The notes: generated from the sequence alone by a model not told the origin. Numbered from the stretch's first letter, positions 1 to 41,325 are shown. The stretch is 41,325 nt of DNA from an uncultured Alphaproteobacteria bacterium (GCA_944389185.1 CALXLL010000007.1:1-41325), one strand, 5' to 3'. Program-made: numbers and translations.

Positions 1-77
1 GAGTGGTAATGCAGCGGATTGCTAATCCGTGACCGTGTTATAGCGGTCCATAGGTTCGAGTCCTATACGCTCCGCCA
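1..77 (+). tRNA. tRNA-Ser(GCT), 5' end outside the window
   Basis: The anticodon stem-loop has a TTGCTAA loop closed by GCGGA/TCCGT, giving anticodon GCT. A long class II variable arm (GACCG...CGGTC) follows, then a T-arm with the TTCGAGT loop closed by ATAGG/CCTAT. The gene ends in encoded CCA at 75-77. The 5' acceptor strand and the start of the D-arm, about 12 nt, lie upstream of base 1. The long variable arm and GCT anticodon together identify serine. Confidence 0.93.
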
Positions 78-236
78 CTTGCATTTTCATTGTTGCTATT
101 TTTATGTCCGATAACAAAAGGACACAATATGAGACTTTTTAATATAAATATTTATTGTTGTCAGTCTTTCCATTAAATTTTTAATGTAACTGAACACTTG
201 CTTTCTATAAAAAACATTAACTAAACGAGAACTATT

Positions 237-1661
237 ATGAACGTCAGATTATTTAATACTATGTCCAGAAAAATAGAAGATTTTAAACCTCTTTCAGCAG
301 GTAAAGTCGGTTTTTATGGGTGTGGTCCAACTGTATATCATTATGCTCATATTGGGAATCTTAGGTCTTTCATACAAAACGATATATTAAAACGTATGCT
401 GATTGAAAACGGTTATGAAGTTACGCACGTTATGAACATAACCGACGTAGGCCATTTAACAAGTGATGAAGATACTGGTGAAGATAAAATGGAAAAAGGG
501 GCTGCCAGAGATAATAAATCTGTCTGGGAAATTGCTAAGTTTTATACGGACCAATTTCTTCATGATTTTGATGATTTAAACTTAATTCGCCCGAATTTTA
601 TGCCCAAGGCTACGGATTATATACAAGAGCAAATAGACATAATAAAAAAGCTTGAAGCGCTTGGGTATACTTATAAAATAGAAGACGACGGTATTTATTA
701 TGATACAAGTAAGTTTCCAGAATATGGAAAGTTAACGGGCGGCAGTTTGGCAGGTAATCGTGCAGGTGCCAGAGTCGAGTTTAATTCATTAAAACGTAAT
801 CCGACGGATTTTGCTTTATGGAAGTTTTCACCGAAAAACGAAAAAAGGCAGATGGAATGGGACAGCCCTTGGGGTATAGGTTTTCCTGGTTGGCACACTG
901 AATGCTGCGCAATGAGTATGAAACTGCTGGGTAATCACTTTGATATTCATACTGGTGGCGAAGACTTATCAAGGGTTCACCATAATAATGAAATAGCTCA
1001 GTCTGAACCTATTGTTGGTTCACCGTGGGTTAAATATTGGCTTCACACCGGATTCTTGGTTGACAGAAGCGGTGAAAAAATGAGTAAATCCAAAGGTGAA
1101 TTCTTGGGTATGGATGCTTTGCGTAAGCGAGGTTATGATCCTATGGCTTATAAATATCTTGTGCTATTAAGCCATTTTCAAGCTCAATTAGCATTTTCTT
1201 GGGAAGGATTAGAATCTGCCGCAAACGGTTATAAAAACATTGTAAAGAAAATAGCCGCTATGTTAGAACAAGCAGAAAAAGGAAGCGTTGATAAATCTGT
1301 ATATGATGTTTGGCATGATAAAATATTAAGCGCTGTATCCGACAATATGAAAACTGCGGAAGCCTTAGTTATTATTCAAGAAATGTTGAAAGATTCTGAT
1401 ATAAACGCAGCTACAAAGATTTCTTTGTTTGAATTTATAGACAGATTACTTGGCTTACAGTTTATAGATAGAGCAAAAAAATTAAAATCTGTTAATGATG
1501 AAGTAGCGCCAAAAGACATTCAAGAACTTGCCGATCAACGCACAAAAGCCAAAGAAGATAAAAACTGGCAACTTGCGGATCAGCTTCGCGATAAAATAGA
1601 TGCGGCAGGTTGGCAAATTGTTGATACAAAGGACGGAGTTAAACTGCTAAAAAAAGCATAA
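237..1661 (+). CDS. cysS: Cysteinyl-tRNA synthetase
   Basis: This class I aminoacyl-tRNA synthetase charges tRNA-Cys in the cytoplasm. The 474 residues match the usual 460-480. The HIGH signature reads HIGN at residues 38-41, just after the GCGPTVY segment whose Cys29 is a zinc ligand. WHTECCAM carries further zinc-site residues, and KMSKSK is the second ATP signature. The C-terminal part holds the helical anticodon-binding region. The start at 237 gives the expected N-terminus (MNVRLFNTMSRKIE); its ribosome binding site (ACGAGAA) is weak. No clear promoter was found in the 159 bases after tRNA-Ser, so read-through from the tRNA is possible. Identification is secure. Confidence 0.97.
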   Translation: MNVRLFNTMSRKIEDFKPLSAGKVGFYGCGPTVYHYAHIGNLRSFIQNDILKRMLIENGYEVTHVMNITDVGHLTSDEDTGEDKMEKGAARDNKSVWEIAKFYTDQFLHDFDDLNLIRPNFMPKATDYIQEQIDIIKKLEALGYTYKIEDDGIYYDTSKFPEYGKLTGGSLAGNRAGARVEFNSLKRNPTDFALWKFSPKNEKRQMEWDSPWGIGFPGWHTECCAMSMKLLGNHFDIHTGGEDLSRVHHNNEIAQSEPIVGSPWVKYWLHTGFLVDRSGEKMSKSKGEFLGMDALRKRGYDPMAYKYLVLLSHFQAQLAFSWEGLESAANGYKNIVKKIAAMLEQAEKGSVDKSVYDVWHDKILSAVSDNMKTAEALVIIQEMLKDSDINAATKISLFEFIDRLLGLQFIDRAKKLKSVNDEVAPKDIQELADQRTKAKEDKNWQLADQLRDKIDAAGWQIVDTKDGVKLLKKA

Positions 1662-1685
1662 AAAGCTCGTAAAAAATTAGATATA

Positions 1686-1714
1686 TTTTGCGTCTGTATT
1701 ATTCGGACGCAAAA
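1686..1714 (+). other. Hairpin between cysS and trcR
   Basis: TTTTGCGTCTG and CGGACGCAAAA can pair around a TATTATT loop, giving 11 pairs with one G-T. The 3' flank is A/T mixed and not a clean T run, so it is a poor intrinsic terminator in the + direction. It lies between the cysS stop and the trcR promoter. It could be a weak terminator or simply stabilise the cysS 3' end. Confidence 0.35.
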
Positions 1715-1729
1715 ATATTTAAAAAACGC

Positions 1730-1758
1730 TTGAAAAAAGGGCGATTTTGGTGTATATT
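1730..1758 (+). promoter_or_regulatory. Sigma70-type promoter for trcR
   Basis: TTGAAA at 1730-1735 and TATATT at 1753-1758 are separated by 17 bases. Transcription should start near 1764, giving a leader of about 20 nt that carries AAAAGGA before the ATG at 1784. Confidence 0.7.
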
Positions 1759-1783
1759 GCCCCCAGCAACAAAAGGAACTTCA

Positions 1784-2311
1784 ATGAATTATCCATATAT
1801 GCCTAAATCTACTGCACTTTGGTTAATAGAAAACACAGCTTTAACGTTTGAACAGATTGCAGATTTCTGCGGTTTGCATGAACTTGAAGTAAAAAACATT
1901 GCCGATGCGGAAACATATAAAATACAAGGTTTAAATCCGATATTAAATGGGCAACTGACGCGCGAAGATATACAAAGATGTGAAGCTGATCCAACGGCAC
2001 GTCTGGTTTTGCGTGAAACAATAGTAAACGCACAGAACGCACAAAATAAGAAAGGAATAGGTTATACGCCAAAATTGCACCGTCAAAATCGTCTGGGGGG
2101 CATTTTGTGGATTTTAAAGAATTATCCTGAATTATCCGATGGTCAAATTGCACGTTTAATGCGCAGCACAAATCCTACTGTTGCATCTGTTAGAAACAAG
2201 ACGCATAAATCTTATTCTTTGATACAAATTCAAAGTCCAATAGTATTAGGACTGGTTTCTGAATCTGCTTTACATGACGCAATTGCTAAGGCGAGAAAGA
2301 ACAATAATTAA
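1784..2311 (+). CDS. trcR: TrcR-like cell cycle transcriptional regulator (DUF1013)
   Basis: The 175-residue protein matches the DUF1013 family from memory of its conserved text, including MPKSTALWLIENTALTF, FCGLHELEV and the DGQIARLMRST segment near the C-terminus. The family is largely restricted to alphaproteobacteria, where it acts with RNA polymerase in cell cycle control. Two helix-turn-helix-like segments are visible, at about residues 15-40 and 120-145. A longer in-frame start at 1688 is possible, but ATG 1784 is preferred because AAAAGGA sits just upstream and the extra residues would run back through the promoter and a hairpin. It lies 19 bases before rpoD, so co-transcription with the main sigma factor is likely. 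Confidence 0.85.
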   Translation: MNYPYMPKSTALWLIENTALTFEQIADFCGLHELEVKNIADAETYKIQGLNPILNGQLTREDIQRCEADPTARLVLRETIVNAQNAQNKKGIGYTPKLHRQNRLGGILWILKNYPELSDGQIARLMRSTNPTVASVRNKTHKSYSLIQIQSPIVLGLVSESALHDAIAKARKNNN

Positions 2312-2330
2312 GTTATAAAGGTTTTGCTTG

Positions 2331-4406
2331 ATGACGAAAAAACTGGACGAGGCAACCAAACTTTTAATAGATTCTTTGCCGGAAAATCTAAAAAAACTAG
2401 CAACTTCTTCTATGGAAGTTGGTTATTTATCTCAGATGGATTTTGATAACGCAACAGAATCCGATGAAGTTCCCGACGAAGAGAAAGAAGAAGTATTAGA
2501 TTTTTTCCAACAAGATTTAGGGCTGGAAGTTATAGAAACAGAAAGTTTTTCCAAAGAAATGGAAAAATATTACGACGATGACGAAGAAGAAAATCGTGAT
2601 AAGACTCGTAATTTGCTTAACGCCGATGCCGAGCAAGTAGATGTTAATGACGATGATTACGAGCATTACGCTAAACAGCTGGAGCGCAGTCAAGTAGGTA
2701 ATCTTGTTTTAGGTGTTCAAGATTCTGTTCAGTCTTATTTAAAACAAATTGGCACAGTTCAGTTATTGACGGCAGCAGGTGAAGTTGCAATAGCGCAACG
2801 AATAGAAGCAGCTTCCAGATTAATGGTTTATGGTTTGTGCGAAAGCCCAATGACTATTAAGGCGATGCTGGATTGGTATCAGCAACTATTAAACGAAGAT
2901 ATAAGGCTTAGATATATAGTGAATTTGGAAGTTATGTATTCCAGTGACGCGGAAAGAAAATCATTGGCGGCATTATCAGAAACTATGAAATCCAAGGGCG
3001 TAGATCATGTGGATGAATTAAACGATGAAGATTTAGACGAACTGGAAGATTCTGCGGTATCAGAAGACGACGAAGACGACGAAGATGATGATGAAGATAT
3101 AAAGAAAGAAGATAGTCCTCGTGGAACATCTGGCGTTCCTATTCCTGTCATGGAAGAAGCGTTAATGCCGATGATTCTTGATTTGTTTGCAAAAATAAAG
3201 CGCATATTTAACAGTATGCAAAAACTACAAGCGCAACGTTTAGAGAACTTACTTACTTCTTCCAAAGTTGATGAAAAATTGGAAAAGAAGTATGAAAAAA
3301 TGCGTATGGAGTTATTCGAGCATGTAAGTAAAATTCGCTTAAATGACGATCGTATTGCAGAAATACTTGACCATTTAACAAAACGCGATCAGTTGTTAAT
3401 GGGTTTGGAAGGTAAGTTGCTTCGTTTGGCAATGGCCAATAAGATTAAGCGTGAAGACTTCCTTGCAGAATATACAGGAAACGAGATTAATCATAACTGG
3501 GTTAAAAAGCTGGCAAAGCACAAGATGCCTGTATGGGTTAATTTTGCTAAAAAACATGAAAAAGATATTTTAAAGATTCAAGAAGATATTACCGCAATAG
3601 TTAAAGAAACCGGTCAGCCTACTGCAGAATACAAAAAAGTTGTAGAGCTTGTAAAACGCGGTCAAGCAGAAGCAGCAAGAGCTAAGCGAGAGATGATAGA
3701 GGCTAACTTACGTTTGGTCATAAAGTTTGCAAAAAAATACAGTAATCGCGGTCTGGGGTTAGAGTTTTCTGATTTAGTTCAAGACGGTAACATTGGTTTG
3801 ATGAAAGCGGTTGATAAGTTTGATTATAGATTAGGGAATAAGTTTTCTACTTACGCTACAAACTGGATACAGCAAGGTATTTCTAGAAGTATTGCGGACC
3901 AAGCAAGAACGATAAGAATACCGGTTCATATGATTGATAATATTCATAAGATACAAAGGGCTACGCGTCAATTTATGCATAAATACGGTCGTCAGCCAAC
4001 TGCAGAAGAGTTATCAAAGATAATTTATTTACCTGTTGATAAGATACATAAAGCTATGAAGGTCAATTTAAAACCTATATCATTAGAAGCGCCTGTTGGA
4101 ACGGAAGACGACAGCAGCAGAATAGAAATTATTGCTGATGAAACGGCGAAAGATCCATTCGTTTCTGCGGCACAGAAAAATCTGCGCAAAGTAGTAAGTC
4201 AAATATTGTTAGAGCTTGACCAGAAAGAAGAAACTGTATTACGTCAAAGATTTGGTATGAGCACGAACAAAACAAGCACTTTGGAAGAAGTCGGTGAATA
4301 TATCGGGGTGACTCGCGAACGTATTCGTCAGATAGAGCAAAAAGCTTTAAACAAATTAAAGCATCCAACAAGGGCAAGAAAACTTCGCAGCTTTTTGGAA
4401 GATTAA
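2331..4406 (+). CDS. rpoD: RNA polymerase primary sigma factor RpoD
   Basis: This is the housekeeping sigma70 factor that directs RNA polymerase to -10/-35 promoters. Region 1.2 is at about residues 130-165 (SYLKQIGTVQLLT), region 2 at 450-535 (DLVQDGNIGLMKAVDKFDY), region 3 at 535-600, and region 4.2 at 650-690 (VTRERIRQIEQKALNKLKHP). A non-conserved region of about 280 residues after region 1.2 contains a very acidic tract at 229-262. Region 2.3/2.4 reads YATNWIQQGISRS where almost all primary sigmas have YATWWIRQAITRS (see findings). The track begins at TTG 2328; ATG 2331 is the simpler start, with AAAGG upstream. An intrinsic terminator follows the stop codon. Confidence 0.96.
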   Translation: MTKKLDEATKLLIDSLPENLKKLATSSMEVGYLSQMDFDNATESDEVPDEEKEEVLDFFQQDLGLEVIETESFSKEMEKYYDDDEEENRDKTRNLLNADAEQVDVNDDDYEHYAKQLERSQVGNLVLGVQDSVQSYLKQIGTVQLLTAAGEVAIAQRIEAASRLMVYGLCESPMTIKAMLDWYQQLLNEDIRLRYIVNLEVMYSSDAERKSLAALSETMKSKGVDHVDELNDEDLDELEDSAVSEDDEDDEDDDEDIKKEDSPRGTSGVPIPVMEEALMPMILDLFAKIKRIFNSMQKLQAQRLENLLTSSKVDEKLEKKYEKMRMELFEHVSKIRLNDDRIAEILDHLTKRDQLLMGLEGKLLRLAMANKIKREDFLAEYTGNEINHNWVKKLAKHKMPVWVNFAKKHEKDILKIQEDITAIVKETGQPTAEYKKVVELVKRGQAEAARAKREMIEANLRLVIKFAKKYSNRGLGLEFSDLVQDGNIGLMKAVDKFDYRLGNKFSTYATNWIQQGISRSIADQARTIRIPVHMIDNIHKIQRATRQFMHKYGRQPTAEELSKIIYLPVDKIHKAMKVNLKPISLEAPVGTEDDSSRIEIIADETAKDPFVSAAQKNLRKVVSQILLELDQKEETVLRQRFGMSTNKTSTLEEVGEYIGVTRERIRQIEQKALNKLKHPTRARKLRSFLED

Positions 4407-4412
4407 TATGAT

Positions 4413-4438
4413 AAGCCTGTTTAATACGGGCTTTTTTT
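4413..4438 (+). terminator. Intrinsic terminator after rpoD
   Basis: AAGCCTG pairs with CGGGCTT around a seven-base loop, followed by a run of seven T. It begins 7 bases after the rpoD stop and ends about 23 bases before tmk. No clear promoter was found for tmk, so partial read-through may feed that gene. Confidence 0.8.
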
Positions 4439-4461
4439 ATAAAATTAAAGGACGATTGTTT

Positions 4462-5145
4462 ATGAAAAAGGGTATGATAATAGCAATAGAAGGTGCAGAT
4501 AAGGCCGGAAAACACACTCAGACTATGAACATAGTAAATTATCTGCGGTCATTAAATATTCATACTGAAACGTTAGATTTTCCTCAATATAATTCTTTCT
4601 TTGGAAGAATGGTAAAAGATTATTTAAACGGTAACTTCGGTTCAGTGCGTGATTTACCTGCTGAATATACTATGTTGCCGTATGCTTTGGACAGGCAGCA
4701 ACACCAACCATTCATTCGTCAGTGTATAGAAAGTGGTAAATGGTTGGTTTTGGATAGATATACATACAGTAACTCTTTTTCCATTGCCAAACTTCCGAAA
4801 GAACAATGGCAAGAAAAAATAAGTTTTATGGAAGATTTAGAGTTTAATCAGCTTGGTATAATTAAACCAGATTATAACATATATTTATATCTTGATCCAA
4901 AAATAGCGTTTAATATGCGTAATCAGGGTTTAAAACAATACCAAAATGGTAAAGCTGATATACATGAATCAGATTATAAACTTTTGAAAGACGTATCAGA
5001 AGTATATAAAACGATAGCAAAGCAAAATCCGCAGACTTGGACAGTTATAGACGAAATGAAACCAGACGGTCAAAGAATGACTATAAAAGAAGTTTTTTCT
5101 GTTTTAAGACCCGTTGTTGATAATTTATTAAATCGTTCTAGGTAA
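4462..5145 (+). CDS. tmk: Thymidylate kinase (dTMP kinase)
   Basis: The enzyme phosphorylates dTMP to dTDP for DNA precursor synthesis. The N-terminal P-loop reads IAIEGADKAGKHTQT, and the LDRYTYSN segment near residue 95 matches the family's DR(Y/H) substrate-binding motif. The length of 227 residues is slightly above the usual 205-215. The Walker A serine/threonine after GK is replaced by His, with Thr next. ATG 4462 is chosen because AAAGGA precedes it and the motif then falls at the right distance; the upstream in-frame extension would run through the rpoD terminator. It ends 12 bases from the convergent coiled-coil gene with no obvious terminator between them. Confidence 0.88.
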   Translation: MKKGMIIAIEGADKAGKHTQTMNIVNYLRSLNIHTETLDFPQYNSFFGRMVKDYLNGNFGSVRDLPAEYTMLPYALDRQQHQPFIRQCIESGKWLVLDRYTYSNSFSIAKLPKEQWQEKISFMEDLEFNQLGIIKPDYNIYLYLDPKIAFNMRNQGLKQYQNGKADIHESDYKLLKDVSEVYKTIAKQNPQTWTVIDEMKPDGQRMTIKEVFSVLRPVVDNLLNRSR

Positions 5146-5157
5146 ACAAAAAATATT

Positions 5158-7083
5158 TTATACATGCCCTTTTAGTGCGATATAAATCTGTCCAAGCTCT
5201 GTTTTCAAAATCGTTGCGGATAAAGCGTCCGAGTTATCCGCTTGTTTTGCGCTAGTTAATACTTTATCAAAACCATGGACGAATTGAGAAGCTTGGGAAC
5301 GAAATACAGCGTCTGATTTCAGCAAATCACGTATTTTCTTTTTATCTGCGGCATTTAATATTTTTGCTAACCATTTAGAAAAAATAGTTTTATCGCCTGC
5401 GTGATATTTTTTCCATACTACGTCTGGTATTTCTGCACCGATTGCTTTTGTTAAATCCATAGATTGTTCATGCATCTTTTCAAACAGTTTTTCACTTTGC
5501 TTTAAGAAATCTTGGCTACTTACTTTACCGAAAGTTGAAATAGGCGGAGTGTTAATTGCGTCCATAGGTGCAGTTGCCCGTGCAACCATCATCTGCTTAT
5601 TTAAAGTTTGCATGGTATTAACGGCTTTTGCATAGTCTGACATTAAATCAATCATTTGCTGGCGTGATTGGCCGGCTAGATTTTCAAGGCTTCCGGCAGA
5701 TTCTGCGATTGCGGCAGTAGATTCCGCCACAGTCGTCTTCATTAAGTTTATTTTTTCATTTAAACCTGCGACAATTCTTTCCAAATTATCGTTTGTTTCC
5801 AAAGAACTGCTGGATAAATCGGGCAGGGCAGAATAATATTTTTCTATCAATTCAGATAAAGGTTTCAACTGAGCAGTTGTTTCTGCCGACATTTTTATAA
5901 GATTTGCAGACTGCCCAGACAACTGAGTATGAGCCGTATTCATTTCCATTAAAGTTTCTCGGACGCTGGTTGCCATAGTCCTTACAGAATCAGAAAACGC
6001 CCCTGCAGCCGTTTTTGTGTTTTCTAGCGTTGTATTAGCAACACCAGAAACGGTTTTCAACTCTGACACGACGCTTGTCGCAAAGTCTTTTATTTCACCG
6101 TTAAATCTATTGGTTAAGGCAGCCAATTCAGACGACAGATTTCTTACAGAAGCCTCTGTGTCTGCTGCTGTCTTCATCAAGAAATCTACCGCATCTGTTA
6201 AAGCACGAACTTGACGTTCTATTGAAGATTCAGATAGGCGTATTTGACCAGCTACAACATTTGCTGTGTTTGTTAATGTATTCATCTGGTTTGTTAATTG
6301 TTTCTTAGATTCTTTACTGAAATCTGATAGATTATTTAAATAATCTTTTACCAAATTATTGTTCTTATTTAATACGTTTTCATAATTTGCCGCTGAAGTC
6401 TTTATTTCATTAAATCCGTTTGTTGCGTTATTGGTCAAAGATGCAATTTTATTTTCAATAACTTCAGAATCTTCAATCAGTTTCTTTATCTGGTCAGAAT
6501 TATTATTAAAAGCGTTTTCTAAGCTATTACTTAACGTTTTGCTGTTTTGTATCCAAGAATCAAGCTGGGTATTTATATTATTTGTCTTTTGTTCCGTGTC
6601 TTTCGTGACAGAATCTATGTTGTCTAATAAATGAGTTATTCTATCTGTAAAATCTTGAGTTCTGGCATCTATATCTTGCCAAGCTTGTGAAGAAACTACA
6701 CCGCTTAAACCGTTCAGTGTATTATCCAATCGTTGGGACATAATCACCATTTTTTTTGTCGTATTTTCCGATAATTCATTCATTTCAAGAGTTTTTTGTA
6801 TCAAAGCTTCTTTAAGACTATTCGCCGTTGCGATTTTATCGTTTAAATCCGAGCTAATTACATGAAAGAAATCATCTATTTTTTTCATTTCATCTGCCAG
6901 AATAGTATGTAAAACGTTCGCAGCGTCGCGTATTTTTGCGCGTTCTGGATTTGTCATAAGCAAAAGTAAAGATTCCATTGTCTTCTGAGACTTTCTTGAT
7001 ATAAAAAATAATACTATTAAAGCAATAAATAATAAAGCGGCCAATGCACACATACCGATAAGCATAATTTGCATAATATCCAT
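5158..7083 (-). CDS. Membrane-anchored long coiled-coil protein of unknown function
   Basis: The protein is 641 residues from ATG 7083, which has GGGGGAG just upstream. One strong membrane helix lies at about residues 5-30, followed by basic RKSQK, so the bulk is probably cytoplasmic. Residues 60-510 are almost entirely predicted helix rich in Ser, Thr, Asn, Ala and Leu, with heptad-like patterns resembling chemoreceptor or apolipoprotein-type coiled coils. There is no recognisable methyl-accepting signalling hairpin tip and no HAMP domain. The last 115 residues look globular (IPDVVWKKYHAGDKTIFSKW onward) and remind me of the C-terminal domain of long alphaproteobacterial proteins annotated as hypothetical; that resemblance is from memory. 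Function is unknown; a structural or envelope-positioning role is only a guess. Confidence 0.8.
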   Translation of the reverse strand: MDIMQIMLIGMCALAALLFIALIVLFFISRKSQKTMESLLLLMTNPERAKIRDAANVLHTILADEMKKIDDFFHVISSDLNDKIATANSLKEALIQKTLEMNELSENTTKKMVIMSQRLDNTLNGLSGVVSSQAWQDIDARTQDFTDRITHLLDNIDSVTKDTEQKTNNINTQLDSWIQNSKTLSNSLENAFNNNSDQIKKLIEDSEVIENKIASLTNNATNGFNEIKTSAANYENVLNKNNNLVKDYLNNLSDFSKESKKQLTNQMNTLTNTANVVAGQIRLSESSIERQVRALTDAVDFLMKTAADTEASVRNLSSELAALTNRFNGEIKDFATSVVSELKTVSGVANTTLENTKTAAGAFSDSVRTMATSVRETLMEMNTAHTQLSGQSANLIKMSAETTAQLKPLSELIEKYYSALPDLSSSSLETNDNLERIVAGLNEKINLMKTTVAESTAAIAESAGSLENLAGQSRQQMIDLMSDYAKAVNTMQTLNKQMMVARATAPMDAINTPPISTFGKVSSQDFLKQSEKLFEKMHEQSMDLTKAIGAEIPDVVWKKYHAGDKTIFSKWLAKILNAADKKKIRDLLKSDAVFRSQASQFVHGFDKVLTSAKQADNSDALSATILKTELGQIYIALKGHV

Positions 7084-7182
7084 TTTCTCCCCCAATATAA
7101 TTATTACATATACGACATTTTTATATGTCTTGCAGTTATTTAAAGTTTATACTAAAATCCTTCAAATAAAGCAAGGGTATAA

Positions 7183-9834
7183 ATGATAGAAAAAACAAGT
7201 TTAACTTCAAACCAAGATACAGCAGCAAATCCGCTAGAAAACGTTTGGGTCCAAGCCAATGCAGGAACAGGCAAAACGAAAGTCCTTATACAACGTTTGT
7301 TGCGTATTTTATTTAGAAGTAACGATATAACAAAGACAGGCATTTTATGTCTTACTTATACAAATATAGCGGTCGCTGAAATGCGGAATCGTATACTTGC
7401 CGGTTTAAGTAGTTGGGCAAAAGCATCGGACGAAGATTTGGCAATTTTATTAGACGGAATTGTTCAGCAGATGCCGGTAACAAAAGACGATATAAAAAAA
7501 GCCAGAAGTATTTTTTATACCTATATAGATAATCCAGATATATTAAAGATAAAAACAATACATGGTTTTTGTGAAGAGATATTAAGAAGATTTCCATTGG
7601 AAGCGGGGATATCTCCATCCTGGTCTTTGATTCAAGACGCAAATCAAAAAGTTTTATTACAAGAAGCTTTTACCATTTTACTAGGAGAAAACAAAACAGA
7701 TTTAGATATAAATATAAAAGATGCTTTTTTACAACTTGTAGAAATAATACCAGAAAACTATATGGATACCTTATTAGATATTTTAAGCAAGATGTATAAG
7801 CACTTTTTTCAGATAAAGGATTTTGTAAAATATCGCAAATATTTTATTGACACGACTAGGAAGTTTCTTAATCTTGATGATCCAATACAAACAGAAGTTT
7901 CGCCGGAAAAATTAAGAAAAATTAAAGAAGAAGCTTTAAAAATAAAAAAGCCGGCAAAATACTTGATAAAAATTATAAAAAATACAGATTTATATATTGA
8001 AAATACTATTGATTTTGAAGATTATAAAGAACCATACTTAAAATCTTCTGGTGAAATTCAAAATTACATTACAAAAAACGATTTTCTTATAGAGGAAGCC
8101 AATCGGATATATTTGCTAAATCAGCGAATTCAAAATCAAAAGGTCTTTGATAGAACTATGGCGATTTTTGATTTGTCTGCAGGATTTGCGAAGATATACA
8201 AGGACTTAAAACTTAAACGCAACGTATTAGACTTTGAAGACTTGGTTTTATATGTTAAAAAGTTATTTTCTTCTCCGGAAAACATGGGTTGGGTATTGTC
8301 GCAGTTGAACGTATCTTTGAATTACATTTTGGTTGACGAAGCGCAAGATACCAGTCCGGTGCAATGGGAAGTTTTGCGCATGCTTTCACAAGATTTTTTC
8401 ACAGAAGGCGATACAGAAAACAGCAAGCATTCACTTTTTGTTGTAGGCGATACCAAACAATCTATATATGGTTTTCAAGGCGCAGACCCAAAAGCTTTTT
8501 CGGTCAGCAGAAGCACAATAGGACAACAGATAGAACAAAACAATCGTGTTATACAAGATGTTCCGTTATCTCAAAGCTTCAGGTCTTTGCCGGCTATTTT
8601 GAATACTGTGGATGCTTTTTTTAGTTCTTCTGACGTAATAGAAAAAACTGGTTTTGTTAATAATACTCATGCGACATTCAGAAAAGACAAAAAAGGCCTG
8701 GTAGAGATACACAAGCTTGTATCAAAAGCAGAAGACGATGTTGATACCAAAGGTTATATTAGAAATATCGCCGATAAGATTAAGTCTTTAATTGATTCAA
8801 AGGAATACTTACCAAAAGATATAATGGTTTTAGTCCAAAACAGGCATCCTTTTTCTGCTTTGTTGGTTAGTGAATTGAAAAGGCTAGGTATAGAAGTAGC
8901 AGGCAGCGACAGAATTGTTTTGCCTAACTTTTCAGCAATCAGAGATTTACTTTATTTGATACGTTTTTGCATTAATCCTGCCGACGATTATAGTTTATGT
9001 TGTATATTAAAAAGTCCTATTTTCAGATTGAAAGAAGACGATATTTTTAAATTATGCTTTGTTAAAAATCAAGAAAACAAAAAAAGGCATTCGGAATCTG
9101 CTGCAAACATTCCAATTAGTGTATTTGATATTATAAATAGAAGCAATAATGATATATATAATTTATTAAATGATTTTATAAGCTGGTCAAAACTATACGG
9201 ACCTTATTCGTTCTTTATGAAAGTTTTGCAAACGAATAGCATAAGGCAAAGTTTTATATCTGCTTTGGGGGATCAAGTTATTGATCCTTTAGAAGAGTTT
9301 TTAACAATAAGTCTTGCATACGAAAGAACGCAACCTGGGACATTGAAGCACTTTTTGAAATGGTTCGTCACAGGGGGCAGCGAAATTAAACGCGATATGT
9401 ATTCTAGCTCTGGTGTTCGTATAGTCACAGTCCACGGCAGTAAAGGTCTTGAAGCACCGGTTGTTTTTCTGATAGATACAGTAAGCATTCCAAGTAAAGA
9501 ACCGATTTTGCCGGTTGATTCAAATCTTCTTGTAAAAGCAGGATGTAAAATAGATAATGCTTTTCCAGACGTTTGGCTTTGGGCAAAAGATATAGATGAT
9601 TCTATACAAACGAATCTTGCCGCAGAAGAAAAGAATAGATTAAAAATAGAAGAGTATTATAGATTATTATATGTTGCAATGACGCGCGCCAAAGATAGGC
9701 TTTACATATATGGCTATACATCGCGAAAAAATGCTAATGCGCTATCTTGGCACAGTATGTTATGGAATGTGTTATCAGAAAACGAAAAAGCAATCAAAGA
9801 AGATGATTTAACAATTAGGTTTACAAATGACTAG
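7183..9834 (+). CDS. addA: AddA-type UvrD-family helicase, helicase part of a split AddA
   Basis: AddA is the helicase-nuclease subunit of AddAB, which resects double-strand breaks for RecA loading. Superfamily 1 helicase motifs are all visible: Walker A ANAGTGKTKV (residues 26-35), LVDEAQDTSPVQWE, VVGDTKQSIYGFQGADP, QSFRS, TVHGSKGLEAPVVFL, and YVAMTRAKDRLYIYG near residue 830. The protein stops at 883 residues, whereas alphaproteobacterial AddA is usually about 1100-1200 with a C-terminal nuclease. That nuclease is encoded by the next ORF in the +1 frame, overlapping by 8 bases. addB, normally adjacent, is not in this window. AAGGG precedes the ATG. Confidence 0.9.
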   Translation: MIEKTSLTSNQDTAANPLENVWVQANAGTGKTKVLIQRLLRILFRSNDITKTGILCLTYTNIAVAEMRNRILAGLSSWAKASDEDLAILLDGIVQQMPVTKDDIKKARSIFYTYIDNPDILKIKTIHGFCEEILRRFPLEAGISPSWSLIQDANQKVLLQEAFTILLGENKTDLDINIKDAFLQLVEIIPENYMDTLLDILSKMYKHFFQIKDFVKYRKYFIDTTRKFLNLDDPIQTEVSPEKLRKIKEEALKIKKPAKYLIKIIKNTDLYIENTIDFEDYKEPYLKSSGEIQNYITKNDFLIEEANRIYLLNQRIQNQKVFDRTMAIFDLSAGFAKIYKDLKLKRNVLDFEDLVLYVKKLFSSPENMGWVLSQLNVSLNYILVDEAQDTSPVQWEVLRMLSQDFFTEGDTENSKHSLFVVGDTKQSIYGFQGADPKAFSVSRSTIGQQIEQNNRVIQDVPLSQSFRSLPAILNTVDAFFSSSDVIEKTGFVNNTHATFRKDKKGLVEIHKLVSKAEDDVDTKGYIRNIADKIKSLIDSKEYLPKDIMVLVQNRHPFSALLVSELKRLGIEVAGSDRIVLPNFSAIRDLLYLIRFCINPADDYSLCCILKSPIFRLKEDDIFKLCFVKNQENKKRHSESAANIPISVFDIINRSNNDIYNLLNDFISWSKLYGPYSFFMKVLQTNSIRQSFISALGDQVIDPLEEFLTISLAYERTQPGTLKHFLKWFVTGGSEIKRDMYSSSGVRIVTVHGSKGLEAPVVFLIDTVSIPSKEPILPVDSNLLVKAGCKIDNAFPDVWLWAKDIDDSIQTNLAAEEKNRLKIEEYYRLLYVAMTRAKDRLYIYGYTSRKNANALSWHSMLWNVLSENEKAIKEDDLTIRFTND

Positions 9835-10267
9835 TAAAATTGAAAATATTTTGTTGGAACAAGAAAAAACAAAATACGCCACAGAAACAGGCATATATCA
9901 ACATATGAAGATGAAAAGCATATGCACAGAAACGAATGACGGCGACAGCGAATTACAAGAGCGTATAAAAAAAAATCCAATTTTAGAAAGATTTTTTCAT
10001 AAAGATGCAAGAACAGAAGTTCCTATTGCTGGTTATATAAACGGGAAGTTTGTAAGCCGCAGAATAGACCGAATGTATGTTCTTGAAAATGAAAAAACTG
10101 TATTCATATTAGATTATAAAACAGACGTAGATAAAAATCTTTTTTATGATAAATACATTCATCAAATAAACGAATATAAAACTTTAATAACTGATGCTTT
10201 TAAGGGGTATAAAGTTAAGGCTTTTATATTATGGTTAAATGATTTTGACTTGCAACAGGTTAATTAA
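9827..10267 (+). CDS. addA: AddA C-terminal PD-(D/E)XK nuclease domain, separate ORF
   Basis: The 146-residue product looks like the nuclease end of AddA. It has a TGIYQH segment matching the conserved upstream His, EVPIAG and RRIDRMYV matching the Glu and Asp strands, the catalytic ILDYKTD, and a Q..EYK segment matching the final Q-x(3)-Y motif. All core residues are therefore present. Its ATG overlaps the helicase ORF stop (ATGACTAG), with AGG 7 bases upstream, so translation could be coupled. The reading frame is open only back to 9812. It is either a genuine two-polypeptide AddA or a frameshifted gene. Confidence 0.75.
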   Translation: MTSKIENILLEQEKTKYATETGIYQHMKMKSICTETNDGDSELQERIKKNPILERFFHKDARTEVPIAGYINGKFVSRRIDRMYVLENEKTVFILDYKTDVDKNLFYDKYIHQINEYKTLITDAFKGYKVKAFILWLNDFDLQQVN

Positions 10268-10271
10268 AGCC

Positions 10272-10301
10272 TTGAAAATTGTTTTATAATCAGACTATAA
10301 T
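10272..10301 (+). promoter_or_regulatory. Sigma70-type promoter for recN, probably leaderless
   Basis: TTGAAA at 10272-10277 and TATAAT at 10296-10301 are 18 bases apart. Only TCCAAT separates the -10 box from the recN ATG at 10308, so transcription should begin at or next to the start codon. No ribosome binding site is visible. Confidence 0.7.
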
Positions 10302-10307
10302 TCCAAT

Positions 10308-11966
10308 ATGTTAACAGAATTAAATATTTCTAATATCGTATTAATAGAAAAGTTGAATCTTCAATTCAGCAAAGGGCTTAATGTTTTAACTGGTGAAACT
10401 GGTGCCGGCAAAAGTATATTGCTTGATGCCTTGGCGCTTGGTTTGGGTGCTCGTTCTGACACTGGTTTAATTCGTCATGGCTGTGAAGTTGCGTCTGTCA
10501 CAGTTTCTTTTGATAATTTAAATGATGAAATAAAAAAAATACTAGAAGATAACGGCATTGAATATGAAGATGGTATGCTTATATTGCGCAGAACTTTAAC
10601 ACAAGAAGGAAAAAACAAAGCCTGGGTTAACGATGTCCCTGTGTCTATAAAGACGCTTAAACAAATTGGTGACTTGCTGGTAGAAATACACGGGCAGTTT
10701 GCAAATCATACATTATTAAATCCGTCCACTCATAGACAAGCACTTGATGATTTCGCTTGTCAAAATATAAGTGGTTTTAATGAATTATTAAAACAAGTTA
10801 AAGAATCTTATTTGAATTACCACGGAACAGAAACGAAGCTTAAAGAGCTTAAAGAATTACTAGCTTCTTCTGCGGCTGAAAGAGATTTTTTACAGCATAA
10901 CGTATCAGAATTAAAGGCGTTAAATGTTCAAGTTGGGGAAGAAGAAACTCTTGCGAATAAACGTGCAGTTATGATGAATGCTGAAAAAGACGCATCTATA
11001 TTAGATGAAGCAAATCAGGCATTAAACATTGGTGGGAAAGGATTGGATTCGGTAATATTTTCTGTTGCTCATGTATTAGAAAGAATAAAAACGTCGCCTA
11101 ATCCTTATCAGAATCAAATAGATAAGCTATATGATATGGGTTCTGCTTTATCTGAAATTGCGGAGCAATTAACACCACTAGAAATAGATACAGAAAGCCT
11201 TGAAAGTATCGAAGAACGTTTATTTGCGATACGTGCTGCGGCCAGAAAACATCGTGTTTCTGCGGATGAACTGCCTGAAAAGCTTGCGGATATGGAACGA
11301 CAGCTAAATACAATAGACAATTCTGATAGCGAATTAAAAAAACTTGAAAAAGAGCTTTCTATAAAGGAAAAAGAATATAAACAATTATCAGAAAAGCTTT
11401 CAGATTTAAGGAAAAACGCCGCTGATAATTTAAGAAATAAAATACTGGCCGAATTGCCTGATTTGAAGCTAGGTCAGGCAGACTTTATGGTTGAAATTAC
11501 TGAAGGTGCAGATTCTTCATATGGTAAAGATGATATTGTTTTTATGATTAAAACCAATCCTGGTATGCCGTTTGCTCCGTTACACAAAGCAGCGTCTGGT
11601 GGGGAACTTGCCAGACTTATGCTTGCATTGCGAGTTGTTTTAGCAAACAAACAAGAATCTTCTTATACATTTGTTTTTGATGAAGTTGATACAGGTATCA
11701 GTGGTGCGACAGCAAGTGCTGTTGGATTTAGACTTTCTAAACTTGCTGAAAACGGGCAAGCCTTGGTAATTACGCATTCTGCCCAAGTCGCGGGTTTTGC
11801 CAACAAGCACTTTAAGATAGAAAAGCACGTTACGAACGATACTACAATCACCACGGTTTCCGAAATAAAAGGTGAAGACAGAATAAATGAAATAGCAAGA
11901 ATTATAAGCGGGGCAGAAATTACGCCAGAAGCCATTGCAACCGCAAAAACTTTAATTAAGTTTTAA
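10308..11966 (+). CDS. recN: DNA repair protein RecN
   Basis: RecN is an SMC-like ATPase that gathers broken DNA ends during recombinational repair. The 552 residues match the family. Walker A GETGAGKS is at residues 29-36, a coiled-coil middle runs about 160-380, the ABC signature ASGGELARLMLALR follows, and Walker B is FVFDEVDTGISG. The start at 10308 gives the canonical MLTELNISNIVLIE terminus. It follows the split addA by 40 bases, with its own strong promoter. Its 3' end overlaps that of xseA by 15 bases on the opposite strand, with no terminator between them. Confidence 0.96.
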   Translation: MLTELNISNIVLIEKLNLQFSKGLNVLTGETGAGKSILLDALALGLGARSDTGLIRHGCEVASVTVSFDNLNDEIKKILEDNGIEYEDGMLILRRTLTQEGKNKAWVNDVPVSIKTLKQIGDLLVEIHGQFANHTLLNPSTHRQALDDFACQNISGFNELLKQVKESYLNYHGTETKLKELKELLASSAAERDFLQHNVSELKALNVQVGEEETLANKRAVMMNAEKDASILDEANQALNIGGKGLDSVIFSVAHVLERIKTSPNPYQNQIDKLYDMGSALSEIAEQLTPLEIDTESLESIEERLFAIRAAARKHRVSADELPEKLADMERQLNTIDNSDSELKKLEKELSIKEKEYKQLSEKLSDLRKNAADNLRNKILAELPDLKLGQADFMVEITEGADSSYGKDDIVFMIKTNPGMPFAPLHKAASGGELARLMLALRVVLANKQESSYTFVFDEVDTGISGATASAVGFRLSKLAENGQALVITHSAQVAGFANKHFKIEKHVTNDTTITTVSEIKGEDRINEIARIISGAEITPEAIATAKTLIKF

Positions 11967-13193
11967 TTCACCGTCAGCGAACTCAATAAAGGCCGGTTTT
12001 TCATTATCTGATATACGACTTATTATTTTTTTCTTATCGTTACGAACGATGGCATATCCACGTTGCAGAACGCTTTTATAGCTAAGCGAATTTAGCATTT
12101 GTCCGATATGGTCAACAGATTGATTAAAAAGCTTTAATTTATTTAATAAAAAATTATGAAAATTATTAACGGCGTCCATTTTCTGATGTGCGCTTGTTAA
12201 TTTAGCATTCATTAAAATGGTCAAAGTTCTTGAAATGTCGTCCAGACGCTGGGCTTGTTCCATAACAAGTTGCTTTGGATTTTTTACGTTAATGGAATCA
12301 AGCTTGGCTTTTGCGTTTATCAATAGTGTAGAAAAATTACTGGATAATCTGTGCCATAAATTATCTAAATCTTGAATCAAAGATAACTTTGTAGGCACGA
12401 CCATTTCTGCGGCACCGGTCGGAGTAGGTGCACGAACGTCAGCTGCAAAATCAATTAACATCCAGTCAGGTTCGTGTCCAACGCCTGAAATCAAAGGGAT
12501 TTCACTTGCCGCTGCGGCCCGGACGACGACTTCTTCTGAAAAAGGCAACAAGTCTTCTAAAGAACCACCACCACGAGCAACTATAATCACATCTACATTT
12601 TTATGGCGATTGAAATATTCTATACCGGCTGCAACTTCTGACGCTGCCGTTGCGCCTTGAACCGTTGCGGGATATAAAATTACATGGACTGGAAACCTTT
12701 CACGAAGTCTGTTTTGAATATCTTGAAAAGCCGCCCCCGTAGGGCTTGTGACCACGCCAATTCTTTGCGGAAGTTTCGGCAAGGGCTTTTTCCTTGAAGC
12801 GTCAAACAAACCTTCTTTTGCAAGTTTTTGTTTGCGTTCTTCCAGCATTTTTAAAATAGCCCCCACGCCAGCCATTTCAATTTCTGATACTATGACTTGA
12901 TAATTACTACGTGCAGGATACGTAGTGAATTTTCCTGTTATTATTACTTCCAAGCCATCTTCAAGTTTAAAGGGAACGGGTGTTCCACGCCATATAATAA
13001 CAGATATTGCGGCATTAGCATCTTTTATCGTCATATATATATGACCGGAAGTAGCACGTGTAATTTGTGATAATTCACCGCGGATTTTTATTCTTGGGAA
13101 TGCCGTTTCTACAACTGTTTTAAGTAAAGCGGAAGCGTCAGATACGCTGAATATATTATTAGGTTGAACAAAAGGTTGTGGTTTTTCTAACAT
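11952..13193 (-). CDS. xseA: Exodeoxyribonuclease VII large subunit
   Basis: XseA is the catalytic subunit of exonuclease VII, which degrades single-stranded DNA in repair. The N-terminal OB-fold (about residues 15-110) is followed by the catalytic core with VVTSPTGAAFQDI, VIIVARGGGSLEDL and DVRAPTPTGAAE, all family hallmarks, then a coiled-coil C-terminal half. The length of 413 residues is normal. The ATG overlaps the upstream gene's stop by one base (TAATG), implying translational coupling. The small subunit xseB is not nearby. Confidence 0.95.
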   Translation of the reverse strand: MLEKPQPFVQPNNIFSVSDASALLKTVVETAFPRIKIRGELSQITRATSGHIYMTIKDANAAISVIIWRGTPVPFKLEDGLEVIITGKFTTYPARSNYQVIVSEIEMAGVGAILKMLEERKQKLAKEGLFDASRKKPLPKLPQRIGVVTSPTGAAFQDIQNRLRERFPVHVILYPATVQGATAASEVAAGIEYFNRHKNVDVIIVARGGGSLEDLLPFSEEVVVRAAAASEIPLISGVGHEPDWMLIDFAADVRAPTPTGAAEMVVPTKLSLIQDLDNLWHRLSSNFSTLLINAKAKLDSINVKNPKQLVMEQAQRLDDISRTLTILMNAKLTSAHQKMDAVNNFHNFLLNKLKLFNQSVDHIGQMLNSLSYKSVLQRGYAIVRNDKKKIISRISDNEKPAFIEFADGELKLN

Positions 13194-13648
13194 TATTCTA
13201 GTCCCGCCTGTTTTCCAAGTATATAAGCTTTTTCTTGAAGAATCTTTTTAAAGTCTTCATCTGTGTATATTTTGGTTTCTGGAACACCAATATAATAAGG
13301 GTAGGGGTCTTTGAACTGAGTATACGTTATATCAAACGGACCGCTATATTGATTATGTTGTAACCACCAATGCAAAGCAGATTTTTTCAAGGTCCAGATT
13401 TTATCTTCACCTGTTTTTTCATAGATATAATAACTACTTACTAAGCAAAATCCAGTTGCAGGGTCGCAGTTTCTTTCTATCAGTTCGCCGAAAACCTTTT
13501 TATAAGTAAGCTTATATTTGAAAGATTCTCTTAACAAGAACACCATTTCTTCCAAAGAAAACTTACCTAGTTGTGGGACTTCATAGTCTGTCGCTTGCAA
13601 CATAAGTTTTTTTGTGGCTTCGTCATAATATTTTAATTTGTTTTGCAT
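13193..13648 (-). CDS. YunG-like protein with possible Cys-His-Asp triad
   Basis: The 151-residue protein has no signal peptide or membrane segment. Its core pattern, GFCLVSSYYIY (Cys68), then ALHWWL (His93), then FDITYTQF (Asp106), resembles the small YunG-type family in which Cys, His and Asp are spaced like a papain or transglutaminase fold. The comparison is from memory and the activity is unknown. ATG 13648 is preferred over the upstream start at 13705, because a strong promoter with -10 six bases before 13648 overlaps the tsaD stop. It is coupled to xseA by a one-base overlap and is probably also reached by read-through from tsaD. Confidence 0.75.
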   Translation of the reverse strand: MQNKLKYYDEATKKLMLQATDYEVPQLGKFSLEEMVFLLRESFKYKLTYKKVFGELIERNCDPATGFCLVSSYYIYEKTGEDKIWTLKKSALHWWLQHNQYSGPFDITYTQFKDPYPYYIGVPETKIYTDEDFKKILQEKAYILGKQAGLE

Positions 13649-13654
13649 AGCTGA

Positions 13655-13683
13655 ATTATAGCAAAAAGCTTTTAATCTTTCAA
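13655..13683 (-). promoter_or_regulatory. Internal sigma70-type promoter upstream of the YunG-like gene
   Basis: On the minus strand TTGAAA (13683-13678) and TATAAT (13660-13655) are exactly 17 bases apart, with an extended -10 TGC directly before TATAAT. Six bases separate the -10 from the ATG at 13648, so a leaderless mRNA is predicted. The -35 box adjoins the tsaD stop codon. Confidence 0.72.
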
Positions 13684-14808
13684 TTACAATTCCGTCAGCG
13701 GCCATCTGGGACGCGGTGCAACAGGTTCTTTAACAACCTTACCAAGCTTATAGTTTTCTAGGCCTGCCCAGGCTATCATAGCCCCATTATCTGTGCATAA
13801 ATTCATCGGTGGTGCAGCAAATACTATACCTTTTTTATTTGCTAAATCTTCCATAGCGCTTCGTATTGCAGAGTTTTTAGCGACGCCACCAGCAACAACC
13901 AAAGTCTTAGGTGAAGCTTTAATAACTCTTTCATCAGAAAAAGCATGGTTTAATCGATTTATTATACAATCTACAACAGCCGCCTGAAAAGACGCGCAAA
14001 AATCGTTTATATATTCATCGGAATAGGGTGCGTTTTGCTTGTCCAAAAAAGTTCTTGCCGCGGTTTTTATGCCACTGAAAGAAAAATCGCACCCTGGTTT
14101 GTCGCACAAAGGCCGTGGAAAAGCAAAAGCTTTCGGATTTCCTTGTGCAGCACGCTTATCAACTATTGGTCCACCAGGATAGCCAAGGCCTAACATTTTT
14201 GCTACTTTATCAAAAGCTTCACCAGCGCTGTCGTCCAAAGTTTGACCTATCATTTCATATTGACTTACGCCGCGAACCAATAAAATCTGACAATGTCCAC
14301 CAGACGCTAGCATCAATAAATATGGGAACTCTACATTTACTTTTTCATCTTTACCACTAGCAGAAGCCGAATGTAACCTTGGAACCAAAGCATGACCTTC
14401 CAAGTGATTTACCGCAACTAATGGTTTGCCAGTAGATTGTGCAATTCCAACAGCTGTCATCCATCCAACCAATACCCCTCCAATCAAACCAGGACCCGCA
14501 GTTGCAGCTATAACATCTATATCGTCCATAGTCATTTTCGCTTTTTCAAGCGTTTGTTTTATAACTTCGTCTATCGCTATTATATGAGCCCTAGCAGCCA
14601 ATTCTGGAACAACTCCGCCATATTTTTTATGTTCTGGTATTTGCGAATATATTATGTGCGATAAAATATTTCTATTTGAATCTACGATTGCGGCGCTGGT
14701 TTCGTCACAAGAAGACTCTATACCCAAACACACAACAGGTTTTTCGCAGCTTTTTTCAAGAGCGTCTAATTTTCCCATATCTAAACGAATTATATTTTCT
14801 TCACTCAT
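13684..14808 (-). CDS. tsaD: tRNA N6-adenosine threonylcarbamoyltransferase TsaD
   Basis: TsaD transfers threonylcarbamoyl to A37 of ANN-decoding tRNAs together with TsaB and TsaE. Family markers are LGIESSCDETSAAIV, the metal-binding HLEGH, SGGHCQILL and VVAGGVAKNS, with the nucleotide-binding ASKHA fold throughout. At 374 residues it is slightly longer than usual, because about 26 residues precede the conserved start. An internal Met at residue 11 is an alternative start. The ATG overlaps the upstream DUF1460 gene's stop (ATGA), so the two are likely co-translated. Confidence 0.96.
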   Translation of the reverse strand: MSEENIIRLDMGKLDALEKSCEKPVVCLGIESSCDETSAAIVDSNRNILSHIIYSQIPEHKKYGGVVPELAARAHIIAIDEVIKQTLEKAKMTMDDIDVIAATAGPGLIGGVLVGWMTAVGIAQSTGKPLVAVNHLEGHALVPRLHSASASGKDEKVNVEFPYLLMLASGGHCQILLVRGVSQYEMIGQTLDDSAGEAFDKVAKMLGLGYPGGPIVDKRAAQGNPKAFAFPRPLCDKPGCDFSFSGIKTAARTFLDKQNAPYSDEYINDFCASFQAAVVDCIINRLNHAFSDERVIKASPKTLVVAGGVAKNSAIRSAMEDLANKKGIVFAAPPMNLCTDNGAMIAWAGLENYKLGKVVKEPVAPRPRWPLTEL

Positions 14809-15485
14809 TTTATTTCCACCAATGTTATTCCAAGACCTTTTTTGTTCTTTATATATTCATAAAAATCTGTATCCATTACTTTCCCGAACTGCGACGAAGC
14901 GTGTCTTAAACGTCCGTCAGGTAATAAAAATCCCATATGAACAACAGCCACGTCAGTTCCCAGTTTATCATATTTTTCTGAATTACCAACAATAAATAAA
15001 ACGATCAAAGGTTTATCTGTGTCTATTATTTTTATATCTTCATAAGGTATATATTCTAAGTTAACTTTTTCGGTTTTGAAATCAGCGTCTATATTATGAA
15101 CTACTTTTAACCAGTTTTGCTTATCTATCGTAACGCTTCTAATTTTTGTCGGACCGTATAAAGAGCTTACATTTTTAACCATATCAGAATTATTAATTAA
15201 CCAATCTGATTCTATGAAATGGTTCCGAGATAAAAAATCTATTTCTCCGTCTTTATATCTGATATTATTAAGCTGTTCAATATCTCCGTCTGCCAAAGAA
15301 GTCTCTACAAAAGTTGTGCAATCAAAAGCATCAAATCGTATAAGGGGATCTGCATCAGGTGATTTTTCTTCGCCCAGTGGGCTGGTTTTATATTCTGCGC
15401 CAAGATATTGATAGCCTATATAATTATCAGCAGAACACGCCACGACAAGAAAAAGCGCATAAATAATCAAATACTTATTATACAT
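14805..15485 (-). CDS. DUF1460 amidase-like lipoprotein
   Basis: The 226-residue protein starts with a hydrophobic segment ending LVVAC (Cys17), a plausible lipobox. The mature part matches DUF1460, a NlpC/P60-like family annotated as N-acetylmuramoyl-L-alanine amidase-like. FDCTTFVE carries the probable nucleophile Cys56, followed by IRYKDG and SRNHFIESDW, VVHMGF (His183) and LRHASS (His195). A peptidoglycan or muropeptide hydrolase attached to a membrane is the best inference. It overlaps the small membrane protein upstream by 8 bases and tsaD downstream by 4, so it sits inside a tightly packed operon. Confidence 0.82.
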   Translation of the reverse strand: MYNKYLIIYALFLVVACSADNYIGYQYLGAEYKTSPLGEEKSPDADPLIRFDAFDCTTFVETSLADGDIEQLNNIRYKDGEIDFLSRNHFIESDWLINNSDMVKNVSSLYGPTKIRSVTIDKQNWLKVVHNIDADFKTEKVNLEYIPYEDIKIIDTDKPLIVLFIVGNSEKYDKLGTDVAVVHMGFLLPDGRLRHASSQFGKVMDTDFYEYIKNKKGLGITLVEIK

Positions 15486-15783
15486 TTTCTTTCAACAACA
15501 AGCCGGTATAGCATAAAGAAACAGCGTCTTTAACAGCCATTTCAGAAGATTCTGGCAAGCTTGCTATTTTATCTACACATTGAACCAATAAGTCTGTATT
15601 TTCATCTGAAGCCGTTAAAATCTTAACAGCTGCTTGTCTGCGCTCTAACGAAGCCGAAGGCCAATTTCTTAGTATTTCTGATTCTAAATTAGAGCTGCGC
15701 TGAGCCAAGAAAAATACGATAATTGCAAAAATTAAAACTGCGATACCTATAATAAACTTTAAGTATTTCTTAACGAAGTGCAT
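15478..15783 (-). CDS. Small single-pass membrane protein, unknown
   Basis: The 101-residue product has a basic N-terminus (HFVKKYLK), one strong membrane helix at about residues 9-27, and a helical C-terminal domain that probably lies outside the cytoplasm, carrying two Cys residues. I recognise no family. AAAGGAA precedes the ATG, and the gene overlaps the DUF1460 gene by 8 bases, so the two products may act together at the envelope. Confidence 0.75.
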   Translation of the reverse strand: MHFVKKYLKFIIGIAVLIFAIIVFFLAQRSSNLESEILRNWPSASLERRQAAVKILTASDENTDLLVQCVDKIASLPESSEMAVKDAVSLCYTGLLLKENV

Positions 15784-15794
15784 AATTATTCCTT

Positions 15795-16148
15795 TTATTC
15801 ACATTTTACCAACCAGACGTCGTAATCTGCATTTTGTAAAGGGTTTTTACCAGGTTCGTTATGACTCATCCAGCCACTGAATATTTTACCTTCTGAATAT
15901 TTAGAAATCTCTATAAAAGCAAAAAAATCTTCCGCTTCAAATGGATCTGTTTGCTTACAATCTCTGACTAATAAAGACAGCTTTTCAAAAGTAGTTTCTT
16001 GTCCCACAGGTATAGTCAACGTTTGAACTTTCCCTGCAGCCTTATTCATTACACTTACCACCGCATTTGATCGATTTATATAAGCATAAGAATTAAACGC
16101 GCAACTTATAAATATTATTCCTAATAAAAATGGCATTAGTTTTTTCAT
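15795..16148 (-). CDS. DUF2155 secreted protein
   Basis: The 117-residue protein has a signal peptide (KKLMPFLLGIIFISCAFNSYA). It then follows the DUF2155 pattern: AVVSVMNKAAGKVQTLTIPVG, LLVRDCKQTDPFEAEDFFAFIEI, FSGWMSHNEPG and a final YDVWLVKC. The two conserved Cys probably form a disulfide. The family is a hallmark of alphaproteobacteria; its function is not established. ATG 16148 is chosen over the longer in-frame start because it gives a normal signal peptide and lies 7 bases after a -10 box. It heads the operon running to xseA. Confidence 0.86.
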   Translation of the reverse strand: MKKLMPFLLGIIFISCAFNSYAYINRSNAVVSVMNKAAGKVQTLTIPVGQETTFEKLSLLVRDCKQTDPFEAEDFFAFIEISKYSEGKIFSGWMSHNEPGKNPLQNADYDVWLVKCE

Positions 16149-16155
16149 GTTTTTA

Positions 16156-16184
16156 ATGATACAATTCGTCAAGCTTAAAGTCAA
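16156..16184 (-). promoter_or_regulatory. Sigma70-type promoter for the DUF2155-to-xseA operon
   Basis: On the minus strand TTGACT (16184-16179) and TATCAT (16161-16156) are 17 bases apart. TAAAAAC separates the -10 from the ATG at 16148, predicting a leaderless or nearly leaderless transcript. It sits immediately downstream of the rplS terminator. Confidence 0.7.
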
Positions 16185-16190
16185 TTTATA

Positions 16191-16221
16191 AAAAAAGAAT
16201 CCCGCAAAAGCAGGATTCTTT
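16191..16221 (-). terminator. Intrinsic terminator of the rpsP-rplS operon
   Basis: On the minus strand AAAGAATCCTGC pairs with GCGGGATTCTTT around TTTT, followed by a T run. It lies about 20 bases beyond the rplS stop codon. Confidence 0.85.
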
Positions 16222-16240
16222 ATTATAAGATAAAAGACAG

Positions 16241-16636
16241 TTATTCTTTATCTGCTTCTTTTTCAGCAGCGGTGCCAGACAAATCTTCAACGATTCTTGC
16301 TTTTTTGCCTGACAAACCACGTAAAAAGAATAATTTAGCGCGACGAACCTTACCAACGCGAACCTTTTCAATTTTTTCAATTGCAGGGCTATACAATGGG
16401 AACTTACGTTCTACACCTACGCCATAAGATTCACGACGCACTGTAAAGGACGCATTATTTCCTTCACCACCATCGCGAGCAATCACGACACCTTCAAACA
16501 CTTGAATACGGTATTTGTCACCATCTTTAATTTTTACGTGAACTTTTACCGTATCACCAGCTTTGAAAGCAGGGATTTTTTTATCGCCTTTCAATTTTGC
16601 GATGTGTGCTTGTTCTATTTTTTTAATAATGCTCAT
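16241..16636 (-). CDS. rplS: 50S ribosomal protein L19
   Basis: L19 sits at the 30S-50S interface. The 131-residue sequence shows the conserved [40 protein letters not shown] and FPLYSP segments, with a charged C-terminal extension of about 20 residues. AAAGGAAAAG inside the trmD 3' end serves as ribosome binding site, and the start lies one base after the trmD stop. It is the last gene of the rpsP operon. Confidence 0.97.
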
Positions 16637-16637
16637 T

Positions 16638-17318
16638 TTACTTTTCCTTTATTAAGTCCGGACGACGTTCTTTTGTAATTTCGTCCGATTGTTGTTTCCG
16701 CCATCTTTCTATATTGCCGTGATGACCGGACAGCAGGACTTCTGGGACTTTATGTCCACGCCATACTGACGGGCGAGTATATAACGGCCATTCTAACCCC
16801 CCGATTTCGAAACTTTCATTGGCAGTAGATTCAGCTCCACCACCCAGCACATTATCTAACAGTCTGACCGAACTGTCAATAAAAACTTGCGCTGCAAGCT
16901 CGCCACCAGATAAAACGTAATCACCAATAGATACTTCGGTTATACCATATTCATCTATTACTCTTTGGTCTATACCTTCATACCTTCCGCAAAGCAGAGT
17001 AAAAATCTTTTCTTCGTCATTTACGAACTTATGCACAAGCTTTTGATTTAACAAAGCACCACGTGGTGAAAAATAAATAATCTTACCTTTGTCTTTAATA
17101 GAATCCAACGCTTGTCCCAGAACGTCTGGACGCATAACCATACCTGCACCGCCACCGAATTGCTCGTCATCTACGCTGCCGTAATTATTGATAGCAAAAT
17201 CACGAATATTGATAGTCTTATACGACCAAATCCCATTTACCAAAGCACGACCAACAACACCGCCAGATAAAGTGCCAGGAAACATTTCAGGGAAAACGGT
17301 CAATATATTAAAGTGCAT
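16638..17318 (-). CDS. trmD: tRNA (guanine-37-N1)-methyltransferase TrmD
   Basis: TrmD methylates G37 of tRNAs with G at position 36, preventing frameshifting. The 226 residues carry the SPOUT trefoil-knot signatures [17 protein letters not shown] and [12 protein letters not shown], and the C-terminal [19 protein letters not shown]. No clear ribosome binding site precedes the ATG, so translation probably depends on coupling to orf101, whose stop is 5 bases upstream. Confidence 0.97.
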
Positions 17319-17323
17319 TTGTT

Positions 17324-17629
17324 TTATCTTGATTTAGCATTATATTTACAATGTTTACAAATATCACGAACTATTTCTGAAACATAAAAGTTCATTTCTG
17401 TATTTTTTATACCGTTGATTCTAACGCGTCTTGCACAACTTGGATCATCATCTATTATATATTCCTGTTTCAGTAACGGTATTATTTTAACAAGATTTAG
17501 CGTTTTTAATACGGGGCAGTTTTGTTCAAAGTTTTCAAAAACGTTACAATTTGCTATGACCAAAGAATCTGGTTTTTCAAAAATCTTTATTTTGAAATAT
17601 ACCCGCATATTTGTTTTGTTTTCTGACAT
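17324..17629 (-). CDS. Unknown 101-residue protein between rimM and trmD
   Basis: I recognise no family. The protein is soluble, slightly basic and has six Cys, including CKHCKY near the C-terminus. DPSCARRVRINGI is its most conserved-looking segment. It starts 2 bases after the rimM stop, with AAAGGATG as ribosome binding site inside rimM, and ends 5 bases before trmD, so it is fully embedded in the operon. The rimM-trmD adjacency is normally conserved across bacteria, so an extra gene here is unusual. A role linked to ribosome assembly or tRNA modification is inference from position alone. Confidence 0.75.
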   Translation of the reverse strand: MSENKTNMRVYFKIKIFEKPDSLVIANCNVFENFEQNCPVLKTLNLVKIIPLLKQEYIIDDDPSCARRVRINGIKNTEMNFYVSEIVRDICKHCKYNAKSR

Positions 17630-17631
17630 AA

Positions 17632-18102
17632 TTACATCCTTTTATAAATAGTTTTACTATCTAAATCAACTTCAACACTATTAAAAGCAATCATGTCTCC
17701 GTTATCTAATTCCAAGATATCCCCCGCACCAAAGTTATGAATTGTTATAACTTTGCCTACAACTTTATCTTTAAAAACGACCTTCATACCGATTAAATCT
17801 GCTTGATAATATTCACCTTCTTGTAAGTCTGGTAAATCGCTACGGTTTATAAAAACCTCGGTTCCTCGCAAAGATTCTGCAGCGTTTCTATCATCAAACC
17901 CCTTAATTTTAGCTATTGCCACGCTAGAAACAGGGTTCAACAACCGAACGAACAAGAAATCTTCTGATTTGAATTTATCTGAAAACACCGGCAATTTTTT
18001 TAAGTCTTGTGGGGTCTGGGTATAAGTCTGAACACGAACTTCACCTTGCAGTCCTTGCGGTGCGACTATTTTTCCTACCAAGATTCTATTTGTATCTGCC
18101 AT
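17632..18102 (-). CDS. rimM: Ribosome maturation factor RimM
   Basis: RimM assists maturation of the 30S head, binding S19. The 156 residues show the N-terminal RimM domain (VGKIVAPQGLQGEVRV), the middle segment with FVRL and RGTEVFI, then a PRC-barrel (YYQADLIGMKV, AGDILELDNGD). It lies between rpsP and orf101 in the ribosomal operon, 58 bases after rpsP. Confidence 0.95.
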   Translation of the reverse strand: MADTNRILVGKIVAPQGLQGEVRVQTYTQTPQDLKKLPVFSDKFKSEDFLFVRLLNPVSSVAIAKIKGFDDRNAAESLRGTEVFINRSDLPDLQEGEYYQADLIGMKVVFKDKVVGKVITIHNFGAGDILELDNGDMIAFNSVEVDLDSKTIYKRM

Positions 18103-18160
18103 TTATTTTAGTATATCAGAAGATTTTGCCCAGAAAAAATCTGGGCAAAACCAAAGCAAA

Positions 18161-18625
18161 TTATTCGGATACAGTTTCTTCTTTTACCGCTTCAGCTGGT
18201 GCTTCCGCAGAGGCTTCTTCAGCTGGGGCTTCTGCGGCTGCTTTTGCTGCGGCTTCTGCAGCAGCTTTTTCTTCCGCTATTTTAGCCAATTTTTCTTGTT
18301 TATCTTTGATTTTCATCAAAGTTTTTTCAGATTGTAAATGTTTCTTAGTTTGAACTGGGATAGGCTTTTTTTCGACCAAACCGGCATTAACCAAGAACTT
18401 ATATACACGGTCTGACGGTTTTGCACCTTTTGCCATCCAAGCTTTGATTTCATCTATATTCAACACAACGCGCTTTTCACTGTCTTTTGGTTGCATTGGG
18501 TCATATTTACCGACAACGCCCAATATATTACCAGAATTACGAGCGTTACGAGAATCTGTAACTACTACATGATAATAAGGACGTTTTTTTGCACCGTAAC
18601 GTGCCAATCTAATAACTGTTGCCAT
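18161..18625 (-). CDS. rpsP: 30S ribosomal protein S16 with Ala/Glu-rich tail
   Basis: The first 82 residues are canonical S16 (VIRLARYGAKKRPYYHVVVTD, KYDPMQPKD, WMAKGAKPSDRVYKFL). The rest, to 154, is a Lys-rich then Ala/Glu-rich low-complexity tail, longer than in E. coli; such tails are known in alphaproteobacterial S16. AAGGAG precedes the ATG. It heads the rpsP-rimM-orf101-trmD-rplS operon. No convincing -35/-10 pair was found in the 240 bases upstream, which separate it from the divergent lipoprotein gene. Confidence 0.96.
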   Translation of the reverse strand: MATVIRLARYGAKKRPYYHVVVTDSRNARNSGNILGVVGKYDPMQPKDSEKRVVLNIDEIKAWMAKGAKPSDRVYKFLVNAGLVEKKPIPVQTKKHLQSEKTLMKIKDKQEKLAKIAEEKAAAEAAAKAAAEAPAEEASAEAPAEAVKEETVSE

Positions 18626-18810
18626 AATAATTGCTCCTTGTTTAAATTCGTTTATCCAAAGAATGTCACATAAAAAGAACCGCCATCAAGAGCGAAAACT
18701 CGCCGGATGATGTTCCAAACGCATACCGCGTTCTGGTTATATAATAATGGCAATCTTTGGGATTTGCTTAATTATTATGTTTCAAAAAAAGCCAAAAGTC
18801 AAATAATTAT

Positions 18811-18840
18811 TTGTATATTTCAAAAGACCTATGCTATAAT
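18811..18840 (+). promoter_or_regulatory. Sigma70-type promoter for the small lipoprotein gene
   Basis: TTGTAT at 18811-18816 and TATAAT at 18835-18840 are 18 bases apart, with an extended -10 TGC. The leader then begins with CAGCAACAAAAGGA, identical to that of trcR. Confidence 0.65.
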
Positions 18841-18866
18841 GTTGTCAGCAACAAAAGGAGAAAACA

Positions 18867-19274
18867 ATGAAAGCAAAATTAATAGCTATGACACTGCTTG
18901 GTTTAACGACTTTATCCGCTTGCGATTCTGCGCAAAAGCCAACACCAGAAGATTTCGCGGCTGTTGAAGATTCTCTTAGTGGTAATGATAATTTATTAAT
19001 CAGTGCTCTTGGGGACCAAGGTGATTATATATTGAAAATACAAGAAACACCGGAACTACTAGAAATTGCAAAGAAACAAAAATCAACTAAGTTTTTATCC
19101 GTCACAGAACCAGCTACTTATGTGGAAGAAGGTTATTGTTTATTAAATATAATACCGGAAATAGTAATGTCTTCAATTGACCCTGAAAACACTTGCTTTT
19201 TTCGTTTGTTCTGCGGAACAGCTGAAGACATAGCTAATAATCCAGAAACTTATGCCATAGAATTGTGCAGATAA
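18867..19274 (+). CDS. Small lipoprotein, unknown
   Basis: The 135-residue protein has a classical lipoprotein signal, KAKLIAMTLLGLTTLSAC, with Cys19 in the lipobox. The mature part is acidic and contains four more Cys (YCLL, TCFF, LFCG, ELC), likely disulfide-bonded in the periplasm. I recognise no family. AAAAGGAG precedes the ATG, with a strong promoter upstream and its own terminator, so it is monocistronic. Confidence 0.82.
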   Translation: MKAKLIAMTLLGLTTLSACDSAQKPTPEDFAAVEDSLSGNDNLLISALGDQGDYILKIQETPELLEIAKKQKSTKFLSVTEPATYVEEGYCLLNIIPEIVMSSIDPENTCFFRLFCGTAEDIANNPETYAIELCR

Positions 19275-19290
19275 ATAATTTCAGTTAATA

Positions 19291-19320
19291 AAAAAAGCCC
19301 CATTTATTTGGGGCTTTTTT
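19291..19320. terminator. Bidirectional terminator between lipoprotein and gdhA
   Basis: AAAAAAGCCCC pairs with GGGGCTTTTTT around an AT-rich loop. Both strands give a GC stem followed by a T run. It ends one base before the gdhA stop. Confidence 0.9.
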
Positions 19321-19321
19321 A

Positions 19322-20575
19322 TTAATACCAACCGCGTAACTTCATAGCTGCTGATATTTTTTTAATCGAGTGCATATAAGCCGCTTCACGCATAGATACA
19401 TTATATTCTTCTTTTATTTTATATATTGCATCAAAAGCGTTTTTCATCGCGACTTCTTCTTTCTGTTCAACTTCGGCTTCTTCCCAATAATAGCCATAGC
19501 GGTTTTGCACCCACTCGAAATAAGACACAGTTACACCACCGGCGTTTGCTAAGATATCGGGAACGACGGTTACGCCTGCTTGCTCTAATATCTTTTCACC
19601 TTCCAGTGTAGTAGGGCCATTTGCACCTTCTACTACTAACTTTGTTTTAATTAAAGGTGCCGTATCCTTATTTATGGTATTTTCCATCGCACAAGGTGAT
19701 AAAACATCAACGTCTAAAGCCCAAAATTCGTCTGCTGATATTTCTTTTGCACCGGCAAACCCCTTAATAGAGCCTTTGTTATCTGCTTTAAACTGCAGTA
19801 AAGCATCTATATCTAAGCCATTATCATTAAATAAAATAGTGTTCCATTCAGCAACAGCGATAATTTTTGCACCCATTTCACTGCTGCATTTTGCTGTCCA
19901 GCTTCCTACGTTACCAAAGCCTTGTATAGCAATCTTAGCATTCTTTATATCCTTACCTTGCTTTTTCAAAGCTTCGGCAATTATGATAGATATACCAAGA
20001 CCGGTTGCTTTTGTGCGTCCTTTTGAACCGGCTAATTCAACGGGTTTACCGGTAAACGTTCCGAAAGAAGCTTCGCCGGATAGCTTTATATATTCATCTA
20101 TCATCCAAGACATTATTTGACCGTTTGTGTTAACGTCAGGTGCAGGAACGTCTTTCTTTTCACCAAGAATAGGGTATATTGCATCTACATAACCGCGGCA
20201 CAGACGTTCTAATTCTGCTTCGGATAATGTCTTTGGGTCGACGATGATACCGCCTTTACCGCCACCATAAGGTATACCGGTAACGGCACACTTAAAAGTC
20301 ATCCAAATAGATAAAGCAGATACTTCATCTTTTGTAACTGCGGGGTGAAAGCGCACACCGCCTTTTGAAGGGCCGACCGCAGTATTATGTTGAGCGCGAT
20401 AACCTGTAAATACTTTTATCGATCCGTCATCCATTTTTACTGGTATAGAAACTTCCAGCGTTCTTTGTGGATTTTTAAGAATTTCGTATACATCCGCAGG
20501 CAAGCCTAACTTATCGCAAGCAACTTTTACGCGTTGTTGGGCGGCCAGTAACGGATTAAGATTTTCATTTGCCAT
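19322..20575 (-). CDS. gdhA: Glutamate dehydrogenase (Glu/Leu/Phe/Val family)
   Basis: The enzyme interconverts glutamate and 2-oxoglutarate plus ammonia. The 417-residue length fits the hexameric short class. The substrate domain carries GPSKGGVRFHP and PYGGGKGGI, with the catalytic Lys region. APDVNTNGQIMSWM follows, and the Rossmann part shows IQGFGNVGSW and VVEGANGPTT. Conserved text does not let me decide NAD or NADP preference. ATG 20575 with AAGGAG upstream is preferred to the longer start at 20605. Confidence 0.93.
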   Translation of the reverse strand: MANENLNPLLAAQQRVKVACDKLGLPADVYEILKNPQRTLEVSIPVKMDDGSIKVFTGYRAQHNTAVGPSKGGVRFHPAVTKDEVSALSIWMTFKCAVTGIPYGGGKGGIIVDPKTLSEAELERLCRGYVDAIYPILGEKKDVPAPDVNTNGQIMSWMIDEYIKLSGEASFGTFTGKPVELAGSKGRTKATGLGISIIIAEALKKQGKDIKNAKIAIQGFGNVGSWTAKCSSEMGAKIIAVAEWNTILFNDNGLDIDALLQFKADNKGSIKGFAGAKEISADEFWALDVDVLSPCAMENTINKDTAPLIKTKLVVEGANGPTTLEGEKILEQAGVTVVPDILANAGGVTVSYFEWVQNRYGYYWEEAEVEQKEEVAMKNAFDAIYKIKEEYNVSMREAAYMHSIKKISAAMKLRGWY

Positions 20576-20709
20576 AATTTTCTCCTTATAATTATTAATA
20601 GGCAATTTATAATGTAGGACTGAAAAAACTAAAAATCAAACAGAAAAAACAAATATAATTTTCACTGGACTTTTTATATACATAGTTATAAAATCCAGCT
20701 AACTAAAAA

Positions 20710-20783
20710 GCGGGCGTGGTATAATGGCAGCACGTCAGCTTCCCAAGCTGAAGACGAGGGTTCGATTCCCTTCGCCCGCACCA
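20710..20783 (+). tRNA. tRNA-Gly(CCC)
   Basis: The acceptor stem GCGGGCG/CGCCCGC, D-arm, anticodon stem TCAGC/GCTGA with loop TTCCCAA, and T-arm GAGGG-TTCGATT-CCCTT form a complete cloverleaf of 74 nt including encoded CCA. Anticodon CCC reads GGG glycine codons. A possible -10 box (TATAAA) lies at 20687-20692, but no good -35 was found. A terminator follows. Confidence 0.95.
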
Positions 20784-20790
20784 AAAAAAT

Positions 20791-20820
20791 AAAACCGTCT
20801 GATATCAGACGGTCTTTTTT
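20791..20820. terminator. Bidirectional terminator between tRNA-Gly and the LysM gene
   Basis: ACCGTCTGATATCAGACGGT (20794-20813) is a perfect 20-base palindrome flanked by A runs on the left and T runs on the right, giving an intrinsic terminator on both strands. It starts about 10 bases after the tRNA. Confidence 0.92.
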
Positions 20821-21955
20821 AATCTTCTATCTTGGTTGGTATTTGTAATAATTGCTTGGGAAATATTAAATCAGGATTTTCTATATTATTACGTTCTGCA
20901 ATTATACTAAATAAAACGCCACGACGTAAAAAATTACGTGCAATAATCCACAAACAATCACCTTTACGAACAGTATAATAAGTATTATCGTCACCGGTCA
21001 TTTCAGGCATAACAAAAGTATGACCAACTTGTGCAATTGTTCTGCCGTCTGCATCATGCAAACGTATTGTTAAAGTATAAGTATCACCAGACTTTAACTG
21101 ACCTACATCGGCACCAAGCCCGAAATGCTTATGATCAGACACTCTTGCAAAACCAAGATACTTATCGTTTAATGCCAAAGACACTCGCAAACGCGGCAAT
21201 GCGTCACCGGTAACAACGATTCTTCCTGTGTCTAAGTAATCTATTTTTGAAACAGACAAGTCACCATCTACCAACATAGTAGGTGATTGTAATAAAGTGC
21301 TGCCATCGTTTGTAATCAATAAAGAAACAGAGTTTTTATAACCATGTTCGGATATATATACAAAAACGTTTTCTTCTGATTTTACATCTGGTTCTGTTCC
21401 CAACAAAGAAATAGTATAATTACCCGGTTCAAACACTCGGGTCGGTGCATAAACGAATTCACCATTAGAATCAGTTCTTTCCGTTGCGTATATTTTATCA
21501 TTAATCAATATTGATATATTTTGATGAGCCAACCACCTTCCTGCTATAACCAAGGTTCCATCTTGTTCAATACGAACAATATCAAAAGTAGGCAATTCTG
21601 ATTCTACGTTTTTTTCCACGATTTCTTGAACAACAGGTTCGTCTTTTATAACAACTTGTTGCGGTGTTGAAGATTTAATAAAAGCGACCCATATTGCAAT
21701 AAAAATAACTAACAAAGCACACAAAATAGGGAACCAATAAGCTGACAATCCTGTCTTTACTTTTTCATTATTTTCTGTTTGGTTGGTTGAATCTGAATCA
21801 GACTTTTGTGCCGGCCTAGCAAATATATTTAAAGTTTTAAGAAATTTTCTTGCAAAAGTTCTTCTTTGTTCCATCCAATTATTTTGTTGTGCTATTGCAT
21901 CATTTATTAAATCATCAGTAGAACGCTTAGTTTTTCCCATATTATTTTGTGCCAT
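20819..21955 (-). CDS. LysM-domain membrane protein
   Basis: The 378-residue protein has a cytoplasmic N-terminus of about 70 charged residues and one membrane helix at about 72-92 (YWFPILCALLVIFIAIWVAF). Its periplasmic part has Ig-like beta-rich stretches (about 130-310) and ends in a C-terminal LysM domain (about 327-375: YYTVRKGDCLWIIARNFL ... LIFPKQLLQIP). LysM binds peptidoglycan glycan strands, so the protein probably links the inner membrane to the wall. Similar LysM proteins occur across alphaproteobacteria. AGGAG lies upstream of the ATG, and a strong promoter is seen at 21986-22013. Confidence 0.85.
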   Translation of the reverse strand: MAQNNMGKTKRSTDDLINDAIAQQNNWMEQRRTFARKFLKTLNIFARPAQKSDSDSTNQTENNEKVKTGLSAYWFPILCALLVIFIAIWVAFIKSSTPQQVVIKDEPVVQEIVEKNVESELPTFDIVRIEQDGTLVIAGRWLAHQNISILINDKIYATERTDSNGEFVYAPTRVFEPGNYTISLLGTEPDVKSEENVFVYISEHGYKNSVSLLITNDGSTLLQSPTMLVDGDLSVSKIDYLDTGRIVVTGDALPRLRVSLALNDKYLGFARVSDHKHFGLGADVGQLKSGDTYTLTIRLHDADGRTIAQVGHTFVMPEMTGDDNTYYTVRKGDCLWIIARNFLRRGVLFSIIAERNNIENPDLIFPKQLLQIPTKIED

Positions 21956-21985
21956 GGTATAAATCTCCTAGTGTTTCTTGGACAA

Positions 21986-22013
21986 ATTATTGCAAATATT
22001 ATTTCTTTGTCAA
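21986..22013 (-). promoter_or_regulatory. Sigma70-type promoter for the LysM gene
   Basis: On the minus strand a consensus TTGACA (22013-22008) and AATAAT (21991-21986), with extended TGC, are 16 bases apart. The leader is about 24 nt and includes AGGAG. Confidence 0.7.
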
Positions 22014-22021
22014 CTTAATTG

Positions 22022-22030
22022 TGTTATAAT
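22022..22030 (+). promoter_or_regulatory. Extended -10 element for phosphofructokinase
   Basis: TGTTATAAT at 22022-22030 is a full extended -10. The spaced -35 position (TTTCTT) is poor, so the extended motif probably compensates. A leader of about 17 nt with GAGGAAG precedes the ATG. It lies back to back with the LysM promoter. Confidence 0.55.
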
Positions 22031-22053
22031 TTTATAACAAATAAGAGGAAGAA

Positions 22054-23133
22054 ATGAAAAAAATTGCAATTATGACGACAGGTGGCGATTGTTCGGGTTT
22101 AAACACAGTAATACATCGCGTAGTTACTGGTGCATTACAACGTGGGTGGAAAGTTATCGGCATAGAAGATGGTACAGACGGCTTATGTTCCAATCCACCA
22201 AATGTAATTAGCTTTAATTATGATACTTTTCCAATAGAGCAAGCTAGGCTTGCCGGCAGTTTTTTACATAACGGGCGTGCGGACGCTATGAATTTTGAAA
22301 CTGCTGCGGAAAAAGGCAAGATTGCATCTTTCAACAAAAGACTTAAAGAATCTATTCAAGCTCTTAAATTAGATGCATTGGTATTAATTGGTGGAAACGG
22401 CAGTCTGTCTTTGGCATGGTGTAATCGCGATATATATTCAAATATTTGTCTTGTTTGTATTCCAAAAACGATAGATATGGACATACCATTAACGGACAGG
22501 ACAATAGGGTTTAATACAGCAGTTCAACAGCTGACAAGCTTTTGTGATCAATTAATGTTAACTGCCAGAAGTCATCACAGATGGTTTGTCGTGCAAACTA
22601 TGGGACGGGATTGCGGTCAATTGGCCTTAAATGCCGGTATAGCAATTGGTGCACGCGCAATTATTATTCCTGAAATTAAGTTTGATATAAATGACTTGGT
22701 AAAACACATCAAGACATCACCGCTGGACTATGGCATAATACTTGTATCCGAAGGTGTATCAATTAGGGGACATTCTGGAAAGCCGGCAGATATAATTTCA
22801 AGAAAACTAACTGCGTCAGGCATTACTAACAGGACAGCTTTCCCTGAACATACGCAAAGAGTAGGCGATACCACTGCCACAGACAGAATACTTGCAACGC
22901 AAATGGCAAATTGTGCATTGCACGCAATAGAAAATAACGAAACTTATGTTATGACGGCAATTCAAGATTGTGAATGTAAAACCGTAACTTTAAAAGAGTT
23001 TTTTGAATCTGGCAATATAGTATCCGATCCAAACATTCCAGATGTTATGACTTCTGACGCATACGTTTCACCAGATGATCCTTTACTTAAAGTCGCGACA
23101 GACATGAATATATATCTTGGAAAACTAAAATAA
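22054..23133 (+). CDS. pfkA: 6-phosphofructokinase family protein
   Basis: The protein phosphorylates fructose 6-phosphate, or uses pyrophosphate to do so, in glycolysis. The 359 residues show TTGGDCSGLN at 8-17, the nucleotide segment GGNGS at 113-117, the catalytic PKTIDMDIP at 137-145, QTMGRDCGQLAL, and EHTQRVGD..ATDR. The usual Asp of GGDGS is Asn here. Gly at the following position is ATP-type, while Lys in PKTID is typical of pyrophosphate-type enzymes, so phosphoryl donor choice is uncertain. PFK is uncommon in alphaproteobacteria. The gene is transcribed alone and followed by a terminator. Confidence 0.88.
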   Translation: MKKIAIMTTGGDCSGLNTVIHRVVTGALQRGWKVIGIEDGTDGLCSNPPNVISFNYDTFPIEQARLAGSFLHNGRADAMNFETAAEKGKIASFNKRLKESIQALKLDALVLIGGNGSLSLAWCNRDIYSNICLVCIPKTIDMDIPLTDRTIGFNTAVQQLTSFCDQLMLTARSHHRWFVVQTMGRDCGQLALNAGIAIGARAIIIPEIKFDINDLVKHIKTSPLDYGIILVSEGVSIRGHSGKPADIISRKLTASGITNRTAFPEHTQRVGDTTATDRILATQMANCALHAIENNETYVMTAIQDCECKTVTLKEFFESGNIVSDPNIPDVMTSDAYVSPDDPLLKVATDMNIYLGKLK

Positions 23134-23161
23134 AAAAAGCGCCCAATTGGACGCTTTTTTT
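23132..23161. terminator. Bidirectional terminator between pfkA and dnaK
   Basis: AGCGCCC and GGACGCT pair around AATT, flanked by seven A and seven T. On the dnaK strand the stem is complete with one G-T; on the pfkA strand it has one C-A mismatch. It therefore seems optimised for dnaK but usable by both. Confidence 0.85.
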
Positions 23162-23173
23162 ATTACATTCAGG

Positions 23174-25069
23174 TTATTTCTTTTCAGAAAAATCTGCATC
23201 TTTTGCTTCACCGGACTCAGAAGATTTGTTTTCACCTTGTTCGGCTTTTGCGGCTTCCTGAGAAGCTTTATAAACAGCTTCACCAAGCTTCATAGCTTTT
23301 TCAGTTAAAGCATCTGTTTTCGCTTTCAAGCTTTCCGCAGTTGCATCAGATTTGGCTAATTCATCAGCAAGTTCTTTTTTCGCTTCTTCAATAGCTTTTC
23401 TTTCATCTTCGCTGATTTTATCGCCATGTTCTTTCAAAGATTTTTCTATTGACAACACAGCGGCTTCTGCAGTGTTTTTAGCTTCTGCTAATTCACGTTT
23501 TTTCTTGTCTGCTTCGGCGTTTGCAGCAGCTTCGTCAACCATCTTTTGAATTTCTTCTTCGCTTAACCCACCGTCTGATTTAATGGATATAGCTTGCTCT
23601 TTTCCCGTGCCTTTATCCTTTGCAGACACGTGCACGATACCATTAGCATCAATATCAAAAGACACTTCAATTTGTGGCATACCACGTGGGGCAGGTGCAA
23701 TACCTTCCAAATTAAACTGACCCAGCAGTTTATTATCTGCTGCCATATCACGTTCACCTTGGAACACGCGAATTGTCACAGCCGATTGATTATCTTCTGC
23801 GGTGCTGAATATCTGTGATTTCTTTGTAGGTATAGTGGTATTTCTATCAATTAAGCGAGTAAACACACCGCCCAACGTTTCTATACCCAAAGACAAAGGT
23901 GTAACATCCAAAAGCAGAACGTCTTTTACGTCGCCTTTTAATACACCGCCTTGAATTGCAGCACCCAAAGCAACTACTTCATCAGGATTAACGCCTTTAT
24001 GAGGTTCACGACCAAAGAACTCTTTAACGGTTTCAACTACTTTCGGCATACGAGTTTGACCACCTACCAATATAACTTCGTTAATCTGACTTTTATCCAA
24101 GCCGGCATCTTTTAAAGCTTTCTTGCAAGGTTCTATTGTCTTTTGAATCAAATCGTCTACTAACGACTCTAATTTAGCTCTTGTCAAAGTTGTATTAAAG
24201 TGTTTTGGACCTGTGGCGTCTGCAGTTAAGAAAGGCAAATTAATTTCTGTGCTTGTCTTTGAAGACAATTCAATTTTAGCTTTTTCAGCAGCTTCTTTCA
24301 ACCTTTGCAAAGCCAATTTATCGTTAGACAAATCTATACCGGTTTGTGATTTAAACTCTGAAATCAAGTAAGCTAATATACGTGCATCAAAGTCAGAACC
24401 ACCCAAAGCAGTATCTCCGTTCGTAGATTTTACTTCGAACACGCCGTCAACTATTTCCAATATGGAAACATCGAACGTTCCACCACCTAAGTCATATACA
24501 GCGATTGTCCCGTTTTTATTTTTATCCAAACCATAAGCCAAAGCTGCGGCAGTAGGTTCGTTAACGATACGCAAAACGTTTAAACCAGCGATACGACCAG
24601 CGTCTTTAGTTGCCTGACGTTGAGAATCGTTAAAATAAGCAGGAACTGTGATTACAGCATCCGTAATTTTTTCACCCAAATAAGCTTCTGCATCTTTCTT
24701 TAATTTTGCAAGAATCATCGCAGAAATCTGAGAAGGTGCATACTTTTTACCTTCCATTTCAACCCAAGCATCACCGTTATCACCGGCAACAACTTTATAC
24801 GGAACGCGCGCAGCAATTTCTTTAACCGCCGGGCTATCAAAGCGCAAACCCATCAAACGTTTAATTTCATAAATCGTATTTTCAGGATTTGTTACTGCCT
24901 GGTTCTTAGCAGTAATGCCAACCAGCTGTTCACCGTTTGACGTTAAAGCAACCACCGAAGGCGTTGTTCTTTGACCTTCTGAATTTTCTATAATTTTTGG
25001 GTCGGACCCGTCCATGAAAGCCATAGCGGAATTAGTCGTTCCCAAATCGATACCTAATACTTTTCCCAT
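23174..25069 (-). CDS. dnaK: Chaperone DnaK (Hsp70)
   Basis: DnaK is the ATP-dependent Hsp70 chaperone. The 631 residues start with the canonical [20 protein letters not shown], followed by [20 protein letters not shown], the [14 protein letters not shown] phosphate loop, [10 protein letters not shown], the linker region [19 protein letters not shown], the substrate domain, and a helical lid ending in a charged tail. dnaJ, usually downstream, is absent; a terminator and convergent pfkA follow instead. AAGGAG precedes the ATG. A heat-shock-type promoter is visible upstream, while no matching -10 TATAAT element stands out. Confidence 0.98.
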
Positions 25070-25099
25070 TTTTTACTCCTTAAAACTTTTCATAGTTAG

Positions 25100-25128
25100 C
25101 ATATAGTTAACATTTAAATTGTTTCAAG
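25100..25128 (-). promoter_or_regulatory. Candidate sigma32 (heat-shock) promoter of dnaK
   Basis: On the minus strand CTTGAAA (25128-25122) is followed, 18 bases after CTTG, by CTATATG (25106-25100). This fits the alphaproteobacterial sigma32 pattern I recall, CTTG-N17/18-CYTATNT. It is placed about 30 bases before the ATG. Confidence 0.55.
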
Positions 25129-25153
25129 GCCATAGGAATAAAAAAAATGTATA

Positions 25154-25183
25154 AAAAAACCGCTTTATAAACAAGCGGTTTTT
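25154..25183 (-). terminator. Intrinsic terminator of rplY
   Basis: On the minus strand AAACCGCTT and AAGCGGTTT pair around an AT-rich loop, followed by a T run. It lies about 20 bases beyond the rplY stop and upstream of the dnaK promoter. Confidence 0.85.
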
Positions 25184-25199
25184 AATAATTTTGAACAAA

Positions 25200-25841
25200 C
25201 TATTTGCTTTCAGTTGCATTTTCAGCATTTGCAGCTGGTGCAGCAGTTGCCGCATCTGGTTTTGGCTTTTCTGCTTCATCCGGCATTTTACCGCCGATTG
25301 TTGCGAAAGCTAATTCAGCCTGATGCAATCCCAATTCAACACCTTCTGGTAATTTTAAGTCAGAACCGTGAACCGTATCACCGATATTTAAATCTGTTAA
25401 ATCAATAACTATTTTTTCTGGTATAACGTCAACTAAACCGCGCAAAGCAACTTTACGAACAGCAAAGTTTAATACGCCACCTAATTTTATGCCTTTTGAA
25501 ACATCTTCATTGATAACTTCGACAGGAACGACGACGTTAACAGGATTTTTAACGTTAATACGTTTAAAATCTACGTGAATTACGTTATCTTTTACTGGAT
25601 GATATTGAATATCCATCAACATGGCGTCTTCGGAACCGTTTACTGTTTCTATTTGGAACAATTTAGTTCTTAAACTTGGTTGCTGAATCAACATTTCAAA
25701 ATCGCGCCCGTTTAATTCAATAGCAACAGGAGCTTTCTTTTCGCCATAGATAACAGCAGGGATGTTTTTGTTATTACGAATGCTACGAGCGGCCCCCTTG
25801 CCAGCAACGTTGCGAATATCTGCTTTTATTTTAATAGCCAT
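25200..25841 (-). CDS. rplY: 50S ribosomal protein L25 (Ctc-type)
   Basis: L25 binds 5S rRNA. The 213 residues form the two-domain Ctc/TL5 type: an N-terminal 5S-binding barrel (GKGAARSIRNNKNIPAVIYG) and a C-terminal beta domain (residues 95-185), then an Ala/Glu-rich tail. GGAT precedes the ATG. The leader carries a GC-rich hairpin (25874-25895) in an otherwise AT-rich region. A possible TTGATT-17-AATAAT promoter lies just upstream of that hairpin. Confidence 0.95.
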   Translation of the reverse strand: MAIKIKADIRNVAGKGAARSIRNNKNIPAVIYGEKKAPVAIELNGRDFEMLIQQPSLRTKLFQIETVNGSEDAMLMDIQYHPVKDNVIHVDFKRINVKNPVNVVVPVEVINEDVSKGIKLGGVLNFAVRKVALRGLVDVIPEKIVIDLTDLNIGDTVHGSDLKLPEGVELGLHQAELAFATIGGKMPDEAEKPKPDAATAAPAANAENATESK

Positions 25842-25873
25842 TTTTTATCCTTTTTAAAAACTTTAAATTATTA

Positions 25874-25895
25874 CACGACCTCCAAGGGTGCCGTG
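25874..25895 (-). other. GC-rich hairpin in the rplY leader
   Basis: On the minus strand CACGGC can pair with GTCGTG around an interior part that includes CACCCTTGGAG. It stands out in GC content from its flanks and lies about 35 bases before the rplY start. It might be an L25 binding or autoregulatory site, but that is speculation. Confidence 0.3.
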
Positions 25896-25946
25896 CGGGC
25901 AATATTATTTACTAAAAATATCGAAAAATCAAGCTTTTTATTATCA

Positions 25947-26513
25947 TTATGATTTCACCAGTATCAAAAATCTAGCTCTGCCATAACTTTTATCTTTCAG
26001 CAGCTTAAATTCATCGATTTTTTCAGGTGATGTAAAGTTATCTTTTTCTTGTTCCCATATCAGCAAAGAACCTTTTTTCATCAATATAGACGCCTGACAA
26101 ACAAAATCTGCACCTAAATTGCTTTGGTTATAAGGTGGGTCTATGAATATAATATCCGCGATTGGCGCCAGATCAGGAATCTTTTGCAAAGCATCAGCTT
26201 TTTGTATTTTTGCCTGGTCTTTCAGTCCTAACATAGCCACGTTTTTCTTTACTGTATTCAAGGAAGAATCTGCAATATCCGTAAATAAAACATTTACGTT
26301 ATCAAATCTTGAAATACATTCTAAGCCAAAAGCACCGCTTCCTGCGAAAGCGTCCCAAATAAGCAACTTTTTATTTGTAATATCTGGTAATACGTCATAC
26401 AGCATATTAAACAAAGCCTGCCTAGCTTTATTTTGCGTAGGTCTGGCATCAGTTGGTAAGTTAAGTTTTCTTCCCCGAAATCTTCCTGAAATGATTTGCA
26501 ATTTAGAATTCAT
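25947..26513 (-). CDS. rsmD: 16S rRNA (guanine-966-N2)-methyltransferase RsmD
   Basis: RsmD methylates G966 of 16S rRNA. The 188 residues show the family start ISGRFRGRKL, then PTQNKARQALFNML, the AdoMet-binding LIWDAFAGSGAFGLE, and the catalytic FIDPPYNQ. ATG 26513 gives the family N-terminus; the extra eight residues of the longer ORF would reach into the divergent tadA promoter region. It is transcribed towards rplY, about 105 bases away. Confidence 0.93.
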   Translation of the reverse strand: MNSKLQIISGRFRGRKLNLPTDARPTQNKARQALFNMLYDVLPDITNKKLLIWDAFAGSGAFGLECISRFDNVNVLFTDIADSSLNTVKKNVAMLGLKDQAKIQKADALQKIPDLAPIADIIFIDPPYNQSNLGADFVCQASILMKKGSLLIWEQEKDNFTSPEKIDEFKLLKDKSYGRARFLILVKS

Positions 26514-26530
26514 AGTATAAAGTGTATAAC

Positions 26531-26977
26531 ATGTCATTTATGAAGCAAGCAATTATTTTAGCAAAAAAAGCAAAAAATCACGAAGACGTGCCTATTGGTG
26601 CTGTCATAGTAAAAGACGGTAAAATAATAGCAAAAGCAGAAAACCAAGTTCAAAAAAAGAAAAATCCATTACTTCACGCTGAAATAATTGCAATTACAAA
26701 AGCTTGTAAAAAACTAAACGCCAAGTTTCTTGATGGTTGCGACATCTACGTCAGTCTTGAACCTTGTGCGATGTGTGCTGTTGCGCTTTCTTTTGCAAGA
26801 ATTAAAAGAATATATTTTGCGGCCTCAGACGAAAAGGGCGGTGGTATACTTAGTAACGCCAAAGTTTATCAAACCGATAGGCATTTATGGAAACCGGAAG
26901 CAATTCACGACGAAGAATACGCGGAAGAATCTTGTAAATTACTGAAAGATTTTTTCAAAGAAAGAAGAAAAAAATAG
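26531..26977 (+). CDS. tadA: tRNA adenosine(34) deaminase TadA
   Basis: TadA converts A34 to inosine in tRNA-Arg(ACG). The 148-residue protein has the deaminase motifs LLHAEIIAI (His and catalytic Glu) and EPCAMC (zinc-binding Cys pair), with VPIGAVIV upstream. The start may be ATG 26531 or ATG 26540; the GTG at 26522 is unlikely. No ribosome binding site is clear, and its start is only 17 bases from that of divergent rsmD. The stop lies inside the bidirectional terminator shared with gpmI. Confidence 0.92.
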   Translation: MSFMKQAIILAKKAKNHEDVPIGAVIVKDGKIIAKAENQVQKKKNPLLHAEIIAITKACKKLNAKFLDGCDIYVSLEPCAMCAVALSFARIKRIYFAASDEKGGGILSNAKVYQTDRHLWKPEAIHDEEYAEESCKLLKDFFKERRKK

Positions 26978-27000
26978 CGGTATTAATAAACCGCTATTTA
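26971..27000. terminator. Bidirectional terminator overlapping tadA and gpmI stops
   Basis: AAATAGCGGT pairs with ACCGCTATTT around a short AT loop. The tadA TAG lies in the left arm, and the gpmI stop is at the right edge, so the hairpin is built partly from the coding ends. Confidence 0.8.
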
Positions 27001-28479
27001 TTTTTCAATAAGATTATGTCCTGTCATATCAGCTGGTTTTTCTATTCCCAGTAAATATAACATAGTCGGAGCTATATCAGCCAATCCCCCATTTTTTAAA
27101 GATACAGTATTATTGTTTGATACATATATCAAATTGACCGGATTTGTTGTATGTGCGGTCCATGGCGTATTATTTTGTTCGTCCCACATTTTTTCCGCAT
27201 TACCATGGTCGGCAGTAATTAACAAGCTGCCGTTCAAGGCAAGAACCGCCGGGACCAAACGACTTAATTGAGCATCCAAAGTTTCCATAGCTTTAATAGC
27301 CGCAGGTTCTTTACCTGTATGCCCCACCATATCACCATTGGCATAATTCAAAATTACGACGTCAAACTGTGATAAAACCGGCAACAAAGCGTCTGTTATT
27401 TCAACTGCGGACATTTCAGGTTTTAAATCAAAAGTTGGCACATCTGGTGACGGAATCAGCTTTTTTTCCTCACTTTTAAAATCAACATTTCTTTCTGCGT
27501 CAAAGAAATATGTTACATGATTATATTTTTCTGTTTCTGCTATACGAAGTTGACTCAAACCATTTTTTTCTAATACGTCACCAAGGGTGTTTTTTATTTC
27601 CATATCGGGTAACAGAGCAGGGCAATATTCGTTTAAGCCTTCGCCATATTGTGAAAAGCAAAGCATACAAGCACCTGTTTTTAATATAGCTCTAACAATC
27701 TGTCTTGCACGGTCGCTGCGATAATTTCCGAACAAGAAACCGTCTTTATCTGTAATTTTAGGGCATCCATTAATGACGATTGGTTTAATAAATTCGTCAG
27801 ATTCGCCGCGATTATAAGCCTGTTGTAATGCTTGGTTTATATTATCTGCGTTATACTGGGATGTTGCTTTGGCTATGGCATTAAAAGCAAGTTGGGTTCT
27901 ATCAAGATTCTGATTTCTGTCCATAGAATAATAACGCCCAGACAAAGTTCCGAAAAAAGCCTGTCCAGATTGTAAAAAAGGTTTTAATTTATCTTGAATT
28001 AGATTTATATACTTTTCCGCTGATTTAGCCAAAGTATCGCGACCATCGGCAATAAAATGGATACAAACCTTTAAGCCTGCGCTTAAAATCTTGGAAACAA
28101 TAAGTATAATATCATTTACGTCAGAATGGACGCGTCCATCAGACATCAATCCGGCGACGTGAACTATACCATTATGATTTTTTACGGTATTTATAAAATC
28201 TTGCAAAGCAGGGTTTTCATTCCAGTTTTCCAGTTGAAATCTGCGCAAGAACTGATTGACGACGCGTCCTGAACCGATTGTTATATGTCCGACTTCTGAA
28301 TTACCCATAGTTTTTTCTGGCAGTCCGACGGCGGGGCCGCTGGCATCAAGCTGTGAATGGGGATATTTTTGCAACAAAGAATTGAAGAAAGGCATATTTG
28401 CCAAAGCGACTGCGTTATGATTTTTATCATTTGATATACCGACGCCATCAAGAATACAAAGAACCAAAGGTTTTTTCAT
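26998..28479 (-). CDS. gpmI: 2,3-bisphosphoglycerate-independent phosphoglycerate mutase
   Basis: GpmI interconverts 3- and 2-phosphoglycerate in glycolysis, using two Mn ions and a phosphoserine. The 493 residues match the family: LCILDGVG at the N-terminus (metal Asp), GNSEVGH carrying the nucleophilic Ser near residue 60, the phosphotransferase-domain DGRD, and C-terminal NYANGDMVGHTG and TADHGNAEKM metal sites. ATG 28479 is chosen because AAGGA lies 8 bases upstream, whereas the track's first ATG abuts it. It forms part of the same pathway as pfkA. Confidence 0.96.
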   Translation of the reverse strand: MKKPLVLCILDGVGISNDKNHNAVALANMPFFNSLLQKYPHSQLDASGPAVGLPEKTMGNSEVGHITIGSGRVVNQFLRRFQLENWNENPALQDFINTVKNHNGIVHVAGLMSDGRVHSDVNDIILIVSKILSAGLKVCIHFIADGRDTLAKSAEKYINLIQDKLKPFLQSGQAFFGTLSGRYYSMDRNQNLDRTQLAFNAIAKATSQYNADNINQALQQAYNRGESDEFIKPIVINGCPKITDKDGFLFGNYRSDRARQIVRAILKTGACMLCFSQYGEGLNEYCPALLPDMEIKNTLGDVLEKNGLSQLRIAETEKYNHVTYFFDAERNVDFKSEEKKLIPSPDVPTFDLKPEMSAVEITDALLPVLSQFDVVILNYANGDMVGHTGKEPAAIKAMETLDAQLSRLVPAVLALNGSLLITADHGNAEKMWDEQNNTPWTAHTTNPVNLIYVSNNNTVSLKNGGLADIAPTMLYLLGIEKPADMTGHNLIEK

Positions 28480-28511
28480 AGTCAACATCCTTTATGAATA
28501 ATTCGTAGAAT

Positions 28512-28563
28512 AAAATATCATAACTGTTTTTTGATTGCAAAAGAAAAAGAAAGATTGTATAAA
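28512..28563. promoter_or_regulatory. Divergent gpmI/XRE promoters possibly sharing one -35
   Basis: TTGCAA at 28535-28540 is its own reverse complement. Rightwards it is 17 bases from TATAAA (28558-28563) for the XRE gene. Leftwards it is 17 bases from TATTTT (28517-28512) for gpmI. The gpmI half is the weaker match. Confidence 0.5.
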
Positions 28564-28619
28564 TAAGGTATAAAGATTAGGAAGTATTTCTTAAAATTGA
28601 ATAAAAAGAGAAGGTGAAT

Positions 28620-29033
28620 ATGTCTGGGAAAGCATATATAGCATCATCGGTAGACGAGCATATTGGTCAAAGGGTTCAGCTTCGTAGAATAATGATGGGG
28701 TTATCACAGAAAGACCTTGCGAAGATATGCGGTGTTACGTTTCAGCAGATACAGAAATACGAGACTGCAGGGAACAGGATTTCCGCGTCCAGGTTATTTG
28801 ATTTAAGTCAAGCATTACAGACGCCAGTATCATTTTTCTTTTCTGGGTTACCCGGTAACATACCGGAAGAGACGCGTTATAATCGTTCCACCCGCGTATC
28901 CGAGCAGACACCAGAAGATCCCTTGGGTAAGAATGAATCTTTGCAATTAATAAACTTATACTGGAAATTACCGAATGACGAGCAACGCAAGATGGTAATG
29001 AAGATGTTAAAAAGCTTGAACGGGACGGAATAG
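28620..29033 (+). CDS. XRE-family transcriptional regulator
   Basis: The 137-residue protein has an N-terminal helix-turn-helix of the Cro/CI type (residues 14-68: IGQRVQLRRIMMGLSQKDLA, VTFQQIQKYETAGNRISASR). This is the pattern common in alphaproteobacterial cell-cycle-linked regulators. A short C-terminal part (LINLYWKLPNDEQRKMVMKM) probably dimerises. ATG 28620 is preferred over GTG 28614, since GAGAAGG is well placed upstream. Targets are unknown; it is divergent from gpmI and may also control its own promoter. Confidence 0.88.
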   Translation: MSGKAYIASSVDEHIGQRVQLRRIMMGLSQKDLAKICGVTFQQIQKYETAGNRISASRLFDLSQALQTPVSFFFSGLPGNIPEETRYNRSTRVSEQTPEDPLGKNESLQLINLYWKLPNDEQRKMVMKMLKSLNGTE

Positions 29034-29037
29034 GATA

Positions 29038-29064
29038 AAAAAACTCACATTAAGTGAGTTTTTT
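29038..29064. terminator. Bidirectional terminator after the XRE gene
   Basis: AAACTCAC and GTGAGTTT pair around ATTAA, flanked by A and T runs. It begins 5 bases after the XRE stop and reaches the stop of the convergent secreted protein gene. Confidence 0.85.
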
Positions 29065-30493
29065 ATTGACTTAGTTTAGATACAGCACCACTTACAATAG
29101 GTATCGTTTTATCCACGCTTATATAGCTTTCTGCAGTATACTCTTTAATAGGAGTTGCTGTTACTCTTAGCCCGTTCACGCATCTTACATATTCAGATCT
29201 TTCCAATTTTGTCCAACACTGATCTGACACATTTAATGCGGGGCTACCGGTTTTACCATATGCTAATTCTTGTTTGGTTACCTCTACTGACATACGACAT
29301 TGTTTTGTTTCTTTATCGAATATCTGTGTTCCTTCACAAGTTATACAAACACCATCAGAATTAACGCCTTTTTGAACAGAATCGTTACAAGCAACGCAGG
29401 TTAGATTAGTATTAGAAGAGAAACCTTGTGCTTCGTCTTTGCAACGATATTGATAGCAATTCATTCCCTTTGTATAATATTTTACATAACTTGCAGAATT
29501 GGGCAACCCTTCCCAACCTTTACAAGGAAGAATTGTTCCATTTTGATTATTATTTTGATTCTGATTTGCTATTCCATCGTTCAGCACACATTTATCGCCC
29601 TCAGGATGATAACCAGATAAACACAAAACGCCGTCTAAACTATCAAAAATAGTAGCAACATGTATATCAGCCTCTCTTTCAGCCCCAGTATGATAACCAA
29701 CACGTGCTACCATCGGTTTTGTAATAACACCGTGCCCATCAGAAGTAAAACTAACTACACCAAAAAAAGCATTATGTTCTGTTTTATATGCATTGCATTT
29801 ATATTTTCCGGGATTTGTAAAAAAGAATACATCATTTTCAACTTCAGGAAACTTATTAAAGTCTACTTTCATAACATTTGTTGAATCATCAACAGATAAT
29901 TTTAAATCAGAAAAAGCAGATTGGGAAAGTATGGTATTATCCACTAATTGTGCATTTTCTACGGAACAACCTTCACCGCCATATCCATCACTACAAACCC
30001 AAAAACAAACCCTTGTATCATTATTTGGTAAATGATATCTAAGCCAAGGTCTATCCACTAAAGAATTACGAATTGCTTGAACCTGTGTTGCACAAAATTT
30101 TGCACCATGATCAGCAATTTCGTGTGCAACCAATAACAAAACTGCATGTTGATCTCTTTTTCCTTTGCTCACACCAACACCCTGATTACCATCCTGAGAA
30201 CAAAGCCCATTACCTATGCACGCTGTTTCAGGTAAATTGAATTCATAACATTGATAATCAGATATTGTCGCATTTTCTAATCCCCATATTTTACTTACAA
30301 ATTGTGCCTTTGAAAGCATGCAAGAACTACAAGCATCAGTATAAGTGCCAGTTGAGGAAGTGGCAACAAACTCCTCTGTTAAATCGCAAACATCCAAACA
30401 TAAATCCGTATATGTTTTTGCTTTTAATGAGGAAGTAAGTAAAAACGTTCCTAAACAAACAGACGATAATAAAATTAACTTTTGTTTTTTCAT
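29063..30493 (-). CDS. Cysteine-rich secreted protein, unknown
   Basis: The 476-residue protein has a signal peptide (KKQKLILLSSVCLGTFLLTSSLKA). The mature part is very Cys-rich, with an early cluster (DLCLDVCDL, CSSCM), an EGF-like patch (CFWVCSDGYGGEGC), a Asn/Gln linker around residue 315, then CVACNDSV, CITCEGTQIF and KQCRMS, which resemble small disulfide-knot repeats. VAHEIADHGAKFC is not a HExxH zinc protease motif. I recognise no family. It starts 11 bases after the 815-residue gene, with AAGAG upstream, so the two are co-transcribed. A surface or envelope role is inferred from the signal peptide and disulfide-like pattern. Confidence 0.8.
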   Translation of the reverse strand: MKKQKLILLSSVCLGTFLLTSSLKAKTYTDLCLDVCDLTEEFVATSSTGTYTDACSSCMLSKAQFVSKIWGLENATISDYQCYEFNLPETACIGNGLCSQDGNQGVGVSKGKRDQHAVLLLVAHEIADHGAKFCATQVQAIRNSLVDRPWLRYHLPNNDTRVCFWVCSDGYGGEGCSVENAQLVDNTILSQSAFSDLKLSVDDSTNVMKVDFNKFPEVENDVFFFTNPGKYKCNAYKTEHNAFFGVVSFTSDGHGVITKPMVARVGYHTGAEREADIHVATIFDSLDGVLCLSGYHPEGDKCVLNDGIANQNQNNNQNGTILPCKGWEGLPNSASYVKYYTKGMNCYQYRCKDEAQGFSSNTNLTCVACNDSVQKGVNSDGVCITCEGTQIFDKETKQCRMSVEVTKQELAYGKTGSPALNVSDQCWTKLERSEYVRCVNGLRVTATPIKEYTAESYISVDKTIPIVSGAVSKLSQ

Positions 30494-30504
30494 ATTTTTA
30501 ACTC

Positions 30505-32952
30505 TTATCTATAACATTTACCGTCAATCCATATACCATCTACGTATTCACAATGCTGTTCATACCAAGCGTCTGAAAATACACATGTATTATTAACAGC
30601 ATCAAACGTTGTATAATCTGTCGAACCCATTGCTTCATTCCATAAATCACAATTATGCTTTACACTGTTTTGAACACATATACCGTAATTTTCGCTATTT
30701 TTTGAATACGTGCTGCCAGACGAGCCTGCAAAAACATTTTGATAAAAACTTTCTTCCCTTGTTGCATTCATAATAGACGCTTCAAGCTGACCTTCTTGTG
30801 TGCTATACCAAATACCATCATTTTCTTCACATTTTTCATCAAACATTATTGATAAATCTGTTCGTATAGATTCAACCAATCTACTTATGCTTGATTCTAT
30901 CATTGGATCTAAATTAGTCAGGCCACCATTTGAATCACCACAATATATTGTCTTTCTGGCGTTTACCTGCGCCCATATCGTATTAGTAATATTATCATCT
31001 ATGCCGTCAGTGCTGTTTCCAATACTCATAGTGCGACAACCCCATGGATATTCACCACCTTCCACGGAACTTGGTGTGCACAGTTGCGTCAAGAAATTAG
31101 ATATCCCAGTTTCGCATCCTTCGGCCACTTTAATTGTATCAACAGAATTAACATAATTTAATAAAGACTCTAAACCACAAAATCTAGATTCTCCCACTAA
31201 TTTACCGTCATTGTCAAATTTACAGTCACTACCATTCCCATACAATGCAGCACAAGCACTAACTTTTTCTGCGCACATATCACGAGCCGCCAACGCACTT
31301 AACGCACCCACTGCCTGTGCAGTCGTATTATCAAAACTCTTTAACGCATTAGATTGCGTATCATAGCACTCTGCCATCGTGCTGACACAAGAAGATTTTA
31401 TTTCTTCTATTTTTGCGTCTTGTGCTTGCGCTATTTCTATCAAAGCCGTTCTTTTAAATTCTTCCCATACGATATCTGATATATCACGACAAGTGTCTAA
31501 AGCAGATTCGGCAAATATTCTTTTTGAATCCAAGAAAGAATTAAACTCTGAATTTTGCGCCAATACATCAGCATCACCATTTAAAATTATCATGTCTGAC
31601 AACTGGAATAATCGCGGTGAATAAATAGGTTCACCAGTATTTATGTTTATATAAGCACCAGAATAATCTAAGCAACGCGTATAATTCGCACCACATGCAA
31701 CATCTGCCGTTAAAGCAGTTCTGACGTTTGCAATGCATGTATTAACGTCGTCGGAATTATGCGAACGATATTCTTCTAATCTTGCTTCCCTTAAATATTT
31801 TTCAGCGGTTCTAACGGTTTGCTCAATCGCTTCTTTCTGGGCGTTTATGCTCTTTTCATAAGTATTACAATCTTGCGTAATAAGAATATTATACGCACTT
31901 TTTGCCATAGTTAATACCGCATCACTTTCACAAGAATCAGCAATTAATTGTAAACATTGCTTATCAGCTTCTGTAAATAACGAATTTCCTTCCAAATCTG
32001 CCAAATTAACGTTGTTGTTTTCACCGAATAATCCACCGTTTCCACCGCCCCAAATATCATCAATATCGACAGTAAAGTCAAAATTAAGATTATTCATCAT
32101 TTCTTCCAAAGACACTGTATTAGAAGTAGTTTTTTTCTTTCCAGACAACAAATCACCAATCTCGGTCAACATGCTTGCGGCGGCACTTGTATCGTTTTTT
32201 ATTGCCTGTTCACCTTCTGACGCAGTATACATAGCATTAACTTCCGCAGCAGACATACCAACAGCGTTTAAATTATTATCTTGAAACTTCGCCAACAATG
32301 TTTTTGCTTCATCAAAAGCAGATTCCATATCACGAAACTCTATAAATCTATCGCTGCAAAAACACCTGCGATATGTATCGTTTGCATTTGCACAAAACTG
32401 ATCCATGCAAGTCGCATACGCTTCCCTGCAAGCAGAATAACCGCCACCAATTTTAGAAGTATCCGTAAAAATAGCGGTTGCACGAGAAGTTGCCGCACGA
32501 GAAGCATTTATAACATTGGAACTTCCTGTTGCAGCGGTTCTTACCACCGTTCCCGCTGACCTTGCAACAGAAGGCGCAGTAACAGCAGCAGACCTTGCAG
32601 CTGTAGTATTTATTCTGCCTCCCGTTCCAGAAGAAACAGCAGATCTTGAAACAGTTCCCGCCCCCCTGGCAGATGCGGTATTTGAAGTAATTACCGGTAA
32701 GGTCCCGGCCCTTGAAACAACACCGCTTGGTCGATTTGTTGCGGTTCTGGATACGATTTCCGATTCGACTTCGGAATCAACAAAACTTCCACGTTGAACT
32801 TCATTGCCTGCCGAACGAGCCGTTGATACATTTATAACAGGATTTGATGCAGCCCTGGGATTTGGAGCCTGTTCAGCCATAGCATTAAACGATAACGCAC
32901 CACCATAAAAGGCAGATAAAATAATCAGAAAAGATTTACAGATATTCGTCAA
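30505..32952 (-). CDS. Large secreted cysteine-rich protein with Arg-Ala repeat region, TTG start
   Basis: The 815-residue protein has a signal peptide ending SFNAMA. Residues 29-161 are low-complexity, with Arg followed by Ser/Ala/Gly-Ala every 7-15 residues (ARSAG, SRAG, ARGAG, SRSA, ARSA, VRTA), and Lys is absent from the segment. A Cys motif follows at 174-199 (C-x7-C-x4-C-x9-C-x1-C). The rest is helical with scattered paired Cys, ending CEYVDGIWIDGKCY. I recognise no family. The only start that keeps the signal peptide in frame is TTG at 32952; an ATG 20 bases upstream is one base out of frame after an A6 run. Likely exported and disulfide-stabilised. Confidence 0.8.
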   Translation of the reverse strand: MTNICKSFLIILSAFYGGALSFNAMAEQAPNPRAASNPVINVSTARSAGNEVQRGSFVDSEVESEIVSRTATNRPSGVVSRAGTLPVITSNTASARGAGTVSRSAVSSGTGGRINTTAARSAAVTAPSVARSAGTVVRTAATGSSNVINASRAATSRATAIFTDTSKIGGGYSACREAYATCMDQFCANANDTYRRCFCSDRFIEFRDMESAFDEAKTLLAKFQDNNLNAVGMSAAEVNAMYTASEGEQAIKNDTSAAASMLTEIGDLLSGKKKTTSNTVSLEEMMNNLNFDFTVDIDDIWGGGNGGLFGENNNVNLADLEGNSLFTEADKQCLQLIADSCESDAVLTMAKSAYNILITQDCNTYEKSINAQKEAIEQTVRTAEKYLREARLEEYRSHNSDDVNTCIANVRTALTADVACGANYTRCLDYSGAYININTGEPIYSPRLFQLSDMIILNGDADVLAQNSEFNSFLDSKRIFAESALDTCRDISDIVWEEFKRTALIEIAQAQDAKIEEIKSSCVSTMAECYDTQSNALKSFDNTTAQAVGALSALAARDMCAEKVSACAALYGNGSDCKFDNDGKLVGESRFCGLESLLNYVNSVDTIKVAEGCETGISNFLTQLCTPSSVEGGEYPWGCRTMSIGNSTDGIDDNITNTIWAQVNARKTIYCGDSNGGLTNLDPMIESSISRLVESIRTDLSIMFDEKCEENDGIWYSTQEGQLEASIMNATREESFYQNVFAGSSGSTYSKNSENYGICVQNSVKHNCDLWNEAMGSTDYTTFDAVNNTCVFSDAWYEQHCEYVDGIWIDGKCYR

Positions 32953-32970
32953 AATATTCTCTCTTTTTTC

Positions 32971-33000
32971 ATTTTATCATTTTTCAACATTCTATATCAA
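32971..33000 (-). promoter_or_regulatory. Candidate promoter for the 815-residue secreted protein gene
   Basis: On the minus strand TTGATA (33000-32995) and TAAAAT (32976-32971) are 18 bases apart in the 56-base gap after the 199-residue gene. Transcription would begin in or near the A6 run, leaving GAGAG as ribosome binding site before the TTG start. Confidence 0.45.
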
Positions 33001-33008
33001 GACTATTT

Positions 33009-33608
33009 TTATTCTATGCAACAATTAACAGCATTTTTGACCCATTCGCCCAAACGATGAACAGTTGATTTAGATTTTTTCATATCTTCTTTAACTTCTT
33101 TCGCTTTTTTTGCTTTTGAATCACCTTTAACTTGACAAGCTGCTATTGCGCCTTGATAAAAATCTGGTTCTGCTCTTTTTACGCCGTCTAAATCAATCAA
33201 GTCCATATTTATGCCCCAAAACAAAGAATACAATTCATAAGACTTATTAAATAAATTATATGCATCTTCTGTATTCCCTGCGGATAAAGCTTTGGTTCCT
33301 ACTTCCATTAACCTCATTGAAGCGGCTAACAAATGCTTGGATATGCACCAAACTTCACCATTTTCATTGCTAGATTTTTTTACTATTCTTTCCATTAATT
33401 CTTTTCGCATATCACGAACAGTATTTATCAAATCATAAAAACCAGTTTTCTTGGTTTTAGCACCGCTGAAGAAGAAATGTTCTTCCAAAGATATTAAATT
33501 CATCAAAGCAATAGACAAATCTTGATCAGAAGACAAGTCCAAAGGATTCACTTTTTTAGATTCATCGACTTTTTTTATCATTTCGTCCATAGTCATTTTT
33601 TTCTTCAT
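33009..33608 (-). CDS. Soluble helical protein, unknown; resembles a Patescibacteria-type gene
   Basis: The 199-residue protein has no signal peptide or membrane helix. NPLDLSSDQDLSIALMNLIS, EEHFFFSGAKTKKT, WCISKHLLAASMRLMEVG and YNLFNKSYELYSLFWGINM give a mostly helical, TPR-like fold, ending with a Lys-rich stretch and CC near the C-terminus. I associate this text with a conserved protein found beside the CPVC membrane protein gene in Patescibacteria (CPR) genomes; this is from memory. AAAGGATG precedes the ATG, and the membrane protein gene ends 28 bases upstream. Function unknown. Confidence 0.72.
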   Translation of the reverse strand: MKKKMTMDEMIKKVDESKKVNPLDLSSDQDLSIALMNLISLEEHFFFSGAKTKKTGFYDLINTVRDMRKELMERIVKKSSNENGEVWCISKHLLAASMRLMEVGTKALSAGNTEDAYNLFNKSYELYSLFWGINMDLIDLDGVKRAEPDFYQGAIAACQVKGDSKAKKAKEVKEDMKKSKSTVHRLGEWVKNAVNCCIE

Positions 33609-33636
33609 TTTTTACATCCTTTTTCATCAGCGATTA

Positions 33637-34152
33637 TTAACATTCCGTCAAAAACCAGAATACAATAGTAGCAATTATTAAGAAAGACAAAGGAACAACT
33701 ACTTTTTGAAAAGCAAACTTTGCATGTCCGCCGTTATCACGCTTAATTTTTACATACCATCTGGCACCAAGATAAAAAGCAACCGTTCCGACAATAGAAC
33801 CAAGTAAGAACTTATCTATACCCCATAAAGTGCAAGCCCCGTATTCTATTACACCAGGGATAAAATACACGCTGCCCAACAAAGCATAATACAAAACAAA
33901 AGGAACTATTATTTGCCAAAAAACGCTTTTAACTCCGTGCTTACGCAGCCAACCAGCGGTCCAGAAGAATAAGGACAAAGTCAACCCACCGGCCCAAATA
34001 CCTGTTATAACATCATCTACACCCAATAATCTGGCACCTTCCAGCCCGGCACCGACTGCCACAGTGCAAACAGGGCAAACCGCAAAAGCAGCAGGAATTA
34101 TCATTAACCCAGCTAATGCACATAATAATAACTTTGATATTTTTATTGTCAT
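33637..34152 (-). CDS. Multi-pass membrane protein with CPVC motif, unknown
   Basis: The 171-residue protein has a signal-like first segment (residues 1-24) followed immediately by CPVC at 26-29. TVAVGAGLEGARLLGVDDVI then leads into four more hydrophobic helices, at about 48-68, 76-100, 112-132 and 147-168. CxxC at the outer face suggests redox or metal binding, but that is inference. The CPVCTVAVGAG..LGVDD start resembles a membrane protein I recall from Patescibacteria genomes, where it also lies by the 199-residue gene. It has its own promoter at 34181-34210 and a GGAAAGG ribosome binding site. Confidence 0.75.
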   Translation of the reverse strand: MTIKISKLLLCALAGLMIIPAAFAVCPVCTVAVGAGLEGARLLGVDDVITGIWAGGLTLSLFFWTAGWLRKHGVKSVFWQIIVPFVLYYALLGSVYFIPGVIEYGACTLWGIDKFLLGSIVGTVAFYLGARWYVKIKRDNGGHAKFAFQKVVVPLSFLIIATIVFWFLTEC

Positions 34153-34180
34153 TTTTCGCCTTTCCTTTTTATTTTTTCTA

Positions 34181-34210
34181 ATGATACAAGAAATCCGACA
34201 TTTAGGTCAA
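34181..34210 (-). promoter_or_regulatory. Sigma70-type promoter for the four-gene accessory run
   Basis: On the minus strand TTGACC (34210-34205) and TATCAT (34186-34181) are 18 bases apart. The -35 overlaps the rsmH 3' end. A leader of about 20 nt carries GGAAAGG before the ATG at 34152. Confidence 0.68.
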
Positions 34211-35052
34211 CATGATTTTTTCACGGCTCTTAAATGTGCAGATCTTGACCTTGGGTTATCTGCAAGCTCTTTTTCATCTGGTGTATACGTTTTTAATAAT
34301 TCAAAATCTGGTTCTTTAACAACTGGCAAACGAGGATCACCGACTGGACTTGTCCATTTTTTAAATACGTTTTTAACAAATCTATCTTCCAAAGAATGAA
34401 ACGTTACGCACACACATATACCACCCGTATTTAGTAACCCAGGAACCGAATTCAAAGCCTTTTCTATTTCACCCATTTCATCATTAACTGCTATGCGTAA
34501 AGCTTGGAATACCGGTGCAACATCTTTGGGATTAAGTATCAAATCTTTTAACTCAAATGTTGTTTCTGGCAGTTTTTCCTTTATAGCTTGTGCGATTACA
34601 TTTGCTTTTTTTACGTCCCCGTATTCTTTTAAGACGCGCGCGATATCTTGAGCAGAAAGTTCTTGTATAAGCTGAGCCGCACTGGTTCCACTTTCAGACA
34701 TGCGCATATCTAAATCAGCATTCATACGAAAAGAAAAGCCTCGTTCTGCATTATCTATCTGCATAGAAGATATACCTAAATCAAAAACTATCGCATCAAA
34801 TTGCTTAGTCTGTTCTGCCATACAAGAAAACGGCTTTTGCACAAAAACGAACTTATCTTTATACTTATCTGATAATTTTTTTGCATCAATTACTACATTT
34901 GGATCTTTATCGAAAGCAACGACCGAAGCGCCTGACTCTAAAAAAGCTTTTGAATATCCGCCTGCACCGAAAGTAGCGTCTAAAATTATTTTCCCCCGAA
35001 CGTCACCCAAGGTTTCTAATACTTTACTTAAAAGCACAGGTATATGTTTCAT
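34207..35052 (-). CDS. rsmH: 16S rRNA (cytosine-1402-N4)-methyltransferase RsmH
   Basis: RsmH methylates N4 of C1402 at the ribosomal P site. The 281 residues show HIPVLLSKVLETL, the AdoMet site ILDATFGAGGYSKAFLE, the DLGISSMQID segment, FRMNADLDMRM, and the C-terminal VTFHSLEDRFVKNVFK. The ATG overlaps the dnaE stop by one base (TAATG), so the genes are coupled. rsmH usually sits in the mraZ-ftsL division cluster, so its place behind dnaE is unusual. Confidence 0.96.
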   Translation of the reverse strand: MKHIPVLLSKVLETLGDVRGKIILDATFGAGGYSKAFLESGASVVAFDKDPNVVIDAKKLSDKYKDKFVFVQKPFSCMAEQTKQFDAIVFDLGISSMQIDNAERGFSFRMNADLDMRMSESGTSAAQLIQELSAQDIARVLKEYGDVKKANVIAQAIKEKLPETTFELKDLILNPKDVAPVFQALRIAVNDEMGEIEKALNSVPGLLNTGGICVCVTFHSLEDRFVKNVFKKWTSPVGDPRLPVVKEPDFELLKTYTPDEKELADNPRSRSAHLRAVKKSC

Positions 35053-38000
35053 TAATCCAGTCCCACTTTTATTCCCAAAGCCACAAAATCTTTCGCAGTA
35101 TTTGCCCCTAAAACAACGCCTTTTGGCAACGCCATAGAAACTACTTTATCACCTGTATGAAGATTCAAGATTACTTTTGTATCGCCTTTTGGCAGAGCAA
35201 TTAAAGCTTTCTTTACATCTTTTAATACGTTTTGATTTGTTATTTCCAATGTCATTTTTTTTGCTATTCTTGCGACCCATTGACTAAGCGGTATTATAGA
35301 ATCTACAAAAACAGAAACTCTATCGTCTTTATTTGATACTTTCCCAGACAGCAAGACCACGTTTTCTTTATCAAGAATCTGCGAAAACTCCACAGCAGAC
35401 TGTCCAAAAGCAATAGCATCTATATTTCCAACGCTATCCGAAGCATTTATAGTTATCATTTCTTTACCGGTTTTTGTTTTTCTTCGCGAATGCGAATTAA
35501 CGCAAGCGGCTATTTGAATATTTTTTCTGTCTGGTAAAGCCGGTAAAGCATCACTGGTCACTAAATTATGCTTTTGAATCAGATTTTTATATTGGTCCAA
35601 AGGATGCGCTGATATATAAAAACCTAAAGCGCTTAATTCATTTTCCAAACGTTGTCCAAAGCTCCAAGCCGGTGTTTTTGGAAGATTTTTATGTAACCTG
35701 TCTTCTTCTACGTCATCTTCTATGGTATTAGAGAACAAAGATAAAGAATTATTGTTTTCTTTCGATTTAGAAGCATAAGATAATATCATATCTGCGTTCA
35801 TAAATATTGCAGCACGATTAGGCTCTAAAGAATCAAGGACGCCCACTTTTGCAAAAGCTTCCAATATTCTTTTATTAATAATATTGGCGCATCTTTTTGC
35901 AAAATCTGTTAAGTTTTTAAATTTTCCACCGGCGTTTCTTTCAGCAACGATTGCATCCGTAGCAACTGTCCCAACACCTTTAATGGCGGCTAAGCCGTAA
36001 ATAATTTTACCGTTTTTAACTGTAAACAAAGACTCGCTTTGATTTATATCGGGGGCAACTATTTGTATATTAAAATTGCTTCTTGCATCGTCCACGAACA
36101 AAGACAACTGCTTTGTATCATTAAGATTGCTGGACATAGAGGCCGCAAGAAACTCTGGCGTATAATTAGCTTTTAAATACGCGCACTGATTTGCGACTAT
36201 AGAATAGGCAATAGCATGAGATTTATTAAAAGCATATTTAGCAAATTCTTTAAACTTTTCCCACAAATCTTTTGCAGTATCTCGATCAAGAGTTTGTTCT
36301 TTTTCACACCCTTCATAGAATTTGCCTTCTAATTCATCCAACATTTTAGCTATTTTTTTACCCATAGCTTTTCGCACGTTATCGGACTGTCCACGAGTAA
36401 ACCCAGCCAAAGCACGAGTCAACTGCATAACCTGTTCTTGATAAACTATAATACCGTAAGTTTCTTTCAAAATTGGTTCTGCTTTGGGATGAACATATTC
36501 GATTTCTTCTTCTCCGTGCATACGTGCTATAAACTGCGGAATAAAAGCAATTGGTCCTGGTCTATTCAAAGCGTTAAGAGCAGATATTTCCAGAAAGCTG
36601 GTCGGGTGCATCTTACGCAATGTTTGCTGAACAAACGGGGCATCAAATTGGAAAATACCTTCTGTCATACCTGACTGCCATAACTTCATAGTCTTTGGGT
36701 CGTCCGTAGGTATCTTATCCAAGTCAATATTAATACCTCTGGTTTGCTGAATAAGTTTAATAGCGTATTTTAATACGACCAAAGTTTCTAACCCTAAAAA
36801 GTCAAATTTAATTAGTCCGGCAGATTCCAGATAATGTCCGTCAAATTGGCAGGAAGGCAAAGGGTTCGCTGGGTCGCGATACACAGGTGCAATCTTTGTT
36901 GTAGGTCTATCACCAATAACGACCCCGCAAGCATGTTGACCAAGATTCCTTAAAGAACCTTCTAATTCCTCCGCAATATCTACAACTTTTTTCATGTCTT
37001 CGTCTGTTTGAATAATTGCTTGTATTTCTTCAGAAGAATCCACTGCACTTTTTAAAGTTTTAGCATCCTGAGGTATTAATTTAGAAAGCCTATCAGATTT
37101 AGAATATGGTATACCATATACTCTGCCTATATCACGAATGGCACCACGAGCTTGCAGACTGCCAAACGTTATAATTCTGCAAACTGCGTCATGCCCATAT
37201 TTATCACAAATATAAGCCAAAACTTTTTCTATACCGGTCGGTTCAAAGTCAACGTCAAAATCGGGCATAGAAATACGATCTGGATTTAAGAAACGTTCAA
37301 AAAGCAAACCATATTTTAACGGATCAACATGAGTAATTCCCAAAGCCCACGCTACAATAGAACCGGCCCCTGAACCGCGTCCTGGTCCTGTTAAAATACC
37401 ATTCTTTCTGCACCAATCTATATAATCTGCAACTATTAAGAAATATCCTGGGAAGCCCATATTTATAATGACGCCCAATTCAAATTCTGCTTGTTCATAA
37501 TATGGCTTAGAATCTTTTATATTATGTTCTTCAATTCTTTTTGCCAAACCAGACATAGCATTATCTCGCAGCATTTGACATTCTTGTTCAAAATCATTAC
37601 CAAAACGAGGCAACAAAGGTTTTTCATGAACGTTTACCATAAAACCGCATCTTTCAGATATTATGAAAGTATTTTCTATTGCTTCCGGTAAATCAGAAAA
37701 TATTTCTGACATTTCCGCAGAAGATTTAAAGTATTGTTCTGACGATTTTCTTGGTCTATTTGGGTCTATTACTTTTGTTTGCCCCAACACGCAGCTTAAA
37801 GCATCTTCCGCCTCATAGTCTGCTGCAGAAGCAAACGCAACGTCATTCGTAGCCACAATTGGTATGTTTAAATCTTTTGCTATTTCTAAAAAAACGGGTT
37901 CTGTTTTTATTTCGTCTTGCAAACCATGTCTTTGAATTTCAATATAAAATCTATTATTAAAAATATTTGATAATTTTTTTGCATAATCAAAAGCGGTTTC

Positions 38001-38459
38001 TTTCTGGTTATTTAAAATTGCCATACCCAAAGGCCCTGTATGCGCACCAGAAAGACAAATTAAACCTTCGTTTTTTTGCTCCAGTTCATCAAAAGATACA
38101 TAAGGCCCCAAGTGATGGTTATCTTCACGCATATACATTATTCTGTTCAACTCGCACAAGTTTAAATATCCTTGATGATTTTGAGCCAACAATACTAATT
38201 TAGACAAGGATTCCGCGCGAAGTATTTTAGGGTCAACGTTATGCTGATTTAATGATATTTCTATACCTATTATTGGTTGCAGATGATTTTTTGGCATAAG
38301 GTCGGAAAACTCTGCCGCACCAGACATAAGATTTGTATCAGTCAAAGCACAAGCGGGCATTTCATTTGCTTTACACAAATCTGGTAAATCTTTGATTTTC
38401 AAAGTGCTGTTACCTATTGAAAACCTTGAATGCGTGCGAAGATGAATAAATTGCGCCAT
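35052..38459 (-). CDS. dnaE: DNA polymerase III alpha subunit DnaE
   Basis: DnaE is the replicative polymerase. The 1135 residues begin with a PHP domain (HLRTHSRFSIGN at 6-17). The C-family polymerase core has GPGRGSGAGS at 358-367 and the catalytic PDFDVDF at 399-405 (Asp402, Asp404), then FDFLGLE and a helix-hairpin-helix part near AAIKGVGTVATDA. A likely clamp-binding motif NSLSLF lies about residue 905, and an OB-fold domain follows. In the PHP motif the usual Asp after His-Ser (HSDYS) is Arg (HSRFS), so its metal site is probably inactive. Strong ribosome binding site AAAGGAAAGG; the start is 58 bases after secA. Confidence 0.97.
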   Translation of the reverse strand: MAQFIHLRTHSRFSIGNSTLKIKDLPDLCKANEMPACALTDTNLMSGAAEFSDLMPKNHLQPIIGIEISLNQHNVDPKILRAESLSKLVLLAQNHQGYLNLCELNRIMYMREDNHHLGPYVSFDELEQKNEGLICLSGAHTGPLGMAILNNQKETAFDYAKKLSNIFNNRFYIEIQRHGLQDEIKTEPVFLEIAKDLNIPIVATNDVAFASAADYEAEDALSCVLGQTKVIDPNRPRKSSEQYFKSSAEMSEIFSDLPEAIENTFIISERCGFMVNVHEKPLLPRFGNDFEQECQMLRDNAMSGLAKRIEEHNIKDSKPYYEQAEFELGVIINMGFPGYFLIVADYIDWCRKNGILTGPGRGSGAGSIVAWALGITHVDPLKYGLLFERFLNPDRISMPDFDVDFEPTGIEKVLAYICDKYGHDAVCRIITFGSLQARGAIRDIGRVYGIPYSKSDRLSKLIPQDAKTLKSAVDSSEEIQAIIQTDEDMKKVVDIAEELEGSLRNLGQHACGVVIGDRPTTKIAPVYRDPANPLPSCQFDGHYLESAGLIKFDFLGLETLVVLKYAIKLIQQTRGINIDLDKIPTDDPKTMKLWQSGMTEGIFQFDAPFVQQTLRKMHPTSFLEISALNALNRPGPIAFIPQFIARMHGEEEIEYVHPKAEPILKETYGIIVYQEQVMQLTRALAGFTRGQSDNVRKAMGKKIAKMLDELEGKFYEGCEKEQTLDRDTAKDLWEKFKEFAKYAFNKSHAIAYSIVANQCAYLKANYTPEFLAASMSSNLNDTKQLSLFVDDARSNFNIQIVAPDINQSESLFTVKNGKIIYGLAAIKGVGTVATDAIVAERNAGGKFKNLTDFAKRCANIINKRILEAFAKVGVLDSLEPNRAAIFMNADMILSYASKSKENNNSLSLFSNTIEDDVEEDRLHKNLPKTPAWSFGQRLENELSALGFYISAHPLDQYKNLIQKHNLVTSDALPALPDRKNIQIAACVNSHSRRKTKTGKEMITINASDSVGNIDAIAFGQSAVEFSQILDKENVVLLSGKVSNKDDRVSVFVDSIIPLSQWVARIAKKMTLEITNQNVLKDVKKALIALPKGDTKVILNLHTGDKVVSMALPKGVVLGANTAKDFVALGIKVGLD

Positions 38460-38482
38460 GTATCCTTTCCTTTATATTACAC

Positions 38483-38504
38483 AAAAGGTTATAATAAAAC
38501 CTTT
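38483..38504 (-). terminator. Weak hairpin between secA and dnaE
   Basis: On the minus strand AAAGGTT and AACCTTT pair around TTATTAT, followed by only TTG. It is too weak to be a confident terminator and might attenuate read-through from secA into dnaE. Confidence 0.3.
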
Positions 38505-38516
38505 ATCGATATAACC

Positions 38517-41126
38517 TTAGTGTAATTTACCGCAACAATGTTTATACTTTAATCCAGATCCACAAGGGCAGGGAGCATTTCGTCTTGCTTCAGATGCTTG
38601 GTTTAATTCTGCATCGTGTTCGGCCCTTTGTTTTTCTGTTGCGGCAACATCTTCGCGCGTTAATTCCATTCTGCAAATATAAGAAACCGACATAATCTTA
38701 AAGTTATTTATCGTATTCTTGAACAAATCTAAAGCTTCACGCTTGTATTCATACAACGGATTTTTCTGTGCATATCCACGTAAACCTATTGCATTCTGTA
38801 AGTAATCCATTTGTTGCAAATGTCTTTTCCACACAGAATCCAAGGCGCCCAACATCATTTGTCTTGAAGCCATCTGCATCAGTTCTGGACCATATTTTTG
38901 TGCTTGATGCTCGTATCTGCGCATAGCAAGATTATAAAGACTTTGATAAGCTTTGTGTTCTGTTATAGTTTCATCTGTTTTCCACTTATCAATATCTGTT
39001 ATATCCAAAGCAAAAGCACGCATCATCGCATCGTGAATAGCTTTTATATTCCAATCAGCTGGATTTGACTTTTCTGGTATATTGTTTTCGCAAATCATTT
39101 CAACAACATCACCTATCATTTCTTTTGCCAAAGGTGCCAAATCTTCGGATACCATTAAGTCATCTCTTTGCTTATAAACGACACCGCGTTGTTCGTTCAT
39201 AACGTCATCATATTTCAAAAGTTCTTTACGCGCTTCGAAATACCTAGCTTCAACACGTTTCTGAGCTTTTTCCAACGCTTTTGTTATCCAAGGATGAGTA
39301 ATAGCTTCACCTGGTTTTAACCCCAATGTAGTTAACATTCCATTTAGTCTGGCAGCACCGAAAATTCGCATTAAATCATCATCCAAAGCTAAAAAGAACT
39401 TAGAATCACCTGGGTCACCTTGACGACCAGAACGACCACGTAATTGATTGTCTATACGACGCGACTCGTGTCTTTCCGTTCCGATTACATATAAACCACC
39501 TGCATCTAAAACTAACTTTTTATTTTTTTCTATTGTGTCATATATTTCTTTTTTCTTATCTTCATAATCGGGTGCTTCTTTATCCAAAACTGCGATAAGC
39601 TCTTCCGCGTTTCCACCAAGCTTAATATCGGTCCCACGACCTGCCATATTAGTAGCAATCGTCACAGCCCCAGGTGCACCTGCCTGCGCAACGATTTTTG
39701 CTTCTGATTCATGATGTTTTGCATTTAAAACCGCAGGATTTATGCCTAATTTTTTACGAACTATATCTGCTAATTCTTCTGATTTTTCGATAGAAACAGT
39801 TCCGACCAATACCGGTTGCTTGCGTTCCATACATTCGCTGATTTGCTTTATAATAGCGTCATATTTTTCTTCTTTATTACGATATATTTCATCATGATGA
39901 TCAATTCTTGCAACTGGTCTATTTGTCGGAATAGATACAACTCTTAATTTATATATTTCTTCAAATTCAGCCGCTTCTGTCATAGCAGTTCCTGTCATAC
40001 CAGATAAAGTAGGGTATAATCTGAATAAGTTCTGATAAGAAATACTTGAAATTGTTTGATTTTCTGGTTGAACCTGGACATGTTCTTTTGCTTCTATTGC
40101 CTGGTGCAGCCCTTTACCGAAACGTCTTCCGGTCATCACGCGTCCAGTAAATTCATCTACTATTAAGATTTCACCATTTCGCACTACGTAATTGACATTT
40201 TTTTGATATAAATGATGTGCCAATAATGACTGCTGAATATGCATAACAACCGCGGCATTTTCCGAAGCATATAAATTATCGCCGACTAACAAACCTCTTT
40301 CTTTTAAAAGTTTTGTAACGTTATCAACCCCTTCTTCGGTTAAAGTAACATGACGGTCTTTCTCGTCTTTTTTGTAATCTGTCGAATTCAGCAAAGCAAC
40401 GACTTCATCTACTTTTACATAAAGTTCACTTGTGTCTTCTGCCGGTCCAGATATAATAAGCGGCGTTCTTGCTTCGTCGATTAAAATACTATCAACCTCG
40501 TCAACGATGGCAAAAAAGAACGGTCTTAATACCTGTTGGTTTTTAGAAAACTTCATATTATCGCGAAGATAATCAAAACCAAGCTCGGAATTAGTAACAT
40601 AAGTAATATCACAAGCATAAGCAGCACGTCTTTCTTCGTCTGTCATATCGTGCTGAATCGTTCCGATTGTTAAACCAAGAAACTTATAAACTTGGCCCAT
40701 CCATTCAGCGTCACGAGATGCCAAATAATCATTAACAGTAATCAGGTGCGCCCCTTTACCATGCAAGGCTTTTAAATACAAAGCCAACGTAGCGACCAAG
40801 GTTTTACCTTCACCTGTTTTCATTTCGGCGATTTGTCCGTTTGTCAAAACCATACCGCCGATTAATTGCACGTTAAAATGACGAAGACCTATGGAACGCG
40901 AAGAAGCTTCACGAACTACGGCAAAAGCGTCTGGCAATATATCTTTTTCTTTTTCGCCGTTTGCAAGTCTTTGACGAAGCAACTGTGTCTGGGCTTTCAA
41001 TTCCTCATCGGACATAGCATGATATTTTGGTTCCAGGTCATTTATTAAAGATACTGTTTTATCGTATGATTTCACGATTCTGTCGTTTGCAGATCCAAGA
41101 AGTTTTGCAATAATATTTTTTAACAT
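38517..41126 (-). CDS. secA: Preprotein translocase ATPase SecA
   Basis: SecA drives Sec-dependent export across the inner membrane and is required here by the many signal-peptide proteins. The 869 residues show QLIGGMVLTNGQIAEMKTGE with Walker A GEGKTLVATL, DEVDSILIDEARTPLIISGP, TNMAGRGTDIKLGGNA, RQGDPGDSKFFLALDDDLMR, and the C-terminal zinc and SecB-binding tail CPCGSGLKYKHCCG. AAGGAA precedes the ATG, with a good promoter at 41152-41180. Confidence 0.98.
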   Translation of the reverse strand: MLKNIIAKLLGSANDRIVKSYDKTVSLINDLEPKYHAMSDEELKAQTQLLRQRLANGEKEKDILPDAFAVVREASSRSIGLRHFNVQLIGGMVLTNGQIAEMKTGEGKTLVATLALYLKALHGKGAHLITVNDYLASRDAEWMGQVYKFLGLTIGTIQHDMTDEERRAAYACDITYVTNSELGFDYLRDNMKFSKNQQVLRPFFFAIVDEVDSILIDEARTPLIISGPAEDTSELYVKVDEVVALLNSTDYKKDEKDRHVTLTEEGVDNVTKLLKERGLLVGDNLYASENAAVVMHIQQSLLAHHLYQKNVNYVVRNGEILIVDEFTGRVMTGRRFGKGLHQAIEAKEHVQVQPENQTISSISYQNLFRLYPTLSGMTGTAMTEAAEFEEIYKLRVVSIPTNRPVARIDHHDEIYRNKEEKYDAIIKQISECMERKQPVLVGTVSIEKSEELADIVRKKLGINPAVLNAKHHESEAKIVAQAGAPGAVTIATNMAGRGTDIKLGGNAEELIAVLDKEAPDYEDKKKEIYDTIEKNKKLVLDAGGLYVIGTERHESRRIDNQLRGRSGRQGDPGDSKFFLALDDDLMRIFGAARLNGMLTTLGLKPGEAITHPWITKALEKAQKRVEARYFEARKELLKYDDVMNEQRGVVYKQRDDLMVSEDLAPLAKEMIGDVVEMICENNIPEKSNPADWNIKAIHDAMMRAFALDITDIDKWKTDETITEHKAYQSLYNLAMRRYEHQAQKYGPELMQMASRQMMLGALDSVWKRHLQQMDYLQNAIGLRGYAQKNPLYEYKREALDLFKNTINNFKIMSVSYICRMELTREDVAATEKQRAEHDAELNQASEARRNAPCPCGSGLKYKHCCGKLH

Positions 41127-41151
41127 ATCAATTCCTTATCTTATCTAAAAA

Positions 41152-41180
41152 GGTATAGCAATTTTGATCCTTGCGGTCAA
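41152..41180 (-). promoter_or_regulatory. Sigma70-type promoter for secA
   Basis: On the minus strand TTGACC (41180-41175) and TATACC (41157-41152), with extended TGC, are 17 bases apart. Its -35 overlaps that of the divergent + strand promoter. Confidence 0.68.
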
Positions 41181-41198
41181 GACACTTTATGATATAAT
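41171..41198 (+). promoter_or_regulatory. Sigma70-type promoter for the terminal partial gene
   Basis: TTGCGG at 41171-41176 and TATAAT at 41193-41198 are 16 bases apart. A leader of about 70 nt follows, beginning GCAACAAAGGA. Confidence 0.6.
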
Positions 41199-41274
41199 GC
41201 AACAAAGGAAACAAACAAGGGCAAAGTAGGGTGATTTTGTTATTTGTCCTATAAAAATACGGGGGGACGATTGT

Positions 41275-41325
41275 ATGAAAGAACCGATTCAACAGCTAAA
41301 AACAGAAGACATATGCAGTGAAGTA
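41275..41325 (+). CDS. Start of an unidentified gene, truncated by the window end
   Basis: An ATG at 41275 preceded by GGGGGGA opens a frame of 17 codons (MKEPIQQLKTEDICSEV) that runs off the end without a stop. Promoter and ribosome binding site support a real start. The 17 residues are too few for identification; they show no signal peptide. Confidence 0.6.
   Translation, partial: MKEPIQQLKTEDICSEV

Follow-up and report, generated by a model that had tools for sequence, protein, structure and literature searches.

The window analysed here, a stretch of 41,325 nucleotides, contains two adjacent minus-strand genes encoding exported proteins of 815 and 476 residues, here called p815 and p476 (Table 1). 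The first-pass annotation had reported this pair, and the presence, coordinates, shared direction and lengths of the two open reading frames, as well as the gap of 11 bases between them, were confirmed; p815, which starts with TTG, is the upstream member. Two further upstream genes (33009–34152), encoding p199 and p171, had been left out of that annotation, and we rate them as more mechanistically informative.

Ortholog matches and genome size assign the host to Candidatus Enterousia (order Rs-D84, Alphaproteobacteria). Its genome is 796 kb and 97% complete. An ortholog-alignment search recovered p815 orthologs of 43–59% identity in Candidatus Enterousia intestinigallinarum, avistercoris, excrementavium, merdequi and scatequi. 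Enterousia, of the order Rs-D84, is described as a group of genome-reduced gut Alphaproteobacteria without respiratory chains, for which dependence on partners has been proposed (PMC12306168).

The gene order dnaE-mraW-p171-p199-p815-(p476)-HTH-gpmI is conserved across 80 named-contig loci. ORFs were called in 67 of these for p199, 61 for p171, 74 for mraW, 73 for dnaE and 57 for the HTH gene, some of the missed calls reflecting short contigs or overlapping ORF calls. Promoter and terminator scans returned nothing usable. Elsewhere in the window (5161–7095), a 645-aa protein gave Pfam matches of the coiled-coil type only, below the curated cut-off.

Table 1. Features of the p815 locus, with four p815 paralogs from other contigs
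Feature	Position	Strand	Remarks
HTH regulator	28614..29033	+	convergent with p476; conserved downstream neighbour
p476	29063..30493	-	exported, fast-evolving, Cys-rich, 476 aa; two beta-rich segments followed by a C-terminal module rich in Cys
p815	30505..32952	-	exported, 815 aa; signal peptide, linker, Cys-rich core
p815 domains	residues 1 to about 26; about 27-166; about 167-815		signal peptide; linker; core
p815 signature	32356..32430	-	C-x6-C-x4-C-x9-C-x-C (CREAYATCMDQFC...RRCFC, residues 175-199); Cys invariant in nine aligned paralogs
p815 linker-coding region	32454..32874	-	Arg/Ser/Ala-rich, Lys-free, rich in R-[S/A/T/G]-A (about residues 27-166); from motif count
p199	33009..33608	-	signal peptide not evident; conserved association with p171, which extends beyond Rs-D84
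p171	33637..34152	-	signal peptide; TM helices predicted, about four; C-x-V-C invariant; candidate for re-oxidation of DsbA
mraW (rsmH)	34207..35052	-	conserved upstream neighbour
Paralogs with C[TE]DI[QN][FM]	L010:6737-8929; L010:8967-11471; L014:8205-10988; L014:10992-14036		C-terminal motif

Architecture of p815 and p476

Sec-type signal peptides were read by eye on both proteins, as previously described, and a motif check found no lipobox in either. The many cysteines also noted earlier number 29 in p815 and 25 in p476. In p815, 28 of them lie beyond the signal peptide, giving the mature protein an even number, and all 28 are invariant in 77 of 77 aligned ortholog sequences. Counted over about residues 29–166, the linker proved to be free of lysine, as annotated, and carries 14 arginines and 6 acidic residues. 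R-[S/A/T/G]-A occurs there nine times against 1.4 expected, a count reached in 0 of 2000 linker shuffles. Recurrence of the Arg-(Ser/Ala/Gly)-Ala motif above chance is therefore upheld, but the regular spacing of 7–15 residues ascribed to it is not, since the actual spacing is irregular (5–27). The tight cysteine motif described in p815 likewise exists (Cys175, Cys182, Cys187, Cys197 and Cys199), although its first gap is C-x6-C and not C-x7-C. The linker is kept Arg-rich and Lys-poor in 79 orthologs (medians of 16 Arg, 1 Lys and 4 acidic residues). The core is strongly acidic, with 100 Asp/Glu versus 48 Arg plus Lys, and this pattern of basic linker and acidic core is also maintained in orthologs.

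High cysteine content and total invariance could reflect binding of a metal or cofactor (Zn, Fe-S or heme) by the p815 family in place of disulfides. Motif counts, however, found no CxxCH in any protein examined, no CxxC in p815 and 0–1 CxxC in each of its paralogs. This scarcity counts against heme or Zn-ribbon roles, and multiheme cytochrome and Zn-ribbon identities were ruled out on these counts. Given also that p815 is exported and that the host's own genome encodes a DsbA-like protein with a CPYC motif, we consider metal or cofactor binding very improbable. The 28 invariant cysteines, the motif counts and the DsbA-like protein strongly suggest instead that the cysteines of p815 form disulfides, in agreement with the disulfide dependence proposed at first pass.

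Consistent with the earlier statement that the two proteins belong to no recognised family, searches of Pfam, NCBIfam, PHROGs, PADLOC and PDB sequences found none for p815 or p476, and p815 matched no Pfam family at E <= 1, OmcB included. No S-layer or pilus match was obtained from Pfam, NCBIfam, PHROGs or the PDB, although an absent match does not exclude such a fold. PADLOC anti-phage models matched none of p815, p476 and p171, and p199 gave only an E of 0.018. The AF2 model of the p815 core is helical (mean pLDDT 79, pTM 0.60). Foldseek found no match to it at E <= 0.001; VIA-align returned a best Z of 7.6 (4u6u_B, rmsd 6.2, 108 aligned), a value that could reflect no more than a shared arrangement of helices.

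For p476, the AF2 model (pLDDT 78) contains beta-rich segments and the Cys-rich C-terminal module. Each beta-rich segment ends in a patch of the C-x(n)-GY-x-G-x2-C type, and these conserved segments, together with the C-terminal module, correspond to the EGF-like and CxxC patches reported before. The protein is single-copy in its genome, with 12 of its cysteines invariant and a mean column identity of 18%. The model had no Foldseek match at E <= 0.001 and a best Z of 3.0. Residues of about 331–402 align with the Cys-rich domain of mGluR (8x0g_A, Z 2.8, rmsd 3.6, 51 aligned), but this match is very weak and no sequence relationship was found.

Co-occurrence of the two genes in relatives is frequent but not universal. 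p476 was detected in 29 of 34 congeners, and the gene that follows p815 is of the p476 family in 61 of 80 loci. A different gene is found there in 8 loci (three of these genes being Cys-rich), and none was called in the other 11, contig edges included. Such loci would fit a view of p815 and p476 as functionally unrelated neighbours, with p476 a frequent local surface gene. Since p476 keeps its slot so often despite its low column identity, we regard that view as possible but the less probable one. We favor a role for p476 as an accessory, fast-diverging partner of p815 that may be exposed at the surface.

An order-restricted family of exported Cys-rich proteins

The description of p815 and p476 as an isolated tandem pair does not stand: p476 is a variable neighbour, and p815 is one of 11 paralogs detected in its own genome, the count coming from stretches taken around matches. 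These paralogs lie on contigs 1, 2, 4 and 5 and together occupy 27 kb, or 3.4% of bases. Common to the family are a signal peptide, a linker that is rich in S/T/A/R and differs in length between members, a Cys-rich core and a CxxxYxxCM signature; one member is a short form of 368 aa. Across nine aligned paralogs, 14 cysteines are invariant. Four paralogs end alike, with a C[TE]DI[QN][FM] motif near the C-terminus (Table 1) that may be a tail for sorting or docking. The same genome also encodes a 766-aa protein with 61 cysteines (L011:1618-3918) that matches Flg_new and Ephrin_rec_like repeats, another Cys-rich surface class.

In a FastTree phylogeny of 51 sequences, the p815, C4_3823, C4_39124 and C5_30391 types group according to locus rather than genome. 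For these paralog groups, which were sampled in several genomes, this clustering indicates that the duplications predate the compared species and were retained through genome reduction.

p815-type proteins were present in 34 of 34 congeners searched, and the paralog profile matched 113 of 114 Rs-D84 genomes sampled. Searched against 385 genomes of the class, the profile matched members of Rs-D84 and, weakly, one other genome (G226; E 1e-4 over 83 positions), a match that we judged to be chance; that genome is 10% contaminated. No credible family member was found in the ~380 other Alphaproteobacteria sampled, and the family is thus essentially confined to one order among the genomes sampled, as the term lineage-specific had implied. 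p815 belongs to a new, previously unnamed, order-restricted and expanded family of exported Cys-rich proteins. Given the share of a reduced genome devoted to this one exported family and its order-wide retention, the family is likely to serve a core function in this uncultured lineage of the gut.

p171, p199 and their possible role in disulfide formation

Only two cysteines of p171, C26 and C29, are invariant among 16 homologs, and they form the C-x-V-C motif. Hydropathy profiles show a signal peptide and four peaks in three homologs; the p171 of this locus gives fewer distinct peaks. No Pfam family matched p171, PF02600 included, and its identity as a DsbB homolog was rejected by profile comparison (hhalign probability 0.2). 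Its predicted organization recalls DsbB and VKOR, in that perhaps about four TM helices accompany a CxxC that is expected on the exported side. In those enzymes the CxxC stands where TM2 (DsbB) or TM4 (VKOR) begins, and a second conserved cysteine pair forms a CXnC (PMC11208910). In p171, by contrast, the CxxC precedes all mature TM helices. The CXnC pair is missing, and p171 could therefore act as an oxidase only by some other mechanism.

Neither DsbB nor VKOR turned up in any of the 40 genomes searched within the genus and order, while the positive controls were detected; the host's own genome had no DsbB match. In a sample of 240 Alphaproteobacteria, p171 matched 15 genomes; one match (G321, residues 31–75 in a 493-aa frame) was judged spurious and was left out of the p171-positive set, leaving 14 credible genomes in 7 families. 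DsbB was found in 0 of these 14 as against 201 of 226 p171-negative genomes (Fisher p 9e-13, a value that ignores kinship and anaerobic lifestyle), the DsbB-negative status of some genomes being deduced from their absence from the list of 201 positives. A DSBA match was present in 12 of the 14.

The p171-p199 pair also occurs in several other small-genome alphaproteobacterial families without a p815-like gene beside it. A second copy of the pair is present elsewhere in two genomes (G059/G060; L219, L214). In two non-Rs-D84 genomes, small exported proteins with CLFC (L218:6114-6494) or CPYC (L223:3448-3852) are encoded downstream of the pair, and the CPYC protein bears a weak likeness to TrbB/glutaredoxin models.

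This distribution suggests that p171, probably with p199, acts in the oxidative-folding apparatus, where it may replace the missing DsbB/VKOR. Oxidation of DsbA is a particular question at this locus, in bacteria reported to have no respiratory chain and here found without DsbB or VKOR, and p171 is a candidate gene for it. There is, however, close to an even chance that p171 is a reductant conduit or an unrelated membrane protein of the operon, with disulfides made chemically (e.g. by polysulfide) or by another enzyme. The lone CxxC is compatible with this, as are the patchy occurrence of p171 and the 25 of 240 genomes in which neither p171 nor DsbB was detected. Polysulfide can drive disulfide formation anaerobically (PMC11921322). 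On the other side stand the perfect mutual exclusion of p171 and DsbB in the sample, the DSBA matches in p171-positive genomes and the continuation of two p171-p199 operons into small exported CxxC proteins. A still broader proposal makes p171, with p199, the founder of a new class of membrane enzymes that generate disulfides. Such enzymes would take the place of DsbB/VKOR in small-genome Alphaproteobacteria that contain DsbA, and in Enterousia p171 would be linked directly to a new order-specific family of disulfide-stapled envelope proteins; we consider this proposal somewhat unlikely.

A possible envelope role and comparison with OmcB

In other Rs-D84 families, a homolog of p815 adjoins rseP-bamA (L184, L185, L186), has bamA in its vicinity (L187) or has both skp and bamA close by (L188). 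In Enterousia, one paralog adjoins lpxA-lpxB in 3 of 3 genomes examined (L193, L195, L198). Pfam searches confirmed M50, Omp85/POTRA, OmpH, LpxB and LpxA-type domains in the tested neighbours. These neighbours are the main reason for placing the family in outer-envelope biology. They are no more than suggestive, and p815 itself is located by mraW. The envelope role assigned at first pass thus draws support from neighbourhood and signal peptides only, which do not distinguish a periplasmic, surface or released location for p815.

Beside the lpx-linked paralog, L192:13254-17868 encodes a prepilin peptidase (Peptidase_A24) followed by proteins of 296, 368, 582 and 105 aa, mostly exported and without families; similar exported genes lie beside this paralog in two other genomes (G028, G087).

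Our main reading, to which we assign a probability of about 0.5, is that p815 is exported and serves the outer envelope as a structural or adhesive component, disulfide-stapled and OmcB-like in its working, with p171 as candidate DsbA re-oxidase. Following Sec export, as read from the signal peptide and the lack of a lipobox, as many as 14 disulfides would hold the acidic helical core together, and the DsbA-like protein is their probable source. The flexible, Lys-free, Arg-rich tail may then tether p815 electrostatically to anionic envelope material, for which the phosphates of lipid A, peptidoglycan or the acidic cores that sister paralogs carry are proposed. The ancient, locus-specific paralogs might jointly give this genome-reduced gut bacterium a coat, or a layer in the periplasm, that is reinforced by disulfides. 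The first-pass picture of a lineage-specific, disulfide-dependent envelope system is in this respect partly supported: the lineage restriction holds and disulfides are strongly suggested, but the system is not an isolated pair.

Alternatively, the p815 family could consist of adhesins or released factors whose Arg-rich tails bind anionic glycans of partner or host cells, with paralogs adding breadth of binding. The basic N-terminal tail of OmcB binds heparan sulfate-like glycans and carries adhesin activity (PMC2229832), and the suggested dependence of Rs-D84 on partners (PMC12306168) would suit such a function, as would the divergence of paralog C-termini and the fast evolution of p476. Yet the comparable paralogs are ancient and locus-specific and not variable sets, all core cysteines of p815 are frozen, and no dedicated secretion route was identified. 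We therefore consider adhesins or released factors an unlikely explanation and retain the structural envelope reading.

OmcB is an exported Cys-rich protein with a disulfide-based envelope role in the reduced-genome, host-associated chlamydiae. p815 is unrelated to it in sequence, has no Pfam match, and differs in its acidic helical core, its 11 paralogs and its phylum. Like OmcB, p815 is exported and Cys-rich and carries a basic N-terminal tail, and by analogy with the chlamydial outer membrane complex (COMC) its family may likewise act in the envelope by way of disulfides, here too in a host-associated bacterium with a reduced genome.
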